This document shows, in pieces, positions 1 to 64,000 of a stretch of DNA of 64,000 nt. Made by a program: the position numbers and the translations under genes. The notes below the pieces were generated by a model, which saw nothing but the letters and a program-made list of their open reading frames with translations, was not told where the DNA came from and searched no databases. The stretch comes from an uncultured Oscillospiraceae bacterium (GTDB lineage Bacteria > Bacillota > Clostridia > Oscillospirales > Oscillospiraceae): assembly GCA_944386055.1 (NCBI GenBank), contig CALWZP010000001.1, positions 1 through 64,000 on the forward strand, in the 5' to 3' direction. Position 1 is the stretch's first letter. Every line of letters starts with the position of its first letter.

Positions 1-77
1 CCCAAAAGAAGGCGCGCAGACGGCGGCATCAGCCGTTCAGATTCCGGATGGCCTCCTGGGCCGCCATCTGCTCGCCT
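1..77 (-). repeat. Direct duplicate of the rnc 3' end
   Basis: Positions 1-77 are identical to 201-277, which hold the last codons of rnc, its stop codon and about 28 bp downstream. The offset is exactly 200 bp. The copy keeps the reading frame of the last 14 RNase III residues (EQMAAQEAIRNLNG) but lacks the rest of the gene, so it is a dead fragment. It may continue left of the window. A tandem duplication or an insertion that duplicated its target could explain it. An assembly artefact cannot be excluded. Confidence 0.85.
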
Positions 78-200
78 GCCCCATGGAGCATGGCTCCATG
101 GGGAACCCCATTGGGATTCCTCGGGCGGAATGAATCCGCCCTCCGGCAAGGGCTTGCAGAGCAAGCCCTTTGACGCGCTTGCGCGCGGGTCGCTTTCGCT
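78..200. repeat. Chain of short hairpins between the two rnc 3' copies
   Basis: This 123-bp stretch is almost entirely short inverted repeats laid end to end: CCATGGAGC/GCTCCATGG, GGGCGGA/TCCGCCC, GGGCTTGC/GCAAGCCC and a GC-rich arm at about 172-182. It has no credible gene. The layout resembles the hairpin chains at 5251-5535, 6016-6300 and 26141-26310, so it is probably a REP/MITE-like element. Confidence 0.6.
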
Positions 201-228
201 CCCAAAAGAAGGCGCGCAGACGGCGGCA

Positions 229-903
229 TCAGCCGTTCAGATTCCGGATGGCCTCCTGGGCCGCCATCTGCTCGCCTTCTTTTTTACTGCGGCCTTCGCC
301 GTGGCCGATGACCTTGCCGTTGAGGGTAACCTGAATGGCAAAGCGCTTGTCATGGTCGGGACCCGACTCCCCCACCAGGTGATAGCTCAGCTCCTGCCCG
401 CTCTCCTTCTGCACCAGCTCCTGCAGGGCGGTCTTGTAGTCCTGATTCTCGGTCACATCACCGGGGTTGCGGCTGAGGATAAAGCGCTGGATCATCTTCC
501 GGGCGGAGCCGATGCCCCCGTCCAGGTAAATGGCGGCGATGATGGCCTCCACCGCGTCCGCCTGGATGGAGGGCCGCCGCCGGCCGCCGCCGGCGCTCTC
601 CCCCTTGCCCAGCTTCAGATAGTCCCCCAGGGACAGCTCCCGGGCCACCTTCACCAGACTCCCCTCGCACACCAGAGCCGCCCGGGTGCGGGTGAGCTCC
701 CCCTCGGGCATATCGGGGTGCGCGCGGTACAGGTGGTCGGCCACCACCATGCCCAGCACCGCGTCCCCCAAAAACTCCAGCCGCTCGTTGCTGGCGATTC
801 CCCGGCCCCGGTTCTCGTTGGCATAGGAACTGTGGTACAGCGCCCCCTCCAGCAGCTTTCTGTCCTGGAATGTATAGCCCAGCTTCTCCTCCAGATCCTT
901 CAT
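229..903 (-). CDS. rnc: Ribonuclease III
   Basis: This enzyme cleaves double-stranded RNA in rRNA maturation and mRNA turnover. The 224-residue protein has the RNase III signature NERLEFLGDAVL at 39-50, acidic catalytic residues E43, D47, D116 and E119, and a C-terminal double-stranded RNA-binding domain from about 155. I chose the ATG at 903 because GAGAGGAAG lies just upstream. The longer frame to 966 adds 21 residues that overlap the acpP terminator hairpin. It lies downstream of acpP and plsX on the same strand, the usual Firmicutes arrangement. Its last 14 codons are duplicated at 1-77. Confidence 0.96.
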   Translation of the reverse strand: MKDLEEKLGYTFQDRKLLEGALYHSSYANENRGRGIASNERLEFLGDAVLGMVVADHLYRAHPDMPEGELTRTRAALVCEGSLVKVARELSLGDYLKLGKGESAGGGRRRPSIQADAVEAIIAAIYLDGGIGSARKMIQRFILSRNPGDVTENQDYKTALQELVQKESGQELSYHLVGESGPDHDKRFAIQVTLNGKVIGHGEGRSKKEGEQMAAQEAIRNLNG

Positions 904-921
904 GTCGTTGCTTCCTCTCTC

Positions 922-953
922 AAAAACAAAGCCCCGCCGTGGGCGAGGCTTTG
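922..953 (-). terminator. Terminator between acpP and rnc
   Basis: On the minus strand a hairpin (927-953, CAAAGCC paired with GGCTTTG, about 11 bp with one mismatch) is followed by a run of five U (922-926). It would end or attenuate acpP transcription just before the rnc ribosome binding site. Confidence 0.75.
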
Positions 954-962
954 TCGGCTTCA

Positions 963-1196
963 TCAATCCACTTTATTCTGCAGATAACGGACCAGATCGC
1001 CTACGGTGACGATCTTGGCCAGGTCCTCCTCGCTCATCTCCGCGATGCCGAACTCGTCCTCCAGCGCCATGGACAGCTCCACAATGTCGACGGAATCCGC
1101 ACCCAGATCATTCTCAAAGGTCGTGTCCATGGTGATGTTTTCCACATCCACGCCAAACTGCTCGGAGAGCAGCTCGCTCAGCTTTTCAAAAATCAT
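963..1196 (-). CDS. acpP: Acyl carrier protein
   Basis: This 77-residue acidic protein carries growing acyl chains on a phosphopantetheine arm during fatty acid synthesis. The attachment serine is Ser35 in the motif GADSVD. The length matches the family exactly. AAGGAGG lies just upstream of the ATG. It sits between plsX and rnc and has its own strong promoter (1277-1305) and a terminator behind it, as expected for a highly expressed gene. Confidence 0.97.
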
Positions 1197-1276
1197 GGTA
1201 AACCTCCTTCCCGGTCCATGCGTGCGGCGGCGTCACGGCTTCTGTGTCCACCGCCAAAAGGGACATATGCAGATTT

Positions 1277-1305
1277 ATCATAGGCATAATCCCACGCCCT
1301 GTCAA
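1277..1305 (-). promoter_or_regulatory. Sigma-A promoter for acpP
   Basis: On the minus strand TTGACA (1305-1300) and TATGAT (1282-1277) are separated by 17 bp. Transcription would start about 75 bp upstream of the acpP start codon. Confidence 0.8.
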
Positions 1306-1336
1306 TAGGCTTTTGGCGATTCCCGCCAATTTTCTC

Positions 1337-2398
1337 TCACTTTTCGTCGCCGGTCTCCCCGCGGCCCGCCTTCTGCAGGCCGGTGGGCAGGCGCATGTGG
1401 TCGATGTTCTCGGTGATATCCTCGATGATGCCGGAGGAGGCGAACTGCACCGCCTGGCGCACGGCGTTTTTCATGGCATAGTCGTCGGAGGAGCCGTGGG
1501 CCTTGATCACCGGTCTGGAGATGCCAATCAGGGCGGTGCCTCCCACCTCGCTGGAGCTCATCAGCTTCTTGAACTCCCGCAGGCCGCCGGAGACCAGCAC
1601 CGCCGCCAGCTTGGTGAGCAGGTTCTTCTTGAACATCTTCTTCAGCTCCCGGGCCATGAACAGGCCGGTGCCCTCCATGGTCTTGAGGAAGATGTTCCCC
1701 GAATAGCCGTCGCACACGATGACATCCACCGCGCCCTCCACGGCCTCCCGGGCCTCCACATTGCCCACGAAGTTGATGCGCCCCTCTTCTCCCGCTTTTT
1801 TCAGCAGGACCAGGGTCTCCCGCTGCAGATCGGTGCCCTTGCTCTCCTCCGCCCCGATGTTCAAAAGGCCCACCCGGGGCTCGGGGCAGCCCAGCACCCG
1901 CTCGGCGTAATAGCTGCCCATAAAGGCAAACTGGAGGAGATACTCGGGGGTACACTCGGCGTTTGCGCCGCAGTCGATGAGGATGGCGCCCCCCTTCCCG
2001 GTGGGCACCACGGGGGCCAGGGCCGCCCGGCGGATGCCCTTCACCCGCTTCACCAGCAGGGTGGCCGCGGAGAGCAGCGCCCCGGTGGAGCCGGCGGAGA
2101 CAAAGGCGTCCCCCTCCCCGTTCTTCAGCATGGTCAGCCCGATGGTCAGGGAGGAGTTCTTCTTCTCCCGGAAGGCGGTGGCTGGGTTGTCGCACATCTC
2201 CACCACCTGGTCGGCATGGGCGATCTCCACCCCGGCGGGCAGGTTATGCAGCCCGTCCTGTTCCAGAACCGAGAGGATGCCCTCCCCCCGGCCCACCAGG
2301 ACCACCTCCACCCCGTACTCCTTTGCCGCCGCCAGTGCGCCCCGCACCGGCGCCTGGGGCGCGTTGTCGCCGCCCATGGCGTCCACGATGATCTTCAT
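1337..2398 (-). CDS. plsX: Phosphate acyltransferase PlsX
   Basis: PlsX makes acyl-phosphate from acyl-ACP for membrane phospholipid synthesis. The 353-residue protein begins MKIIVDAMGGDNAP, the family's hallmark N-terminus, and keeps the family length. The ATG at 2398 has AGAGGG upstream; the frame can be extended to 2473 but that part belongs to the neighbouring DUF559 reading frame. Its start overlaps the stop of the broken DUF559 gene by four bases (ATGA), so that gene is inserted directly ahead of plsX in the lipid operon. Confidence 0.96.
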   Translation of the reverse strand: MKIIVDAMGGDNAPQAPVRGALAAAKEYGVEVVLVGRGEGILSVLEQDGLHNLPAGVEIAHADQVVEMCDNPATAFREKKNSSLTIGLTMLKNGEGDAFVSAGSTGALLSAATLLVKRVKGIRRAALAPVVPTGKGGAILIDCGANAECTPEYLLQFAFMGSYYAERVLGCPEPRVGLLNIGAEESKGTDLQRETLVLLKKAGEEGRINFVGNVEAREAVEGAVDVIVCDGYSGNIFLKTMEGTGLFMARELKKMFKKNLLTKLAAVLVSGGLREFKKLMSSSEVGGTALIGISRPVIKAHGSSDDYAMKNAVRQAVQFASSGIIEDITENIDHMRLPTGLQKAGRGETGDEK

Positions 2399-2835
2399 GA
2401 ATTTCCCTCTTTCTGTTTCTTGTTCAGGGGATCTTCCCCGGAAAAGGAGATGTACCGGAGGATCGTCCCACATACTTCGGGAAAATTCTCCTGGATCTCC
2501 AGGTTAGAAAAACGCAGCACGGTGACACCCAGTCTCTCCAGTTCTTTGCTCCTATACCGGTCGCGGCGCATTGCCTCCATCTCATAATGCTGGCCGCCAT
2601 CCAACTCGATGGCGAGTTTTTGGGCCGCGCAATAAAAATCCACGATGTAATTGCCGATCGGCTTTTACCTTTGAAATCGAGCCGGAGCACTACGCAGGAA
2701 CTGATACCAGAGTTTCTTCTCCCAAGGGGTCATGTTCTTTCTCAGTTCTCTTGCCCTGGCCGTCAGATCGGGGTTGCGTTCCAGAAACACAGAACTCCTC
2801 CTCTCCGCATTCTCCAGGGGAAAGTTATTTTTCAC
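2395..2835 (-). pseudogene. DUF559 (Vsr-like fold) endonuclease-family gene with an in-frame ochre codon
   Basis: Read from a possible GTG at 2835, the frame encodes a typical DUF559 protein with the motifs RELRKNMTPWEKKLWY, then KPIGNYIVDFYCA, LAIELDGGQHYE and VLRFSNLEI. A TAA at 2667-2665 interrupts it exactly where the family usually has Gln (FQR-stop-KPIGNY), so a single CAA-to-TAA change explains the break. From the next ATG (2643) only 82 residues remain. DUF559 proteins resemble very-short-patch-repair endonucleases, but their cellular role is poorly known. The ATGA overlap with plsX suggests co-transcription. A MITE-like element starts 19 bp upstream. Confidence 0.8.
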
Positions 2836-2853
2836 CGTTCAGCATCGTTCTCC

Positions 2854-3000
2854 AAGCCCCCTTGAAAAGGGGGCTGTCGCCGCCGTCAGGCGGTGACTGG
2901 GGGTTTCTCATCTCCATCCATACCCATGGTGGAAAACTGAGGCGGAAGAAACCCTCCGTCACGGCTTCGCCGTGCCACCTCCCTTTTCAAGGGAGGTTTT
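2854..3000 (-). mobile_element. MITE-like element, copy 1
   Basis: The element is about 147 bp. Its two ends are imperfect inverted repeats of about 53 bp, each made of a CCCTTGAAAAGGG-type palindrome, a second GC-rich hairpin and a GGGTTTCT tail. The outer hairpins differ between the ends but keep their pairing (GCCCCC/GGGGGC at one end, CCTCCC/GGGAGG at the other). No transposase is encoded. Copy 2 at 5094-5238 lies in the opposite orientation. I recall similar sequences from many gut Oscillospiraceae. It accounts for the gap between the DUF559 gene and trmFO. Confidence 0.75.
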
Positions 3001-3028
3001 TTTCGGGAGGGCCGCCATACAAGCCCCC

Positions 3029-4333
3029 TCAGCTCAGGTCCAGCTCCTCCAGCTTCTCCAGGGCCCGCTGGGAGATCTCCGCATTTTTGTTCCGCTTGCC
3101 CTTCACCCGGTGGTCCAGGGGTGGGATGAGGCCGAAATTGATGTTCATCGGTTGGAAGTTTACCACACTTGGGTCACTGATGTAAAGAGCCAGTGCGCCC
3201 ATGGCGGTCTCCCGGGGGAAATCGATGGGCGCCCTCCCCGTCAGCCGGCGGGAGAGCTCCATGGCCGCCAGCACCCCGGAGGCGGTGGACTCCACATAGC
3301 CCTCCACCCCGGTGATCTGCCCGGCAAACATCAGCCGCTCCTGCCCTCTCACCCGGTAGTACCGGTCCAGCAGCCGGGGGGAGTCCAGGAAGGTATTCCG
3401 GTGCATCACCCCATAGCGGACGAACTGGGCATGCTCCAACCCGGGGATCATGGAGAACACCCGCCTCTGCTCCGGCCACTTCAGGTGGGTCTGGAAGCCC
3501 ACGATGTTGTAGATGGTCCCCTGGGCGTTGTCGCGCCGTAGCTGCACCACGGCGTAGGGCTCCTTCCCTGTGCGGGGGTCGGGCAGCCCCCGGGGCTTCA
3601 GGGGGCCGAAGGCCAGGGTCTGCTGTCCCCGGCGGGCCATGACCTCCACGGGCATGCACCCCTCGAACACCCCGGCGTCCTCAAAGCCGTGGACGGAGGC
3701 CTCCTGGGCGGCGCACAGCTCCCGCCAGAAGGCGTCGTACTCCTCCCGGCTGAGGGGGCAGTTGATATAGTCCGCCGTCCCCTTGTCATAGCGGGAGGCG
3801 AACCACGCCTTGTCCATGTCCACGCTCTCGAAGGTGACCAGAGGGGCGGCAGCGTCAAAGAAGTTGAGGTATTTGCTGTCGGGGAACAGCCTGGCGATCT
3901 CCTCCGACAGGGCGTCGGAGGTGAGGGGGCCGGAGGCGACGATGACATTTCCCTCCGCCGGGAGCTGGGTCACCTCCCCCTCCGTCACGGTGATGAGGGG
4001 GTGGCTGCGGATCCTCTCGGTGACGGCGGCGGAGAAGGCGTACCGGTCCACCGCCAGGGCGCCCCCCGCCTCCACCCGGTGTCCGTCGGCACAGGCCATG
4101 ATGAGGGAGTCACAGCGGCGCAACTCCTCCTTCAGCAGGCCCACCGCGTTCTCCAGCTGGTCGGAGCGCAGGGAGTTGGAGCACACCAGCTCGGCGAAAT
4201 CGGGACTGTGGTGGGCGGGGGTCATCTTCTCCGGCTTCATCTCCCGCAGGTCCACCGAGATGCCCCGGCGGGCCAGCTGCCAGGCCGCCTCGCAGCCCGC
4301 CAGGCCCGCGCCGATGACGGTCACAGCCTCCAT
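3029..4333 (-). CDS. trmFO: Folate/FAD-dependent tRNA m5U54 methyltransferase
   Basis: TrmFO methylates U54 of tRNA using methylene-tetrahydrofolate and FADH2. The 434-residue protein starts with an FAD-binding GxGxxG (residues 8-13, GAGLAG). It has Cys51 in the VCSNSLRSD motif and Cys226 in EGCMPVE, matching the two functional cysteines known in the Bacillus enzyme. AGAGGAAG precedes the ATG. In many Firmicutes trmFO lies beside topA and dprA; here the XRE cluster separates them. MITE-like elements flank it and its upstream neighbour. Confidence 0.96.
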   Translation of the reverse strand: MEAVTVIGAGLAGCEAAWQLARRGISVDLREMKPEKMTPAHHSPDFAELVCSNSLRSDQLENAVGLLKEELRRCDSLIMACADGHRVEAGGALAVDRYAFSAAVTERIRSHPLITVTEGEVTQLPAEGNVIVASGPLTSDALSEEIARLFPDSKYLNFFDAAAPLVTFESVDMDKAWFASRYDKGTADYINCPLSREEYDAFWRELCAAQEASVHGFEDAGVFEGCMPVEVMARRGQQTLAFGPLKPRGLPDPRTGKEPYAVVQLRRDNAQGTIYNIVGFQTHLKWPEQRRVFSMIPGLEHAQFVRYGVMHRNTFLDSPRLLDRYYRVRGQERLMFAGQITGVEGYVESTASGVLAAMELSRRLTGRAPIDFPRETAMGALALYISDPSVVNFQPMNINFGLIPPLDHRVKGKRNKNAEISQRALEKLEELDLS

Positions 4334-4383
4334 GCGCTCACTTCCTCTCTCTTTCTCATGTCTCTGTGTGTGAAAGCCCTGAT

Positions 4384-5001
4384 TCAGCGCACGAAATTGG
4401 TGCGCTGGAAGGGCTCCCGCTCCGGGACGCCGTACTTCTCTCTGCCCAGGGCGATGCTCTTCATCAGAAAGGCCATGTTCCGGGCCAGGGTGCGCATGGA
4501 CTGCAGGCCCTCCGCGTCCTGGGCGGCCTCGCCCGCCTCCCGGCCGTGGATGCTGTTCCAGTACTGGCCGGAGGCCACCGGCATGCCGCTGATGGTGAAG
4601 AACTTGTTCAGCTCGTCAAAGGTGGCGGACAGGCCTCCCCTCCGGGCGGCCACCACGGCGGCCCCCACCTTCATGGTCTTGTCGAAGGGGGTGGAGTAGA
4701 ACAGCCGGGTGAGCAAAGCCACCAGGGTGGCGTTGGCGGAGGCATAGTACACCGGGCTGCCCACCACCAGGCCGTCGCAGGCCGCGAACTTGGGAGAGAG
4801 CTCGTTGACGATGTCGTCAATGACGCAGCGGCCCAGCTGGGCGCATCTCCCGCAGGCGATGCAGCCCCGGATATCCCGCTGGCCCACCTGGATACATTCC
4901 GTCTCGATCCCCTCGGCGTCAAAGATCTTCTCCATCTCCGCCAGGGCGATGGCAGTGTTGCCATTGGGCCGGGGGCTTCCATTGAGCATCAGGACTTTCA
5001 T
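4384..5001 (-). CDS. Iron-sulfur flavoprotein / NADPH-dependent FMN reductase family protein
   Basis: The 205-residue flavodoxin-fold protein has the FMN-phosphate loop NGSPRPNGNT near the N-terminus and a cysteine cluster CIACGRC (C47, C50, C53) like those binding a [4Fe-4S] centre in the Isf family. VVGSPVYYASANATL is the second flavin-binding loop. Such proteins move electrons between NAD(P)H or ferredoxin and unknown acceptors in anaerobes. GGAGAAG precedes the ATG. It lies 50 bp upstream of trmFO on the same strand. The substrate cannot be told from sequence. Confidence 0.88.
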   Translation of the reverse strand: MKVLMLNGSPRPNGNTAIALAEMEKIFDAEGIETECIQVGQRDIRGCIACGRCAQLGRCVIDDIVNELSPKFAACDGLVVGSPVYYASANATLVALLTRLFYSTPFDKTMKVGAAVVAARRGGLSATFDELNKFFTISGMPVASGQYWNSIHGREAGEAAQDAEGLQSMRTLARNMAFLMKSIALGREKYGVPEREPFQRTNFVR

Positions 5002-5093
5002 GGTATGCTTCTCCTTTTTCTGTTAAGATGGGCGGCAACACATCCCCGCCCTTCGCAGGGGCCGGTATCCTTAACGATCCGCCGGTCTCCTAA

Positions 5094-5238
5094 AAACCTC
5101 CCTTGAAAAGGGAGGTGGCACGGCGAAGCCGTGACGGAGGGTTTCTTTGCTCCTGTCCTTCTCCGCGGTCCCGGCAGGAGGCGAGAAACCCCCAGTCACC
5201 GCCTGACGGCGGCGACAGCCCCCTTTTCAAGGGGGCTT
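5094..5238 (+). mobile_element. MITE-like element, copy 2 (inverted relative to copy 1)
   Basis: About 145 bp with the same two ends as the copy at 2854-3000 but in the opposite orientation; only the central ~45 bp differ. The two copies bracket the trmFO and flavoprotein genes. No open frame in it deserves annotation. Confidence 0.75.
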
Positions 5239-5250
5239 GGACGGGGCCCG

Positions 5251-5582
5251 CCCCAGGTCCCCGCCGTGGTGAGGCGCTCCTCCGTCGGGCGCACCGGGGC
5301 AACGACCCCCGCCAGGGGGCGGCAGCATGCGGGAGAGAGCCCATTCGATTCGGTGCGCCGAATGGAGCGGCATCCACCATCAAGTCACCATGAAAGGAGA
5401 TTTTCAAGGACCTTGGTCCTTGAACGCGTCTTTGGGTACTTTCGACCCGCGGAGAAAGTACCTCGCCCTCAGGCGAAACAACGGCACAGACCTCAGGGCC
5501 GCAGGATACCCGCAGAAGAAGGGCCCGCCCCGACGGTCACTCCCGCCGGTCCGTCCGGCCCAGGAGATAGTCTGTGGTCACG
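5251..5582. repeat. 332-bp repeat, copy A (hairpin chain plus 3' end of xre1)
   Basis: This copy is nearly identical to 6016-6347. It contains a series of hairpins, including TCAAGGACC/GGTCCTTGA and GTACTTTC/GAAAGTAC (5436-5461), and runs into the last codons of the adjacent xre gene. The differences from copy B fall largely in one hairpin and preserve its pairing. Confidence 0.85.
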
Positions 5583-5749
5583 CCCAAAAAGTCGGCCAAT
5601 TCAACCAGCCCCTCATAATCAGGCCGCCTTCTACCTCCCTCATAGTACTGGTAAGACCGCACTGCAATTTTAAGATGTTCCGCTACATCACTCTGTTTCA
5701 AACCACGGCTTTTCCTGGCCTCTTTTAATCTCTCTGCAAATTTTACCAT
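5537..5749 (-). CDS. Small XRE-family HTH regulator 1
   Basis: The 70-residue protein is essentially one lambda-repressor/Cro-like helix-turn-helix (recognition region around SDVAEHLKIAVRSYQYYE) ending in LGVTTDYLLGRTDRRE. In full-length relatives that tail is the linker to a further domain, so this is an HTH-only repressor. GAGGAG lies 7 bp upstream of the ATG. It diverges from a consensus promoter set in a dyad at 5769-5816, the natural place for its operator. It is a paralogue of the three xre genes at 6302-6973. Confidence 0.9.
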   Translation of the reverse strand: MVKFAERLKEARKSRGLKQSDVAEHLKIAVRSYQYYEGGRRRPDYEGLVELADFLGVTTDYLLGRTDRRE

Positions 5750-5768
5750 AGAAACTCCTCTTAAGCCC

Positions 5769-5816
5769 TTGACACGAACAATCCGACTGTATATAATACA
5801 GTCATATTGTTCGTGT
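5769..5816 (+). promoter_or_regulatory. Consensus promoter inside an operator-like dyad, module 1
   Basis: TTGACA (5769-5774) and TATAAT (5792-5797) are spaced 17 bp. They are enclosed by the perfect inverted repeat ACACGAACAAT (5772-5782) / ATTGTTCGTGT (5806-5816). A second dyad GACTGTAT (5785-5792) / ATACAGTC (5796-5803) is centred on the -10 element. A repressor bound here would block the plus-strand promoter, and probably affects the divergent xre1. Confidence 0.85.
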
Positions 5817-5838
5817 TTCTTTTGTCGGAGGTATCACG

Positions 5839-6369
5839 ATGTCTGACCTATTCCCGCTCCTCTTTGACCATACCCTCTCCCGCTCCCGGGCCGATCTGGC
5901 CCTGGCCGGGCGGGCGGTGGACGGCGGGCGGATGATATCCGCCGCTACACAGGAGATGGAGGAATGCCCCGCCCCCGCCACGCCTTTCGCAGGGGCTGAT
6001 GTTCCCATCGGTCGCCCCCAGGTCCCCGCCACGGTGAGGCGCTCCTCCGTCGGGCGCACCGGGGCAACGACCCCCACCAGGGGGCGGCAGCATGCGGGAG
6101 AGAGCCCATTCGATTCGGTGCGCCGAATGGAGCGGCACCCGCCCTCAGGACACCATGAAAGGGGATTTTCAAGGACCTTGGTCCTTGAACGCGTCTTTGG
6201 TTCCTTTCTGCGCGCGCAGAAAGGAACTCGCCCTCAGGCGAAACAACGGCACAGACCTCAGGGCCGCGGGATACCCGCAGAAGAAGGGCCCGCCCCGGCG
6301 GTCACTCCCGCCGGTCCGTCCGACCCAGAAGATAGTCTGTGGTCACACCATAATAATCGGCCATCTTGA
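5839..6369 (+). pseudogene. Small gene of module 1, apparently cut by repeat copy B
   Basis: The gene starts well: a consensus promoter at 5769, CGGAGG 7 bp before the ATG, and about 43 plausible residues (MSDLFPLLFDHTLSRS onward). Near 5976 the frame runs into low-complexity sequence and from 6016 into repeat copy B, so the rest to 6369 is antisense to hairpins and the 3' end of xre2. By position it matches the 88-residue gene of module 2 (7065). I read it as a truncated gene whose start signals survive. A chimeric protein is possible but unlikely to be functional. Confidence 0.55.
6016..6347. repeat. 332-bp repeat, copy B
   Basis: Second copy of the repeat at 5251-5582, ending inside xre2 at the matching codon. 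Its variable hairpin (6200-6227) is a perfect 28-bp palindrome starting GTTCCTTTCTGCGC, where copy A has an 8-bp stem of different sequence at the same place. Confidence 0.85.
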
Positions 6370-6514
6370 CCAGTACGGATGCCGTCGGCTCCCGTTCTGC
6401 ATTCTCATAACGCTGGTAAGAGCGCTCCGCGATCCCCAACGCATCAGAAACTTCTTTCCGGGACTGTTTTCGCTCTTTCCGCATCTCACACAGACGATCT
6501 GATAAATACGACAT
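6302..6514 (-). CDS. Small XRE-family HTH regulator 2
   Basis: A 70-residue HTH-only protein with helix-turn-helix around RKEVSDALGIAERSYQRYE and the shared ending GVTTDYLLGRTDRRE. It is third in a minus-strand run of xre genes at 6973-6302 and starts 6 bp after the upstream xre stop. Its AAGGGA ribosome site lies across that stop, so translational coupling is likely. Its 3' codons lie inside repeat copy B. Confidence 0.9.
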   Translation of the reverse strand: MSYLSDRLCEMRKERKQSRKEVSDALGIAERSYQRYENAEREPTASVLVKMADYYGVTTDYLLGRTDRRE

Positions 6515-6520
6515 CTTATT

Positions 6521-6727
6521 TTAATCCCTTTTGTCCGTCCGGCCCACCAAGTAGTCGATGGTCACGCCATAGAAGTCGGCCAATGCGATCAGGGCCTTAA
6601 TATTCGGCTCATTGTGTTCGCTCTCATAAAACTGATAACCGCGAATGGATATGCCGAGATATTCCGCGATCTCCTTTTGCTGAACCTTCTTTTCTTTGCG
6701 GAGCATCCGCAATCTCTCCCCGTACAT
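6521..6727 (-). CDS. Small XRE-family HTH regulator 3
   Basis: A 68-residue paralogue with helix-turn-helix around QKEIAEYLGISIRGYQFYE and ending GVTIDYLVGRTDKRD. GGGGA lies close upstream of the ATG. It is the middle gene of the three-gene xre operon. Its recognition helix differs from its neighbours, so each protein may see a different operator. Confidence 0.9.
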   Translation of the reverse strand: MYGERLRMLRKEKKVQQKEIAEYLGISIRGYQFYESEHNEPNIKALIALADFYGVTIDYLVGRTDKRD

Positions 6728-6763
6728 ATTCCCCGTCCTTTGCGGTGCGTGTCAGCTATATGC

Positions 6764-6973
6764 TCATTCCCGCCGGTCCGTCCGGCCCACCAGATAGTCG
6801 ATGGTCACGCCGTAATAATCCGCTATTTTGATCAGCGCGGTCACACCGGGCTCTCGCTCCCCTGCCTCATAGCGGCGATAGCTTCGATAGGCGATCCCGA
6901 TCTCCTTTGCCGCCTGCTCCTGGGTCAGCCCGTTTTGCTCCCGCAGCGCCAGCATCTGCTCTGAAAAACACAT
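6764..6973 (-). CDS. Small XRE-family HTH regulator 4
   Basis: A 69-residue HTH-only protein with helix-turn-helix around QEQAAKEIGIAYRSYRRYE and ending GVTIDYLVGRTDRRE. It is first in the minus-strand xre operon and lies directly beside the dyad at 6998-7036, its most likely operator. GGGGAG precedes the ATG by about 11 bp. Confidence 0.9.
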   Translation of the reverse strand: MCFSEQMLALREQNGLTQEQAAKEIGIAYRSYRRYEAGEREPGVTALIKIADYYGVTIDYLVGRTDRRE

Positions 6974-6989
6974 TTTTTCATTTCTCCCC

Positions 6990-7036
6990 TTGACAGGCCC
7001 GTTTGGGACAATTATAATATTGTTGTCCCAAACGGG
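6990..7036 (+). promoter_or_regulatory. Consensus promoter inside an operator-like dyad, module 2
   Basis: TTGACA (6990-6995) and TATAAT (7013-7018) are 17 bp apart. The perfect 14-bp inverted repeat CCCGTTTGGGACAA (6998-7011) / TTGTCCCAAACGGG (7023-7036) covers the spacer and flanks the -10. The plus-strand transcript serves the gene at 7065. The same geometry with a different dyad occurs at 5769-5816. Confidence 0.88.
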
Positions 7037-7064
7037 ACATCTCGTAAGGAATAGGTGAATCGCT

Positions 7065-7331
7065 ATGGAAACACCCTTAGACAGTCTGTATCAGTTCTTC
7101 CAGGAAAAACGCTTCTGGTTCGCCCTGCAGGGGGACCTGGAATACCAGCAGTGCGCTCAGGCCGCCCGGGCCCGGGAGCACGCCCTGCGGGCCGCCCTGG
7201 ACGAGGAAGGGAGACGCCTTCTGGACGCCATGCTGGAGGAGGAGACGCTGGAGCAGTCCGCCGCGGAGCGGGTGCTCTTCCGCTCCGCCTTTGCCCTGTG
7301 CCGGGAACTGGACCGCCAGGCCGGGGCCTGA
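7065..7331 (+). CDS. Small uncharacterised helical protein, module 2 (DUF6809-like?)
   Basis: The 88-residue protein is predicted mostly helical and charged (for example ALDEEGRRLLDAMLEEETLE) with no signal peptide, membrane segment or cysteine motif. Size and layout recall short Firmicutes proteins of the DUF6809 type; that is a resemblance from memory. It is expressed from the strong promoter at 6990 and is divergent from the xre operon, like a gene repressed by its neighbour. It ends 19 bp from the convergent topA. A toxin role is conceivable but nothing in the sequence proves it. Confidence 0.7.
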   Translation: METPLDSLYQFFQEKRFWFALQGDLEYQQCAQAARAREHALRAALDEEGRRLLDAMLEEETLEQSAAERVLFRSAFALCRELDRQAGA

Positions 7332-7350
7332 CGGCTCACTTTGGCACGGA

Positions 7351-9699
7351 TCACCCCTCTGCCTTCTTGGCGGCGGCAGTCTTCTTCGCTGCCGCAGCCT
7401 TTTTTGCGGGGGTGGTCTTCTTGGCGGCGGTCTTTTTCACCGCGGCCGCCCTGGCCGCCGTCTTTTTGGCGGCGGATTTTGGGGCCCCGGTCTTCTTTCC
7501 GGCGGACTGCTCCGCCGGGGCGCTCTCCACAGCCGCCTCACCGGAGGTCTCCGTCTTTTTCCGCCAGCCGCCCCGCTGGTCCTCCGGGGTGAAGTTGGGG
7601 CACTCGGGGTTGATACAGAAGGGCTTGCGCGCCCCGCGGCCGGACAGCTTGAACATGGTCTGGCCGCACTGGGGGCAGTTGTCCTTCACCGGTACATCCC
7701 AGGTCATAAAGTCGCACTTGCGCTGCTCGTCCCGGCTGCTGAGGAACTCGCAGCAGGTATAGTTGTACTGCTTGCCCGTCCGGCGGCTCTTCCCGGTGCG
7801 CTTGAGCAGCCGTCCGCCGCATTTGGGGCACTTGCCGGGCAGCTCCACCACCAGCGGCATGGTGAAATCGCACTCCGGCCAGCCGGGGCAGGCCAAAAAC
7901 CGGCCGAACCGCCCCGACTTCACCACCAGGTTGCGCCCGCACTGGGGGCAGATCTCCTCGGACACCTCGTCGGGGACCTTGATGCGCTCCCCGTCCAGGT
8001 CGGCCTCCGCCTGCTTCAGCTCGGCGTCGAACTCCTGGTAAAAGTCGGACAGGAGCTTCTTCCAGTTCTCCTTGCCCTCCTCCACCTCGTCCAGCTTCTC
8101 CTCCATCTGGGCGGTGAAGGCGGGGTCCACGATATCGGTGAACTTATCCTTCATCAGTCCGGTGACCACCTCCCCCAGGGGAGTGGTACGCAGGTACTTT
8201 CCCTCCTTCACCACATACTCCCGGTCCATGATGGTGGAGATGATGGGGGCATAGGTGGAGGGGCGGCCGATCCCCTTCTCCTCCAGGGCGCGGATGAGGG
8301 TGGCCTCGGTATACCGGGCGGGGGGCTGGGTGAAGTGCTGGGTCTTTTCCATCCCCTGGGACAGGACCGTCTCCCCCGCCTTCAGGTCGGGGAGGGGGGA
8401 CTGCCGCACCTCTCCCTCGTCGTCCCGGCCCTCCTCGTACACGGCGGTGAAGCCGGAGAACTTCAGGGCGGAGTGGTTCGCCCGGAAGGTGTAGCCGGCG
8501 GCCTCCACCTCGATGGACACGCTGTCATAGACGGCGGAGGCCATCTGGCAGGCCAGGAAACGGCTCCAGATCAGTTTATAGAGCCGGTACTGCTCGGTGG
8601 TCAGGGACTTGCGCACCGCCTCGGGGGTGAGCTCCACATTGGAGGGGCGGATGGCCTCATGGGCGTCCTGCGCCCCCGCCTTGGTCTTGTACCGGCGGGT
8701 CTTCTCGGGGTAGTACTCCGCCCCGTAGCGGCTGAGGATGAAGCGCTTGGCGGCGTCCAGCGCCTCGTCGGACAGGCGCAGGGAGTCGGTACGCATGTAG
8801 GTGATGAGGCCCACGGTGCCCTCCCCCTCGATGTCCACCCCCTCGTACAGCTGCTGGGCGATGGACATGGTGCGCCGGGGCGTCATGTTCAGCTTGCGGC
8901 TGGCCTCCTGCTGGAGGGTAGAGGTGATGAAGGGGGGCGCGGGAGCGCGGCTGCGGTCCTGCCGCTTCACCTGGGACACGGTGCAGGGGGCCCCCTGCAC
9001 CGCCTGGAGCACCTGGTCCGCCTCCCCCTCGTTTTTCAGCTCCACCTTCTTCTCCCGGCCGTAGAACTGGGCCCGGAAGCTGCCCTGATTGGGTGCGATG
9101 CGGGCGAAGTCCGCCTCGATGGTCCAGTACTCCTCCGCCTGGAAGGCGCGGATCTCCTGCTCCCGCTCCGCCACCAGGCGGGTGGCCACCGACTGCACCC
9201 GGCCGGCGGACAGCCCCCGGCGGATCTTCTTCCACAGCAGGGGAGAGAGCTGATAGCCCACGATGCGGTCCAAAATGCGCCGCGCCTGCTGGGCGTCCAC
9301 CAGGTCCTGGTCGATGGCCCTGGGGTGGGCGATGGCGTCGTTGACCACTTTCTTGGTGATCTCGTTGAAGGTCACGCGGCTGGTCTTGTCGTCGGGCAGT
9401 CCCAGCAGTTCCTTCAGATGCCAGGAGATGGCCTCCCCCTCCCGGTCCGGGTCGGTGGCCAGATAGACCCGCTGGCTGGCCTTGGCCTCCTTCTTCAGCT
9501 CCTTGATGACATCCTCTTTTCCCTTGATGGGCTGATAGTCGGGGATGAAGCCGCCGTCGATGTCCACCCCCAGCTTGCTCTTGGGCAGGTCGCGCACATG
9601 GCCCATGGAGGCCGTCACCTTATAATCAGGGCCCAGGTATTTGCCGATGGTCTTGGCCTTGGCCGGGGACTCTACGATCACCAGATTGGTTTTTGCCAT
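7351..9699 (-). CDS. topA: DNA topoisomerase I (type IA)
   Basis: Topoisomerase I relaxes negative supercoils. The 782-residue protein has the N-terminal TOPRIM domain (VESPAKAKTIGKYLG, DPDREGE), the active-site tyrosine Tyr301 in TYMRTDS, and several C-terminal zinc-ribbon modules with CxxC pairs (about residues 570-700). It ends in a Lys/Ala-rich histone-like tail of about 50 residues, probably for non-specific DNA contact. GGAGGAG precedes the ATG. It is followed on the same strand by the convergent end at 7331 and preceded by dprA, a common Firmicutes order. Confidence 0.97.
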   Translation of the reverse strand: MAKTNLVIVESPAKAKTIGKYLGPDYKVTASMGHVRDLPKSKLGVDIDGGFIPDYQPIKGKEDVIKELKKEAKASQRVYLATDPDREGEAISWHLKELLGLPDDKTSRVTFNEITKKVVNDAIAHPRAIDQDLVDAQQARRILDRIVGYQLSPLLWKKIRRGLSAGRVQSVATRLVAEREQEIRAFQAEEYWTIEADFARIAPNQGSFRAQFYGREKKVELKNEGEADQVLQAVQGAPCTVSQVKRQDRSRAPAPPFITSTLQQEASRKLNMTPRRTMSIAQQLYEGVDIEGEGTVGLITYMRTDSLRLSDEALDAAKRFILSRYGAEYYPEKTRRYKTKAGAQDAHEAIRPSNVELTPEAVRKSLTTEQYRLYKLIWSRFLACQMASAVYDSVSIEVEAAGYTFRANHSALKFSGFTAVYEEGRDDEGEVRQSPLPDLKAGETVLSQGMEKTQHFTQPPARYTEATLIRALEEKGIGRPSTYAPIISTIMDREYVVKEGKYLRTTPLGEVVTGLMKDKFTDIVDPAFTAQMEEKLDEVEEGKENWKKLLSDFYQEFDAELKQAEADLDGERIKVPDEVSEEICPQCGRNLVVKSGRFGRFLACPGWPECDFTMPLVVELPGKCPKCGGRLLKRTGKSRRTGKQYNYTCCEFLSSRDEQRKCDFMTWDVPVKDNCPQCGQTMFKLSGRGARKPFCINPECPNFTPEDQRGGWRKKTETSGEAAVESAPAEQSAGKKTGAPKSAAKKTAARAAAVKKTAAKKTTPAKKAAAAKKTAAAKKAEG

Positions 9700-9720
9700 T
9701 CAGGTCTCCTCCAAATTTCT

Positions 9721-9745
9721 GACCCCGGGTCCAGACCCGGGTCGT
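9721..9745. repeat. Perfect short inverted repeat between dprA and topA
   Basis: GACCCCGGGTC and GACCCGGGTC form a stem in the 56-bp gap between dprA and topA. There is no U-run, so it is more likely an mRNA processing or stability hairpin than a terminator. Confidence 0.5.
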
Positions 9746-9755
9746 ATCTCACGCA

Positions 9756-10979
9756 TCAGTCTTTCAGCAGCACCAGCGCCCGGAAGCGCCGCCCCGGCCG
9801 CTCCTCCGCATAGCCGTTGAGCTGCAGCATGGTCAGGGCGGACAGCACCCGCCGGGCGGGGATCTGGGTGCGGTCGATGATCTCGTCGGCGGTGAGCTCC
9901 CCCTCCGCGGCCGCGGTGAGGATGGCCCGCTCGTCATCGGTGAACAGCTCGGGCTGCTCCCTCATTGAAATATATGCCCGTTTTTCCTTCGTGTCAATCT
10001 TTTCCTGCCTGGGCGGCTCCTCCCGGGGGATGGCGCGCACCGCCTCCTCCACCCGGGCCTGCGCACACTCCGGCGGCAGCGGCGCGCCGCGGCGCAGCCG
10101 GCCGGGCCAGTACATCTCATAACAGCGCAGGATATCCCCCGGGTCCCGCACCAGCTGGGCGCCCTCCTGGATGAGGAGGTTGGTGCCCCGGCTCATGGGG
10201 GCGTCGATGGGCCCCGGGACGGCGAACACATCCCGCCCCTGATCCGCCGCCAGATGGGCGGTGATCATGGTCCCGCTGTGCTCCTCCGCCTCCACTGCCA
10301 GCACCCCCAGCGCCAGGCCGCTGATGATGCGGTTGCGCACCGGGAAGTGGGCTCCCTTGTTCTCCGTCCCCGGCGGGTACTCGGAAATCAGCGCCCCTGC
10401 GGCGGCCACATCCTCGTAGAGGAACCGGTTCTCCCGGGGATAGGGCACATCCACCCCGCCTCCCAGCACCGACACCACCGGTCCGCCCGCCTGGAGGGCC
10501 CCCTTGAGGGCGGCGGTATCGATCCCCTGGGCGATGCCGGAGATCACCAGGGCGCCCCGGCGGGTCAGCTCCAGGCCGAAGCGCGCCGCCGTCCCCACGC
10601 CGTACTCGGTGGCCCCCCGGCTGCCCACAATGGCCACCGCCACCTCGTCGTCAAAGCGGGGCAGCTTGCCCTTGATATACAGCACCGCCGGGGCGTCGGG
10701 CAGCTGGCGCAGCCGGTTGGGATAGTCCGCATCCTGCCGGGTGAGCACCTGGAGCAGCAGCCGGTCGCAGTCCGCCAGCACCTGCTCCGCCCTGTCCAGG
10801 GATTTGTCCTTCAGGCTCTCTGACGCCCCGGCGGGCAGCCCCTCCAGCAGGTTATACTCCTCCGGGTCGGCGAAGAAGGCCGCCTCCGGCGTGCCGAAGT
10901 GATCCAGAATCCGGTTCACGCCCAGTCCGCCCAGCCCCTTGCGGCCGGCCAGCCAGATCCAGTATTTCGCGGTGGACAT
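9756..10979 (-). CDS. dprA: DNA-processing protein DprA
   Basis: DprA loads RecA on incoming single-stranded DNA during transformation. The 407-residue protein has a helix-hairpin region at the N-terminus, the Rossmann core with VAIVGSRGATEYG near residue 113 and GIAQGIDTAALKGAL, and a C-terminal winged-helix domain (about 340-405). GGGAGGG precedes the ATG. With comEC in the same window it shows a retained DNA-uptake pathway. Confidence 0.95.
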   Translation of the reverse strand: MSTAKYWIWLAGRKGLGGLGVNRILDHFGTPEAAFFADPEEYNLLEGLPAGASESLKDKSLDRAEQVLADCDRLLLQVLTRQDADYPNRLRQLPDAPAVLYIKGKLPRFDDEVAVAIVGSRGATEYGVGTAARFGLELTRRGALVISGIAQGIDTAALKGALQAGGPVVSVLGGGVDVPYPRENRFLYEDVAAAGALISEYPPGTENKGAHFPVRNRIISGLALGVLAVEAEEHSGTMITAHLAADQGRDVFAVPGPIDAPMSRGTNLLIQEGAQLVRDPGDILRCYEMYWPGRLRRGAPLPPECAQARVEEAVRAIPREEPPRQEKIDTKEKRAYISMREQPELFTDDERAILTAAAEGELTADEIIDRTQIPARRVLSALTMLQLNGYAEERPGRRFRALVLLKD

Positions 10980-11024
10980 CTCCGCTCCCTCCCTCTTTTC
11001 CGCCTTAAGCCGGGCACCAGGGCT

Positions 11025-11795
11025 TCACTCCCCGGTCCGGCGCATCTCCCACAGCAGGACCGCAGCGGCAGCCGCGGCGTTCAGTGACTCGCATCGATCG
11101 CTCATGGGGATCTTCACCGTGGCGGTGCACTCCGCCAGGGCCGCCGGGGAAAGCCCCCGTCCCTCGCTGCCGATGAGGACGGCGGCGGCGCGCAGGTCCG
11201 CCTGCCGCACATCCACGGTGTTCTCTCCCAGGGCCGCCCCGTACAGGGGCAGCCCGGCCGCCTTCACCAGGGCGGCGGCCTCTCTGAGGGGGCAGCGCCA
11301 CACCGCCCGGCGGAAGTGGACCCCCATGGCGGCGCGCACCGTCTTGGGGCTGTACAGGTCGGCGCAGCCCTCCAGCAGGAACATCCCGTCCGCCTCAAAG
11401 GCGTCGGCGGTGCGCAGGATGGTGCCCACATTTCCCGGGTCCTGCACCCCCTCCAGCAGCAGATACCGGCCCGGCTTCAGGCACCGGGGCGGCTCGTCCC
11501 GCTCCATGCGGCAGGAGAACACCACCCCCTGGGGGGTGCGGGCGGGGCTCACCGCCTCCATCACGCTCTCGCTGACCTGGATCATCCGGATGCCGGCATT
11601 GTCCAGGCCGGGCAGCAGCAATGCCTGGGTGAACAGCACCGTGTGCACGGCGGCGCCCCACCGCGCCGCCTCCTGCAGCAGCTTGGGACTGTCGCACAAA
11701 AACTCCCCCGTCTCCTCCCGGTAGGCCCGGGAGGATGCCAGCTTCCGAAAGTGGGTGCACAGGGGGTTTTTCCGGCTGGTGATGGTCTCGCTCAA
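11025..11795 (-). CDS. TrmH/SpoU-family RNA 2'-O-methyltransferase
   Basis: The 256-residue protein has an N-terminal substrate-binding region and a C-terminal SPOUT fold with all three motifs: EGVQDPGNVGTILRTADAF, LIGSEGRGLS and IPMSDRCESLNAAAAAAV. These enzymes methylate ribose in rRNA or tRNA; the exact target is not visible. Its start overlaps the ktrA stop by four bases (ATGA), so the two are translationally coupled. Confidence 0.93.
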   Translation of the reverse strand: MSETITSRKNPLCTHFRKLASSRAYREETGEFLCDSPKLLQEAARWGAAVHTVLFTQALLLPGLDNAGIRMIQVSESVMEAVSPARTPQGVVFSCRMERDEPPRCLKPGRYLLLEGVQDPGNVGTILRTADAFEADGMFLLEGCADLYSPKTVRAAMGVHFRRAVWRCPLREAAALVKAAGLPLYGAALGENTVDVRQADLRAAAVLIGSEGRGLSPAALAECTATVKIPMSDRCESLNAAAAAAVLLWEMRRTGE

Positions 11796-12439
11796 AGGGT
11801 CTCCATCCTTTCAATGTCCCCCACGGCGCCCAGCACCAGCAGGGTGTCCCCTTCCTTCAATTCCGTATGGCCGCCGGGGGAGATGATAAACTCCTGGCCC
11901 CGGCGGACTGCGATGATGGTCAGATGAAATCTGGCCCGGATATCCAGCTGGGCCAGGGTCTTGTCCCGCCAGGCGGCAGGCACCCGCCGCTCCAGAATGC
12001 TGTACTCTCCGGACAGCTCGATATAGTTGAGGATCTGGTCGTTGGACAGGTTCTGGGCCAGGCGAAGGGCCATCTCCTGTTCGGGAAAGACCACCTGGTC
12101 CGCCCCGATCCTCTCCAGGACCTTGCGGTGAATGGCGCTGTGGGCCTTGCTCACCACACGGGGCACCCCCAGCTCCTTCAGATTCAGGGTGATCAAAGCG
12201 CTCACCCCCACATCGGACCCGGTGGCAACCACGGCGCAGTCCACATTCCGCGCGCCCAGGGCCTGGAGCACCTCAGCCTCCCGGCAGTCCCCCGCCGCGG
12301 CATAGGTCACCTTCTCCGCCACTGCCTGGACCCGCTCGTCGGACAGGTCCACCGCCAGCACCTCGTTGCCCAGGGCGCACAGCTCCTCTGCCAGCGCTGT
12401 GCCGAACCGCCCCAGGCCGATCACCAGGAAAGTCTTCAT
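11792..12439 (-). CDS. ktrA: Potassium-uptake regulatory subunit KtrA/TrkA
   Basis: This 215-residue cytoplasmic protein forms the gating ring of a K+ channel. It has one NAD(H)/nucleotide-binding RCK domain (VIGLGRFG at 7-14) and a C-terminal TrkA_C domain (about 135-215). The single-RCK size fits KtrA rather than the doubled TrkA of proteobacteria. It lies 29 bp after ktrB and overlaps the methyltransferase gene. Confidence 0.94.
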   Translation of the reverse strand: MKTFLVIGLGRFGTALAEELCALGNEVLAVDLSDERVQAVAEKVTYAAAGDCREAEVLQALGARNVDCAVVATGSDVGVSALITLNLKELGVPRVVSKAHSAIHRKVLERIGADQVVFPEQEMALRLAQNLSNDQILNYIELSGEYSILERRVPAAWRDKTLAQLDIRARFHLTIIAVRRGQEFIISPGGHTELKEGDTLLVLGAVGDIERMETL

Positions 12440-12468
12440 TGTCTCTCCACGCTCCTTCCGGCGGGTCT

Positions 12469-13833
12469 TCAGCCCACCAGGATGTTGGTCTCGGGATATC
12501 TCAGCTTATTGTCCCTCCGCCGCTGGGCCAGGAAGGCCAGGGAGAAGGACAGGATCCCCACCCGGCCCAGGAACATCATCCCGGCCACCAGCAGCTGGCC
12601 CGGGAAGCCAAGGCCGGGGGTGACGCCCATGGTCAGCCCCACGGTCCCCAGGGCGGAGGCGATCTCAAAGGCGGCCTGTACAAAGGACAGGCCCTCCATC
12701 AGGGCCAGCGCCATGGAGCCTGCCAGGAACAGCAGCAGCACCACCAAAGTCAGCGTCATGGCGGAGAGCACCTTGCGCTGGGGGATACTGCGGCCCCTCA
12801 CCACCACGGTGTCCCGCCCGCGCAGGCCGTCCCGCAGGGAGAGCAGCAGCACCCCCAGGGTGGCCGTTTTGATGCCGCCGGCGGTGGAGCCCGAGCTGCC
12901 CCCGATGAGCATCAGCAGGATGGACATCGCCGCCGCGCTCTCGGTGAGCAGGGACTGGTCCACGGTGGCATACCCGGCGGTGCGCAGGGTCACCGACTGG
13001 AACAGGGCGTTGAGCACCCGCTGCCCCTCCGGCAGCGCCCCCAGGGTAGCCGGGTTGTCCCACTCCACCCACAGGAAGAAGACCCATCCCAGCAGGATCA
13101 GCGCCGCCGTGATGGACAGGACCAGCCGGGTATACAGGGACAGCGGCTTTCCCTCCCGCCAGCGCAGCAGGTCCTCCCACAGGAAAAAGCCCAGCCCCCC
13201 CGCCACGATCATCACCATCAGGGTCAGAAGCACCACCGGGTCCCCGGCGAAGCCCGCCACGCTGGCATAGGCGCCGTCATAGGGTCCGAACAGGTCAAAG
13301 CCCGCGTTGCAGAACGCGGACACGCTGTGGAACACGCTGAACCACAGCCCCTTCCCCCAGCCGAACTCCGGGATGAAGCGGGTGGCCAGCACCAGCGCGC
13401 CCGCCCCCTCCAGCAGAAAGGTCCCCATCAGGGCGTGGCGCACCACCCGCACCACACCGGACAGTCCCTCCAGATTCAGGGCGGATGCCATCACCAGGCG
13501 CTGGGACAAACCGATGCGCCGGTGCAGCGCCAGGGACAGCAGGGTGAGCACCGTCACAAATCCCAGGCCTCCCAGCTGAATGAGCAGCAGGATCACCGCC
13601 TGGCCGAACACGCTCCAGTGCAGGGCGGTATCCACCACCACCAGGCCGGTGACGCAGGAGGCGGAGGTGGCGGTAAACAGGCAGGTCAGCCAGGGGGTGG
13701 CCGTCCCGTTCAGAGATGCGGCGGGCAGATGGAGCAGGACGGTCCCCAGCAGGATCACCGCCGCGAAGCCCGCCACCACAAACCGGGTCGGATTGAAGTT
13801 CCGCCCGGAAAACACCCCGGATGGAAGTCTCAC
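12469..13833 (-). CDS. ktrB: Potassium-uptake membrane subunit KtrB/TrkH
   Basis: The 454-residue membrane protein has about eight to ten hydrophobic segments arranged as four pore repeats, with selectivity-filter-like stretches such as ATSASCVTGLVVVD, VSAFCNAGFDLF and TLRTAGYATVD. I chose the GTG at 13833 because GGGAGGGAG lies about 7 bp upstream; an upstream ATG at 13875 would add 14 polar residues lying in a leader hairpin. It forms an operon with ktrA. Confidence 0.93.
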   Translation of the reverse strand: MRLPSGVFSGRNFNPTRFVVAGFAAVILLGTVLLHLPAASLNGTATPWLTCLFTATSASCVTGLVVVDTALHWSVFGQAVILLLIQLGGLGFVTVLTLLSLALHRRIGLSQRLVMASALNLEGLSGVVRVVRHALMGTFLLEGAGALVLATRFIPEFGWGKGLWFSVFHSVSAFCNAGFDLFGPYDGAYASVAGFAGDPVVLLTLMVMIVAGGLGFFLWEDLLRWREGKPLSLYTRLVLSITAALILLGWVFFLWVEWDNPATLGALPEGQRVLNALFQSVTLRTAGYATVDQSLLTESAAAMSILLMLIGGSSGSTAGGIKTATLGVLLLSLRDGLRGRDTVVVRGRSIPQRKVLSAMTLTLVVLLLFLAGSMALALMEGLSFVQAAFEIASALGTVGLTMGVTPGLGFPGQLLVAGMMFLGRVGILSFSLAFLAQRRRDNKLRYPETNILVG

Positions 13834-14060
13834 CTCGCGCTCCCTCCCATCCGGGACGCAGGCACAGAAAGGCATACCTGCGGGCCGGTCCCGCCGGTAT
13901 GCCTTTCCGCTTCAGCCCGCCGAACGGCGGGCATCTCCCAGGCGGCTGCCGCTGTGCTGTCTGCCATACAAGACGACCTCTTTCCGACCTCAGCGGCCGG
14001 CTTGCATGCCGTCCGCCCATAAGTAGTGGTTAGTATAGCACAGCTGTATGGAAAAAACAA
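13834..14060 (-). promoter_or_regulatory. Promoter and structured leader of ktrBA
   Basis: On the minus strand TTGTTT (14060-14055) and TATACT (14037-14032) are spaced 17 bp. The ~190-nt leader carries a strong GCCCGCC/GGCGGGC hairpin and an 11-bp stem AAAGGCATACC (13868-13878) / GGTATGCCTTT (13896-13906) just before the ribosome binding site. I looked for the c-di-AMP (ydaO) riboswitch often found before K+ transporters and did not recognise it. Confidence 0.5.
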
Positions 14061-14070
14061 GGCGCTCCTC

Positions 14071-14232
14071 TCACGACTTTTTTCCGGTGCGTTCCCGCCC
14101 GGCGCAGGCCTTCCGGCAGGCGCCGCAGTCGCCGCTGCACGCCCCTCCCGCCTGGCGCAGCACCGACCGGACGAGGGTGACCACCGACCAGGCCAGCAGC
14201 GCCGCCCCAGCCAGGGCAAACATCCATTCCAT
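14071..14232 (-). CDS. FeoB-associated Cys-rich membrane protein
   Basis: A 53-residue protein too short for usual gene finders: one N-terminal membrane helix (FALAGAALLAWSVVTLV), then a cysteine cluster CSGDCGACRKAC. GAGGAGG lies 8 bp before the ATG and the gene follows feoB by 12 bp. This family accompanies FeoB in Firmicutes and is thought to help Fe(II) uptake. Confidence 0.88.
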   Translation of the reverse strand: MEWMFALAGAALLAWSVVTLVRSVLRQAGGACSGDCGACRKACAGRERTGKKS

Positions 14233-14244
14233 CTTTGCGCCTCC

Positions 14245-16680
14245 TCACATCAGCAGCAGGGCCGCATGGTACACCAGGAAGGACACCGCCCAGGCCCAGC
14301 CCAGCTGCCAGCCCACCGAGGCCAGGGTCCACTTCAGGCTGTTCATCTCCCGGTAGATGGTGGCCACCGCCGCCACGCAGGGGACATAGAGCAGCACGAA
14401 CACCAGGAAGGACAGGGCCGCCGCCGGGGTGGCGAAGGTGCCGGACAGGGCGCCCGCCACCACCGCCCCGCTGGCGGTGAGGGAGAAGCCGTAGAACAGG
14501 GACATGGAGGAGACCACCATCTCCTTGGCGATCAGGCCGGTGAGCAGCGCCACCGCCGCCTGCCAGGTGCCGAAGCCCAGGGGCGCGAACACCGGCGCGA
14601 TGGCGGAGCCGATCATCCCCAGCAGGCTGTCCGCCTCGTCCGCCGCCATGGTCAGGCCGGGGCCAAAGGACTGCAGGAACCACAGCACCACGCTCATGGC
14701 CAGGATCAGGGTGCCCGCCCGAACCAGGAAGCCCCGCACCTTTTCCCACACATGCAGGGCGATGTTCTTCAGGGTGGGCAGGCGGTAGGGCGGCAGCTCC
14801 AGCAGGAAGGGGGCGGGCTCCCCCCGGAAGGTGGCCTTCTTCAGGATGATCCCAGACAGGATGGCGCACACCAGCCCCAGCACATACAGGAAGAACACCA
14901 CCAGCCCCGCGTACTGTGGGAAGAAGGCGGCGGTGAGCAGGCCGTACACCGGCAGCCGGGCGGAGCAGGACATGAAGGGCACCAGCATGATGGTCATGCG
15001 CCGGTCCTTCTCATTCTCCATGGTGCGGGCGCCCATCACCGCGGGCACCGTGCAGCCAAAGCCCATGAGCATGGGGATGAAGGCCTTGCCGCTGAGGCCG
15101 AAGCGGCGCAGCAGCCGGTCCATGATGAAGGCCGCCCGGGCCATATAGCCCGAGTCCTCCAGGAAGGAAAGGAAGAGGAACAGCAGGGCGATCTGGGGCA
15201 GGAACACCAGCACGCCGCCCACACCGCCGATGATGCCGTCCACGATCAGGCTCTCCACCCAGGCGGGCACCGCCGCCGCGGCGAGCAGGGCCTGCACCCA
15301 GCCGGCGAACCAGCCGCCGATGAGCACCTCTACCCCGTCGGAGAGCATCTGCCCGGGTCCGAAGGTCACCGCGAACATGCACAGCATGGTCAGCAGAAAC
15401 ACCGGGATGGCCAATACCTTGTTGGTCACCACGCTGTCGATGCGGTCGGACAGGGTGGGCGTCCCCTCCCTCCGGCCCTTGGTCACCGTCCGCTCCACCA
15501 CCTGCTGGATAAAGCGGTAGCGGCTGTCGGCGATGAGGGTCTCCCGGTCTCCCAGGTCATAGGCGTCCTCGTACTCTTTCGCGATGGCGTCCACTCTGGC
15601 CTTGGTCCCCTCGTCCAGGCCCAGGGCCCTCTCCACCAGCTGATCCCCCTCCAGCAGCTTGATGGACGCCCAGTGGGCGGGGATGCCGGCGGCATAGGCC
15701 AGGTCGTGGATCTCCTCCCCCACCCGGTGGTGGATCATGTGGGTGAAGCCGTCGTACAGGTCGTCGGGCTCCATGGTGACCCCCACATGGATCTGCCGGT
15801 GGGCGATGCGCAGCAGCTCCTGGATGTTCACCCCCGTGCGGGCGGTGACGGGCACCACCGGGATGCCCAGCTGCCTGGACAGCCCCTCGATGTCGATGCG
15901 GTCCCCCTGCTTCTCCACCTCGTCCATGAAGTTCAGCGCCAGCACCATGGGGCGCTCCAGCTCCATGAGCTGCACCGTGAGGTAGAGGTTGCGCTCGATG
16001 TTGGTGGCGTCCACGATGTCGATGATGCAGTCGGGGTGCTCCTCCACGATAAAGTCCCGGGCCACGATCTCCTCCATGGAGTAGGGGGAGAGGGAGTAGA
16101 TCCCCGGCAGGTCCACGATGGTCACCGGGTGGCCGTCCACCTCGGCCCGGCCCTCCTTCTTCTCCACCGTCACCCCCGGCCAGTTGCCCACATACTGGTT
16201 GGAGCCGGTGAGGGCGTTGAACAGGGTGGTCTTGCCGCAGTTGGGGTTGCCCACCAGGGCCATCTTGATCTCCCGCTGGTCGTGGGTCTTATAGTCGGTG
16301 GACGGCCCGCCGTGGACCTTCTGCTCGTGGGCGTGATCCTGGGCCATGCGGCGCAGGGTTTCCTCATCGGGGATGTGCTGTACCATGGACTGCCGCCGGG
16401 GACATCGCGCCTTCTCCGCCTCATACTGCTCCGCGGACACCACGGCGATCTCCCCCGCGTCCGCCTGGCGCAGGGACAGCTCATACCGCCGCAGGTTCAC
16501 CTCGATGGGGTCCCCCAGGGGGGCCACCTTGCGCACCGTCACCTTGGTCCCGGGTGTGAGACCCATGTCCACCAGCCGGCGCTTCACCGGCCCGCTGTGG
16601 GCGCCCACCGAGGTAATGACGCCGCTCTCCCCGGGCTTCAAGTCCTTTAATGTCAGATTGGTCTTTGCGTTTTCTCTCAT
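14245..16680 (-). CDS. feoB: FeoA-FeoB fusion, ferrous iron transporter
   Basis: The 811-residue protein imports Fe(II). Residues about 5-85 are a FeoA SH3-like domain (LKPGESGVITSV, DMGLTPGTKV), fused to FeoB. The G domain begins with GNPNCGKTT at 144-152 and has DLPGIYSLSPYS; about ten membrane segments with two Gate domains follow from about 390. FeoA is usually a separate gene, and none is nearby. CAGGAG precedes the ATG. The Cys-rich partner follows directly. glpK ends 39 bp upstream on the same strand. Confidence 0.96.
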   Translation of the reverse strand: MRENAKTNLTLKDLKPGESGVITSVGAHSGPVKRRLVDMGLTPGTKVTVRKVAPLGDPIEVNLRRYELSLRQADAGEIAVVSAEQYEAEKARCPRRQSMVQHIPDEETLRRMAQDHAHEQKVHGGPSTDYKTHDQREIKMALVGNPNCGKTTLFNALTGSNQYVGNWPGVTVEKKEGRAEVDGHPVTIVDLPGIYSLSPYSMEEIVARDFIVEEHPDCIIDIVDATNIERNLYLTVQLMELERPMVLALNFMDEVEKQGDRIDIEGLSRQLGIPVVPVTARTGVNIQELLRIAHRQIHVGVTMEPDDLYDGFTHMIHHRVGEEIHDLAYAAGIPAHWASIKLLEGDQLVERALGLDEGTKARVDAIAKEYEDAYDLGDRETLIADSRYRFIQQVVERTVTKGRREGTPTLSDRIDSVVTNKVLAIPVFLLTMLCMFAVTFGPGQMLSDGVEVLIGGWFAGWVQALLAAAAVPAWVESLIVDGIIGGVGGVLVFLPQIALLFLFLSFLEDSGYMARAAFIMDRLLRRFGLSGKAFIPMLMGFGCTVPAVMGARTMENEKDRRMTIMLVPFMSCSARLPVYGLLTAAFFPQYAGLVVFFLYVLGLVCAILSGIILKKATFRGEPAPFLLELPPYRLPTLKNIALHVWEKVRGFLVRAGTLILAMSVVLWFLQSFGPGLTMAADEADSLLGMIGSAIAPVFAPLGFGTWQAAVALLTGLIAKEMVVSSMSLFYGFSLTASGAVVAGALSGTFATPAAALSFLVFVLLYVPCVAAVATIYREMNSLKWTLASVGWQLGWAWAVSFLVYHAALLLM

Positions 16681-16719
16681 CTGTGTTCTGCTCCTGTTGC
16701 TTGATCTTCCGGTTCGGGC

Positions 16720-18207
16720 TCACTCCGCCCAGTGCAGGCTGCGGCCCACCGCCTTGTGCCAGCCGGCCAGCAGCTTCTCCCGCCGGGCGGCCTCCATGTC
16801 CGGGGCGAAGGTCCGGTCGCAGCTCCACAGCCGGCATATCTCGTCGGTGTCCTTCCACACCCCCACCGCCAGGCCGGCCAGATAGGCCGCTCCCAGGGCG
16901 GTGGTCTCCCGGATCATGGGCCGGCGGACGGTGCGGTCCAGAATGTCCGCCTGGAACTGCATGAGGAATCCGTCCCGGCTGGCCCCGCCGTCCACCTTCA
17001 GCTCTTTCATGGGCACGCCGGTGTCCTTCTCCATGGCCTCCACCAGGTCGGCCACCTGATAGGCGATGGACTCCTGGGCCGCCCGGATCAGGTGTTCCCG
17101 CCCGGTGCCCCGGGTGATGCCCACGATGGCCCCCCGGGCATACATATCCCAATAGGGGGCCCCCAGCCCGGTGAAGGCGGGGACGATGTACACCCCGCCG
17201 GTGTCGGGGACCTTCTGGGCGTAGTACTCCGCGTCCCGGCTCTCACTGATGAAGCGCATCTCGTCCCGGAGCCACTGGATCACCGCGCCGCCCACGAACA
17301 CCGAGCCCTCCAGGGCGTACTGCACCCGCTCCCCCACACCGGCGGCCACGGTGGTGAGCAGGCCGTTTTTGCTGCGGCACAGCTCCTCCCCCGTGTTCAT
17401 CAGCAGGAAGCACCCGGTGCCATAGGTATTTTTGGCCTCCCCCGCCTGGAAGCAGCCCTGGCCGAACAGGGCCGCCTGCTGGTCCCCGGCGATGCCGGCG
17501 ATGGGGATCTCCCTCCCCTCCAGGTTCACGGTGCCGTACACCTGGCTGGAGGTGCACACCCGGGGCAGCATGGCCCGGGGAATGTTCAGCGCCCGGAGCA
17601 ACTCCTCGTCCCAGTCCAGGGTGCGGATGTTATAGATCATGGTGCGGGAGGCGTTGGTGCGGTCGGTGACATGGGCCGCCCCGCCGGTGAGCTTCCACAC
17701 CAGCCAGCTGTCCACCGTCCCGAACAGCAGCCGTCCCTCCTCCGCCAGGCGCTGGCCGTCCTCCACATGGTCCAGGATCCACCGGATCTTGGTTCCGGAA
17801 AAATAGGCGTCGGGGATCAGGCCGGTGGCCTGACGGATGTGCTCCTCCAGTCCGTCCGCCGTCAAGCGGGCCACGATGTCCGCCGTGCGGCGGCACTGCC
17901 ATACGATGGCGTTATACACCGGCCTGCCGGTCTCCCGATCCCACACCACGGTGGTCTCCCGCTGGTTGGTGATGCCGATGGCGGCGATGTCCCGCACCGA
18001 CACGCCGCTCTTGGCGATGACCTCGGTCATCACGCTGTACTGGGAGGAGTAAATCGCCATGGGGTCATGCTCCACCCAGCCCTGCCGGGGATAAATCTGT
18101 TCAAACTCCCGCTGGGCGATATCCACGATATTCTGTTCGGCATCGAACAGGATCGCCCGGGAACTGGTGGTCCCCTGGTCCAGAGCCAGGATATAAGGTC
18201 CGCTCAT
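16720..18207 (-). CDS. glpK: Glycerol kinase
   Basis: GlpK phosphorylates glycerol to glycerol-3-phosphate. The 495-residue FGGY-family protein begins [17 protein letters not shown] and keeps the glycerol-site residues in [11 protein letters not shown], the motif [13 protein letters not shown], and the C-terminal signature [25 protein letters not shown] precedes the ATG. No glycerol facilitator or glycerol-3-phosphate dehydrogenase lies beside it; it is upstream of feoB on the same strand. Confidence 0.97.
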
Positions 18208-18330
18208 CTCTGCCGCCTCCCCGCTGATTTGCTGTTTCGGACAGTACTTGAGTTCATTTTACTACATCCCGACGCAAAAAACAGCACCAGCCGGCCGATT
18301 TTTTCATTTTTTCTCCTCCTCCCCCTCCCG

Positions 18331-18359
18331 CACCCCCCTCTCCCCTCCTGCATAGGATG
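18331..18359 (+). promoter_or_regulatory. Sigma-K-like (mother-cell) promoter of the collagen-like gene
   Basis: CACC at 18331-18334 matches the sigma-K -35 core (mACm). Sixteen bp later comes CATAGGATG (18351-18359), which fits CATAnnnTA except for the last base. CATAGGATGA recurs before the gene at 25379. A 10-bp stem CCCCGGCGGG/CCCGCCGGGG lies at 18383-18408, between promoter and ribosome site. Assignment rests on consensus match and the nature of the gene. Confidence 0.5.
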
Positions 18360-18427
18360 AAATGCAGCATCAGACCCACTCTCCCCGGCGGGGTCTGTCC
18401 CGCCGGGGTTTCAAGAAGGAGAATGTT

Positions 18428-18762
18428 ATGCATCGTTATCAATGTTGCAATTCCGGATCCAATTCCAACTCCACTTCTTCCTCGGCCAGTTCCGCACGCA
18501 GCGATCTGGCCAACGCGCCCACCTGCATCTACCGGCCCATGCCCGGCTGCATGCCCATCTGCCCGCCCCCCTATCCGTCCCCCTGCCCGTCCATGACGGG
18601 CCCCACGGGGCCCCAGGGGATCCCCGGGCCTGACGGCGCCACGGGTCCCACAGGGCCGCAGGGCATCCCAGGTCCGGCCGGACCCACCGGACCCACCGGG
18701 GCCACCGGACCGGCCGGACCGGCCGGCGCCGCCGGAGCGGTTGGCCCCACGGGACCCACCGG
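18428..18762 (+). CDS. Collagen-like (BclA-type) spore-surface protein, N-terminal part, interrupted
   Basis: AAGGAG lies 7 bp before the ATG. The N-terminus is Cys-, Ser- and Asn-rich ([14 protein letters not shown]), then a Pro/Cys linker, then Gly-X-Y repeats ([19 protein letters not shown] and so on), typical of exosporium or spore-coat glycoproteins. At 18763 the collagen pattern stops and the frame runs on meaninglessly to 19180 inside an integrated element. The missing part continues at 22589-23499 in the same frame. Precise joining at CCACCGG gives 413 codons including stop. Confidence 0.85.
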
Positions 18763-18806
18763 GACATTCCGCTTGAGACAAATTTACCCGTCGGGCAAAA
18801 TTTTTC

Positions 18807-18837
18807 TTGACTTGGAGTACACTCCAAAGAGTATACT
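18807..18837 (+). promoter_or_regulatory. MerR-type promoter of the ECF/aldo-keto reductase operon
   Basis: TTGACT (18807-18812) and TATACT (18832-18837) are separated by 19 bp, the overlong spacing of MerR-activated promoters. The spacer carries the dyad TTGGAGT-AC-ACTCCAA (18812-18827), the usual MerR operator layout. I find no merR gene in the window, so the activator would act from elsewhere. Confidence 0.8.
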
Positions 18838-18914
18838 GAACTGCGTTCTCCCCCGCCCCCACAGTGCGGGAGAGAACATGTCTGAGACAAATCCACACAA
18901 AGGAGACCTGATCC

Positions 18915-19520
18915 ATGTCCTCATCTTCCACCCGGAAGCAGAAGCTGGTCACGCTGGTGCTGGCCGCCATGTTCCTGGCCATCGGCATCGTGCTGCCCTT
19001 CTTCACCGGCCAGATCCCCCAGATCGGCAGCATGCTGCTGCCCATGCACATCCCCGTGCTGCTGTGCGGGCTGATCTGCGGCTGGCGGTACGGCGCCCTG
19101 GTGGGCTTCGTCCTGCCCCTGGTGCGTTCCCTCTGGCTTGGGATGCCCCCCTTTTTCACCGCCATTGCCATGGCCTTTGAGCTGGCGGCCTACGGCGGCA
19201 TCGTGGGGGCGCTGTATGCCCGCTCCCGCTGGAAATGCATTGTGGCCCTGTACCGCTGCCTGCTCATCGCCATGGTGGGCGGCCGTCTGGTGTGGGGCGC
19301 GGTGCGGCTGATGCTCACCGGCGTCACCGGCGACGCCTTCACCTGGCAGCTGTTCCTCAGCGGCGCCCTGTTCACCGCCATCCCCGGCATCCTGCTGCAG
19401 CTGGCGGTGATCCCCGCCATCATGGTGGCGCTGGACCGCACCGGCCTTGTGACCTTCTCCCGCCGGCATTCCAAGGCCCCCGCCGTGGCCTCCGTCCACA
19501 CCGATTTGAAAGGAGACTGA
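18915..19520 (+). CDS. ECF transporter S component (substrate-binding membrane subunit)
   Basis: The 201-residue protein has about six hydrophobic segments (for example [17 protein letters not shown]) and the ECF S-component hallmark around [18 protein letters not shown], where the substrate pocket forms. S components bind vitamins or metals and share a common energising module, which is not encoded here. AAGGAGA lies upstream of the ATG. It is followed after 5 bp by the aldo/keto reductase, so the two form an operon under the MerR-type promoter. The substrate cannot be assigned. Confidence 0.9.
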
Positions 19521-19525
19521 TTTTC

Positions 19526-20656
19526 ATGATCTACAAAGAGTTTCAGGGGCTGAAGCTCTCCGCCCTGGGCATGGGCTGTATGCGCCTGCCCGTCCTCGAC
19601 GGGGACGACGCCCGCATCGACGAGTCCGCCGCCGCCGAGATGGTGGATCTGGCCATGGCCTCCGGCGTCAACTACTATGACACCGCCTGGGGCTATCACG
19701 ACGGCAATTCCGAGCTGGTTCTGGGCCGCGCCCTGGCCAAGTATCCCCGGGAGAGCTTCTATCTGGCGGACAAGTTCCCCGGCTATGACCTGTCCAATAT
19801 GGACAAGGTGGAGGAGATCTTTGAGAAGCAGCTGGAAAAATGCCAGGTGGACCACTTTGACTTCTATCTCTTCCACAATGTGTGCGAGATGAACATCGAC
19901 GCCTATCTGGATCCCAAATACGGCATCTATGACTACCTGATGGAACAGAAGAAAAACGGCCGCATCCGTCACCTGGGCTTCTCCTGCCACGGCGCCCTGC
20001 CCGTGCTCCGGCGCTTTCTGGAGGCCTACGGCAGGGACATGGAGTTCTGTCAGCTGCAGGTGAACTACATCGACTGGGCCTTCCAGGATGACAAGGAAAA
20101 GGTCGCGCTGCTGGAGCAGTATCACATCCCCGTCTGGGTGATGGAGCCCCTGCGGGGCGGGCGGCTGGCCCGGCTCAGTGAGGCGGAGGCCGCCCCGCTG
20201 AAGGAGATGCGCCCCGACGAGACCATTCCCGCCTGGGCCTTCCGCTTTCTGCAGAGCCTGCCCCAGGTGGTGGTGACCCTGTCCGGCATGTCCGACCTGG
20301 AGCAGATGAAGGCCAACCTGGCCACCTTCGAGACCGAGCGGCCGCTCGCTGAAACGGAGATGGACAGGCTGCTCCAGCTGGCCGGCGGCATGGTCAGCGA
20401 GAGCGCCCTGCCCTGCACCGCCTGTCACTACTGCACCTCCCACTGTCCCCAGGGGCTGGACATCCCCGGCCTGCTGGCCCTGTACAATGAGCACGCCTTC
20501 ACCGGCGGCGGCTTTATCGCCCCCATGGCGCTCTCCGCCCTGCCCCAGGACAAGTGGCCCAGCGCCTGTATCGGCTGCGGCAGCTGCGAGGCGGTCTGTC
20601 CCCAGCAGCTGAAGATCGCCGACGCCATGGCGGCCTTCTCCAAAATGCTCGGCTGA
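19526..20656 (+). CDS. Aldo/keto reductase with C-terminal ferredoxin-type [4Fe-4S] domain
   Basis: The 376-residue protein has the TIM-barrel aldo/keto reductase catalytic tetrad Asp52, Tyr57, Lys83 and His117, followed from about residue 295 by two cysteine clusters, CTACHYCTSHCPQ and CIGCGSCEAVCPQ, that would hold iron-sulfur centres. This fused form is common in anaerobic Firmicutes. AAGGAG precedes the ATG. MerR-family regulators often control such reductases, consistent with the promoter at 18807. The substrate is unknown. Confidence 0.93.
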   Translation: MIYKEFQGLKLSALGMGCMRLPVLDGDDARIDESAAAEMVDLAMASGVNYYDTAWGYHDGNSELVLGRALAKYPRESFYLADKFPGYDLSNMDKVEEIFEKQLEKCQVDHFDFYLFHNVCEMNIDAYLDPKYGIYDYLMEQKKNGRIRHLGFSCHGALPVLRRFLEAYGRDMEFCQLQVNYIDWAFQDDKEKVALLEQYHIPVWVMEPLRGGRLARLSEAEAAPLKEMRPDETIPAWAFRFLQSLPQVVVTLSGMSDLEQMKANLATFETERPLAETEMDRLLQLAGGMVSESALPCTACHYCTSHCPQGLDIPGLLALYNEHAFTGGGFIAPMALSALPQDKWPSACIGCGSCEAVCPQQLKIADAMAAFSKMLG

Positions 20657-20683
20657 CCTTCTCCTTCTCCTGTTCCCTCTCTT

Positions 20684-20717
20684 CGGCGGCATCGCTTTGG
20701 CGGTGCCGCCGTTTTTT
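20684..20717 (+). terminator. Intrinsic terminator after the aldo/keto reductase gene
   Basis: A 12-bp stem (CGGCGGCATCGC pairing with GCGGTGCCGCCG, loop TTTG) is followed by six T (20712-20717). It separates the cargo operon from the recombinase operon. Confidence 0.92.
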
Positions 20718-20725
20718 CTGCGGAC

Positions 20726-20753
20726 ATATCCCCCCACAGACCTGCATAGGGGT
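20726..20753 (+). promoter_or_regulatory. Sigma-E-like (early mother-cell) promoter of the recombinase operon
   Basis: ATA (20726-20728) and CATAGGGGT (20745-20753) are separated by 16 bp, the sigma-E geometry (ATA, 16 bp, CATAnnnT). It follows directly after a terminator and lies 30 bp before the 57-aa gene, so a promoter is needed here. The match is partial; no better sigma-A promoter is visible in this gap. Confidence 0.45.
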
Positions 20754-20785
20754 ACAGGGAAGCCATCGAAACGGAGGGAGCAGAC

Positions 20786-20959
20786 ATGACAGATACACAC
20801 AGGCAGAACACGGCGGGCGGAGGCGGCGATGCGCCGCCTCGCCTCACCTTTGACCCCGGCGGCCCCACGCTGAAGCAGGCGTTGACCCGCTGTCTGCTGG
20901 CGCTGCGGGACGGTGCGGCCGCGCCCCATCCCGCCGGCCGGAAGGAGAAGGCCCCTTGA
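20786..20959 (+). CDS. 57-aa protein coupled to the recombinase; candidate directionality factor
   Basis: GGAGGGAG lies 6 bp before the ATG. The protein (start MTDTHRQNTAGGGG, core TFDPGGPTLKQALTRC) has a Gly-rich N-terminus, one probable helix and a basic tail. I recognise no family. Its stop overlaps the TTG start of the recombinase, so the two are made together. SprB, the excision factor of the SP-beta/spsM system, is also about 58 residues and encoded with its recombinase; the parallel is positional only. Confidence 0.72.
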   Translation: MTDTHRQNTAGGGGDAPPRLTFDPGGPTLKQALTRCLLALRDGAAAPHPAGRKEKAP

Positions 20960-22560
20960 CCCCCGCCGCGGCGGCCTCCTCCTCTCTCTGGCATGTGGCC
21001 CTTTACATCCGCCTGTCCCGGGAGGACGGCAACGACGAAAGCCTCAGCGTCACCAACCAGCGCAAGATCCTGCACGAGTATCTGGAGCATAGCTTTTCCG
21101 AGCCTTATCTCCTGGTAGGAGAGTACATCGACGACGGCGCCACGGGAACCGACGACGAGCGGCCCGGCTTTCAGCTCCTGCTCTCCGACATCCGCCGGGG
21201 CGCGGTGGACTGCGTGATGTGCAAGACCCTGTCCCGGGCCTTCCGCAACTACGCCGACCAGGGCTATTTTCTGGAGGAGTTCTTCCCCCGCCACCGCACC
21301 CGGTTCATCGCCTTGAGCGGTCCCCGGGTGGACAGCTTTCTGGATCCGGATGCGGTAAACGGGTATGAGATCCCCATCAGCGGGATCATCAACGACCGGT
21401 ATGCCGGGCGCACCTCCCTGGATGTGCGCCGCACCCTGGACACCAAGCGCCGGCGGGGAGAGTTCATCGGGGCCTTTGCCCCCTACGGCTATCAGAAGGA
21501 CCCGGCGGACCACAGCCGGCTGGCGGAAGATCCCTCTGCCGCCCGGGTGGTCCGGGACATCTTCCACTGGTATGTCCATGAGGGGCTGAGCAAGCAGGGT
21601 ATCGCCCGCCGGCTGAACCAGCTGGGCGTGCCCAACCCCGCCCACTACAAGCGGCGGTGCGGCCTGCGCTATTTCCATCCCCACGCCGGGGAGAACGACG
21701 GGCTGTGGTCCCCCAGAACGGTGTCCTATATTCTGGACAACCCGGTGTACGCCGGCGACCTGGTGCAGGGGCGGCAGCGGGTGGTGAGCTATAAGGTCCA
21801 CGACCGGGTGTCCGTTCCGCCGTCGGAGTGGTTCGTGGTCCCGGACGCCCACCCGCCGCTGGTCTCCCGGGCGCTGTTTGCGCTGGCCCGGGAACGCGCC
21901 GCCCGCACAGTCCGGGCCGCTCCAGGCGCCGACAGCGTCCATCTCTTTGCCGGGGCGCTGTTCTGTGCCGGCTGCGGCAAGGCCATGGGGCTGAAGTCCG
22001 TCCAGGGAGGACGGTACCGCTACTATGTCTGCCGGACCCACCGGGAAAAGGGAGGCTGCAGTTCCCGGCATCTCCGCGCCGACGCGGTGGAACAGGCGGT
22101 GCTGGACGCCATCCGCTCCCAGATCGCACGGCTCCCCGAAACGGAGATCGCCGCGGTGGCGGAAGCTGTCCGGGCCGCGCCCTGCCGTCGGGACGGACCT
22201 GCTGGGCGGGAGACGCTGCGGCGGGAGAACGCCCGACAGGCCACGCGGCTGCAGAGCGCACTGGATGGACTCTATCTGGACTGGCGGCAGGGCCTGCTGA
22301 CCCAGGAGGATTTTTCCCGCCTCAGAAGGCGGTTGGAGGGACAGCTGGACCGTCTGCGCGCGGCCTCCATCCCACCGGAGACGGAGGCCTCATGTTCCCC
22401 CGCTGTGGAGGATTTTCTCACCCAGGGCAATTTCCTCCGGCTGGAGCGGGGCGTGGTAGCCGAGCTGATCGACCGGATCCTGGTGGAGGAGGACGGCGGA
22501 CTGGAGATCCGCTTCCGCTTTGCCGACCCCGGCGCTCTTTCTTCGGACGGTTCCTGTTAA
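20956..22560 (+). CDS. Large serine recombinase
   Basis: The 534-residue protein has the resolvase-type catalytic domain with the nucleophile Ser21 in YIRLSRED, a Recombinase domain (about 190-300, with QGIARRLNQLGVPNP and ILDNPVYAGDLVQG), a zinc ribbon (LFCAGCGKAM with CRTHREKGGC) and a C-terminal coiled region. It starts with TTG, with AAGGAGAAGG 8 bp upstream; the frame has no better ATG. These enzymes integrate and, with a directionality factor, excise DNA. It ends 28 bp from the right junction with the collagen gene. Confidence 0.95.
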   Translation: MTPAAAASSSLWHVALYIRLSREDGNDESLSVTNQRKILHEYLEHSFSEPYLLVGEYIDDGATGTDDERPGFQLLLSDIRRGAVDCVMCKTLSRAFRNYADQGYFLEEFFPRHRTRFIALSGPRVDSFLDPDAVNGYEIPISGIINDRYAGRTSLDVRRTLDTKRRRGEFIGAFAPYGYQKDPADHSRLAEDPSAARVVRDIFHWYVHEGLSKQGIARRLNQLGVPNPAHYKRRCGLRYFHPHAGENDGLWSPRTVSYILDNPVYAGDLVQGRQRVVSYKVHDRVSVPPSEWFVVPDAHPPLVSRALFALARERAARTVRAAPGADSVHLFAGALFCAGCGKAMGLKSVQGGRYRYYVCRTHREKGGCSSRHLRADAVEQAVLDAIRSQIARLPETEIAAVAEAVRAAPCRRDGPAGRETLRRENARQATRLQSALDGLYLDWRQGLLTQEDFSRLRRRLEGQLDRLRAASIPPETEASCSPAVEDFLTQGNFLRLERGVVAELIDRILVEEDGGLEIRFRFADPGALSSDGSC

Positions 22561-22588
22561 AATTCCATTTTCCCATGCGGGCATGCGG

Positions 22589-23499
22589 CCACCGGCCCCA
22601 CCGGCCCTGCCGGACCCGCTGGTCCCACCGGCCCCACCGGCGCTGCGGGAGCGGGGCTGGACACCGTCACACAGTTCGTCCCCGACACCCCTTACGCCCG
22701 AGGGACCATGCTCTATTACAACGGCGCCCTCTATCAGGTGAATCAGGATAACCCCTCCGGGACACCGGGCACCTCGCCCGATTTCACCCTGGTCACCGTG
22801 ACCGGGCCCACCGGACCCACCGGTGCCACTGGTGCTGCAGGTGCCACCGGAGCGGAGGGACCCACCGGGCCTACCGGACCCACTGGTCCTGCCGGTGCCG
22901 CCGGGCCCACCGGACCCACCGGCCCCACGGGAGCGGAAGGACCCACCGGCCCCACCGGACCTACCGGGCCTGCCGGCGCGACCGGGCCCACCGGGGCTGC
23001 GGGTGCCACCGGAGCGGAGGGCCCCACCGGACCCACCGGACCCGCCGGTGCTGCGGGCGCCACCGGGCCCACCGGACCCACCGGTGCGCCCCCCACGCTG
23101 AACGCCCTGTACGCCACCAACACCGGCTCCCAGACTCTGGCCACCACCGGGGATGACGCCACCTTCGACACCAACCAGGTGGAGCAGGGCACCGCCATCA
23201 CCCACACCGCCAGCACTCCCACCTTCACCCTGGTGGACGCCGGCGTGTACCGCATCACCTATTCCGTGGTGGCCACCAACACCTCCAGCACCGGCACCGT
23301 GGGGGTGGAGCTGGAGGCCAACAGTGCCTCCGTTCCCGGCAGCAAAAGTTCTGCCACCATCTCCACCACCAGTAACCTGGCCACCCTGGCCAAATCGGTG
23401 CTGGTCAACGCTGGTGCCAGTACGACGGTGACTCTGACCTCTACAGAGGACAATGTCACCCTGACCGAGGCGGCCATCGTCATTCAGAAGCTGAACTGA
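22589..23499 (+). CDS. Collagen-like spore-surface protein, C-terminal part
   Basis: This is the downstream half of the gene beginning at 18428. It has no start signals of its own. In frame it reads a short collagen stretch ([12 protein letters not shown]), a globular insert ([15 protein letters not shown] region), a longer run of [10 protein letters not shown]-type repeats, and a ~135-residue C-terminal domain (from [14 protein letters not shown]) like the trimeric jelly-roll end of BclA-type exosporium proteins. The stop is at 23497-23499. Without excision it has no evident route to translation with its N-terminus. Confidence 0.85.
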
Positions 23500-23532
23500 G
23501 GTCCGTACCGGAGGGATTCTCTCCGCATCAGT

Positions 23533-23563
23533 CAGGCGGGCGGCGCGCCGCGCCGCCCGCCTG
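23533..23563 (+). terminator. 31-bp near-perfect palindrome after the collagen gene
   Basis: A 15-bp stem (CAGGCGGGCGGCGCG with its complement, one central base) lies between the collagen gene and the glycosyltransferase. There is no U-run, so it may be an mRNA-stability or partial termination hairpin. Confidence 0.5.
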
Positions 23564-23587
23564 GCATCCACAGGAGGTCTGTTTTCC

Positions 23588-24682
23588 ATGAAGATCGTGG
23601 TCTATGCCATCTGCAAAAACGAGTCCCAATTCGTCCGCCGCTGGGTGGACTCCATGTCGGAGGCGGACCAGATCGTGGTCCTGGACACCGGCTCCGACGA
23701 CGACACGCTGGAACTTCTCCGTGCCTCGGGTATCCAGGCCGTTCAAGAGGTCATCACACCCTGGCGCTTTGACACCGCCCGCAACCGCTCTCTGGAGCTG
23801 GTCCCGGAGGACGCGGACATCTGTGTGTGCACCGATCTGGACGAGGTATTCCACCCCGGGTGGCGCGCCCTGCTGGAGAAGGCCTGGACGCCGGGGTGCA
23901 GTCAGGCGTCCTATCGCTACACCTGGAATTTTAACCCTGACGGCTCCGAAGGGCATGTGTTCTGGGCGGAGAAGGTCCACCTCCGGCACGGTTTTCAATG
24001 GGTCCACCCCGTCCACGAGGTGCTGAAGTGGACCGGTCCCGGCCTGCCCGGGCCCAAGGTGACCGTGGAGGGGATGCAGCTGGATCACCTGGCAGACCCC
24101 GCCAAGTCCCGGGCCCAATACCTCCCTCTGCTGGAGCTGTCGGTGCAGGAGGCGCCGGAGGACGACCGGAACATGCACTATCTGGGGCGGGAGTATATGT
24201 TCCGGCAGGACTGGGATAAGTGCATCGCCACCCTGGAGCGGCATCTGGCCATGCCCTCCGCCGTCTGGGCAGATGAACGGTGCGCCTCCATGCGCTTTCT
24301 CGCCCGTGCCTGGAGAGCCAAAGGCCGGGAGGATCTGTCCCTCACCTGGCTTCTCCGGGCGGCGGCGGAAGCCCCCCACCTGCGGGAGCCCTTTGTGGAG
24401 CTGGCTCAGCTGTTCCATGACACCGGTGACTGGGCCGGCACCGTGTGGGCCGCCCGGCGGGCCCTGGCCATCTCCCAGCGCCCCCGCACCTATATCTGCG
24501 AGAGCAGTGCCTGGGGGAGCCTTCCCCACGATCTGCTGTCCATCGGGCTGTACCATATGGGGCTGCTGTCCCAGTCCCTCCAGGCCGCCCGGGACGCCCT
24601 GGCCCTGGAGAAGGACAACGACAGGCTTCGGGGAAATGTGGAGATCATCCGCGCCGCCGCGGAGGCGCGGCAAGGGGGATAG
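23588..24682 (+). CDS. Family 2 glycosyltransferase with TPR-like C-terminus
   Basis: The 364-residue protein has a GT-A fold N-terminus (MKIVVYAICKNE, VVLDTGSDDDT) with the metal/nucleotide-sugar motif CTDLDEVF (Asp83, Asp85), and a helical repeat region from about 195 that looks like tetratricopeptide repeats. AGGAGG precedes the ATG. It follows the collagen-like gene on the same strand; such proteins are often glycosylated on Thr within Gly-X-Thr repeats, so it is a natural candidate to modify it. That link is inference from position. Confidence 0.9.
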   Translation: MKIVVYAICKNESQFVRRWVDSMSEADQIVVLDTGSDDDTLELLRASGIQAVQEVITPWRFDTARNRSLELVPEDADICVCTDLDEVFHPGWRALLEKAWTPGCSQASYRYTWNFNPDGSEGHVFWAEKVHLRHGFQWVHPVHEVLKWTGPGLPGPKVTVEGMQLDHLADPAKSRAQYLPLLELSVQEAPEDDRNMHYLGREYMFRQDWDKCIATLERHLAMPSAVWADERCASMRFLARAWRAKGREDLSLTWLLRAAAEAPHLREPFVELAQLFHDTGDWAGTVWAARRALAISQRPRTYICESSAWGSLPHDLLSIGLYHMGLLSQSLQAARDALALEKDNDRLRGNVEIIRAAAEARQGG

Positions 24683-24690
24683 AGACAGCA

Positions 24691-24720
24691 GGGGACGGAC
24701 CGTCAGCCCGGTCCGTCCCC
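24691..24720 (+). terminator. Terminator after the glycosyltransferase gene
   Basis: GGGGACGGACC and GGTCCGTCCCC form an 11-bp stem followed by a T-rich stretch. It also lies at the end of the convergent gene at 24767. Confidence 0.8.
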
Positions 24721-24766
24721 ATCCTTTTCTTTATCCGTTTGTCAGCCGCGGCGCCAGATCCGGCTG

Positions 24767-25177
24767 TCAGTTCTTTTCCTGTGCCCGGCCATGAGCGAGC
24801 GCCCGCCAGCCGCACAGCAGGCAGCCCGCCAGCAGGATCAGCGTCATCCCCAGCCCCACATAGAAGCCCGCGTAGGTAAAGCGCAGGCTGAACCCGGGGT
24901 CGGGCAGAACAGAGGTCAGGTTGGGCCAGAAGAAAAAGGCGTGGAGCTCCTCCGCCAGGATCAGCAGCGTCCCCGTCAGGCAGGCCGCCAGCCTGTGCCG
25001 CGGGAACCACCACAGCCCCAGCATCACCCCCAGCACTCCCAGCAGGGTGAGGGGCCCCACCATCAGTTCGATCCCCAGGATCTTCAGGGCCCCTTTTCCA
25101 AACCAGGGCAGAAACATCACCACTAAGTTGGCCAGCAGGATTCCGGTCAGAATCAGCTTGTTTCGTTCGCTGCGCAT
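24767..25177 (-). CDS. Small multi-pass membrane protein of unknown function
   Basis: The 136-residue protein has four hydrophobic segments (about 8-27, 33-57, 64-85, 100-122) and a polar C-terminus ending RALAHGRAQEKN. AAGGAGG lies upstream of the ATG. It is convergent with the glycosyltransferase and divergent from the gene at 25379. I do not recognise the family. Confidence 0.75.
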   Translation of the reverse strand: MRSERNKLILTGILLANLVVMFLPWFGKGALKILGIELMVGPLTLLGVLGVMLGLWWFPRHRLAACLTGTLLILAEELHAFFFWPNLTSVLPDPGFSLRFTYAGFYVGLGMTLILLAGCLLCGWRALAHGRAQEKN

Positions 25178-25333
25178 GCCCTCCGCCTCCTTCTTCCACG
25201 GCAGGTCTCGTTTCCTCTCTGTTTATAAAGACGCAGGACAGGCGTCAAATGTCTCACAAAAATCCAAACTTTTTTATTTTTGTCGATCTGCACGATTTCC
25301 CATCGGTTTCTCATGATCTTTTTTTTGCTTTTT

Positions 25334-25361
25334 CACCTCTTTTGTCCCTTTACATAGGATG
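25334..25361 (+). promoter_or_regulatory. Sigma-K-like promoter before the DUF3298-like gene
   Basis: CACC (25334-25337) and CATAGGATG (25353-25361) are 15 bp apart. The -10 region is the same CATAGGATGA seen at 18351 before the collagen-like gene, suggesting that both genes belong to one late mother-cell regulon. Confidence 0.45.
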
Positions 25362-25378
25362 AGATGAGGTGGAATTTC

Positions 25379-26032
25379 ATGAACACAACACAGACCCTCT
25401 CTCCCCTTCTTGTCGTCCCCCGGGAGTACAGCCAGCCCCTTCTCCATGACGGCGAGCCCGTCGTGGATCTGCGCCTGCGCTGGGCGGAGGGGGGCGCGGA
25501 CTGCCCCCGCCGGCTGGCGCGTCTGCTCTCCCGGGTCCCCGCCGTGTGGCAGCGCTACTGGGAGGCCGTCACAGTCCCCCTGGCGGCGGAGGCTCTGGCG
25601 GCATGCCGCGCCCGCTCCCGCCCCTTTACCCCCTGGCTGTGCACCCTGGATACCCGGGTCACGCAGCACTCAGGCTGCCTGCTGTGTGTTCAGTGGGAGG
25701 CCGTCCTCCGCCGGGACGGTCTGCCCGCCGTCCCGGTGCGCCACACTCTGGTGTGGGACCTGTCCGCCGACACGCCGCGCCCCCTGTCCTCCTTTCTCTC
25801 CAGGCATTTCCCTCGTGCCGCAGCCCTGCGGGCCGTGGCCGCCCAGGCCCCGCCGGGGACGGACCGTCTCGCCCTATGGCGGCGGTTCTCCCCCCGCCGG
25901 TTCTTCCTCCGGGGAGAGGAGGTGGTGGTTTTCTATCCCCCGGACGCCCTTGGGCCGGGGGAGGGGTTCGCCGAGTTTCCCGTGGGGCGGCTGCCGGAGG
26001 GCAGGGCGGAGGATGCCCTCCCCGTCCCCTGA
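25379..26032 (+). CDS. DUF3298-like protein, possibly sporulation-expressed
   Basis: The 217-residue soluble protein starts MNTTQTLSPLLVVPREYSQP. Its C-terminal part (RRFFLRGEEVVVFYPPDALGPG and on) resembles the DUF3298 fold found at the end of RsiV-like proteins, and the middle (LCTLDTRVTQHSGCLLCVQW) fits the preceding DUF4163-like part. There is no membrane anchor. AGGTGG precedes the ATG. It is monocistronic, behind a sigma-K-like promoter. Function unknown. Confidence 0.7.
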   Translation: MNTTQTLSPLLVVPREYSQPLLHDGEPVVDLRLRWAEGGADCPRRLARLLSRVPAVWQRYWEAVTVPLAAEALAACRARSRPFTPWLCTLDTRVTQHSGCLLCVQWEAVLRRDGLPAVPVRHTLVWDLSADTPRPLSSFLSRHFPRAAALRAVAAQAPPGTDRLALWRRFSPRRFFLRGEEVVVFYPPDALGPGEGFAEFPVGRLPEGRAEDALPVP

Positions 26033-26140
26033 ACGCCTTTTGTCCCGCGGCGTCTGCGCAGTCCCGTCCCCGAAACGCCGCCCACAGGGCGTAGAGTTCC
26101 CCCTGTCCGGGCACTTCTCCCTTCCCCCACGGCGGGTTTC

Positions 26141-26310
26141 GTGGTATAATACCGGTATAAGGCCCGCTCTGCGGGCCAGGCGCAAAGCGCCGGGGCATTT
26201 GCGGCGCAAATGCCCGATCCCGGTATTGCACCACAGCCAAAGCCGGTTTTCCGGCTTTGGCCGGCGCAGCCGGCAGGGCAGGCGGGAAAGCCGCCTGCAG
26301 CTGTGGTATA
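26141..26310. repeat. Two adjoining cloverleaf-like hairpin clusters
   Basis: The first unit is closed by GTGGTATAATACCGG (26141-26155) pairing with 26220-26234 and holds three perfect hairpins (26161-26177, 26179-26191, 26193-26215). The second is closed by CCACAG (26231-26236) and CTGTGG (26301-26306) and again holds three hairpins (26237-26260, 26261-26273, 26280-26296). The CCAC at 26231-26234 can pair either with GTGG at 26141 or with GTGG at 26303. Nothing else fills the 324 bp before comEC. It looks like a REP-type element; no coding frame is supported. Confidence 0.7.
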
Positions 26311-26356
26311 ATGGGATATCATTCCGCGCCGCCCTCCGGCGGCGCCCCCGCAGGTG

Positions 26357-28699
26357 ATGGAGAGATGGCCACAGGATGGCTCCCGGGCTCTGGTGACCGC
26401 CATGCGTAAGCTGGCGTGCTTTGCCCTGCCCTTCTGCTGCGCGGCGGCGTGTGCCCAGCTGCGGCTGCTCTCCGCCCGTGGGCTGCTGATACTGGGAGCG
26501 GTAGCGCTGGTGCTGATCCTCCCCGCCGTCCTGGCCCTCCGGGGCCGGCGGACGGCCCGCCTGCGGGCGGTGCTGATCCTGGCGGGGGTGGGGGCGGGCC
26601 TTCTGTGGTGCGCCGCCTTCGACCGGGCGGTGTACGCCCCCGCCGCGGCCCTGGACGGCCAGACCGTCCGCCTGGAGGGCACCGTCGCTGACTGGCCCAG
26701 GGAGACCGACTACGGCGACATCTCGGTGACGGTGGAGGTGGACTGCGGCGGGCTGTTCCCCGTCTCCGCGGTGATGTACGCCCACGAGAGCTACGCCGGC
26801 CTCCAGCCCGGGGACCGCATCTCCACGGTGGCGGGGTGCGAGCTGGCCCGCTTCCGCCACGGGGAGGAGGTCACCTACTACACCGCCAAGGGGGTCTTCC
26901 TCATCGTTGAGGCCTACGGCGACATGACCGTGGAGCGCCCCGACCCCGTCCCCCTGCACTGCCGCCCCGCCATGCTCACCCGGGCCCTCCAGCAGGGCAT
27001 CGACCGGGTGTTCGCCGACCCGGTGAACGCCGGGCTGGCCCGGGCGCTGGTGGCGGGGGACAAGGACGGGCTCACCGACCAGCTGGACCAGGACCTGCGG
27101 CGCACCGGGCTGTCCCATGTGGTGGTGGTCTCGGGCATGCACCTGTCCATCCTCATCTGGACGGTGGTGTCCCTGCTGGGGCCCAACCGCCGGCGGTCCG
27201 CCGCGGTGGGCTGCGCCCTGGTGCTGCTGGTGATGGCCATGGCGGGAAACACCCCCTCGGTGGTGCGGGCGGGCATCCTCCAGCTCTTCCTCCTCATCGG
27301 CCCCCTGCTGGGCCGGCGGCGGGACAGCCTGACCACCCTCACCTTCGCCCTGATGGTCCTGCTGCTGGCCAACCCCTACGCCGCGGCCAGCATCAGCCTG
27401 CAGCTCTCCTTCGGCGCGGTGCTGGGGCAGTATCTGCTGGGCATGCCCATCCAGCGCTGGGCCCTGGCCCATCTCCGCCTGCCGGAGGGGACGAGCCTGC
27501 CCCGCCGGACCTGGCGGGGGACGGGGCGGTTTTTGGCGGCTACCCTGGCCTCCACCCTCTCCGCCCAGGTGTTCACCGTCCCCCTGTGCGCCTGGTACTT
27601 CGGCACCATCTCCCTCGTCTCCCCCCTGGCCAATCTGCTGGTGCTGTGGGCGGTGACCCCCGCCTTCATCGGCGGGCTGGCGGCCGGGATCCTGGGGAAC
27701 CTCGTCCCGGCGCTGGGGCAGCTTCTGGCCCTCCCTGTCTCCCTCCTGCTGGACTGGATCCGCCTGGCAGTCACCGCTCTGGCCAAGGTGCCCTTCGCCT
27801 GCCTCACCACCGGGTCGGTGTACTATGTGGCGTGGCTGGTCTTTCTCTATGTCCTCATCGTCCTGGTCCTGCTGTGGCGGGGACCGCGCCGGGCGCTGAC
27901 CCCGGCGTGCGGCTGCGTGTGCGCCCTGTGCGCCGCCATGCTCTGCACCGCTTTCACCTTCCGCTCCGGCTCCCTCACCGCGGCGGCCCTGGAGGTGGGG
28001 CAGGGCGCCTCCACCGTCCTCCGCCTGGGGGACCAGGTGGTCCTGGTGGACTGCGGCGGAGACAGCTATACCAACCCCGGGGACATCGCCGCCGACTACC
28101 TCTCCGACCAGGGGGTGGGCCAGCTGGACCTGCTGGTGCTGACCCACTACCACGACGACCACGCCAACGGCATCCCCCGCCTGCTGGAGCGGATGGAGGT
28201 GGAGGTGCTGGCCGTCCCCGATGTGGAGGAGGACAGCCCCCTCCGCGCCCAGATCCTCACCCAGGCACAGGCCGCGGGCACCCGGGTCTGGTTCATCCGG
28301 GAGGACTGCCGCATCACCATGGGGGACGGCCTCTCCCTCCGGCTCTTCGCCCCCTTCGGGATGGGAGAGACCAATGAGGAGGGCCTCACCGTGCTGGCCT
28401 CCGCCGGGGAGTTCGACCTGCTCCTCACCGGCGACATGGCCGGCGAGGTGGAGCAGCTCCTCCTCTCCCAGACCGACCTGCCCGACCTGGAGCTGCTGAT
28501 GGTGGGCCACCACGGCTCCAAGTACTCCACCACGGAGGAGCTGCTCTCCGCCCTGTGCCCCGAGGAGGCGGTGATCTCGGTGGGGGAGCACAACCTCTAC
28601 GGTCACCCCGCTCCGGAGACCCTGACGCGGCTGGAGGCCGCCGGCGTCCGGGTGTGGCGTACCGACCTCAACGGCACCGTCACCCTCCGGGTGCCGTGA
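26357..28699 (+). CDS. comEC: ComEC/Rec2 DNA-uptake channel protein
   Basis: ComEC forms the membrane channel for single-stranded DNA in transformation. The 780-residue protein has an N-terminal membrane pair, an OB-fold-like DUF4131 region, the competence membrane domain (from about 220, with LVAGDKDGLTDQLDQDL and HVVVVSGMHLSIL), and a C-terminal metallo-beta-lactamase domain with THYHDDHANG near residue 596. Start is uncertain: GTG 26354, ATG 26357 or ATG 26402 all lack a strong ribosome site. holA follows, the common order. Confidence 0.94.
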   Translation: MERWPQDGSRALVTAMRKLACFALPFCCAAACAQLRLLSARGLLILGAVALVLILPAVLALRGRRTARLRAVLILAGVGAGLLWCAAFDRAVYAPAAALDGQTVRLEGTVADWPRETDYGDISVTVEVDCGGLFPVSAVMYAHESYAGLQPGDRISTVAGCELARFRHGEEVTYYTAKGVFLIVEAYGDMTVERPDPVPLHCRPAMLTRALQQGIDRVFADPVNAGLARALVAGDKDGLTDQLDQDLRRTGLSHVVVVSGMHLSILIWTVVSLLGPNRRRSAAVGCALVLLVMAMAGNTPSVVRAGILQLFLLIGPLLGRRRDSLTTLTFALMVLLLANPYAAASISLQLSFGAVLGQYLLGMPIQRWALAHLRLPEGTSLPRRTWRGTGRFLAATLASTLSAQVFTVPLCAWYFGTISLVSPLANLLVLWAVTPAFIGGLAAGILGNLVPALGQLLALPVSLLLDWIRLAVTALAKVPFACLTTGSVYYVAWLVFLYVLIVLVLLWRGPRRALTPACGCVCALCAAMLCTAFTFRSGSLTAAALEVGQGASTVLRLGDQVVLVDCGGDSYTNPGDIAADYLSDQGVGQLDLLVLTHYHDDHANGIPRLLERMEVEVLAVPDVEEDSPLRAQILTQAQAAGTRVWFIREDCRITMGDGLSLRLFAPFGMGETNEEGLTVLASAGEFDLLLTGDMAGEVEQLLLSQTDLPDLELLMVGHHGSKYSTTEELLSALCPEEAVISVGEHNLYGHPAPETLTRLEAAGVRVWRTDLNGTVTLRVP

Positions 28700-28724
28700 C
28701 CCTTTGAAAAAGGAGCGTTTTCCT

Positions 28725-29780
28725 ATGGCACAGAAGAAAGGCGATGGCCGCGCCGCCCTCCAGGCCCTGAAGGGGCAGCTCTCCTCCGGCCAGATCGGGC
28801 AGCTCTACCTCTTCCACGGGGAGGAGGTCTACCTCCGGGACTTCTACCTGGGCCGCCTGCGGGAGCAGCTGGTGGGCGGCGGGATGGAGGAGTTCAACCT
28901 CCACACCCTCAAGGCCGGGGAGGTCACCCCCCGGGCGCTGGAGGAGGCGGTGGACTGCCTGCCTATGATGAGCCAGCGCACCCTGGTGCTCCTGGTGGAC
29001 TTCGACCCCTTCAAGGCCGGGGAGAAGGACCGGGAGGCCTATGCCAAGCTGCTGGGCAGCCTGCCCGACTACTGCTGCGTGGTGCTGGTGTACGACCTGA
29101 TCCCCTACAAGGCGGACGCCCGCACCAAGCTGGCGGCGGTGTTCCGGGACAAGGGGCTGGTGGTGAACTTCGCCCGGCAGGAGCAGGGGGACCTGGTGGA
29201 CTGGATCCGCCGGCGCTTCCGCGCCCTGGGGCGGGACATCGACTCCGAGCTGGCCCGCTACCTCATCTTCCTGTGCGGCGACCTGATGACCGGCCTGATC
29301 GGGGAGATCGAGAAGATCGGCGCCTACGCCAAGGGCAGCCGGGTCACCCGCCAGGACATCGACGCGGTGGCCACCCCCCAGTTGGACGCGGTGGTCTTTC
29401 AGATGACCGACGCCATCGCCGCCGGCAAGGCGGACCGGGCTGCCCAGGTGCTGGGGGACCTGTACCACATGCAGGAGCCCCCCCTCCGCATCCTGGCCGC
29501 CCTGGGCCGGCACATCCGGCAGCTCTACTCCGCCCGGCTGATTCTGGAGGCCCACAAGGGCACCGACGCGCTCATGGCCCTGTGGGGCATGCAGAAGGCC
29601 TATCCCGCCCAGAAGCTGATGGAGGCCGCCCGGCGCTTCCCCCTGTCCTGGTGCCGGTGGGCTGCCGTGCGCTGCGGCGAGACCGACCTTGCCATCAAGT
29701 CGGGGGGCGGCGACGGGCAGGAGCTGCTCACCCTTCTGCTCATGGAGCTCTCCTGCCGGGACCGGAGGGGGACATGCTGA
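28725..29780 (+). CDS. holA: DNA polymerase III delta subunit
   Basis: Delta is the clamp-loader wrench that opens the sliding clamp. The 351-residue protein has the family's N-terminal motif (IGQLYLFHGEEVYLRDFYL), the AAA+-like middle (EQGDLVDWIRRRFRALGRDI) and the C-terminal collar domain (LLMELSCRDRRG end). AAAGGAG lies 9 bp before the ATG at 28725; an upstream ATG at 28704 is in the ribosome site. Its stop overlaps the start of the next gene. Confidence 0.93.
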   Translation: MAQKKGDGRAALQALKGQLSSGQIGQLYLFHGEEVYLRDFYLGRLREQLVGGGMEEFNLHTLKAGEVTPRALEEAVDCLPMMSQRTLVLLVDFDPFKAGEKDREAYAKLLGSLPDYCCVVLVYDLIPYKADARTKLAAVFRDKGLVVNFARQEQGDLVDWIRRRFRALGRDIDSELARYLIFLCGDLMTGLIGEIEKIGAYAKGSRVTRQDIDAVATPQLDAVVFQMTDAIAAGKADRAAQVLGDLYHMQEPPLRILAALGRHIRQLYSARLILEAHKGTDALMALWGMQKAYPAQKLMEAARRFPLSWCRWAAVRCGETDLAIKSGGGDGQELLTLLLMELSCRDRRGTC

Positions 29781-30391
29781 GGATCCGGGAGGCCGTGGTG
29801 GTGGAGGGCCGGTACGACAAGCACACGCTATCGGGGGTGGTGGACGCCGTCATCGTGCCCACCGACGGCTTTGGCATCTTCCGGCAGCGGGAGACCCTGG
29901 CGCTCATCCGCCGCCTGGCGGAGCAGCGGGGGGTGATCCTCCTCACCGACCCGGACGGGGCCGGGCAGGTGATCCGCGGCTATCTCAAGGGCGCCCTGCC
30001 CCCCGGCCGGGTGAAGCAGGCCTATGTCCCTCAGGTCCCCGGGAAGGAGCGGCGCAAGCGCCGCCCGGGCCGGGAGGGGGCCCTGGGGGTGGAGGGGATG
30101 TCTCCCGCCGTGCTGGAGCAGGCCCTGCGCCGGGCGGGGGCCACCGTGCTGGGGGAGGACGCCCCCGCCGTCTCCGGCGCCCCCCTCACCAAGGCGGACC
30201 TGTGCGCCGCCGGGCTGGCGGGCGGACCGGACAGCGCCCAAAAACGGCGGGCGCTGCTCCATCGGCTGGACCTGCCCCCCCACCTGTCCGCCAACGCCCT
30301 GCTGGAGGCGCTCAACGCCCTGTATGACGAAGTGGAGCGGCGGGCGCTGCTGTCAGAGATGGCGGAGGCCGGCTCTCCCCCTGCGCGGTGA
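29774..30391 (+). CDS. rnmV: Ribonuclease M5
   Basis: RNase M5 trims 5S rRNA precursors in Firmicutes. The 205-residue protein has a TOPRIM domain (VVVEGRYDKHTL at 8-19, LLTDPDGAG near 57) and the C-terminal DUF4093 region (PLTKADLCAAGLAGG, RRALLHRLDLPPHLSANALL) that marks this family. Its ATG overlaps the holA stop by seven bases. In most species rnmV lies near ksgA; here it is coupled to holA. Confidence 0.9.
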   Translation: MLRIREAVVVEGRYDKHTLSGVVDAVIVPTDGFGIFRQRETLALIRRLAEQRGVILLTDPDGAGQVIRGYLKGALPPGRVKQAYVPQVPGKERRKRRPGREGALGVEGMSPAVLEQALRRAGATVLGEDAPAVSGAPLTKADLCAAGLAGGPDSAQKRRALLHRLDLPPHLSANALLEALNALYDEVERRALLSEMAEAGSPPAR

Positions 30392-30589
30392 GGGCGGCGC
30401 CGATCCAGCGCGCTGCCGTCCAGGGGACCTTATCCGCCCCCCGGAGCCGATTCCCTCAGGCAGGGCCTCTACCGGTCGGGCCGGAACGCCGCCGTATTCC
30501 CCTGCGTCCCGGGAACCGGCCCCCGCCGCCGGACCGGTCTTCCGGGGGCGCATCCCGCCCCCGAAGCGCGAACCCCAGCGAGATTTGGG

Positions 30590-30618
30590 TTGACATGACC
30601 TTTCCGCTCCTGTACAAT
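30590..30618 (+). promoter_or_regulatory. Consensus promoter of the DUF368 gene
   Basis: TTGACA (30590-30595) and TACAAT (30613-30618) are 17 bp apart. Transcription would start near 30625, leaving a leader of about 170 nt. The 200 bp between rnmV and this promoter hold no gene I can see. Confidence 0.88.
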
Positions 30619-30624
30619 GGTATC

Positions 30625-30757
30625 CGTCAGCCGATGGGACAGGCTCATCTCACAGACAAATGCCAGCGGCACCGCCGGCAAAGGGAATACGCGGGAAATC
30701 TGATCGGCATAACCTGCAGGTACCGCTTCTGCGCGGCAGGGGATGCCTTTTTTATTT
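30625..30757 (+). promoter_or_regulatory. Attenuator-type leader (putative riboswitch, class unknown) before DUF368
   Basis: A terminator hairpin GGCAT(30706-30710)...ATGCC(30743-30747), inner CCTGC/GCAGG, is followed by TTTTTTATTTT (from 30748) upstream of the start codon, so transcription can end before the gene. An upstream ATGCC (30660-30664) can pair with the same GGCAT, which would break the terminator. The region 30625-30705 has further small stems and could be an aptamer. I could not match it to a known riboswitch. Confidence 0.6.
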
Positions 30758-30793
30758 TGCTCCGGCGCGGCCGGGGCCGCAGATCACAGGGTG

Positions 30794-31618
30794 ATGCAGG
30801 TGAAAGACGGAAAATTGATGATCGCGCTGAAGGGGCTGATTGTAGGCGGGACCATGCTGGTGCCGGGGATGAGCGGCGGTTCCATGGCCATGATCCTGGG
30901 GGTCTATGACCGGCTGGTGTCCTCTGTCAGCTCTTTTTTCAAGCACAAGCGGGCCAGCCTCATCTTCCTGGCCACCTTCTGTGTGGGGGCCGGCATCGGG
31001 ATGCTGCTGCTGGCCAAACCGCTGCTGAGCCTTATCGAGCGCTACCCCATGCCCATGATGTACTTCTTTCTGGGGGCTGTGGCCGGGGGCGTGCCCCTGG
31101 TGTTCCGGGAGGCCCGGGTCCGGCGCTTTACCTGGCGGGTGCCGGTGTACATCGTGCTGGGGCTGGCGGTGGTGTATCTGTTCACCCTGCTGCCCTCCGA
31201 TGTCTTTCAGTCGGAGATGGAGGCGGGGCTGGTCAGTGCCCTGCTGCTCCTGGTCTCCGGGCTGATCGCGGCGGTGGGGCTGGTGCTGCCGGGCATCAGC
31301 GTGTCCTACCTCCTCCTGCTCATGGGGCTGTACGACGAGACCATGCGGGCCATCAGCCAGCTGTACTTCCCCTTTCTCATCCCCTTCGGGGTGGGACTGC
31401 TGCTGGGGATCATCCTCACCACCCGCATCCTGGAGCGGGCCATGACAGAACACCCCCACCCCACCTATCTCATCATTCTGGGCTTCGTGCTGGGCTCCAT
31501 GGCGGAGGTGTTCCCCGGGGTCCCGGACACCGCGGGGGAGGGCCTTTTGTGCCTGGTCACCCTGGCAGCCGGCTTTGCCGTCATCTGGCTGCTGTCCTGG
31601 AAGGAGCGCCAGGGGTGA
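30794..31618 (+). CDS. DUF368 integral membrane protein
   Basis: The 274-residue protein has about seven to eight hydrophobic segments and two related halves carrying the DUF368 hallmark (VPGMSGGSMAMILGVYDRL in the first, VLPGISVSYLLLLMGLYDE in the second). Some DUF368 proteins are reported as polyprenyl-phosphate flippases. The ATG at 30794 gives MQVKDGKLMIALKG; upstream in-frame codons fall in the terminator hairpin. Its expression is probably set by the attenuator at 30625-30757. Confidence 0.9.
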   Translation: MQVKDGKLMIALKGLIVGGTMLVPGMSGGSMAMILGVYDRLVSSVSSFFKHKRASLIFLATFCVGAGIGMLLLAKPLLSLIERYPMPMMYFFLGAVAGGVPLVFREARVRRFTWRVPVYIVLGLAVVYLFTLLPSDVFQSEMEAGLVSALLLLVSGLIAAVGLVLPGISVSYLLLLMGLYDETMRAISQLYFPFLIPFGVGLLLGIILTTRILERAMTEHPHPTYLIILGFVLGSMAEVFPGVPDTAGEGLLCLVTLAAGFAVIWLLSWKERQG

Positions 31619-31643
31619 CGGCCTTATCCCGTTCAAATCAAAG

Positions 31644-31684
31644 CAGCGCCGTGGGCGCCCGTATCATGGGCGCCCACGGCGCTG
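31644..31684. terminator. 17-bp perfect hairpin between convergent genes
   Basis: CAGCGCCGTGGGCGCCC (31644-31660) pairs perfectly with 31668-31684, loop of 7. It lies between the convergent DUF368 and phosphatase genes and probably terminates both, although U-runs are weak. Confidence 0.7.
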
Positions 31685-31701
31685 TGGTTACAAGGAGAAA
31701 A

Positions 31702-32166
31702 TCAAATTCCGCCCTCGGTCAGTGCGCGCAGAAGCCCCTGACAGCCCGCGGAGATGTCCTGCCAGGCGGCCTCAAAGTCCCGGGTGTACCAGGGGTCTGC
31801 CACCTCCTGCCCCGGTCGGGCGGCATAGTCCAGCAGAAGCCGGACCTTCCCCTCCGGGTCGCCGCCGCAGATGCGGCGTGTATTCCGCAGATTGGCCTGA
31901 TCCATCCCGATCAGCAGGTCAAACCGCGCATAATCCTCCCGGATCAGCTGCCGGGCCGTCTTTCCGGCACAGTCGATTCCTTGCTCCGCCAGCTTCCTTC
32001 GGGCGGGCGGGTAGACCGGGTTTCCGATCTCCTCTGTACTGGTGGCCGCGGAGGCGATCTGAAACCGTTCCTCCAGTCCGGCCCGCTTCACCAGATCCTT
32101 CATTACAAATTCGGCCATAGGGCTGCGGCAGATATTGCCGTGGCAGATAAACAAGATCCCTGTCAT
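31702..32166 (-). CDS. Low-molecular-weight protein tyrosine phosphatase
   Basis: The 154-residue enzyme has the P-loop CHGNICRSP with the nucleophile Cys8 and Arg14, and the acid loop DPWYTRDF near the C-terminus. AAGGAG lies about 10 bp before the ATG at 32166; the longer frame upstream crosses the tRNA and is not real. The substrate is unknown; family members act on tyrosine kinases or arginine phosphate. Confidence 0.94.
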   Translation of the reverse strand: MTGILFICHGNICRSPMAEFVMKDLVKRAGLEERFQIASAATSTEEIGNPVYPPARRKLAEQGIDCAGKTARQLIREDYARFDLLIGMDQANLRNTRRICGGDPEGKVRLLLDYAARPGQEVADPWYTRDFEAAWQDISAGCQGLLRALTEGGI

Positions 32167-32220
32167 CGCTCTGCGCTCCTTTCCCGGGCGTTCAGTCTTC
32201 GGCCGCGGAGGGATCAAAAC

Positions 32221-32250
32221 AAAAGGCAACTGCTTTCGCAGTCGCCTTTT
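32221..32250 (-). terminator. Terminator of tRNA-Gln
   Basis: AAAAGGC and GCCTTTT with ACTGC/GCAGT inside form a hairpin directly after the tRNA 3' end on the minus strand, followed by a T-rich tail. Confidence 0.85.
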
Positions 32251-32253
32251 GTT

Positions 32254-32327
32254 TGGCAGCGGGAGAAGGATTCGAACCCTCACAAACAGAGTCAGAGTCT
32301 GTCGTGCTACCCTTACACAATCCCGCT
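32254..32327 (-). tRNA. tRNA-Gln (anticodon CTG)
   Basis: On the minus strand the acceptor stem AGCGGGA/TCCCGCT, the anticodon stem ACAGA/TCTGT with loop CTCTGAC (anticodon CTG), and the T arm GAGGG-TTCGAAT-CCTTC are clear. The 3' CCA is encoded. Glutamine CAG is the cognate codon. Confidence 0.93.
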
Positions 32328-32358
32328 ATATGCACCCGAGATTTCAGGCGCAGGGATT

Positions 32359-32387
32359 AGTATAAGCGGAATTGTGATATTTGTCAA
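32359..32387 (-). promoter_or_regulatory. Promoter of tRNA-Gln
   Basis: TTGACA (32387-32382) and TATACT (32364-32359) on the minus strand are 17 bp apart, about 32 bp upstream of the tRNA. Confidence 0.88.
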
Positions 32388-32431
32388 GAGGTTTTTGAAA
32401 TATTTTGGGGCAATCTGGGGATGCGCTTCCC

Positions 32432-33637
32432 TCACCCCCCGGGCACCAGGGCGGCCAGCGCCGGGAAGGGCCCGAGACTGCGCCGGAGGATGCCGTGGAG
32501 ATGGGCGATGGCGGTGCCGTAGTTGGTGAAGGGCACCCCGGCGTCCAGGGCGCAGCGGCGGCGGTACTGGACCTCCCGCTGGTGGAGCATGCAGGCCCCG
32601 CAGTGGAGGACCAGCCGGTAGGGGGACAGGTCCTCGGGGAAGTCCCGGCCCGAGCAGGTGTCGAAGGCGATGTCCGCCCCGGCGTGCTCCCGGATCCAGC
32701 GGGGCAGCTTCACCGTGCCGATGTCCTCGCACTGGCGGTGGTGGGTGCAGCCCTCGGCGATGAGGACGCGGTCCCCGTCCTTCAGGCGATCCAGGGCGGC
32801 GGCGCCCCGGACGGCGGTCTCCAGAAAGCCCTTGTACCGGGCCATGAGGATGGAGAAGGAGGTGAGGGGGATCTCCGCCGGGGTCTGGCGGGCCACCAGG
32901 CCGAACACCTGGGAGTCGGTGACCACCAGGGCGGGGGGGCGGCCCAGAGAGGGGAGGACGGCGGCGTACTCGGTCTCCCGCACCACCACCGGGGCGGCCC
33001 CCGCCTCCAGGGCGTCCCGGATCACCTGCTGCTGGGGGAGGATGAGCCGCCCCTTGGGGGCGGACTTGTCGATGGGCACCACCAGCACCGCCAGGTCTCC
33101 GGTGCGGAGCAGGTCCCCCACCAGCGCCCCGGTGCGGTCCTCCGTCTTCACCAGCCGGGCCAGGCGCTCCTTCAGCTCCTCCACCCCCTGGCCAGTGACG
33201 GCGCTGACGGCCACGCCGTCCTCTCCTGTGTCCGGGGCGGGAACCAGGTCGGACTTATTCCACGCCACCAGATAGGGCAGCTGCCTGCCTCGGAACAGCT
33301 CCACCAGCTGACGGTCCGCCGGGGTGAGTCCCCGCCCTGCGTCCACCACCAGCACGGCGCAGTCCGCCCGGGCCAGGATCTGCCGGGTGCGGCGCACCCG
33401 CAGCTCCCCCAGCTCCCCCTCGTCGTCAAAGCCCGGGGTGTCGATGATCACCACCGGCCCCAGGGGCAGCAGCTCCATGGCCTTGCGCACCGGGTCGGTG
33501 GTGGTGCCCTCCACCGGGGATACCACCGAGAGCTCCTGCCCGGTGACGGCGTTGACCAGACTGGACTTGCCGGCGTTGCGCCGGCCGAAAAAGCCGATGT
33601 GTACCCGCTCGGCGGACGGGGTGTCGTTGAGACCCAT
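32432..33637 (-). CDS. hydF: [FeFe]-hydrogenase maturation GTPase HydF
   Basis: HydF is the scaffold on which the 2Fe subcluster of the H-cluster is built. The 401-residue protein has a G domain with P-loop FFGRRNAGKSS (about 16-26) and DTPGFDDEGE, a dimerisation domain, and the C-terminal cluster-binding motif CTHHRQCEDIG with a later HCGAC. It is last in the TM1266-hydE-hydG-hydF operon, 10 bp after hydG. No hydrogenase subunit gene lies in the window. Confidence 0.96.
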   Translation of the reverse strand: MGLNDTPSAERVHIGFFGRRNAGKSSLVNAVTGQELSVVSPVEGTTTDPVRKAMELLPLGPVVIIDTPGFDDEGELGELRVRRTRQILARADCAVLVVDAGRGLTPADRQLVELFRGRQLPYLVAWNKSDLVPAPDTGEDGVAVSAVTGQGVEELKERLARLVKTEDRTGALVGDLLRTGDLAVLVVPIDKSAPKGRLILPQQQVIRDALEAGAAPVVVRETEYAAVLPSLGRPPALVVTDSQVFGLVARQTPAEIPLTSFSILMARYKGFLETAVRGAAALDRLKDGDRVLIAEGCTHHRQCEDIGTVKLPRWIREHAGADIAFDTCSGRDFPEDLSPYRLVLHCGACMLHQREVQYRRRCALDAGVPFTNYGTAIAHLHGILRRSLGPFPALAALVPGG

Positions 33638-33647
33638 GGCGCCCTCC

Positions 33648-35063
33648 TCAGAACCGGAAGTCCCGCTCCCCCTGGGCGATCTTCTCCAGATTCGCCTGAC
33701 ACAGGGCGCGGACCTTGTCCCCCGGGATGTGGGCCAGCTCGCGGCGGATCAGCGCCTGACCAATCTTCTTCGTCTCGGCCGAGCCGTAGTCCTGCAAAAA
33801 CTCCTCCAGGGTCAGAAGGGCGTTGGGCAGACAGCAATTCTGGATCTGGCCGGACTTGCACAGGCTCATGAACCGGTCGCCGGTGCGGCCCTCCCGGTAG
33901 CAGGCGGTACAGAAGGAGGGGATGTACCCCAGCTCCATCAGCCAGCGGATCACCTCGTCCAGGCTGCGCTGGTCGGAGACATCGAACTGCTCGGTGTCGG
34001 TGGGGCGGATCTCCTCATCATAGCCGCCCACCGTGGTGCGGGAGCCGCCGCTGATCTGGGAGACCCCCAGGGCGAGCACCCGCTCCCGGACAGCCTGGCT
34101 CTCCCGGGTGGAGATGATCATGCCGGTGTAGGGCACCGCAATGCGGATCAGGGCGCACAGCTTGGCGAAGGTGTCGTCGTCGATGCCGTTGTCAAAGGCG
34201 GAGGGGTCGATGTCGTCGGCATGCTTGATGCGGGGGACGCTGATGGTGTGGGGGCCCACGCCGTGGACCGCCTCCAGGTGCTCGGCGTGCATCAGCAGGC
34301 CAGCGAACTCGTACTTGTACCGCTCCAGCCCGAACAGCACCCCCAGGCCCACATCGTCGATGCCCCCCGCCATGGCCCGGTCCATGGCCTCGGTGTGCCA
34401 GGCGTAGTCGTGCTTGGGGCCGGTGGGGTGGAGCTGGAGGTAGCTCTCCCGGTGATAGGTCTCCTGGAAGAGGATGTAGGTGCCGATGCCCGCGTCGTGG
34501 AGCTTGCGGTAGTTCTCCACCGTGGTGGCGGCGATGTTCACATTCACCCGGCGGATGGCGCCGTTGCGGTGGTGGATGCCGTAGATGGTGTTGATGCACT
34601 CCAGGATGTACTCGATGGGGTTGTGCACCGGGTCCTCCCCCGCCTCGATGGCCAGGCGCTTGTGGCCCATGTTCTGCAGGGCGGTGACCTCCCGGACGAT
34701 GTCCTCCTGGGTGAGCTTTTTCCGGGGGATGTGCCTGTTCTGGGCGTGGTAGGGACAGTAGACGCAGCCGTTGACGCAGTAGTTGGACAGATACAGCGGG
34801 GCGAACAGTACGATGCGGTTGCCGTAGAAGTCCTGCTTGATCTGCCTGGCCAGCTGGTACATCCGCTCCACCCGGTCGGGCAGCTCACAGGCCAGCAGCG
34901 CCGACGCGTCCCGGTGGCTCAGCCCCTTGCGCTGCTCCGCCCTGGCCAGGATCTCGTCGATGAGGGCGGCGTCGGCCTTGTGCTCCTCCGCCCAGGCCAG
35001 GGTGTCCAGAATCTCCTGGTGGTCGATGAATTCCTCCGCTTTCATGGACTTGGGATCGTACAT
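33648..35063 (-). CDS. hydG: [FeFe]-hydrogenase maturation radical SAM enzyme HydG (tyrosine lyase)
   Basis: HydG cleaves tyrosine to make the CO and CN ligands of the H-cluster. The 471-residue protein has the radical-SAM cysteines C96, C100 and C103 (CVNGCVYC) and the C-terminal second-cluster motif CTACYREGRTGDRFMSLC. It begins MYDPKSMKAEEFID. It lies 25 bp after hydE on the same strand. Confidence 0.97.
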   Translation of the reverse strand: MYDPKSMKAEEFIDHQEILDTLAWAEEHKADAALIDEILARAEQRKGLSHRDASALLACELPDRVERMYQLARQIKQDFYGNRIVLFAPLYLSNYCVNGCVYCPYHAQNRHIPRKKLTQEDIVREVTALQNMGHKRLAIEAGEDPVHNPIEYILECINTIYGIHHRNGAIRRVNVNIAATTVENYRKLHDAGIGTYILFQETYHRESYLQLHPTGPKHDYAWHTEAMDRAMAGGIDDVGLGVLFGLERYKYEFAGLLMHAEHLEAVHGVGPHTISVPRIKHADDIDPSAFDNGIDDDTFAKLCALIRIAVPYTGMIISTRESQAVRERVLALGVSQISGGSRTTVGGYDEEIRPTDTEQFDVSDQRSLDEVIRWLMELGYIPSFCTACYREGRTGDRFMSLCKSGQIQNCCLPNALLTLEEFLQDYGSAETKKIGQALIRRELAHIPGDKVRALCQANLEKIAQGERDFRF

Positions 35064-35088
35064 GTTGACATTCCTTCTTTCTTGCGGG

Positions 35089-36156
35089 TCAGCGCTGCTT
35101 CCCCGTCAGAATCAGGGGGCTGTCCCCCCGTTGGACAACAGGTTCATAGCCGATGGCGGCAAGGCGGGCGCGCAGCTCCTTCAGGCCGGCGGCGGACTCG
35201 GCGCCGGCGGAGAGCTTGTCGTGGTAGAGCAGGTATTTCTCCCGCTGGTCCGGCGGGGTCAGGTTGGGCATCACCACATTGGCCCCGTGGAGGATTCCCT
35301 GCTCCCGCCCGTCGGCCAGGGCGGTGCCCAGGGCGGTGGTGGCGGGGAGCAGCGCCCGGGGCAGCAGCAGCCGCACCGCCGAGAGCAGATACAGCGTCAG
35401 CTCCGCCGAGCCGTCGGGCGCCCCGGCGAAGGGGGTGTCCGGGTGGGAGAGATAGGGGCCGATACCCACCATGTGGGGGCGGAAGTCCCGGAGAAAGGCC
35501 AGGTCGGCGGCCAGGCACGCCGCCGTCTGCCCCGGGGAACCCACCATCATCCCCGCCCCCACCTGGTAGCCAAGCTCCTTCAGGTCGGCGAGGCAGCGCA
35601 GCCGGTCCCGCAGGGTCTGCCCCGGCGGATGGAGGAATGCGTAGTGGTCCGGGTCCGCCGTCTCGTGGCGGAGGAGGTACCGGTCCGCCCCCGCCGCCCG
35701 CAGGCGGGCGTAGCTCTCCCGGCTGCGCTCCCCCACCGACAAGGTCACGGCGCTGTCGGGGAATTCCTTTTTCAGGGCGGAGACCAGCGCGCACAGCCGT
35801 CCGTCGTCCCACCAGGGGTCCTCTCCCCCCTGGAGCACGAAGGTGCGGAAGCCCAGGCGGTGTCCCGCCCGGCAGGCGTCCAGGACCTCCTCCGGCGTCA
35901 GGCGGTAGCGCCGGGCGTTCCCGTTGCTCCGGCGGATGCCGCAGTAGCGGCAGTCCCGGCGGCAGTGGTTGGTGAACTCCACCAACCCCCGGAGATAGAT
36001 CTGCCGGCCGAAGTGCCGTCGGGCCGTCTCCGCGGCCTGCTCGCGGAGAAAGTCCGCCGTCTCCCCGTCCCGGTACTGGATGAGGGCCAGCAGCTCCTCA
36101 TCGGAGAGGGTGTGCTCCTCCGCCAGCCGCCGGGCCAGCTCCAGCGCCTCACCCAT
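35089..36156 (-). CDS. hydE: [FeFe]-hydrogenase maturation radical SAM enzyme HydE
   Basis: HydE acts on the synthon made by HydG during H-cluster assembly. The 355-residue protein has radical-SAM cysteines C65, C69 and C72 (CRRDCRYC) and VLQGGEDPWWDD typical of the family. The start ATG at 36156 overlaps the 3' end of the TM1266 gene by 8 bp, so translation is coupled; longer frames upstream are out of context. Confidence 0.96.
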   Translation of the reverse strand: MGEALELARRLAEEHTLSDEELLALIQYRDGETADFLREQAAETARRHFGRQIYLRGLVEFTNHCRRDCRYCGIRRSNGNARRYRLTPEEVLDACRAGHRLGFRTFVLQGGEDPWWDDGRLCALVSALKKEFPDSAVTLSVGERSRESYARLRAAGADRYLLRHETADPDHYAFLHPPGQTLRDRLRCLADLKELGYQVGAGMMVGSPGQTAACLAADLAFLRDFRPHMVGIGPYLSHPDTPFAGAPDGSAELTLYLLSAVRLLLPRALLPATTALGTALADGREQGILHGANVVMPNLTPPDQREKYLLYHDKLSAGAESAAGLKELRARLAAIGYEPVVQRGDSPLILTGKQR

Positions 36157-36406
36157 GGGCGGCGTAGGCCGTCTTGGAGCTGACCCCCGGCAGCTTGCCC
36201 ACCCGGCCGGACAGGGCGGAGATGACATCCTGAGGGGCGTCCACGGCGATGGAGATGATGCTGATGCCCTTCTGCCGGTAGGGGATGCCCATGCGGCCGA
36301 TGATGTACTGGCGGTAGGTATGGAGGATGTCGTTGAGCGCCTCCACCGAACGCTCCTCCTCCACCACAATGCCGATGACGGCGATGCGGTTGTTCTCCTG
36401 TTCCAT
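36149..36406 (-). CDS. TM1266-family iron-only hydrogenase system regulator
   Basis: This 85-residue ACT-like protein (AVIGIVVEEERSVEALNDIL, then SIAVDAPQDVISALSGRVG) is the family commonly placed first in hydrogenase-maturation operons and thought to be a nickel- or ligand-responsive regulator. GGAGGAG lies just upstream. It overlaps hydE. Confidence 0.9.
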   Translation of the reverse strand: MEQENNRIAVIGIVVEEERSVEALNDILHTYRQYIIGRMGIPYRQKGISIISIAVDAPQDVISALSGRVGKLPGVSSKTAYAAHG

Positions 36407-36433
36407 GGAATCTCCTCCTTTTTCCTGCCATGC

Positions 36434-36459
36434 AAAAAGCCGTGCCCGAAAGGCACGGC
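36434..36459 (-). terminator. Attenuator hairpin in the hyd operon leader
   Basis: On the minus strand GCCGTGCC-loop-GGCACGGC is followed by five U, about 28 bp before the TM1266 start codon and about 85 nt into the transcript. A full terminator here would stop the operon unless relieved, so conditional read-through is likely. Confidence 0.75.
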
Positions 36460-36550
36460 CACACCCCCGCCCTGATTTCGGGCGGGTGGAAGAGCACGGG
36501 CCTTCCGCCGCAAAGCCTGTTTTTGGCGTCAGGAACCGATTGTTGAAGCG

Positions 36551-36579
36551 ATTTTATCACATTTGATCAAGATGTGCAA
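36551..36579 (-). promoter_or_regulatory. Promoter of the hyd maturation operon
   Basis: TTGCAC (36579-36574) and TAAAAT (36556-36551) on the minus strand are 17 bp apart. The spacer holds a dyad built on TTGATCAA flanked by CACAT and ATGTG (one bulged base), a possible repressor or activator site. Confidence 0.75.
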
Positions 36580-36618
36580 GAGGTATCGGATGTTTTTCGT
36601 CAAAACGCTGCAAAGATC

Positions 36619-36653
36619 GCTCCCCCCGGCGGCGGAAAGCCGTCGGGGGGAGC
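36619..36653 (-). terminator. Long GC-rich hairpin after the 41-aa gene
   Basis: GCTCCCCCCGGCGGC pairs with GCCGTCGGGGGGAGC, a 15-bp stem with one G-T pair and a GGAAA loop. It lies 8 bp after the stop codon of the 41-aa gene. Confidence 0.75.
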
Positions 36654-36660
36654 GGACGGG

Positions 36661-36786
36661 TCAGTTCTTGGCGGAAGAACCCTTGCAGTTCTCGCCCTGG
36701 GGCTGAGTCTTGCTCTGGATCTTAGGCACCTGAGGATCAAAGGGCTGGGTGGACTGAGCCTGCTTTTTATCCTTGTTCTTTGCCAT
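36661..36786 (-). CDS. 41-aa hydrophilic protein, possible small spore protein
   Basis: The protein (MAKNKDKKQAQSTQPFDPQV and on) is rich in Lys, Gln and Ser with one Cys and no membrane segment. AAGGAGG lies 8 bp before the ATG and a hairpin terminator follows, so it is a real gene although very short. The promoter looks forespore-type (36813-36842). It does not carry a standard SASP motif; its function is unknown. Confidence 0.75.
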   Translation of the reverse strand: MAKNKDKKQAQSTQPFDPQVPKIQSKTQPQGENCKGSSAKN

Positions 36787-36812
36787 GGAAGCTCACCTCC
36801 TTACACAATGGC

Positions 36813-36842
36813 TATCATTGCCGAAGCAAACCTGTTTTATAC
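36813..36842 (-). promoter_or_regulatory. Sigma-G/F-like promoter of the 41-aa gene
   Basis: On the minus strand GTATA (36842-36838) and CAATGATA (36820-36813) are 17 bp apart, close to the forespore consensus GnATA and CAnnnTA. No sigma-A promoter of comparable quality is seen. Confidence 0.45.
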
Positions 36843-36968
36843 ATATTTGAGCCGTGCCTGGCGCAGCAAGGTATAAATTAGGGGTGCAAAACGCGGAAAT
36901 CTATGCTAAAATGGAGAAAAGGAGACCCGCCCGGACCGTCTGGGCGGGCGGAATGGAGGTAGAAGGAG

Positions 36969-37424
36969 ATGAGATGCCCTTATTGTGCCCATCCTGAGAG
37001 CAAGGTGGTGGATTCCCGCCCCGCGGACGAGGGCGCCAGCATCCGCCGGCGCCGGGAGTGTCTGGCGTGCCACCGGCGCTTCACCACCTATGAGACCATG
37101 GAGAGTCTGCCCCTGGTGGTGATCAAAAAGGACGGCAGCCGCCAAAGCTTTGACCGTACCAAGCTGCTCAACGGGCTGATCCGCGCCTGCGAGAAGCGGC
37201 CGGTGCCCTTCTCCACCCTTGAGGCGCTTGTCAACGAGATCGAGCAGACCCTGCAGAACGACATGGAGCGGGAGGTCAGCTCCAGCCACATCGGCGAGCT
37301 GGTGATGGACCGGCTGAAGTCGGTGGACGAGGTGGCCTATGTCCGTTTCGCCTCGGTATACCGTCAGTTTAAGGACATCAACACCTTTATGACCGAGCTG
37401 AACAAGCTGCTTCAGGAGAAGTGA
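36969..37424 (+). CDS. nrdR: Transcriptional repressor NrdR
   Basis: NrdR represses ribonucleotide-reductase genes when dATP is high. The 151-residue protein has the zinc ribbon C3, C6, C31, C34 ([14 protein letters not shown]) and the ATP-cone domain ([20 protein letters not shown]). Family length is exact. GGAGG lies 9 bp upstream. Confidence 0.97.
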
Positions 37425-37439
37425 TGACCTAATCCCCCG

Positions 37440-37478
37440 AAAAACGCCGGCCGGCAGCCCAATGGCTGCCGGCCGGCG
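37440..37478. terminator. Bidirectional terminator between nrdR and the P-type ATPase gene
   Basis: CGCCGGCCGGCAGCC (37445-37459) pairs perfectly with 37464-37478, loop AATG-like. A-rich sequence on the left gives the minus-strand transcript a U-run; the plus side ends TGTATTT. Confidence 0.88.
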
Positions 37479-37483
37479 TGTAT

Positions 37484-39589
37484 TTATCGTTCTTTCTCTT
37501 CCCTTCTGTCGGCTGAAAGCAGATTGGTCATGCTGCGCAGGCTGACTGCCAGGGTGGACAGATTGTGGAGGGTCGCAGAGGCGGCGGGGGGAAGCACCCC
37601 TGCCGCTCCCAGGCCGATGAGCGCCCCGTTGAAGCCGATGACAAAGCGATAGTTGGATTGGATACGCTCCATCAGCCCCGTGGCAATACGGCGCAGCTCC
37701 ACCAGCTCCCACAGATCGTCGGCGGCGATGGTGATGTCGGCGATCTCCCGGGCGATGGCGGCGCCGTCGCTGACGGCGATGCCCACATCCGCGGCGGACA
37801 GCGCGGGAGAGTCGTTGATGCCGTCCCCCAGCATCATCACCGTGTGCCCCTGCGCCCGGGCCTGCTCCACAAAGTGTGCTTTGTCCTCAGGCAGCACCTC
37901 AGACTGGTACTCGTCCACCCCCACCTGGGCGGCGATGGCCGCGGCGGTGCGCTCGCTGTCTCCGGTGAGCATCACGGTTCTGCGGATCCCCAGCTGCCGC
38001 AGGGCGCGAACTACCTCCCCAGCCTCGGCGCGCAGGGGATCGGCGATACAGATGACCGCCGCCAGCTCTCCGCCGATGGCCAGATACAGGTGAGAGTACT
38101 GGGCGGGCAGAGCATCGAAGGCCTCCCGCTCCCCCGCCGGGACGGTGCAGCCCTCATCCTCAAAGACGAAGTGGGCGCTGCCGATAAGGACCCGCTCTCC
38201 CCCCACGGTGCTGGCGATGCCGTGTGCCACCAGGTACTCCACCTTGGAGTGCATCTCCTCGTGGGACAGCCCCCGCTCCCGGGCGGCCTGGACCACGGCG
38301 TTGGCCATGGAGTGGGGAAAATGCTCCTCCAGGCAGGCGGCCAGCCGCAGCATCTCGGCCTCCTCCCGGCCGCCGAAGGGGATCACCTGCACCACTACGG
38401 GACAGGCGTGGGTCAGGGTGCCCGTCTTATCAAAAACAATGGTGTCCGCCCTGGCCACCGCCTCCAGATACTTGCCGCCCTTCACGGTGACATGGTGCCC
38501 TCCCGCCTCCCGCATGGCGGACAGCACCGCCAGAGGCATGGCCAGCTTCAGGGCGCAGGAGAAATCCACCATCAGCACCGACGAGGCCCGGAGCGCACTC
38601 CGGGTGAGCAGGAAGGTCAGCGCGCTGCCGGCCAGGGTGTAGGGCACCAGCCGGTCCGCCAGGGCGGAGGCACGGTTCTCGGCGGCGGATTTCAGCTTCT
38701 CCGACTGCTCGATCATGGTCACGATCTTGTCGTAGCGGCTCTCCCCCGATTGCTGGGTGATCTTGAGGACACACTCCCCCTCCTCCACCACGGTGCCGGC
38801 ATACACGGCAGTGCCCGGCCGCTTGGGCACGGGGATGGACTCTCCGGTGAGGGAGGCCTGGTTCACCATCACCTCTCCCCGAAGGATGACGCTGTCCATG
38901 GGAATCAGCCCCCCCATGCGCACCACGATATGGTCATCGGGACGCACCTGGGACAGCGGGGTGAGCACCTCCTCGCCGCCGTCGGTGAGCAGCCAGACCC
39001 GATCCACATTCAAAGACATGCATCGGGCCAGGTTCTCCACCGATTTTTTATGGGTCCACTCCTCCAGCAGCTCTCCCAGCTTCAGCAGGAACATGACTGA
39101 ACTGGCGGTGCCGAAGTCCCGGCGGGCCAGAGAGATCCCGATGGACAGCGCATCCAGCAGCTCCACATGCAACTGCCGCCGCACCAGGCAGCGCAGTCCC
39201 TGTACCAGGAATCGAATCGAGCGGAACGCAGTCCATACGGCGCGCAGCGCCGCCGGGACGAAGAGGGAACGGGCCAGCTTGAATACCGCCATCCCCACCA
39301 GCTTCTCCTGATACGCCCGGTTCAGCGCGCGGCTGCTGTGAAGGGGAGCCAGGGCTTCCACGGCAGGATCCCGGTAGGAAAACTCTGTCAGCCTTTGGTA
39401 CAGCGCCCGGCGGCTGCCCTGGAACCGGATCACGGCGCAGCAGGTCCGCTCGTGGACCGCCGCCTGCTCCACCCCGGGCAGCTGCTGGAGATAGGCCTCC
39501 AGCAGATCTGCCTGTTCCAGCGTCATCCTGGACTGCGCCATCCGAACACGCACCCGGCCTGAGCTGACATGCATCACTTGAAATTTCAT
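37484..39589 (-). CDS. P1B-like heavy-metal P-type ATPase with an SCALK transmembrane motif
   Basis: The 701-residue ATPase has the phosphorylation site DKTGTLT (Asp387), TGES actuator motif, and GDGINDSPAL. The N-terminal ~70 residues form an HMA-like fold without CxxC. The transmembrane metal site that is CPC in copper and zinc pumps reads DFSCALKLAMP here, so the metal is probably different (Mn, Fe or Zn have been proposed for this branch). It is the last gene of the AraC/DUF6219/DUF6110 cluster. Direction and metal cannot be fixed from sequence. Confidence 0.92.
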   Translation of the reverse strand: MKFQVMHVSSGRVRVRMAQSRMTLEQADLLEAYLQQLPGVEQAAVHERTCCAVIRFQGSRRALYQRLTEFSYRDPAVEALAPLHSSRALNRAYQEKLVGMAVFKLARSLFVPAALRAVWTAFRSIRFLVQGLRCLVRRQLHVELLDALSIGISLARRDFGTASSVMFLLKLGELLEEWTHKKSVENLARCMSLNVDRVWLLTDGGEEVLTPLSQVRPDDHIVVRMGGLIPMDSVILRGEVMVNQASLTGESIPVPKRPGTAVYAGTVVEEGECVLKITQQSGESRYDKIVTMIEQSEKLKSAAENRASALADRLVPYTLAGSALTFLLTRSALRASSVLMVDFSCALKLAMPLAVLSAMREAGGHHVTVKGGKYLEAVARADTIVFDKTGTLTHACPVVVQVIPFGGREEAEMLRLAACLEEHFPHSMANAVVQAARERGLSHEEMHSKVEYLVAHGIASTVGGERVLIGSAHFVFEDEGCTVPAGEREAFDALPAQYSHLYLAIGGELAAVICIADPLRAEAGEVVRALRQLGIRRTVMLTGDSERTAAAIAAQVGVDEYQSEVLPEDKAHFVEQARAQGHTVMMLGDGINDSPALSAADVGIAVSDGAAIAREIADITIAADDLWELVELRRIATGLMERIQSNYRFVIGFNGALIGLGAAGVLPPAASATLHNLSTLAVSLRSMTNLLSADRREEKER

Positions 39590-39733
39590 AAAGACCTCCC
39601 AACAGAAAAGAGGGCCGCAGCGCGGCCCTCAGCTCTCCGGCCGCCATGGAGAAACGGCGTGCCGGCGTGGGGGAGTACGCCCGGCGGCCCTGATCACGGA
39701 CCGTCCGAACGGGGGTGCGGGGCGGGATTCGGC

Positions 39734-39994
39734 TCAGCCATTCTCCTCACCGGCCGCAGCCTTCTCCTCCTCCTGCGCGCGCTTCTCGTTGATATCCTTG
39801 GCGGCAGCCAGGATGTCGGCGGCATTCTCCTGGACGGAGGTGACCGTGGACATCACCGACTCCTTCATCCGCAGCGCGGCGGCAGTGGTGTGGGTATAGA
39901 CCTGCTTGGCGTCCTTGCTGCTGAGCAGCTTGATGCCGGCAGAGCCGAACAGAACGCCCCCCGCGAACAGCGCGAGATTCTTGTAGACATTCAT
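39734..39994 (-). CDS. DUF6110 family protein
   Basis: The 86-residue protein has a Gly-rich N-terminal hydrophobic segment (LALFAGGVLFGSAGIKLL) and a charged helical tail ending EEEKAAAGEENG. It lies between the tiny DUF6219-like gene and the P-type ATPase, the usual neighbourhood of this family, so it probably helps the pump. The ribosome site AAGGAGGAAC is just upstream. Confidence 0.82.
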   Translation of the reverse strand: MNVYKNLALFAGGVLFGSAGIKLLSSKDAKQVYTHTTAAALRMKESVMSTVTSVQENAADILAAAKDINEKRAQEEEKAAAGEENG

Positions 39995-40034
39995 CCCTTG
40001 TTCCTCCTTATGGTTGCGTGGCGGTGTACGGCCT

Positions 40035-40115
40035 TTACTTTCGGCGATAGCCCGTGATCATGACCATGATCATGCAGATCACGGCGCCCCAGGCCCAAAA
40101 CTTATGCTGCTTCAA
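40035..40115 (-). CDS. 26-aa membrane peptide (DUF6219-like)
   Basis: From a TTG start with GGAGG 8 bp upstream, the peptide reads MKQHKFWAWGAVICMIMVMI then TGYRRK: a basic start, one membrane helix and a basic end. Small proteins of this pattern sit next to DUF6110 and metal ATPases in related genomes as far as I recall. It is below most gene-finder limits. Confidence 0.7.
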   Translation of the reverse strand: MKQHKFWAWGAVICMIMVMITGYRRK

Positions 40116-40211
40116 ATCGGCCACCTCCAGACATGTGCGGTATGCACTTACAGGGTACCATACCACACCGGGAGAAGAATTGCTGTCCCAAACGGCCGAA
40201 AAATGTCCGTT

Positions 40212-41138
40212 TCAGACATTTTTTCCGCGGTGAAGACGGCGGTACTGGCTGGGGGTCATCCGGTGCTGCTTCTTGAAGGCCGCGCTGAAGCGGCTGACCC
40301 CTGTGTAGCCCACAGCGGCGGAGATCTCAGTGATGCTGTCCCCGGTGGTAGCCAGCAGGTGGGCCGCGGTCTGAAGTCGGTAGCGCTGGAGATAGGTGTG
40401 GACCGGGTCCCCATACAGCTGACGGAAGCACTCCTTCAGCAGAGTGGGGGAAAGCTGAAACTGGCGGGCCAGCTCCTGGATGGTCAGCCGCCGCTCCGGA
40501 TGGGCGCAGATATAATCGTGGACCCGGCGCACCGTCTCCTCCTGATAGCGGTCATAGTACCGCCCCTCCGGTACGCCGCCGGGGCACTGGACGCCGCAGC
40601 GGAGCAGATAGATCAGCTCCAGCAGCTTGAACAGGAAATAGGTCCCGTCCTGGTCCGGCGCCAGGCGGTCCAGGGCGGCGTGGGCGGAACGGTTCCAGCT
40701 TTCATCCCGCAGCACCATAATCCCCCTGTGCCGGTCCAGAAGCTCCTCCATCCAGGCCAGATTGTCGGGAAGGCCGGGCAGCAGAGCGCAGAACTGCCGC
40801 AGCACAGGGCGGGCCTCCTCCTCCCGGATCAGGGCGGCCGTGCAGCGGAAGGGCCGCAGCGCGGCGGTCAGCTCCGTCAGCCGGGCGGCAGAGGAGAGCA
40901 GGAGCACCTCTCCCGCCCCGACGGAGAGCGCTCCGCCCTCCCAGCGCTCCAGCTCCAGCCGCCCCTCCCGGCAGAACAGCAGCTCCAGCCGTCCCGCCGC
41001 CAGAGGCGTCAGGGGCGCGGGGGCGGCGGACAGCGCGCGGCAGTCGTAGGTGACGATCCCCGGTGCATAGAAAGTGCGGCGCACCTGGACCGAATCAGCC
41101 TCCTCCCCGCACAGAGCACCAAGATAGTCTGTAAGCAT
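40212..41138 (-). CDS. AraC-family transcriptional regulator
   Basis: The 308-residue protein has an N-terminal sensing region and a C-terminal double helix-turn-helix (LTIQELARQFQLSPTLLKECF; ITEISAAVGYTGVSRFSAAF then FKKQHRMTPSQYRR). GGGAGG precedes the ATG at 41138. It is upstream of the metal-ATPase genes on the same strand and has its own promoter at 41282, with a GTTAG/CTAAC dyad between promoter and gene. It most likely controls the pump cluster in response to metal. Confidence 0.92.
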   Translation of the reverse strand: MLTDYLGALCGEEADSVQVRRTFYAPGIVTYDCRALSAAPAPLTPLAAGRLELLFCREGRLELERWEGGALSVGAGEVLLLSSAARLTELTAALRPFRCTAALIREEEARPVLRQFCALLPGLPDNLAWMEELLDRHRGIMVLRDESWNRSAHAALDRLAPDQDGTYFLFKLLELIYLLRCGVQCPGGVPEGRYYDRYQEETVRRVHDYICAHPERRLTIQELARQFQLSPTLLKECFRQLYGDPVHTYLQRYRLQTAAHLLATTGDSITEISAAVGYTGVSRFSAAFKKQHRMTPSQYRRLHRGKNV

Positions 41139-41165
41139 ACTTCCGCCTCCCGTTCCCATCTAAAT

Positions 41166-41183
41166 AGTTAGCAATCACTAACT
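41166..41183. promoter_or_regulatory. AGTTAG/CTAACT operator-like dyad in the araC leader
   Basis: AGTTAG (41166-41171) and CTAACT (41178-41183) are 6 bp apart, just ahead of the ribosome site of the AraC gene. The pattern suits autoregulation by the encoded protein. Confidence 0.55.
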
Positions 41184-41281
41184 CTCTTTCAAAAAAGCTC
41201 CGGCCGGGCGGACGCTTCTGTCCGCGCGCAAGCCGGAAAAAGGACTCTGCTGCCGCCCAAGGCGGCTTTCTCTGTATCCGT

Positions 41282-41310
41282 ATCATAACCCGCCGCGCAA
41301 AATTTGTCAA
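41282..41310 (-). promoter_or_regulatory. Consensus promoter of the AraC-family gene
   Basis: TTGACA (41310-41305) and TATGAT (41287-41282) on the minus strand are 17 bp apart. Confidence 0.85.
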
Positions 41311-41336
41311 GGTGGAGGAATAAAAAGGATTTCCAA

Positions 41337-41582
41337 CGGACACAGGGAGAAAGATGTGCTATAATAACACCGCAAAAGATATGCTCCGCGCCGGGGCGTG
41401 TCAGGCCTGCAGCTCCTCTGCGGCGGGGAAAGCCCTGTCTCATCACAATCTGGTCCGGCGGACGGTTTTTGGTCCGCGATCATGATGCTGCAGGCACGAG
41501 CCCTCCGGGGCGGCGCACCGTGCACATGGACAGCTGCGGCGCACCAAAACAGGCGGCCATGCCGCCAAAGGAGGAATCAGAT
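41337..41582 (+). promoter_or_regulatory. Promoter and long structured leader of moeA (possible Moco riboswitch)
   Basis: TATAAT at 41360-41365 has a weak -35 (CGGACA, 41337-41342). The transcript would carry a leader of about 210 nt full of GC-rich stems, including GCGGACGG-TTTTT-GGTCCGC and a GGGGAAAGCCC stretch, ending at the AAAGGAGG ribosome site. Molybdenum-cofactor riboswitches often precede moeA; a resemblance is plausible but I could not confirm the consensus by eye. Confidence 0.45.
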
Positions 41583-42806
41583 GTGAAAATGGCATTGGGG
41601 AAGCTCCCCTCCAAGGCGGAGGCCCTGAATTGTCTGCTGAGCCGGTGGGACCCCAAACCAGGGATGGAGGAAGTCCCCCTGACACAGGCAGTGGGACGCG
41701 TGCTGGCGGAGGACCTCACCGCCCGGTACGACATCCCCGTGGTACGCGCCTCCGCCATGGACGGGGTGGCCATCTCCTTCGCCCTGACGGAGCAGGCGGG
41801 GTGGGATCCCGCTCGCTGGGAGAAGGGCCGGGAGTATGTCCGGGCGGACACCGGGGACGATTTCCCCGATGAATACGACACGGTGGTCCCCATCGAACAG
41901 GTGACCTTCCTGCCCCAGGGCGGGCTGTCCTTCTCTCCGGAGCTGACCCTGAGCCGGGGGATGAATGTCCGCCCCGCGGGCAGTCAGCTCGCCCGGGGGG
42001 CTGTGGTGGGCCGCAAAGGTACTGTGCTCACCGCCATGGACCTCGCCGCCGTCGGGATGGGGGGCTATGACCGCGTGCCGGTGGTGGTGCGCCCCAGGGT
42101 GGCCTTCGTCCCCACGGGCAGCGAGCTGGTCCCCATTGGAAGCGCGCTGCAGCGCGGCCAGAATTTCGACACTAACGGACTGATGGCCGCCCAGCTTCTG
42201 CGGGAGATGGGTGCCGAGCCGGTCCTCCATCCCATTGTGAAGGACCGGGAGGAGGATCTGGAGCGCGTTTTGGACGAGCTTCTGTCCACGGCGGACATCG
42301 TTCTGCTCAATGCGGGGACCTCCAAGGGCGGCGAGGATTACTGCGCCGCCATTCTGCAGCGCCGCGGCGCCCTGCTCCACGGAGTGGCAGCAGTACCCGG
42401 CCGCCCCATGAGCGTGGCGGTCATCGGCGGCAAGCCGGTGCTCAACCTGTCTGGTCCGGCCTTGGCGGCGTTCTACGGGCTGGACTGGGCGGTGCGTCCC
42501 CTGGTGTGCCGCTGGCTGGGGGTGCCCGTCCCTGTACGGGAGCGGATCACCGCCACCTTGACTGCGGCTCTGAATCCCCCTCCCGCCATGTCCATGATGT
42601 GCCGGCTGCAGGTGGTGCGGACGCCGGGGGGGAAGTATCTGGCCACCCCCCTGGCCGCAAAAGGGCCGGGCTCCTGCGCCGCCAGGACCTTGTGCAGTGA
42701 GGGAGTATATATATCCACCCCCGGCGAGCCCCCCAAGCAGGCGGGGGAGACGCTTCAAGTGGAGCTGCTGCGCAACCGTGCGCAGATCAGGGAAGCAGAG
42801 CAATGA
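41583..42806 (+). CDS. moeA: Molybdopterin molybdenumtransferase MoeA
   Basis: MoeA inserts molybdate into molybdopterin. The 407-residue protein has the family motifs VLAEDLTARYDIP, ASAMDGVAI, the catalytic core FDTNGLMAAQLLREMG and NAGTSKGGEDY, and a C-terminal beta domain. GTG at 41583 has AAAGGAGG 8 bp upstream; an ATG two codons later is possible. No other molybdenum-cofactor genes are in the window. Confidence 0.92.
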   Translation: MKMALGKLPSKAEALNCLLSRWDPKPGMEEVPLTQAVGRVLAEDLTARYDIPVVRASAMDGVAISFALTEQAGWDPARWEKGREYVRADTGDDFPDEYDTVVPIEQVTFLPQGGLSFSPELTLSRGMNVRPAGSQLARGAVVGRKGTVLTAMDLAAVGMGGYDRVPVVVRPRVAFVPTGSELVPIGSALQRGQNFDTNGLMAAQLLREMGAEPVLHPIVKDREEDLERVLDELLSTADIVLLNAGTSKGGEDYCAAILQRRGALLHGVAAVPGRPMSVAVIGGKPVLNLSGPALAAFYGLDWAVRPLVCRWLGVPVPVRERITATLTAALNPPPAMSMMCRLQVVRTPGGKYLATPLAAKGPGSCAARTLCSEGVYISTPGEPPKQAGETLQVELLRNRAQIREAEQ

Positions 42807-42815
42807 CCGTACCGG

Positions 42816-42862
42816 CAGGGCCCGGCGCCGTCTCTTTCAGGCGGCCGCCGGGCCCTGTTTTT
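42816..42862 (+). terminator. Terminator of moeA
   Basis: AGGGCCCGGCG pairs with CGCCGGGCCCT around a 20-nt loop with its own small stem, followed by TTTTTA. Confidence 0.85.
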
Positions 42863-42866
42863 ATAT

Positions 42867-43142
42867 TTAGAGCCAGTCGGCCACTACATCCGCCAGCGCG
42901 GTGGGCGTGACCGTATTTCGGATCAGAAGGGTGATCAGGTCCTCGATCCGCGCAGCGCTGACCGTGATATCGGGGACGGCGGCGCTCTCTCCCTCCGCCT
43001 CCCGGATCCGGACTCCGTAAGCTTCACAGGAAAAATTCCCCACACTTTTCTCTCCCACCAGGATAAAGTAGCCGTACTCCCGAAGCCTCCCCTCCGCATC
43101 CTTCAGGCTTCGGGTATCCACCAAAATTTCCTTGTCTTCCAT
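42867..43142 (-). CDS. DUF6514-like small protein
   Basis: The 91-residue acidic protein (ending PTALADVVADWL, with YGVRIREAEGESAAVPDITV in the middle) resembles small Firmicutes proteins annotated as DUF6514, from memory. No membrane segment or catalytic motif is visible. GAGAGG lies about 11 bp before the ATG. It is convergent with moeA and divergent from the gene at 43507; the three Spo0A boxes lie in the shared gap. Confidence 0.7.
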   Translation of the reverse strand: MEDKEILVDTRSLKDAEGRLREYGYFILVGEKSVGNFSCEAYGVRIREAEGESAAVPDITVSAARIEDLITLLIRNTVTPTALADVVADWL

Positions 43143-43304
43143 GTCGCATATTACCTCTCTTCCTGTCAGGTCATGGCATGGGGAAGCATGTCCATGCCAT
43201 AACGCGAATTCCGTCCCCCTGGCTGTCCAGAAACACCATAACCCGCAGCTCAGGCGTGTGTTCCTTATTTTACCTAAAATTGCAGGGATGGGAAAGAGAA
43301 ATCT

Positions 43305-43331
43305 TTCGACATTATTCGACGGTATTCGACA
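43305..43331 (+). promoter_or_regulatory. Three tandem Spo0A-box matches at 10-bp spacing
   Basis: TTCGACA (43305-43311), TTCGACG (43315-43321) and TTCGACA (43325-43331) follow one another exactly one helical turn apart. TAATAT at 43341-43346 could be a -10 with the third box over the -35, an activation layout. The rest of the 364-bp gap (43143-43304) shows nothing I can name. Confidence 0.72.
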
Positions 43332-43506
43332 TAAATCGGGTAATATTTATTAAAATTCAGAGGAAATTTAGTCAAAAATCACGCAACACCCCTCCCCTGC
43401 TGAAAATTTTGTAAAATTTGCTGGAATTGATCTCCGATTGACACCGGACCGGTACACGGCGTAAAGTGAAATCAGCTTGATATGGGCGGAAACGGGAGGT
43501 GTCAGA

Positions 43507-43764
43507 ATGCACAAAGCGCAGGGAAAACTGGAGCGCATGAATACATACAGCCGCTGGTTCCTGACCCGGGGGATGCTGCTGGCCTGCGTCATGGAGGGGG
43601 CTGCGCTGCTCCTGGCGCTGGTCTCGGTGTGGGGCGGACTGGGGCACGAGGGCTGGGTGCTTTGGGACTGCGTCTCCTATCTCCGGGACAGCGGGCTGGT
43701 CACTCTGATTGTCGCCCCGGGGGGCAGTCTGCTGTTGGAGGATATACGCCGGGATGACGGATGA
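43507..43764 (+). CDS. Small two-helix membrane protein of unknown function
   Basis: GGGAGG lies 8 bp before the ATG. The 85-residue protein has a basic N-terminus (MHKAQGKLERMNTYSRWFL), a long hydrophobic segment (LLACVMEGAALLLALVSVWGG) and a second weaker one (GLVTLIVAPGGSLLLE). I do not recognise it. It lies downstream of the Spo0A boxes and may be expressed at the onset of sporulation. Confidence 0.7.
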   Translation: MHKAQGKLERMNTYSRWFLTRGMLLACVMEGAALLLALVSVWGGLGHEGWVLWDCVSYLRDSGLVTLIVAPGGSLLLEDIRRDDG

Positions 43765-43770
43765 TCCGGA

Positions 43771-43812
43771 TGCAACAATCCGGTTGCAATACGGAGCCCC
43801 GCCCTTTATAAT
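43771..43812 (+). promoter_or_regulatory. Promoter with overlapping operator dyad, DUF169 gene
   Basis: TTGCAA (43784-43789) and TATAAT (43807-43812) are 17 bp apart. A perfect dyad TGCAAC (43771-43776) / GTTGCA (43783-43788) covers the -35, so a regulator bound there controls the promoter. Confidence 0.78.
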
Positions 43813-43846
43813 GGAAGCATCTCAAATACAAAAGGAGGCGTTTTCC

Positions 43847-44608
43847 ATGCAGAAAGGGACATTGGACTTCTCTCCCCTGGAGCGTCTGGGGCTGGAGCTG
43901 CCCGCGGTGGGGGTGAAATTTGACTTTTTCCGGCCCGAGGGGATTCCGCCGCTGGAGCAGGACCGTCCCATGGCGCTGTGCGAGATGCTGTGGGAATGTC
44001 AGCGCCGCCGGGCGCCCTTCTACTTCAGCCGGGAGCACCAGGAGACCTGCACGGGAAAGGTGTGGCTGGGGATGGAGACCATGGCCGCGGTAGACCGCAG
44101 CGGGCAGATCGGTCCCCGGCTGGGCGTGTTCCAGGACTTTCGGGCCAACGGCAAGCTGTACCGCACGGTGCCCAAAATGGAGCCGGGTACGGTCAACTAT
44201 GTGTCTTTCTCCCCCGTGGATCAGCTCACCTTCGACCCTGATGTACTGGTGGCCGCCTGCAATGAGCATCAGGCGGAGATCCTGCTGCGCTCCTATGCCT
44301 GGTCCACCGGAGAGCTGTACACCTCCAAGAGTTCCCCGGTAATGGGCTGCACCTGGTTTTTGATCTATCCCTATGTCAGCGGGGAGATCAACTATGTGCT
44401 GCCCAACCTGGTTCACGGTCCCCATGGCCGGCAGCTGTATCCCCAGGGCACTGTGCTCGTGTCCATTCCCTACTCCAAGCTGCCGGTGGTGCTGCGCAAT
44501 CTGGCCCTGATGGAGACCGAACTGAAGGGCCACGAGAGCCGGGAGGCCTATTTCGCCGAATTCGGCGGTATTCTCTCCGACCTGGCCCGGGAGGCGCAGG
44601 ACCCCTGA
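43847..44608 (+). CDS. DUF169 family protein
   Basis: The 253-residue soluble protein has the DUF169 features: an N-terminal ELPAVGVKFDFFRPEGIP segment, a cysteine-containing middle (MALCEMLWECQ, CTGKVWLGME) and a conserved end (VSIPYSKLPVVLRNL). The family is widespread in anaerobes with no settled function. AAGGAGG lies 8 bp before the ATG at 43847; upstream ATGs belong to the promoter region. Confidence 0.88.
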   Translation: MQKGTLDFSPLERLGLELPAVGVKFDFFRPEGIPPLEQDRPMALCEMLWECQRRRAPFYFSREHQETCTGKVWLGMETMAAVDRSGQIGPRLGVFQDFRANGKLYRTVPKMEPGTVNYVSFSPVDQLTFDPDVLVAACNEHQAEILLRSYAWSTGELYTSKSSPVMGCTWFLIYPYVSGEINYVLPNLVHGPHGRQLYPQGTVLVSIPYSKLPVVLRNLALMETELKGHESREAYFAEFGGILSDLAREAQDP

Positions 44609-44653
44609 CCCGACTGATCGGGCCGCACCCTTCATCCTTTCGTCTTTGCTGGC

Positions 44654-44703
44654 GGCGCTGGGCGCCGGTCTGAACGATTCAGGCCGGCGCCCAGCGCCTT
44701 TTC
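44654..44703 (+). terminator. Terminator of the DUF169 gene
   Basis: GGCGCTGGGCGCCGG pairs with CCGGCGCCCAGCGCC, a 15-bp stem, followed by TTTT. Confidence 0.92.
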
Positions 44704-44737
44704 CTTTCCTTGGTCAAATTTTCCTGCTGCCCAGCGT

Positions 44738-44770
44738 TTGACCTTTTCCGCCGGGACAGGTTCGTATAAT
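44738..44770 (+). promoter_or_regulatory. spoIIG promoter, sigma-A type with 21-bp spacer
   Basis: TTGACC (44738-44743) and TATAAT (44765-44770) are 21 bp apart. The Bacillus spoIIG promoter also has an overlong spacer and needs Spo0A bound at the -35. Upstream GGTCAAA (44712-44718) faces TTTGACC (44737-44743), possible degenerate Spo0A boxes. Confidence 0.8.
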
Positions 44771-44800
44771 TTGAGTCAGCCGCATTCGGGGGGTGTCGCC

Positions 44801-45658
44801 ATGACGGTGGTGTATCTGGATTCGCTGTTTCTCCTCAACGCCGTGGTGGACTACCTCCTTCTTCTCGCCACCGCCCGCCTTTCCGGCGGTCCCTTCTCCC
44901 GGCTCCGGCTGGGCGCGGGGGCGGCGCTGGGGGGGCTGTACGCCGCAGTGCTGTTCCTCCCTGGCTGGGGATGGCTGGTCCATCCGCTGTGCAAGCTGGT
45001 CTCCGCCGCCGCCATGGTGCTGGCCGCCTTCGGCGGCACTCCCCGCCTGCTGCGCTCCCTGCTGATCTTTCTGGGGCTGGCGGCGGCCTTCGGGGGCGGG
45101 ATCCTGGCCATCTCTCTGTTGGGCGGCCGTGGGCTGACCTTGGCAGGCGGGGTATTTTATTCCGTGATGGATCTGCGCCTGATCCTGCTGTCCGCAGCGG
45201 TGTGCTATGTCCTGCTTACCCTGGTATTCCGCCGGGTGGGGCGGCACACCGCCATCGGGGGCGAGGTGCTTCCCGCTGTCCTCACGCTGGAAGGGCGGCG
45301 GGTGTCCTTTCCCGTTCTGCGGGACACGGGGCACACCCTCACCGACCCCGCCACCGGCCGTCCGGTGCTGACAGCGGAGGGGGCGCTGCTCTCCCCCCTG
45401 TTTCCGCCGGGGCGCGCCCCCACCCCCGCCCAGCTCCGCGCGCCCGCCGAGGCCCTGGAGGCCTATGCCGGCGGACCGCTGAGCCGCCGGCTGCGGCTTC
45501 TTCCCTATCAGGCGGTGGGGGTGGAGCACGGCCTGCTGCTGGCCCTGCGCGTGGACTCCGTCCGGGTGGGGGTCCGGGACTACGGAAGTATTCTGGTCGC
45601 TCTGTCCCCCACCCGTCTCAGCGACGGCGGGGCCTATGGCGGCCTGATCGGATGCTGA
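44801..45658 (+). CDS. spoIIGA: Sporulation sigma-E processing peptidase SpoIIGA
   Basis: SpoIIGA removes the pro-sequence of sigma-E in the mother cell. The 285-residue protein has five N-terminal membrane segments and a C-terminal aspartic-protease half with the active-site motif RDTGHTLTDP (Asp175). It starts MTVVYLDSLFLLN. The pair spoIIGA-sigE is universal in spore-formers; sigE follows after 21 bp. Confidence 0.95.
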   Translation: MTVVYLDSLFLLNAVVDYLLLLATARLSGGPFSRLRLGAGAALGGLYAAVLFLPGWGWLVHPLCKLVSAAAMVLAAFGGTPRLLRSLLIFLGLAAAFGGGILAISLLGGRGLTLAGGVFYSVMDLRLILLSAAVCYVLLTLVFRRVGRHTAIGGEVLPAVLTLEGRRVSFPVLRDTGHTLTDPATGRPVLTAEGALLSPLFPPGRAPTPAQLRAPAEALEAYAGGPLSRRLRLLPYQAVGVEHGLLLALRVDSVRVGVRDYGSILVALSPTRLSDGGAYGGLIGC

Positions 45659-45679
45659 AGCAGAAAGGAGCAATCAACC

Positions 45680-46405
45680 ATGCATATGGGATGGACGATC
45701 CGTCTGGCCGCCGCGCTGGACCGGCTGCTGGCCCGGCTGGGCTTGGCACTGCCGGGAAACATCATGTACATCGGGGGGAGCGATGTGCTGCCCGCCCCTC
45801 TCTCCCGGGAAGAGGAGGCCGCCCTCATCGCCCGGCTGGCCCAGGGGGACGAGTCCGCCCGCCCCGCCCTCATCGAGCACAACCTCCGGCTGGTGGTGTA
45901 CATCGCCCGCCGGTTCGAGAACACGGGGATCAACATTGAGGACCTGATCTCCATCGGCACCATCGGACTGATCAAGGCGGTGGGCACCTTCCAGCCGGCC
46001 AAAAACATCAAGCTGGCCACCTACGCCTCCCGGTGCATCGAAAACGAGATCCTGATGCACCTGCGCAAGACCTCCTCCCAGAAGTCGGAGGTCTCCTTCG
46101 ACGAGCCGCTGAACACCGATTGGGACGGCAACGAGCTGCTGCTGTCCGACATTCTGGGCACCGAGAGCGACCTGGTGATGAAGCCTCTGGAGGCGGATGT
46201 GGACCGGCAGCTGCTGTGGACCGCGCTGGGCAAGCTGCCGGACCGGGAGCGCCGTATCATCTCCATGCGGTTCGGCCTGGGTGGACGGCGGGAGTACACC
46301 CAGAAGGAGGTGGCCGACCGCATGGGCATCTCCCAGTCCTACATCTCCCGGCTGGAGAAGCGTATCATCGCCCGGCTGAAAAAGGAGATCCTCAAGCTGT
46401 ACTGA
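45680..46405 (+). CDS. sigE: Sporulation sigma factor SigE precursor
   Basis: The 241-residue sigma-70-family factor directs early mother-cell transcription. It has an amphipathic pro-sequence of about 29 residues before YIGGSDVLP, region 2 ([33 protein letters not shown]) and region 4 with [19 protein letters not shown] precedes the ATG. It would drive genes with ATA-16-CATA promoters such as the candidate at 20726. Confidence 0.97.
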
Positions 46406-46421
46406 CCGTCTCTGCCAGGGG

Positions 46422-46450
46422 TTGACAAAGTCCGGCGGAACGATTATAAT
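46422..46450 (+). promoter_or_regulatory. Promoter of the T-box-leuA transcript
   Basis: TTGACA (46422-46427) and TATAAT (46445-46450) are 17 bp apart, 17 bp after the sigE stop. Confidence 0.9.
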
Positions 46451-46456
46451 GAAGGC

Positions 46457-46724
46457 GTTTTCAAAGGCGATGAAGGGAAAAAGACGGTCGTTCCCTCCCT
46501 GCAGAGAGCCGGCGGCGGTGCAAGCCGGCGGGACAGCGGCCGTGTATGACTGGTCCCGGAGCTGCCTGTCCGAGCGCACTGCGTTAGGGCAGGACGACTG
46601 GCCTCGTTAGCGGCACAGGCCTTTTTCGAGGCTGCGAGGGCCGGCCGGGTGACCGGCGGCCGAATCAGGGTGGTACCGCGTCATGTCACGCCCCTGACCT
46701 TACCCAAGGTCAGGGGCGTGTTTT
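46457..46724 (+). ncRNA. T-box leader (leucine) of leuA
   Basis: The conserved T-box sequence AGGGTGGTACCGCG is at 46668-46681, followed by the terminator CACGCCCCTGACCTT (46687-46701) / AAGGTCAGGGGCGTG (46706-46720) and TTTT. A long stem I fills 46465-46580. The downstream gene is leuA, and CTG (leucine) occurs in the region expected for the specifier loop (46550-46573); the exact codon needs folding. Uncharged tRNA-Leu would allow read-through. Confidence 0.93.
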
Positions 46725-46765
46725 ATCCCTGGCCCACAAAACGGAGATTCAAGGAGGAATATCCC

Positions 46766-48445
46766 ATGTTTGACGGCTACAAGAAGTATATCCCCTTCGT
46801 CCCTCAGCCCATTGAAAACCGCACCTGGCCGGACAAGGTCGTCACCCAGGCCCCCGTATGGTGCTCGGTGGACCTGCGGGACGGCAACCAGGCCCTGGTG
46901 GACCCCATGAACCTGAAAGAGAAGCTGGACTACTTCCACACCCTGGTGGACATCGGGGTGAAGGAGATCGAGATCGGCTTCCCCTCCGCCAGCGAGACGG
47001 AGTATGAGATCTGCCGGGAGCTCATCGAGGGGGGGCACATCCCCGACGATGTGACCATCCAGGTGCTGGTCCAGGCCCGGGAGCACCTCATCAAAAAGAC
47101 CTTCGAGGCCATCCGGGGCGCCAAGCATGTCATCCTGCACTTCTACAACTCCACCTCCACCCTCCAGCGGAAGGTGGTCTTCCAGATGGACACCGACGGC
47201 ATCACCAAGATCGCCACCGACGCCGCCGACCTGATCTACGAGATGTCCCAGCCCCTCATCCAGGAGGGGATGGACCTGCGCTTTGAATACTCCCCCGAGT
47301 CCTTTATGGGTACCGAGATGGACTATGCCGTGGAGATCTGCGCGGCGGTACTGGACCACCTCCATGCCACGGCGGAGGACAAGGTCATCCTGAATCTGCC
47401 CACCACGGTGGAGAACTGCATGCCCAACCAGTTCGCCGACATGCTGGAGTACTTCATCCGCAAGCTGCCCGGGCGGGAGCGGGCCATCATCTCCCTGCAC
47501 CCCCACAACGACCGGGGCACCGGCGTGGCCACCACCGAGATGGGCCTGCTGGCCGGGGCGGAGCGGGTGGAGGCCACCCTGTTCGGCAACGGGGAGCGTA
47601 CCGGCAATGTGGACATGGTCACCCTGGCCATGAACATGTACACCCAGGGCATCGACCCCCAGCTGGACTTCTCCCACATCAACGCCATCCGGGACATGTA
47701 CGAGCGGTGCACCAAGATGAAGGTGGGAGAGCGGCAGCCCTATGTGGGCGAGCTGGTGTTCACCGCCTTCTCCGGCAGCCATCAGGACGCCATCAACAAG
47801 GGCTTCAATTACATGGAGCAGTCGGGCAGCGGAAAGTGGGAGGTCCCCTACCTCCCCATCGACCCCACCGACCTGGGCCGGGAGTACGAGCCGGTGCGCA
47901 TCAACTCCCAGTCGGGAAAGGGCGGCGCCGCCTTCATCATGCATCACAAGTTCGGCTTCGACATGCCCAAGGAGATGCACACCGAGTTCGGCGCCGTGGT
48001 ACAGGCGGAGACCGACCGGGTGGGTACCGAGCTGCGGCCCGAGGCCATCTACGAGCTGTTCCGCAAGGAGTACCTGGATGTAAATGGTCCCTACCGCCTG
48101 ATCAAGCACTCCTTCCACGAGGAGACCGCCCCCGACGGCACCTCCGCCGTCACCTTCACCGGCACCATCCAGCACAAGGACACCAAATTCGTGGTGGTGG
48201 GAGAGGGCAACGGCCCCATCGACGCCTTCTTCACCGCCATTCACGGCCAGAAGATGGACCGGTTCACCTTCGTGGACTACAAGTCCCACGCCATCAGCAT
48301 GGGCTCCGACTCCAGGGCGGTGGCCTACATCCATCTTCGGGACCAGTCCGGTCGGGATGTCTTCGGCGTTGGGGTGGACAGCAACATCAACCTGGCCCCT
48401 CTGAAGGGCATCCTGTGCGCCATCAACCGCGCGGTAAACCGCTGA
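46766..48445 (+). CDS. leuA: 2-isopropylmalate synthase
   Basis: LeuA condenses acetyl-CoA with 2-oxoisovalerate, the first step of leucine synthesis. The 559-residue protein has the HMGL-like barrel (VDLRDGNQALVDPM, HPHNDRGTGVATTEMG) and the C-terminal regulatory domain that binds leucine (from about 430). Length and start fit the long LeuA type. AAGGAGG lies 10 bp before the ATG. Controlled by the T-box at 46457; no other leu gene follows. Confidence 0.96.
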   Translation: MFDGYKKYIPFVPQPIENRTWPDKVVTQAPVWCSVDLRDGNQALVDPMNLKEKLDYFHTLVDIGVKEIEIGFPSASETEYEICRELIEGGHIPDDVTIQVLVQAREHLIKKTFEAIRGAKHVILHFYNSTSTLQRKVVFQMDTDGITKIATDAADLIYEMSQPLIQEGMDLRFEYSPESFMGTEMDYAVEICAAVLDHLHATAEDKVILNLPTTVENCMPNQFADMLEYFIRKLPGRERAIISLHPHNDRGTGVATTEMGLLAGAERVEATLFGNGERTGNVDMVTLAMNMYTQGIDPQLDFSHINAIRDMYERCTKMKVGERQPYVGELVFTAFSGSHQDAINKGFNYMEQSGSGKWEVPYLPIDPTDLGREYEPVRINSQSGKGGAAFIMHHKFGFDMPKEMHTEFGAVVQAETDRVGTELRPEAIYELFRKEYLDVNGPYRLIKHSFHEETAPDGTSAVTFTGTIQHKDTKFVVVGEGNGPIDAFFTAIHGQKMDRFTFVDYKSHAISMGSDSRAVAYIHLRDQSGRDVFGVGVDSNINLAPLKGILCAINRAVNR

Positions 48446-48473
48446 CCGTCTCTCCCTTTCCCCCGTATTTTCC

Positions 48474-48505
48474 AGGTGGGCATCCTAAAGGATGTCCACC
48501 TTTTC
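48474..48505 (+). terminator. Terminator of leuA
   Basis: AGGTGGGCATCC pairs with GGATGTCCACCT (one G-T pair), loop TAAA, followed by TTTTCTTTTG. Confidence 0.92.
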
Positions 48506-48602
48506 TTTTGTTTTTATGATACGCTCTCCTCAATGTTGAGTTAAGTTTTCCCTAATCCTCATTTTATTTTCACTTTGTTCATGAAATAACCCAAAATTCG
48601 TC

Positions 48603-48630
48603 TTGACTTCCCCTTTTATTGAGATATAAT
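48603..48630 (+). promoter_or_regulatory. Promoter of the phosphoketolase gene
   Basis: TTGACT (48603-48608) and TATAAT (48625-48630) are 16 bp apart, in an AT-rich stretch unlike the surroundings. Confidence 0.82.
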
Positions 48631-48663
48631 CGCCTTGTAAAATCAAATTTAGGAGGGATCAAT

Positions 48664-51096
48664 ATGCCGAGAAAAGCAGCATCCAAAAACCGCTCCGCTT
48701 CCCGGGCCCCCGCCAGGATGTCCCGCCGCGGCCCGCTCACGCCGGACCAGCTGAAGAAGATCGACGCCTATTGGCGCGCCGCCAACTACCTCACCGCCGG
48801 TCAGCTCTATCTGCTGGACGACCCTCTGCTGAAGGAGCCCCTGACCATGGACCACATCAAGAAAAAGATCGTGGGCCACTGGGGAACCTGCCCCGGGCAA
48901 AACTTCATCTACACCCATCTCAACCGGGTGATCAATAAGTACGACCTGGACATGATCTACCTCTCCGGCCCCGGCCACGGTGGCAACGCCATGGTGGCCC
49001 AGACCTATCTGGAGGGGACCTATTCCGAGGTGTATCCCAACATCACCCGGGACGAGGAGGGAATGAAGAAGCTGTTCAAGCAGTTCTCCTTCCCCGGCGG
49101 CATTCCCAGCCACTGCGCCCCCGAGACCCCCGGCTCCATCAACGAGGGGGGCGAGCTGGGCTACTCCCTGGCCCACGCCTTCGGTGCGGTGATGGACAAC
49201 CCCGGCCTCATCGCCGCCTGCGTGGTTGGGGACGGCGAGGCGGAGACGGGGCCGCTGGCCACCTCGTGGCACTCCAATAAGTTTTTGAATCCCGTCACCG
49301 ACGGCGCCGTGCTGCCCATCCTCCATCTCAACGGCTTCAAGATCGCCAACCCCACCGTCTTCTCCCGCATCTCCCACGAGGAGGTGGAGCAGTTCTTCCG
49401 GGGCTGCGGCTGGGAGCCCCGCTTTGTGGAGGGGGACGATCCGGCGGTGATGCACCAGACCATGGCCGCCGCTCTGGACTGGGCCATCCGGGAGATCCAG
49501 CGCATCCAGGAGGCCGCCCGTGAACACGGCGAGACCGCCCGCCCCCGTTGGCCCATGATCGTGCTGCGCACCCCCAAGGGCTGGACGGGCCCCAAGACGG
49601 TGGACGGCAAGCCGGTGGAGGGCTCCTTCCGCGCCCACCAGGTCCCCCTGTCCATGGACGGGCCGGAGCACCTGCAGCAGCTGTCCGACTGGCTGCACAG
49701 CTATCACCCCGAGGAGCTCTTCGACGAGAACGGCGCCCTGATCCCCGAGCTGCAGGCCCTGGCCCCCAAGGGGGACCGGCGCATGGGCGCCAACCCCCAC
49801 GCCAACGGCGGACTGCTGCTGCGGGACCTGCGTATCCCCGACTTCCGGGACTACGGCGTGGAGGTGCCCGCCCCCGGTGCGGTGGAGGCCCAGGACATGT
49901 CGGTACTGGGCGGCTTCGTCCGGGACATCGTCCGGGACAACATGGACCAGCGCAACTTCCGGGTATTCGGTCCGGATGAGACCGCCTCCAACCGGCTCAC
50001 CCCGGTGTTCGAGGTCACCGGCCGCCGGTGGGAGGACCCTGTCGATCCGTACACCGACGAGAATATGGATCCGGACGGCCGGGTGATGGACTCCATGCTC
50101 TCCGAGCATATGTGCCAGGGCTGGCTGGAGGGATACCTCCTCACCGGCCGCCACGGCTTCTTCAACAGCTACGAGGCGTTTATCCGCATCGTGGACTCCA
50201 TGGCCGCCCAGCACGCCAAGTGGCTGAAGGTGTGCTCACAGCTGCCCTGGCGGCACTCCATCGCCTCCCTGAACTATATCCTCTCCTCCAATGTGTGGCA
50301 GCAGGACCACAACGGCTTCACCCACCAGGACCCCGGCTTCCTGGACCATGTGGCCAACAAGAAGGCGGATGTGGTGCGCCTCTACCTCCCCCCCGACGCC
50401 AACTGCCTGCTCAGTGTGTTCGACCACTGCATCCGCAGCCGGGACTATGTGAATGTGATGGTCACCTCCAAGCATCCCCGGCCCCAGTGGCTGACCATGG
50501 ACCAGGCGGTGAAGCACTGCACCCAGGGCATCGGCATCTGGCAGTGGGCCTCCAACGACCAGGGGTGCGAGCCCGATGTGGTCATGGCCTGCTGCGGCGA
50601 CACCCCCACCCTGGAGACCCTGGCGGCGGTGACCATTCTGCACAAATACCTCCCCGACCTGAAGATCCGGGTGATCAATGTGGTGGACCTGATGAAGCTG
50701 CAGCCCCACTCGGAGCACCCCCACGGCCTCACCGACGAGGACTACGATGCCCTGTTCACCCGGGACAAGCCCATCATCTTCGCCTTCCACGGCTATCCCA
50801 CTCTGGTGCACGAGCTGACTTACCGCCGGCACAACCGGAACCTCCATGTCCGGGGCTATAAGGAGGAGGGCACCATCACCACCCCCTTTGACATGCGGGT
50901 GCAGAACGATATCGACCGCTTTGACCTGGTCATCGACACCATCAAGCGTCTGCCCCAGCTGGGCAACTCCGGCGCTTATATCATCCAGGAGATGCAGGAC
51001 AAGCTGGTGGAGCATCAGCAGTTTATCACCAAATACGGCGTGGACCTGCCCGAGATCCAGGAGTGGCAGTGGAACGACGGAAAGGGTCTGGGCTGA
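48664..51096 (+). CDS. xfp: Phosphoketolase (xylulose-5-phosphate/fructose-6-phosphate type)
   Basis: This thiamine-diphosphate enzyme splits xylulose-5-phosphate or fructose-6-phosphate to acetyl phosphate. The 810-residue protein has the family motifs [50 protein letters not shown] and [20 protein letters not shown]. The first 25 residues are basic and Ser/Ala-rich, a small extension. AGGAGGG lies 6 bp before the ATG. It stands alone between a promoter and a terminator. Confidence 0.96.
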
Positions 51097-51119
51097 CCCC
51101 CGACCCGCAGGCATGCAAA

Positions 51120-51157
51120 CACCCCCGCCGCGGCAGATGCCGCGGCGGGGGTGTTTT
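51120..51157 (+). terminator. Terminator of the phosphoketolase gene
   Basis: CACCCCCGCCGCGGC pairs perfectly with 51139-51153, loop AGAT, followed by TTTT. Confidence 0.93.
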
Positions 51158-51176
51158 CTCTTTTCTGTCCGGGTCC

Positions 51177-52028
51177 TCAGCCCCGGATAAAGGCGCGGAT
51201 CTCCTCCATCCGGGCCGCGGCGTCCTGATAGCCGTCGCTCCACAGCAGGCGCAGCTTCTCCGCGTCCTTCTCGATGCGGGAGACCCCCCGGGTGGTCCTG
51301 GGGGCGATGATGAGCGCCCTGCCCTCCCGCTCCAGCCGGAACAGCTCCGCCCGGTCCCGGTTATAGGTCTCCGCCCGCTGCCGCATGGTGCGGCAGAAGT
51401 TGGGGTAGCGGCGGTAATACCGCTCGATCACCGGCTGGAGCTTCTCCGGCTTTCTCACATAGTCCCGGGGGCGGGTGAGCACCACGACGGCCCGGTCACA
51501 GCCCTTCTCAAAGGCCCGGCGGAAGGGGATGGCGTCCGCCGCGCCCCCGTCCATGCACGGCTTGCCCTCGATCTGGAAGATGGGGAACAGCAGGGGCATG
51601 GCGCAGGTGGCCTGGAGCAGCGTGAAGGCGTGGTCCCCCCGGGGGACCCGGTAGTACTCCGCCTTCCCCGTATCCAGGTTGGTGACCACCGCCTCCACCT
51701 CTCCGGGGAAGGCGGCAAAGGTATCGTAGTCGAAGGGCACCAGCTCGTTGGGGATGGTCTCGTAGGCGAATTTCAGGCCGAAGTAGCTGCGGTTGTCCTT
51801 CCGCAGCAGGTTCCCCATCCCCATGTACCGCTTGTCCCCGGCGTACTTGGTGAGGATCTCCAGATTGCGGCCCTTCTGTTTGGAGACATAGCTCACGCCG
51901 TAGGCGATCCCCGCCGACACCCCCACCACATAGTCTGTCATCACGCCGCCGTCCAGCAGCGCGTCGCACGCCCCGCTGGAATAGATGGTGCGCAGCGCGC
52001 CCCCCTCCAGCACCAGTCCTGTTTTCAT
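51177..52028 (-). CDS. Patatin-like phospholipase
   Basis: The 283-residue hydrolase has the patatin oxyanion loop LEGGALRTIYSSGA, the nucleophile motif GVSAG (near residue 38) and the DGG motif with the catalytic Asp (CMDGGAADAIPF). It matches the YjjU/RssA-type intracellular family. AGGAG lies 11 bp before the ATG. The substrate lipid is unknown. Confidence 0.9.
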   Translation of the reverse strand: MKTGLVLEGGALRTIYSSGACDALLDGGVMTDYVVGVSAGIAYGVSYVSKQKGRNLEILTKYAGDKRYMGMGNLLRKDNRSYFGLKFAYETIPNELVPFDYDTFAAFPGEVEAVVTNLDTGKAEYYRVPRGDHAFTLLQATCAMPLLFPIFQIEGKPCMDGGAADAIPFRRAFEKGCDRAVVVLTRPRDYVRKPEKLQPVIERYYRRYPNFCRTMRQRAETYNRDRAELFRLEREGRALIIAPRTTRGVSRIEKDAEKLRLLWSDGYQDAAARMEEIRAFIRG

Positions 52029-52148
52029 GCTGCATCACGCTCCTGCCGTGAAAAGTGTTTCTCTGTATGCCGCAGTCGGTTTTTTTCTATTATAGACCGC
52101 TCGCCCCAAATCCGCAAGCCGGGCGGGACGGGTTTTCCTCTTCCGCCG

Positions 52149-52177
52149 TTGTATTTTTTCTCCATTTGCGATACAAT
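52149..52177 (+). promoter_or_regulatory. Promoter of cysK
   Basis: TTGTAT (52149-52154) and TACAAT (52172-52177) are 17 bp apart. Confidence 0.75.
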
Positions 52178-52224
52178 GAAACAAAGGGTCCGGCAAGGCC
52201 CGCGCTGAGAAAGGAAGGATCCCC

Positions 52225-53160
52225 ATGGCAAAGATCTACCACACCGCCGAGGAACTCATCGGCAACACCCCCCTGCTGCGGATGACCCATTTTGAGAAGG
52301 ACCGGGGGCTGGAGGCCGCCATCCTGGCCAAGCTGGAGTATCTCAACCCCGCCGGCAGCGCCAAGGACCGGGTGGCCAAGGCCATGATCGACCGGGCGGA
52401 GGAGCGCGGGCAGCTGAAGCCCGGCTCGGTGATCATCGAGCCCACCTCCGGCAACACCGGCATCGGGCTGGCCTCGGTGGCCGCCATCCGGGGCTATCGG
52501 GTGATCCTCACCATGCCGGACACCATGAGCCAGGAGCGCCGCGCCCTGCTGCGCGCCTACGGCGCCGAGCTGGTCCTCACCCCGGGGGCCGAGGGCATGG
52601 CGGGTGCCATCCGGAAGGCGGACGAGCTGGCCGCCTCCATCCCCGGCAGCTTCATTCCGGGTCAGTTCGACAACCCGGACAACCCCGCCGCCCACGAGGC
52701 CACCACCGGCCCCGAGATCTGGCGGGACACCGACGGGAAGGTGGACCTGTTCGTCTCCGCCGTGGGCACCGGCGGCACCATCACCGGGGTGGGCCGCTAT
52801 CTGAAGGGGCAGAATCCCGCCGTGAAGGTGGTGGCGGTGGAGCCCGCCGCCTCCTCCGTCCTCTCCGGCGGGCAGGCGGGCCCCCACGGCATCCAGGGCA
52901 TCGGCGCCGGCTTTGTGCCCAAGGCGCTGGACACCGCGGTGTACGACGAGGTCATCGCCGTCACCGACCAGGATGCCTATGAAACCGGCCGGGCCATCGC
53001 CCGGGAGGGCATCCTGGCGGGCATCTCCTCCGGCGCCGCCCTGTGGGCGGCGGAGCAGCTGGCCGCCCGCCCGGAGAACAAGGGCAAGACCATCGTGGTC
53101 CTCTTTCCCGACACTGGGGACCGCTATCTCTCCACCCCGCTGTTCCAGGAAGAAGGATAG
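52225..53160 (+). CDS. cysK: Cysteine synthase (O-acetylserine sulfhydrylase)
   Basis: CysK makes cysteine from O-acetylserine and sulfide. The 311-residue PLP enzyme has Lys47 in [11 protein letters not shown], the substrate loop [12 protein letters not shown] and the phosphate-binding [17 protein letters not shown] precedes the ATG. No serine acetyltransferase gene is adjacent. Confidence 0.96.
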
Positions 53161-53176
53161 CGCATCCAAACGCAGG

Positions 53177-53217
53177 AGAGCCCCATGTCCATACAGACAT
53201 GGGGCTCTCTCCTTTTT
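53177..53217. terminator. Bidirectional terminator between cysK and the trxB-like gene
   Basis: AGAGCCCCATGTC pairs with GACATGGGGCTCT, 13 bp, followed by a T-rich run on the plus side; it also ends the convergent gene. Confidence 0.88.
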
Positions 53218-54079
53218 ATTTAGAATGGTTCCTCAGATAATTCAGGGCGGACAGCCCCGCGATGGCGCCCTGGCCCACGGCCACCGAGGCCTGCTGGATG
53301 GGGCTGACGCAGTCCCCCGCGGCGAACAGGCCGGGGATCATGGTGGCCATGGAGGCGTCCACCGTGATCTTGTTGTTCTGTACCGGCAGGCCCAGCTTCC
53401 GGGCCAGCTCCACCCCGCCGGCGCTGCCCAGGGCCACAAACACCCCGTCCACCGCCAGCTCTGTCCCGTCGGTGAAGGCCACGCCGGTGACCTGTCCCTC
53501 CCCCAGGATGCGGGCCACCGGGGCGGCGGCCACCGCCACCTCCGGGGGGAACTCCGCCGTCAGGGGGGCGCCGTTGGCGAGCAGCGTCACTCGGGAGGCC
53601 ACGGGCAGCAGATCCCCCACCTCGTGGAGGGCGTAGGGCCCGCTGCCCAGCACCGCCACCTCTTTCCCCCGGTAGAAAAAGGCGTCGCACACCGCGCAGT
53701 AGCTCACCCCGTGGCCCTCCAGCTCCTTCAGCCCGGGGATGGGCAGGGTGGCCCGGCTGGCCCCGGTGGCCAGGATGACGCTGCGGGCCTCCAGGGTCCG
53801 GGCGGTGGTGGTGATCCGGAAGGTCTCCTGCCACTCCAGGGCGGTGACCTCCTCCTCCAGAAGCACGCCCCCCAGCTCCGCCACTTGGCGGCGTCCGGTC
53901 TCCACCAGCTCCCGGCCGCCGGGGGCGCCGGGGGCGCCAAAGTAGTTTTCCACTCCGGCGGCGCGCCACAGGGCGCCGCCGTCCTTTCCGATGACCACGG
54001 TGCGCTGCCCGCCCCGCAGGGTGTACAGGGCCGCAGACAGCCCCGCGGGTCCGCCCCCAATGATGACCATATCCTCCAT
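53216..54079 (-). CDS. Thioredoxin-reductase-like FAD/NAD(P)-dependent disulfide oxidoreductase
   Basis: The 287-residue flavoprotein has the FAD motif IIGGGPAGLSAALY, the redox-active pair Cys128/Cys131 in SYCAVCDAF, the NAD(P) loop VLGSGPYALHE and the C-terminal FAD motif GLFAAGDCV. The loop and short length differ from canonical TrxB, so the partner may be a thioredoxin-like protein other than TrxA. The ATG at 54079 has GGAGGAAGG upstream. Confidence 0.9.
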   Translation of the reverse strand: MEDMVIIGGGPAGLSAALYTLRGGQRTVVIGKDGGALWRAAGVENYFGAPGAPGGRELVETGRRQVAELGGVLLEEEVTALEWQETFRITTTARTLEARSVILATGASRATLPIPGLKELEGHGVSYCAVCDAFFYRGKEVAVLGSGPYALHEVGDLLPVASRVTLLANGAPLTAEFPPEVAVAAAPVARILGEGQVTGVAFTDGTELAVDGVFVALGSAGGVELARKLGLPVQNNKITVDASMATMIPGLFAAGDCVSPIQQASVAVGQGAIAGLSALNYLRNHSK

Positions 54080-54156
54080 GGCGACCTTCCTCCCCAATCT
54101 TTTTCTTCATTGTAGCGGGAGGCCGCCCAAAAGTCAACTTTCCGGAAACGCGAAAG

Positions 54157-54189
54157 CCGCCGCCCCAAGCAGGGACGGCGGCTTTTTAT
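54157..54189. terminator. Hairpin after lysC
   Basis: GCCGCCG and CGGCGGC with CCC/GGG inside form a stem with TTTTT on the plus side and TTTCG on the minus side. It lies 7 bp after the lysC stop. Confidence 0.6.
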
Positions 54190-54196
54190 CCTGGGA

Positions 54197-55420
54197 TCAC
54201 TCCCGGCCGTAGAGGCTGAAGAACTTGTCGTGGATCACCTGGACGGCGCGGTCGGCGTCGCAGTCGTCCACCAGGACGGAGACCTTGATCTCGCTGGTGG
54301 AGATCATATTGATGTTGATCCCCGCGTTGAACAGCGCCTCGAACATGGTGGCGGCCACGCCGGGGTTGTTGATCATGCCCGCGCCCACGATGGACACCTT
54401 GGCGATCTGGTCGGTGACCTCGATGCTGTCGAACTTGATGATGTCCCGGTTGTCCTCCAGGATGCGCTGAGCCAGCTCCATATCCGCCTTCTTCACGGTG
54501 AAGCTGATGTCCTTGCTGCCCTCGCGGCCGATGGACTGGAGGATGATATCCACATTCACCCGGTTCCGGGCAAGCAGGGAGAAGATCTTAAAGGCAATGC
54601 CCGGCTCGTTGGCCAGCCCCACCAGGGCCAGGCGGGCGATGTCCTTGTCCTTGGCCACACCGCTGACTTGCGACTTTTCCATCTTTTTCACGACCTCCTT
54701 GACTTTTGTCCCCGGCTTGCCGGAGAAGCTGGAGAGCACCTCCAGATTCACATTATACCGCTTGGCCATCTCCACCGAGCGGTTGTGGAGCACCTGCGCC
54801 CCCAGAGATGCCAGCTCCAGCATCTCGTCGTAAGTAATCTCCTCCAGCTTTCGGGCGCCGGTGACATAGCGCGGGTCTGCGGTATACACCCCGTCCACAT
54901 CGGTGAAGATCTGGCACAGGTCGGCGTGGAGGGCCGCGGCCAGGGCCACCGCCGAGGTGTCCGACCCACCCCGGCCCAGCGTGGTGATGTCGTCATACTT
55001 GTTCAGCCCCTGGAACCCGGCCACGATGACGATCTTGTTCTTGTCCAGTTCCGCCTGGATACGCTCGGTGTTGATGTTCTTGATGCGGGCGGAGCCATAG
55101 CCGGAATTGGTGTGCATCCCCGCCTGCCAGCCGGTCAGCGAGATCACCTGGTATCCCATGGCCTCGATGGCCATGGCGCACAGGGCGATGGAGATCTGCT
55201 CCCCGGTGGACAGCAGCATATCCATCTCCCGCTTGGAGCCCTTGGGGTTGATCTCCTCCGCCTTGGCGATGAGGTCGTCGGTGGTGTCCCCCTGGGCGGA
55301 CAGGACCACCACCATGCTGTTCCCCTTGCGGTACTGTTCGGTGATGATGCGGGCCACATTGCGGATGCGGTCGGCATCCGCCACCGAGGTCCCGCCGAAT
55401 TTCTGTACGATCAATGACAT
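54197..55420 (-). CDS. lysC: Aspartate kinase
   Basis: The first enzyme of the aspartate family (Lys, Thr, Met). The 407-residue protein begins with KFGGTSVADADRI, has the kinase core motifs GRGGSDTSAVALA and TDVDGVYTADPR, and two C-terminal ACT domains (from about 265) for feedback control. AGGGGGAAA precedes the ATG. It is third in the ACT-hom-lysC run on the minus strand. Confidence 0.96.
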   Translation of the reverse strand: MSLIVQKFGGTSVADADRIRNVARIITEQYRKGNSMVVVLSAQGDTTDDLIAKAEEINPKGSKREMDMLLSTGEQISIALCAMAIEAMGYQVISLTGWQAGMHTNSGYGSARIKNINTERIQAELDKNKIVIVAGFQGLNKYDDITTLGRGGSDTSAVALAAALHADLCQIFTDVDGVYTADPRYVTGARKLEEITYDEMLELASLGAQVLHNRSVEMAKRYNVNLEVLSSFSGKPGTKVKEVVKKMEKSQVSGVAKDKDIARLALVGLANEPGIAFKIFSLLARNRVNVDIILQSIGREGSKDISFTVKKADMELAQRILEDNRDIIKFDSIEVTDQIAKVSIVGAGMINNPGVAATMFEALFNAGININMISTSEIKVSVLVDDCDADRAVQVIHDKFFSLYGRE

Positions 55421-55494
55421 GTTGTTTCCCCCTGAAACGGATTTGGGCGGCGCGTGGGCGGCCGGTCCATCCTATGCCGCCGAAGTCTGGGCGG

Positions 55495-56709
55495 TCAATG
55501 ATACATCCGGATCACGCTGTCCGCCGAAAGGCCCTCCAGCGCCCGGTCCAGCTCCGGCCGGGTGTACTGTCTGCCGGTGAGGAAGGCCGTCTCCCCCTCC
55601 GTGGCGCCGGGCCGGGCCAGAAACTGCACCTCGCCGAGGCGGGCGCGCACCTCCTCCGCCGGCGCGTGGAGCCGGACATACCACCGGTCGCTCAGGGTAT
55701 CCGGGGAGAAGGTGATGTCCTCCCCGCCGGGGCCCCAGTCCAGATACTTGCTCTGCCCCATGCTGCGGGCGGCGTCGATGACATCCGCCACCACGGCGCT
55801 GGCGGTGGGCAGCTTGCCCGCTCCCCGGCCGTAGAACATCACCTCGCCGATGGCGTTGCCCGTCACCGAGATGGCGTTGAACACATCCTCCACCCCGGCC
55901 AGAGGCTCCTCCCCGTCCAGCAGGTGGGGCGCCACATAGGCGCAGATCTTCCCGTCTTCCCGCCGGATGGCGCGGCCCAGCAGCTTGATCTTCCGCCCGC
56001 AGGAGTCGGCATAGGCCACATCCTCCAGGGTGATGCCGGTGATCCCCTCGGTGGGGACCTGGCTGGGATAGATATGCTGGCCAAAGGCCAGGGCGGCCAG
56101 GATGCAGATCTTCCGGCAGGCGTCCTGCCCCTGGATATCCGCGGAGGGGTCCCGCTCGGCATACCCCTTCTCCTGGGCCTCCTTCAGCGCCGCATCGAAG
56201 GACAGCCCGCCCCGGATCATCCGGGTGAGGATGTAGTTGGTGGTCCCGTTGAGGATGCCGCACACCTCGGTGAGCTCGTTGGCCGCCAGGCAGGAGGTCA
56301 GGGGCCGCAGGATGGGGATGCCGCCCCCCACGCTGGCCTCGAAGAGATAACTGACCTTCTTCTCCTTGGCCAGCTGCAGCAGGTCATAGCCGTGGGTGGC
56401 CACCAGCTCCTTGTTGGAGGACACCACGCTCTTCCCCGCCTGCAGAGCCCGGCGGGTGAAGTCCAGCGCCACGGTGGCGCCGCCGATGGTCTCCACCACC
56501 ACCGAAACCTCCGGGTCGTTCTCGATCACCGAAAAGTCCTTGACAAACTTGTCGGCATAAGGGCTGTCCGGGAAGTCCCGCACATCCAGGATGTACTTCA
56601 GCCGGATCTCATCCCGCACCCGCCTGTCGATGCTCTCCTGGTTGGTGGTCAGCACCTCGGCCACGCCGGAGCCCACCACGCCGAAGCCCAAAATCGCCAC
56701 ATAGATCAT
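55495..56709 (-). CDS. hom: Homoserine dehydrogenase
   Basis: Hom reduces aspartate semialdehyde to homoserine for threonine and methionine. The 404-residue protein has the NAD(P) motif ILGFGVVGSGVAEV, the catalytic region GILNGTTNYIL and AERDPSADIQGQDA, and a short C-terminal domain (about 345-404) less typical than the usual ACT domain. AGAGGTGA precedes the ATG. It lies 29 bp after the ACT gene. Confidence 0.95.
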   Translation of the reverse strand: MIYVAILGFGVVGSGVAEVLTTNQESIDRRVRDEIRLKYILDVRDFPDSPYADKFVKDFSVIENDPEVSVVVETIGGATVALDFTRRALQAGKSVVSSNKELVATHGYDLLQLAKEKKVSYLFEASVGGGIPILRPLTSCLAANELTEVCGILNGTTNYILTRMIRGGLSFDAALKEAQEKGYAERDPSADIQGQDACRKICILAALAFGQHIYPSQVPTEGITGITLEDVAYADSCGRKIKLLGRAIRREDGKICAYVAPHLLDGEEPLAGVEDVFNAISVTGNAIGEVMFYGRGAGKLPTASAVVADVIDAARSMGQSKYLDWGPGGEDITFSPDTLSDRWYVRLHAPAEEVRARLGEVQFLARPGATEGETAFLTGRQYTRPELDRALEGLSADSVIRMYH

Positions 56710-56738
56710 ATGCTCACCTCTTCACAAAGAATCCGGCC

Positions 56739-57179
56739 TCAGCCGGCCAGTACCTCGCAGCGGACCACGCCGGGCAGGCGCTCCGCCGCGCTCACCAGCT
56801 CCTCCAGGGTCATTTCCAGACCGGAGGTCTCCGCCGCAATGCTCACCGCAGCGCAGCCGCCCGAGGGGATGTTCTGGTTGATGGTCAGTATATTCCCCCC
56901 GCACCCGGCAAAGATACTCAGGACAGAGGAGAGATTGCCCGGCTCGTCCTTCACCACCACCTGAAAGGTGACGATGCGGCCATGGAGCATGTCGTTGAAG
57001 GGACGCACCGCGTCCTTGTATTTATAGAAAGCGCTGCGGCTGATCCCCGCCTGCCGGGCTGCGCCGTTGACCGTGGTCTCCTCTCCCGTCTCCAGCAGGC
57101 GCTTGGCCTGGGCCACCTTCAGAAAGATCTCCGGCAGCGCCTCCGCTTCCACAATAAAATATTTTGGTGTCTTGGACAT
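56739..57179 (-). CDS. ACT domain protein (UPF0735/PheB-type)
   Basis: The 146-residue protein has an N-terminal helix-turn-helix-like part (VNGAARQAGISRSAFYKYKD) and a C-terminal ACT domain (TFQVVVKDEPGNLSSVLSIF). Such proteins often precede hom and may sense an amino acid and regulate threonine synthesis. GGAGGGAG precedes the ATG at 57179; longer frames to 57302 contain the promoter. Confidence 0.9.
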   Translation of the reverse strand: MSKTPKYFIVEAEALPEIFLKVAQAKRLLETGEETTVNGAARQAGISRSAFYKYKDAVRPFNDMLHGRIVTFQVVVKDEPGNLSSVLSIFAGCGGNILTINQNIPSGGCAAVSIAAETSGLEMTLEELVSAAERLPGVVRCEVLAG

Positions 57180-57382
57180 TTGCGCTCCCTCCCCGATGGG
57201 TGTTTGTCCGTCCGAGAAAATCATTTGTTCTTGGTACACGGCCCATTTTACCACAACCACTTCCGGGAAAACAATGCCCGATTTGCCAAAAAACCGTCCC
57301 AAAAGCCTTCATTCTTGGTCATTTCCATCGAAGGCCCCGCCTGCTCTTTGATCTGTCCATCCCTGATCCCCGGAGGTGTCCC

Positions 57383-58489
57383 ATGCAGACCGGCCGACTG
57401 TTCTCAGCCCTGGTGAAATTTCTGCTTCTTGTCCTGTCCGCCGCTGTCCTGCTCCAGCTGGCCAAGGTGGTGCTGCCCTGGGCGGCGCCCTTTCTGGTGG
57501 CTCTGGCACTGGCCCGGCTGGTCCAGGCCCCCGCGGCCTTCCTGATCCGGCGGCTCCGTCTTCCGCGGAAAGCCGCCTGTACCTTATGCCTGCTGGCTGT
57601 CGCCGCGGCGGCGGCGGGGCTCGGTTTCCTGGCGGCACAGCGGCTGTGGCAGGAAGTGACACAGCTGGTGGACGCGCTGCCGTCCCTCATCGCCGCTCTC
57701 CCGGTCTCTGACGGGCGGCTGGAGGGGTGGCTGTACCGTCTCACCATGGCCGCGCCGGTCCAGTATCAGCAGGCACTGTCTCAGCTGCCCCAGCGGCTGA
57801 TGGACGCGCTGTCCGCCATCCCGGAGGCACTGTCCCAGGCCTCGCTGACCGCCGCGGGAGAGCTGGCCTCCTCCGCGCCCGCCATCGCGCTGTTCTGCCT
57901 CACCACGCTGATGGCCGCCTATTTTACTTCGGTCTCGCTCCCCGCTCTGCCGGGTCTTCTGCAGAGAATGCTTCCCCCCGCCTGGTACCGGTCCCTGGCC
58001 CGGATCGGGCACATCTCCCTGGATGTGGCGGGAGGCTGGCTGAGGGTACAGGGCATCCTTCTGTGCGTCACCTTCGCCTGTCTCTCGGTGGGGCTTCTGG
58101 CCCTGCAGACCCGGCTGTCCCTTCTGGCGGCAGCCCTGATCACGCTGGTGGACGCCCTTCCCCTGCTGGGGGCCGGGGTGGTGCTGGTCCCATGGAGTCT
58201 TCTGTGTCTGCTGTCCGGGCGTCTGGTCCAGGGGATCGGACTGCTGGTCCTGTGCGCCGTTATCATGCTGCTGCGCAGCATACTGGAGCCCCGGCTGATG
58301 GGCAAAAACATGGGGCTGCCGCCTTTGGCGGCGCTGGCCGCCATGTACGCCGGTTTCTCCGTTGCGGGGGTCTGGGGACTGCTGCTGGCCCCGCCTCTGC
58401 TGGTACTGCTGCTGGGTCTGCTCCGGGAGGGTGCTTTCCGGCCGGAACCGGAGGATGACAGGGAGGAAACGCGCGGAGACATCTCCTGA
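57383..58489 (+). CDS. AI-2E/YtvI-type integral membrane protein
   Basis: The 368-residue protein has about seven to eight membrane segments and the family signature near LITLVDALPLLGAGVVLVPW and ILEPRLMGKNMGLPPL. In spore-formers the YtvI subfamily belongs to the sporulation programme, and the length fits; a general AI-2E-like transporter is the alternative. CGGAGGTG lies 5 bp before the ATG. It is divergent from the ACT-hom-lysC genes. Confidence 0.85.
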   Translation: MQTGRLFSALVKFLLLVLSAAVLLQLAKVVLPWAAPFLVALALARLVQAPAAFLIRRLRLPRKAACTLCLLAVAAAAAGLGFLAAQRLWQEVTQLVDALPSLIAALPVSDGRLEGWLYRLTMAAPVQYQQALSQLPQRLMDALSAIPEALSQASLTAAGELASSAPAIALFCLTTLMAAYFTSVSLPALPGLLQRMLPPAWYRSLARIGHISLDVAGGWLRVQGILLCVTFACLSVGLLALQTRLSLLAAALITLVDALPLLGAGVVLVPWSLLCLLSGRLVQGIGLLVLCAVIMLLRSILEPRLMGKNMGLPPLAALAAMYAGFSVAGVWGLLLAPPLLVLLLGLLREGAFRPEPEDDREETRGDIS

Positions 58490-58522
58490 TGTCTCCGCGC
58501 GCTGCTTGCTGCATCCGCCCGA

Positions 58523-61222
58523 TCAGCCGCTTGGACTCGGCGCAGCCGATGGGCTTCCGCTGGGCTCCGTTCCCGTCTCCGTCCCGCCGGGACTTTGAGA
58601 GGGGCCGGTGCTGGGCGTGGGTGAGGCGGTCTCTCCGCTTCCTGTGCCGCTGGGCGCCGGGCTGTCGGTGGGCTGTCCGCTCTCCTGGGGATCCGGATCC
58701 TGAGTGGGCCAGGTGCTGGGGTCAAAGATATCGAAGTTGGGGTCGTCCGGCCAGGTATTGGGATCCAGGGGATTGAAGGCGCCGGGATCCGTCGTGCCCG
58801 GATTGCTCTCATTGTGGACGGTACACGCCCCCGCCGCCTCGGTATAGGACAGCAGGTAGATATCATCCTCCGCCACGGCGCCGCCCACATCCGTCCGCTC
58901 GTAGTTCAGCAGGCCCACGGTGATGACGCTCTCCTCCGGGCAGAACTCGCCCGCCAGGTGGTACAGCCCCGTCTCGTTGCCGTCCGCATCCAGGATGGGG
59001 CAGTCAGTGCATACCTGCACCTCAGTGTGGATGGTGCAGTACTCGGTGGGTGCATCCTCCCGCATGAACTGCCCGGTGGTGGCCCGGCTGCCCCGCGGGT
59101 CTGCCCGGCAGGCGTCAGTCATCAGCATCCCGCTGTCGGCGCAGTATTCGGTACGCACCACCGCGTCCGGGGTCGTGAAGGACCGGTTTTCCAGGTTTTC
59201 GTGGATGGGCTCCATCACCATACGCCACAGGGTCACCGCGGGGTTGCCGCTGGTGCGCATGCGCTCGGCGTTGGAATACCCTGTCCACACCACGGCGGTG
59301 TAATAGGGCGTGTATCCCGCAAACCACCGGTCATAGTCGTCGCTGGTGGTGCCCGTCTTGCCCGCCACCCCCATGCTGTTGCTGAAGTTGGCTGCCGTTC
59401 CGGTGCCGTTATCCACCACATTTTCCAGCATGTCGTTGATATAGAAGGCGGTGCTCTCCTTCAGGACCACCTCGCCCTCCTTGGTGTTGTCCAGCAGGAT
59501 GTTGTCGTCCCGCCCCAGCACCTGGGTGTAGGTCCTGGACTCGCTGTACACCCCGTTGTTGGGGAAGGTCGCATAGGCCGCCGCCATCTCCAGGGTGTTG
59601 ACGCCGGTGGTCAGGCCGCCCAGCGCCAGCTGGCTGAGCCCGTAGTCGTTGTAGATCTGATCCCCGATCTGCAGGTTCTCCTCCAGGGAGGTGATGTGGA
59701 AGTGGTCGCGCACAAACTCGAAGGAGGCCGTGGGGGTAACATAGTCTGCCAGCACCCGCACCGCCACAGTGTTCACCGAACGGGTCAGCGCGCTGTAGAT
59801 GGTGGTCAGGCCGCGGTACCGCGCCGCGCCGGAGTTCACCGGCCAGGACCGTCCGCCCAGCACATCATAGGGGTAGTCGTCCACCACCGACCCGGGGGTG
59901 ATATATCCCATCTCCAGGGCGGGGGCGTACACCGCCAGGGGCTTGAAGGAGGAGCCGGGCTGCCGCAGGGTGTGGGTGGCGTAGTTCCAGCCGCGGTTGG
60001 CCGTTTTCTCCCCGATGCTGCCCACCAGGGCCACCACATCTCCCGTCTCATTGTCAATGATAGTGATGCCGGACTGCATCAGCTGCCCGCTGGAGGAGGT
60101 GTAGTTCAGATTATCCCGATTTTCATACACCGACTCGGCGATGGCCTGGATCTCCGGGTCCAGGCAGGTGTAGATCTTCAGTCCGCCGTGAGCCAGCAGG
60201 AAGTTGGCGGCATCAGAGGTATAGCCGCTCTCGATCAGATCGTCCCGCACATCGTCCAGCACCGCCTCCTCATACCAGGAGTAGATGGCGCTGGTGTCGG
60301 TGGCGCCCTCGGCCTCCTGGAATACCAGCTCCTCCGCCATGGCCTGGTCGTACTCCTCCTGGGTGATCTTCCCCTGGTCCAGCATCTCGAAGAGCACCAG
60401 CTCCTGCCGCTGCTTGTTCAGATCCACGGCGGTGACGGTCTCCCCCGTCTCCTCGTCCACATAGCTGTAGGTGGAGTAGGGGCTGTACAGGGAGGGGTTG
60501 TTGGTGATGGAGATCAGGCTGGCGCACTCCGCCAGGCTCAGCTCGCTCACCGGCTTGCCGAAGTACTTGTAGGAGGCGGCTCCCACCCCTTCGCACCCGC
60601 TGCCCAGGAAAATAATGTTAAGGTAGTAGGTGATGGTATCCTCCTTGGAATAATTCCGGTCGAACTCCAGCGCCGTAAAAATCTCCACCACCTTGCGCTT
60701 GACGGTGACATCGTCGTTCTCCGTCAGGTTTTTGATCAGCTGCTGGGTGATGGTGGAGCCGCCCTGGATATCCTGGCCGGTGAACATATAGAAGATGGCC
60801 GCCGCCGTACGCTTCCAGTCCACGCCGTTGTGCTGTAAAAACCGCTTGTCCTCGATGGCAATGGTGGCGTTGATGAGGTCCTCGGGGATCTCCTCGTAGT
60901 CCACCCAGATAGAGCTGGTGCTGGTGGCCACCGTGGCCAGCTCCCGGTATTCCCCGGTGTCCTTATCCTCGTAATACATGACGCTGTTCTCGCCCAGAAC
61001 ATAGTCGTTCAGGTTCAGGTTGGCCTGGGGCAGGATTACCGTCCGGATGTATACCGCCGCGAAGCAGGCCAGAATGGCACAGGTGGTGATGCCGATGAGC
61101 AGCAGGGTGCCCAGCACCCGCCATACCTGTCTGCCTCTGCCGCTTTTGCGGTTTCTTCTTCGATGTTGACTCTGACGCTCACCACCGGAGCGCTCTGCTC
61201 TTTCGATACTGATCTCGTCCAA
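58523..61222 (-). CDS. Class A penicillin-binding protein (PBP1A)
   Basis: This bifunctional enzyme polymerises and cross-links peptidoglycan at the membrane. The 899-residue protein has a basic cytoplasmic tail, one membrane anchor (about 37-60), the glycosyltransferase domain (catalytic Glu in IEDKRFLQHNGVDW near 120; GGSTITQQLIKN) and the transpeptidase domain (SSFK near 424, KTGTT near 621). The last ~100 residues are Pro/Ser/Thr/Gly-rich and disordered. I chose TTG at 61222 because AGAGG lies upstream; a GTG at 61273 lacks a ribosome site. Confidence 0.93.
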   Translation of the reverse strand: MDEISIERAERSGGERQSQHRRRNRKSGRGRQVWRVLGTLLLIGITTCAILACFAAVYIRTVILPQANLNLNDYVLGENSVMYYEDKDTGEYRELATVATSTSSIWVDYEEIPEDLINATIAIEDKRFLQHNGVDWKRTAAAIFYMFTGQDIQGGSTITQQLIKNLTENDDVTVKRKVVEIFTALEFDRNYSKEDTITYYLNIIFLGSGCEGVGAASYKYFGKPVSELSLAECASLISITNNPSLYSPYSTYSYVDEETGETVTAVDLNKQRQELVLFEMLDQGKITQEEYDQAMAEELVFQEAEGATDTSAIYSWYEEAVLDDVRDDLIESGYTSDAANFLLAHGGLKIYTCLDPEIQAIAESVYENRDNLNYTSSSGQLMQSGITIIDNETGDVVALVGSIGEKTANRGWNYATHTLRQPGSSFKPLAVYAPALEMGYITPGSVVDDYPYDVLGGRSWPVNSGAARYRGLTTIYSALTRSVNTVAVRVLADYVTPTASFEFVRDHFHITSLEENLQIGDQIYNDYGLSQLALGGLTTGVNTLEMAAAYATFPNNGVYSESRTYTQVLGRDDNILLDNTKEGEVVLKESTAFYINDMLENVVDNGTGTAANFSNSMGVAGKTGTTSDDYDRWFAGYTPYYTAVVWTGYSNAERMRTSGNPAVTLWRMVMEPIHENLENRSFTTPDAVVRTEYCADSGMLMTDACRADPRGSRATTGQFMREDAPTEYCTIHTEVQVCTDCPILDADGNETGLYHLAGEFCPEESVITVGLLNYERTDVGGAVAEDDIYLLSYTEAAGACTVHNESNPGTTDPGAFNPLDPNTWPDDPNFDIFDPSTWPTQDPDPQESGQPTDSPAPSGTGSGETASPTPSTGPSQSPGGTETGTEPSGSPSAAPSPSG

Positions 61223-61308
61223 TCGTAGCACCTCTTTCTTTGCGGTCCACGGGTGTCTGCTTCCAAATGCCACAGTTGGCTATAATGTTCCAGTTTGAAT
61301 TGTCCCCC

Positions 61309-61336
61309 ATTATATCACAGTTTCCCCGTTTGTCTA
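61309..61336 (-). promoter_or_regulatory. Promoter of the PBP1A gene
   Basis: TAGACA (61336-61331) and TATAAT (61314-61309) on the minus strand are 16 bp apart. Confidence 0.75.
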
Positions 61337-61457
61337 TACCAAAAATTTACATATCTCATCTCCCCCTTAGGGGCGCCCCAAAAATTCGATGCCGCTTGCT
61401 CTTGCATTTTTCCCTGTGCCGGGGTAAAATAGCCATAGTCGAAAGGAGCGTGACCCC

Positions 61458-61772
61458 ATGAGCGAGGAGTTCGGCCCTGACTTCATCACCGTCACCGACG
61501 AGGACGGCAAGGAATATGAGCTGGAGCATCTGGACACCCTGGAGTATCAGGGGGAGACCTATATGGCCTTTTCCCCCGCGGCGCCGCTGGATGACTCGGG
61601 CCGCCCGGCGGATGAGGAGGAGGACGAGGAATACGGCATCGTCATTCTCAAGGTCATCACCGAGGACGGGGAGGAGCTGCTTTCCACCCCCGACAGCGAC
61701 GAGGAGCTGGAGGCGGTCTACCAGCAGTTTATGGACCGCTTTTTTGAGGAGGAAGAGGCGGAGGACGACTGA
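61458..61772 (+). CDS. DUF1292 family protein
   Basis: The 104-residue, strongly acidic protein has the DUF1292 core (FITVTDEDGKEYELEHLDTL, then YGIVILKVITEDGEE) and a Glu/Asp-rich end. The family is common in Firmicutes near yrrK/ruvX; function unknown. AAAGGAG lies about 10 bp before the ATG. Confidence 0.9.
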   Translation: MSEEFGPDFITVTDEDGKEYELEHLDTLEYQGETYMAFSPAAPLDDSGRPADEEEDEEYGIVILKVITEDGEELLSTPDSDEELEAVYQQFMDRFFEEEEAEDD

Positions 61773-61975
61773 GCCTCCCCTTATCATCCTGCTCGGTGCG
61801 TGATGGACTCTTTTAAACCCACATTTCTTAAACGGGATGCCCACCTCATGCCGTGGCCTGCAGGCCTCCCGGCCCCCATGCGGGAAGCTGGAAGTTGGAA
61901 GCGGAAAAGCGGCATGGAGGCAACCCACCTGCCATTCGTGCAGGTTTTAATCGGGTCCACACGGCCAGAGCGGGA

Positions 61976-62007
61976 GCTGCCCCCCATGGTGTTCCATGGG
62001 GGGCTTT
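61976..62007 (+). terminator. Hairpin after the DUF1292 gene
   Basis: AGCTGCCCCCCATGG and CCATGGGGGGCT form an ~11-bp stem followed by TTCCTG. The 200 bp before it (61773-61975) hold only small imperfect stems and no gene I can support. Confidence 0.6.
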
Positions 62008-62053
62008 CCTGTGAACAGGCTGTAAATTCTCGCCGCTTTGTGGATTTTCTGAC

Positions 62054-62082
62054 TTGAAAGATATCATTCTTTCCTGTATAAT
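62054..62082 (+). promoter_or_regulatory. Promoter of the foldase gene
   Basis: TTGAAA (62054-62059) and TATAAT (62077-62082) are 17 bp apart. The transcript would have a leader of about 205 nt with several GC-rich stems (for example GCAGGCATT/AATGTCTGT near 62114-62141) that I cannot assign to a known RNA. Confidence 0.8.
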
Positions 62083-62296
62083 ACCTGGAGCAGCTCCGCG
62101 ACGCGGGGCTGTTTGCAGGCATTTATGGCATGAATGTCTGTGCCGGTACCGCTCCAAGGCTCCAAAGCGGCCGCGCCGGCGTTCGCCGGCCCTGGCGGCG
62201 TACAGGCGCCGTCACCGCCTGCGGCTGTGGCAAGAATGCGAAAGCCTTTGAGCGAGACCGCGTGTTTCATCACGAATGAGAGGACTGAATTGACCC

Positions 62297-63781
62297 ATGA
62301 GTGAGACCCCCAGACATGACGACGAGCTGCTCTCCCCCAAGGAACAGAAGGCCCGGAGAGAAGCCGCCGACTCCAAGCGCAAGGCCATCGTATACACCAT
62401 CATCGGTGTGATCTGTGTCATCGTTGTCGCCGCTCTGCTGATCTGGAACTCCGGCTTTTTCCAGAGCCGCGCCGTGGCCATGACCGTGGACGGGGTGGAG
62501 TACACCGCGCCCCAGGTAAATTATTTCTATCGCGAGATCTATAATCAGTACGCCTATTTCGGCAGCGTGGACACCTCCACCCCGCTGGACGAGCAGATCT
62601 ATGACGAGGAGACCGGCCAGACCTGGGACGAGTTCTTCCGTTCCTATGCCGAGGAGTCCCTCACCACCCTCACCGTACTCTACCAGAACGCCGTGGCCGC
62701 GGGGTACTCCCTCACCGATGAGGAGATCCAGGCTGTGGAGGATGAACTGACCAACTATCGGGTCACCGCCATCTCTTCCGGCTACAGCAATCTGAACAGC
62801 TATCTTCGGGCGGCCTACGGCCCCTATATGACGGCGGATATCTTCCGGGAGATGCTCCAGATGCAGATCCTGGCCACCAACTACTACAATGACCAGCAGG
62901 AGAGCTATTCCTACTCCCAGGACGAGCTGGAGGCCTATTACGACGAGCACAGCGACGAGCTGGACACCTTCGTTCACAATACCTGCTTCATCAGCGGCGA
63001 TGTGGAGTACTACGACACCGAGGATGAGGAGGAGGCCATGACCCAGGCCAAGGAGCTGGCCGACGCGATGGCCGCTGATCTGGAGGCCGGCGGCGACTTT
63101 GCCCAGCTGGCCCAGCAGTACACCGAGGGTCAGTCCAACCCCAACATCTACACCGATCTGGCGGTGCCCGGCAGCCAGCTCTCCTCCCTGTACGGCTCCT
63201 GGCTGCAGGATACCGCCCGGGAGAGCGGCGATGTCACCGTGATGGAGTCCTCCGCCGGCACCGGCTATTTCGTGGTGCAGTTCGTGGACCGCTATCTCCT
63301 CACCAGTGACACCGTGGATCTGCGGCACATCCTGATCCGGGCTGAGGTGGACGACGGTGCCGACGCTCCCACCCAGGCGCAGATGGACGCCGCCCGGGAG
63401 GAGGCCGAGGAGCTGCTGGCCACCTGGCAGAGCGGCGAGGCCACCGAGGACTCCTTTGCCGAGCTGGCCAACGCCAACTCCGACGACACCGGTTCCAACA
63501 CCAACGGCGGCTATTACAATGCCTACCGCGGTCAGATGATCGCAAACTTCGACAGCTGGATCTTTGACCCCGCCCGTCAGCCCGGCGATGTGGGCATCGT
63601 GGAGAACGACACCGAGGGCAGCGAGGGCTATCACATCATCTACTATATCGGTACCGACGACCCCTATTGGATGCAGCAGGCGGACGACGCGCTGCGCACC
63701 GAGGATGTGGGCGCCTGGCTGGAAGAGCTCACCGCGGATGTCACCGTGGAGCAGGGTTCCGGCATGCAGTATGTGGGCTGA
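62297..63781 (+). CDS. Membrane-anchored peptidyl-prolyl isomerase (PrsA/SurA-like foldase)
   Basis: The 494-residue protein has a cytoplasmic start, one membrane anchor (about 31-50) and a large extracellular acidic part. Residues about 140-215 look like a SurA N-terminal chaperone region; the parvulin domain begins at VDLRHILIRAEV near 337 and runs to about 460. It would fold secreted proteins outside the membrane. AGAGGA precedes the ATG by 13 bp. Confidence 0.88.
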   Translation: MSETPRHDDELLSPKEQKARREAADSKRKAIVYTIIGVICVIVVAALLIWNSGFFQSRAVAMTVDGVEYTAPQVNYFYREIYNQYAYFGSVDTSTPLDEQIYDEETGQTWDEFFRSYAEESLTTLTVLYQNAVAAGYSLTDEEIQAVEDELTNYRVTAISSGYSNLNSYLRAAYGPYMTADIFREMLQMQILATNYYNDQQESYSYSQDELEAYYDEHSDELDTFVHNTCFISGDVEYYDTEDEEEAMTQAKELADAMAADLEAGGDFAQLAQQYTEGQSNPNIYTDLAVPGSQLSSLYGSWLQDTARESGDVTVMESSAGTGYFVVQFVDRYLLTSDTVDLRHILIRAEVDDGADAPTQAQMDAAREEAEELLATWQSGEATEDSFAELANANSDDTGSNTNGGYYNAYRGQMIANFDSWIFDPARQPGDVGIVENDTEGSEGYHIIYYIGTDDPYWMQQADDALRTEDVGAWLEELTADVTVEQGSGMQYVG

Positions 63782-63797
63782 TCTGAGCCTGTTTTCC

Positions 63798-63832
63798 GGG
63801 GGCGGAGCGAAAGGCTCCGCCCCCGCTCTTAT
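63798..63832 (+). terminator. Terminator of the foldase gene
   Basis: GGGGGCGGAGC pairs with GCTCCGCCCCC, loop GAAAG, then CTCTTATT. Confidence 0.8.
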
Positions 63833-63861
63833 TCTATTTAGGAAAGGTCGGTGGTGCCGGC

Positions 63862-64000
63862 ATGGAACGGCCCTTCTCCCGCAGTGAGATGCTGCTGGGC
63901 CCGGAGAGCACCCGGCGGCTGGCTGCGGCCCATGTAATGATCTTTGGACTGGGCGGGGTAGGCGGCTGGTGTGCCGAGGCGCTGGCCCGCAGCGGGGTGG
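63862..64000 (+). CDS. tcdA: tRNA threonylcarbamoyladenosine dehydratase, N-terminal part
   Basis: TcdA cyclises t6A in tRNA. The 46 residues in the window begin MERPFSRSEMLLGPES and reach the ATP-binding GLGGVGGWCAEALARSGV of the ThiF/E1 superfamily. This N-terminus is characteristic of TcdA (YgdL) rather than ThiF or MoeB. The gene is cut by the window end. Confidence 0.87.
   Translation, partial: MERPFSRSEMLLGPESTRRLAAAHVMIFGLGGVGGWCAEALARSGV

Follow-up and report, generated by a model that had tools for sequence, protein, structure and literature searches.

A collagen-like gene of the BclA type is split by a 3.8-kb element encoding its own site-specific serine recombinase in the draft genome (G000; 2.3 Mb, 57 contigs) of an uncultured Oscillospiraceae bacterium, whose family includes such Oscillospiraceae as Flavonifractor. 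The locus lies in a 64-kb stretch of DNA, here called the window, to which all coordinates given without a contig refer. This is probably a domesticated skin-type element in a spore-surface gene, with excision timed by sigma-E and followed by sigma-K transcription. In the proposed order of events, sigma-E RNA polymerase in the sporulating mother cell would transcribe an operon of a 57-aa protein and the recombinase from 20726-20753, and the recombinase would recombine attL (18756) with attR (22589), possibly under the direction of the 57-aa protein, deleting about 3.83 kb and rejoining the Gly-X-Y reading frame. The rebuilt gene would later be transcribed by sigma-K from 18331-18359, and the element would stay intact in the forespore and so be inherited. 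A first-pass annotation had proposed this order, with the recombinase early and the rebuilt gene late in the mother cell, and the promoter classes described below agree with it.

The 5' part of the collagen-like gene (18428-18762, +; MHRYQCC..., PF01391) begins with an ATG at 18428 preceded by the Shine-Dalgarno sequence AAGGAG, encodes Gly-Pro-Thr repeats, and loses sense at about 18762. The 3' part (22589-23499, +) contains further repeats and a BclA C-terminal domain (23110-23496; PF18573). PF01391 and PF18573 both scored above cut-off in profile searches, giving the BclA-like order of a Gly-X-Y region followed by BclA_C. The cores of attL (18756-18762, +) and attR (22589-22595, +) are direct CCACCGG repeats, and joining them in silico deletes 3,833 bp and preserves the Gly-X-Y frame (...GAVGPTGPT^GPTGPAG...), as the direct core repeats of sporulation intervening elements do. 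The interrupted gene stands behind a promoter of mother-cell type and, on the evidence of that promoter and of its family, probably functions in sporulation; spoIVA and sigE are both found in G000. A hairpin in the 5'-UTR (18383-18408, +; CCCCGGCGGG-gtctgt-CCCGCCGGGG) directly precedes the Shine-Dalgarno sequence. It is strong in G000, stable at the same place with another sequence in the congener G001, and weak in a second congener, G002 (z -0.96).

In G001 the element, the order of its cargo, and its position are the same as in G000. The G001 gene is spread over two contigs with an overlap of about 140 bp containing two mismatches, which indicates that it is contiguous. Its att core is GCCACCGGGGCAG (13 bp), flanked by arms that are mutually inverted repeats, as expected of a serine-recombinase attP, and excision restores the frame there as in the window. 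In G002 the orthologous gene, beside glpK, is split by a different element of about 9.4 kb (two contigs, 27 bp overlap), so the orthologous collagen gene is interrupted in all three genomes. A comparison of G000 with G001 yields a dN/dS of 0.15 over the entire 3' half, 0.23 in BclA_C, and 0.45 in the 5' part ahead of the repeats; the two parts of the recombinase give 0.32 and 0.49. Purifying selection thus acts on a 3' half that has neither promoter nor start of its own, which would not be expected unless this half is rejoined.

Two metabolic genes make up the cargo, and no phage genes were seen in the element, whose G+C content (0.653) equals that of the host (0.652). The cargo encodes an ECF transporter substrate-binding component (18915-19520, +; PF12822) and an aldo/keto reductase with a 4Fe-4S domain (19526-20656, +; PF00248, Fer4). 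Ahead of these genes, TTGACT-19 bp-TATACT over the dyad CTTGGAGTACACTCCAAAG (18807-18837, +) forms a promoter that we take to be of the MerR type, and a similar stretch occurs in G001. The element thus seems to carry vegetatively regulated cargo, which the mother cell would discard. A strong intrinsic terminator (20684-20717, +), with a counterpart in G001, separates the cargo from the recombinase operon.

The large serine recombinase (20956-22560, +) has a TTG start overlapping the stop of the 57-aa gene, contains Resolvase, Recombinase, and zinc-ribbon domains (PF00239, PF07508, PF13408), and retains the invariant catalytic Ser21 in YIRLS. PDB chains of YokA are among its closest solved relatives. 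The 57-aa protein (20786-20959, +) is at most a short relative of DUF6870 (PF21757): a Pfam search gave no match, but it is 42% identical to its G001 counterpart, is alignable to the C-terminal half of DUF6870, and occupies the position that DUF6870 holds ahead of the recombinase in other elements. The PF21757 profile misses the short DUF6870-like proteins of both G000 and G001, which we assigned by hand. By analogy with SprB (PMC4191935), we would guess that the 57-aa protein is a directionality factor.

The predicted promoter of the collagen-like gene (18331-18359, +) lies where the first-pass annotation had placed it, with (C)ACC at 18331-18334, 16 bp, and CATAGGATG at 18351-18359. ACC-N16-CATAGNATG has two matches in the 64-kb window against 0.01 expected, and ACC-N15/16-GCATAGGATG is kept in G000, G001, and G002. 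Relative to the sigma-K form AC + CATANNNTA, both AC and CATAGGAT are present with the final A replaced by G, and this too is conserved in the three genomes. Collagen promoters of the GCATAGGATG type recur in other genera, at L050 (CATAGGATGG), L045 (CATACAATAC), and L087, where the gene behind the promoter has an 85-triplet open frame. Among 19 collagen genes, ACC-N15-17-CATA was found in nine (0.22 expected), AC-N16-18-CATA in 13 (0.84 expected), and the ATA form in one (0.38 expected). Among recombinase operons the preference is reversed, with 13 ATA and one ACC (Fisher p = 7e-5).

The -35 element discriminates between the two mother-cell factors, ATA going with sigma-E and AC with sigma-K, matched by Gln and Arg in region 4 (PMC3789822). 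The organism's own sigma-E (45680-46405; GISQSYISR) and sigma-K (GISRSYVSR) carry the matching Gln and Arg. Because the -10 elements are alike, only the -35 element, AC, would assign the collagen-like gene to sigma-K rather than sigma-E; that it is AC or ACC and not ATA, in congeners and other genera alike, argues for sigma-K, as first suggested. A scheme in which excision is programmed but sigma-E, alone or together with sigma-K, transcribes the collagen gene is rather unlikely; there would then be no early and late order, and timing would come from recombination alone. Such a scheme would suit a -10 element common to sigma-E and sigma-K, and the identical GCATAGGATG stands ahead of cotJAB in G000, an operon that is under sigma-E in B. 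subtilis. It is difficult to reconcile with the prevalence of AC over ATA at the -35 position of the 19 collagen promoters, and in C. difficile the genes bclA1-3 are sigma-K dependent.

A further suggestion had been to scan the whole genome to see whether the -10 motif marks coat genes. GCATAGGATG occurs nine times in the genome against once for a reversed control, and one site precedes a cotJA-cotJB gene (Pfam-confirmed); the motif thus marks some spore genes, but the remaining sites are not all assignable to such genes. One ACC-N16-GCATAGGATG site (55468-55495, -) lies before an aspartokinase gene (54197-55420, -) and is probably a mother-cell promoter, which could perhaps serve the supply of dipicolinate precursor.

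The sigK gene is itself split. In G000, G001, and G003 it stops at profile position 213 of 227, directly after SRSYVSR. The G000 parts lie at C10:76006-76635 (L206, L242) and C36:2700-2790 (L070), with the 3' break after the SRSYVSR codons, and the gene is also split in G001 (L243, L257) and G003 (L258). The missing end (YVSRIEKKALKKLEEAMGQ) was located on a different contig of G000, where it follows a second serine recombinase at a distance of about 100 bp on the downstream side; a CTATGTATCCCGC is shared. G000 therefore appears to hold a second, skin-type element in sigK, at an unusual place. With sigK split, sigma-K activity would await a second excision, which fits a late collagen gene. 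Upstream of the recombinase of this sigK element CATAGAATC is present, and ATA at the right distance is absent.

Returning to the element in the collagen-like gene, the predicted promoter of its recombinase operon (20726-20753, +) comprises ATA at 20726-20728, 16 bp, and CATAGGGGT at 20745-20753, as first annotated, and the ATG of the 57-aa gene follows at 20786. ATA-N16-CATA has one match on both strands of the 64-kb window against 0.80 expected, so the single match was rejected as proof; the original caveat, that the motifs are short and contain mismatches, is justified as long as this locus is taken singly, and only comparison answers it. Within the 130 bp upstream, the match to ATA-N15-17-CATA is reached in 0.3% of dinucleotide shuffles, and the -10 element CATAGGGGT deviates from the usual CATANNNT. 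The G001 site is ACATAT-N15-GCATAG, in which the geometry is kept and the spacer has diverged.

The same -35, -10, and spacing are found upstream of the organism's own spoIVA (GCATAT-...-CATATGGTGG, ATA-N16 geometry), a gene whose start we read by hand after automatic start choice had missed it. Automatic scoring of spoIVA in relatives found ATA-N16-CATA in 14 of 27, with the spacing invariably 16. In both B. subtilis and C. difficile, spoIVA is a sigma-E gene. Conservation of ATA-N16-CATA, together with the contrast between element classes described next, favors, as far as sequence goes, a mother-cell sigma factor for the recombinase. The footprint against congeners, the own spoIVA promoter, and the class contrast all agree with the proposal that sigma-E in the mother cell would read this operon, and the preference of recombinase operons for ATA and of collagen genes for ACC fits the pairing of sigma-E with the recombinase and sigma-K with the collagen gene.

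For this comparison, we gathered about 100 DUF6870-recombinase loci from 400 genomes of the family and scored a 130-bp stretch ahead of the small gene. Of the elements beside spore-surface genes, 13 of 15 have ATA-N15-17-CATA, against two of 64 elsewhere (Fisher p=4e-11); the counts are not independent, the recombinases being related, and they depend on automatic calling of collagen-type targets, by which some flanks were misfiled. The dinucleotide-shuffle expectation for the spore-gene elements is 0.35 of 15. All 15 have a collagen-like flank except two, which are flanked by a gene for a Cys-rich small protein. The two motif-bearing exceptions elsewhere, L096 and L149, each continue with a second recombinase gene and have no identifiable target. 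ATA-N16-CATA is also found in L050 (Flavonifractor An100) and L067 (G002), two collagen-gene elements which contain no recognised DUF6870 gene and stand outside the 13 of 15. The collagen-gene elements L049, L055, and L147 are without the motif, and the rule thus has exceptions. In a tree of 84 recombinases, spore-gene targeting must have arisen twice; both clades contain the motif, which shared ancestry by itself therefore does not fully explain.

A second sample, drawn from other genomes (Lachnospiraceae, Oscillospiraceae, Agathobaculum, and others), comprised 80 named loci. By automatic count, the motif was present in 20 of 27 collagen-flanked elements and 15 of 39 others (p = 0.004), against five of 66 in a control window further upstream. 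One reason for the weaker contrast here is that short stretches of collagen were classed as "other": when the flanks were inspected, at least eight of the 15 others with the motif (L261, L269, L292, L298, L301, L308, L321, L334) proved to have a collagen-like or Cys-rich target, as did the motif-less L287, L291, L310, and L339. Direct repeats at the junctions permit in-frame joining in six further elements, the cores of which are uncertain, collagen codons being repetitive. Sister recombinases interrupt collagen-like genes in many gut Clostridia, and culturable relatives with this arrangement include Flavonifractor sp. An100 (L050/L330), Agathobaculum sp. Marseille-P7918 (L307), and Clostridium sp. 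ASF356 (L298). In L049, L057, L042, and L044 the recombinase is directed against the collagen gene, and either orientation of the element is possible.

Other targets also occur in this recombinase family. In L041, L043, and L269, elements with sigma-E-type promoters lie inside a gene for a Cys-rich small protein (EAVDPLVLGMKLVEPC...) without a Pfam match, probably an unrecognised spore-surface protein. The DUF6870-recombinase elements L058 (G151) and L065 (G082) have no sigma-E-type promoter and end inside a gene with a 3' part that is, by eye, spoVAD-like. If that target is forespore-specific, excision would be inherited; ordinary insertion is the more likely explanation.

The same family includes many ordinary mobile elements, and the element in the window could be one of them, using collagen codon repeats as attachment sites in a dead or expendable gene with coincidental promoters. 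Collagen repeats would supply many identical sites, and after any precise insertion the frame would be restored on excision. We nevertheless consider this improbable: purifying selection acts on a 3' half that has no promoter (dN/dS 0.15), one element has been retained at one position in two species, the sigma-E-type promoter is specific to spore-gene elements (13/15 versus 2/64), and the G+C content is that of the host. Highly improbable is a growth-phase on/off switch, in which the element would be removed, and perhaps reinserted, in a few growing cells to vary the spore surface; serine recombinases are capable of switching, and short att sites have alternative partners among the collagen repeats, but the recombinase stands behind a mother-cell type promoter, dividing cells would lose the excised circle, and the repeats are direct, so that deletion is expected and an inversion switch was rejected.

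As programmed excision, the arrangement strongly resembles, on sequence, the elements skin, SP-beta, gin, and yin, and its collagen-like target would be new. Like skin in sigK of B. subtilis and C. difficile, it encodes a serine recombinase whose deletion event in the mother cell would rebuild a sporulation gene, and in B. subtilis the skin recombinase gene is likewise turned on in sporulation. It differs from skin in its target, a collagen-like surface gene instead of sigK, and in being a 3.8-kb element with two metabolic genes; in C. difficile, moreover, the skin recombinase is not under sigma-E and timing comes from a separate directionality factor. SP-beta in spsM (PMC4191935) shares a serine recombinase (SprA) with a small partner (SprB), a mother-cell promoter on the small protein, and a rebuilt spore-envelope gene. 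There, however, SprA is constitutive and timing is set by SprB, encoded elsewhere in the prophage (PMC4191935), whereas here a single sigma-E-type promoter precedes an operon that contains both the recombinase and the small protein. The gin element in gerE (PMC5595907) similarly has no phage genes, a serine recombinase with an extra factor, and a 9-bp core repeat in coding sequence, but it is a 28.6-kb Bacillus element with three recombinases and a regulator gene as target. The yin element in yabG of C. botulinum (PMC10747680) targets a spore-coat-related gene in Clostridia, but is prophage-like and has another target. In the literature searched, which included few subscription papers and no bioRxiv preprints, we found no description of a collagen-like gene as the target of an excision element, nor of DUF6870.

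Known sporulation rearrangements form a short list of single cases, mainly from Bacillus and C. difficile. In the present loci that logic, a sigma-E-type promoter for the recombinase, a sigma-K-type promoter for the target, and an in-frame att core, would recur repeatedly across Oscillospiraceae, Lachnospiraceae, and other groups, the preferred site being a collagen-like spore-surface gene. Somewhat speculatively, these loci may represent a large and hitherto overlooked group of elements for programmed DNA elimination, present in gut Clostridia and attaching at collagen Gly-X-Y codon repeats; since every copy of the repeat is in frame, an element of either orientation could occupy many positions without cost. 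Under the same tentative proposal, sigma-E promoters would have been gained along with spore-gene targeting at least twice, and, if it is true, the choice of repeat copy at excision could also vary collagen length. The arrangement would provide a sequence signature for detecting programmed excision in genomes, and the spore-gene and other elements of one recombinase family would offer a natural contrast for how mobile elements join a developmental programme.
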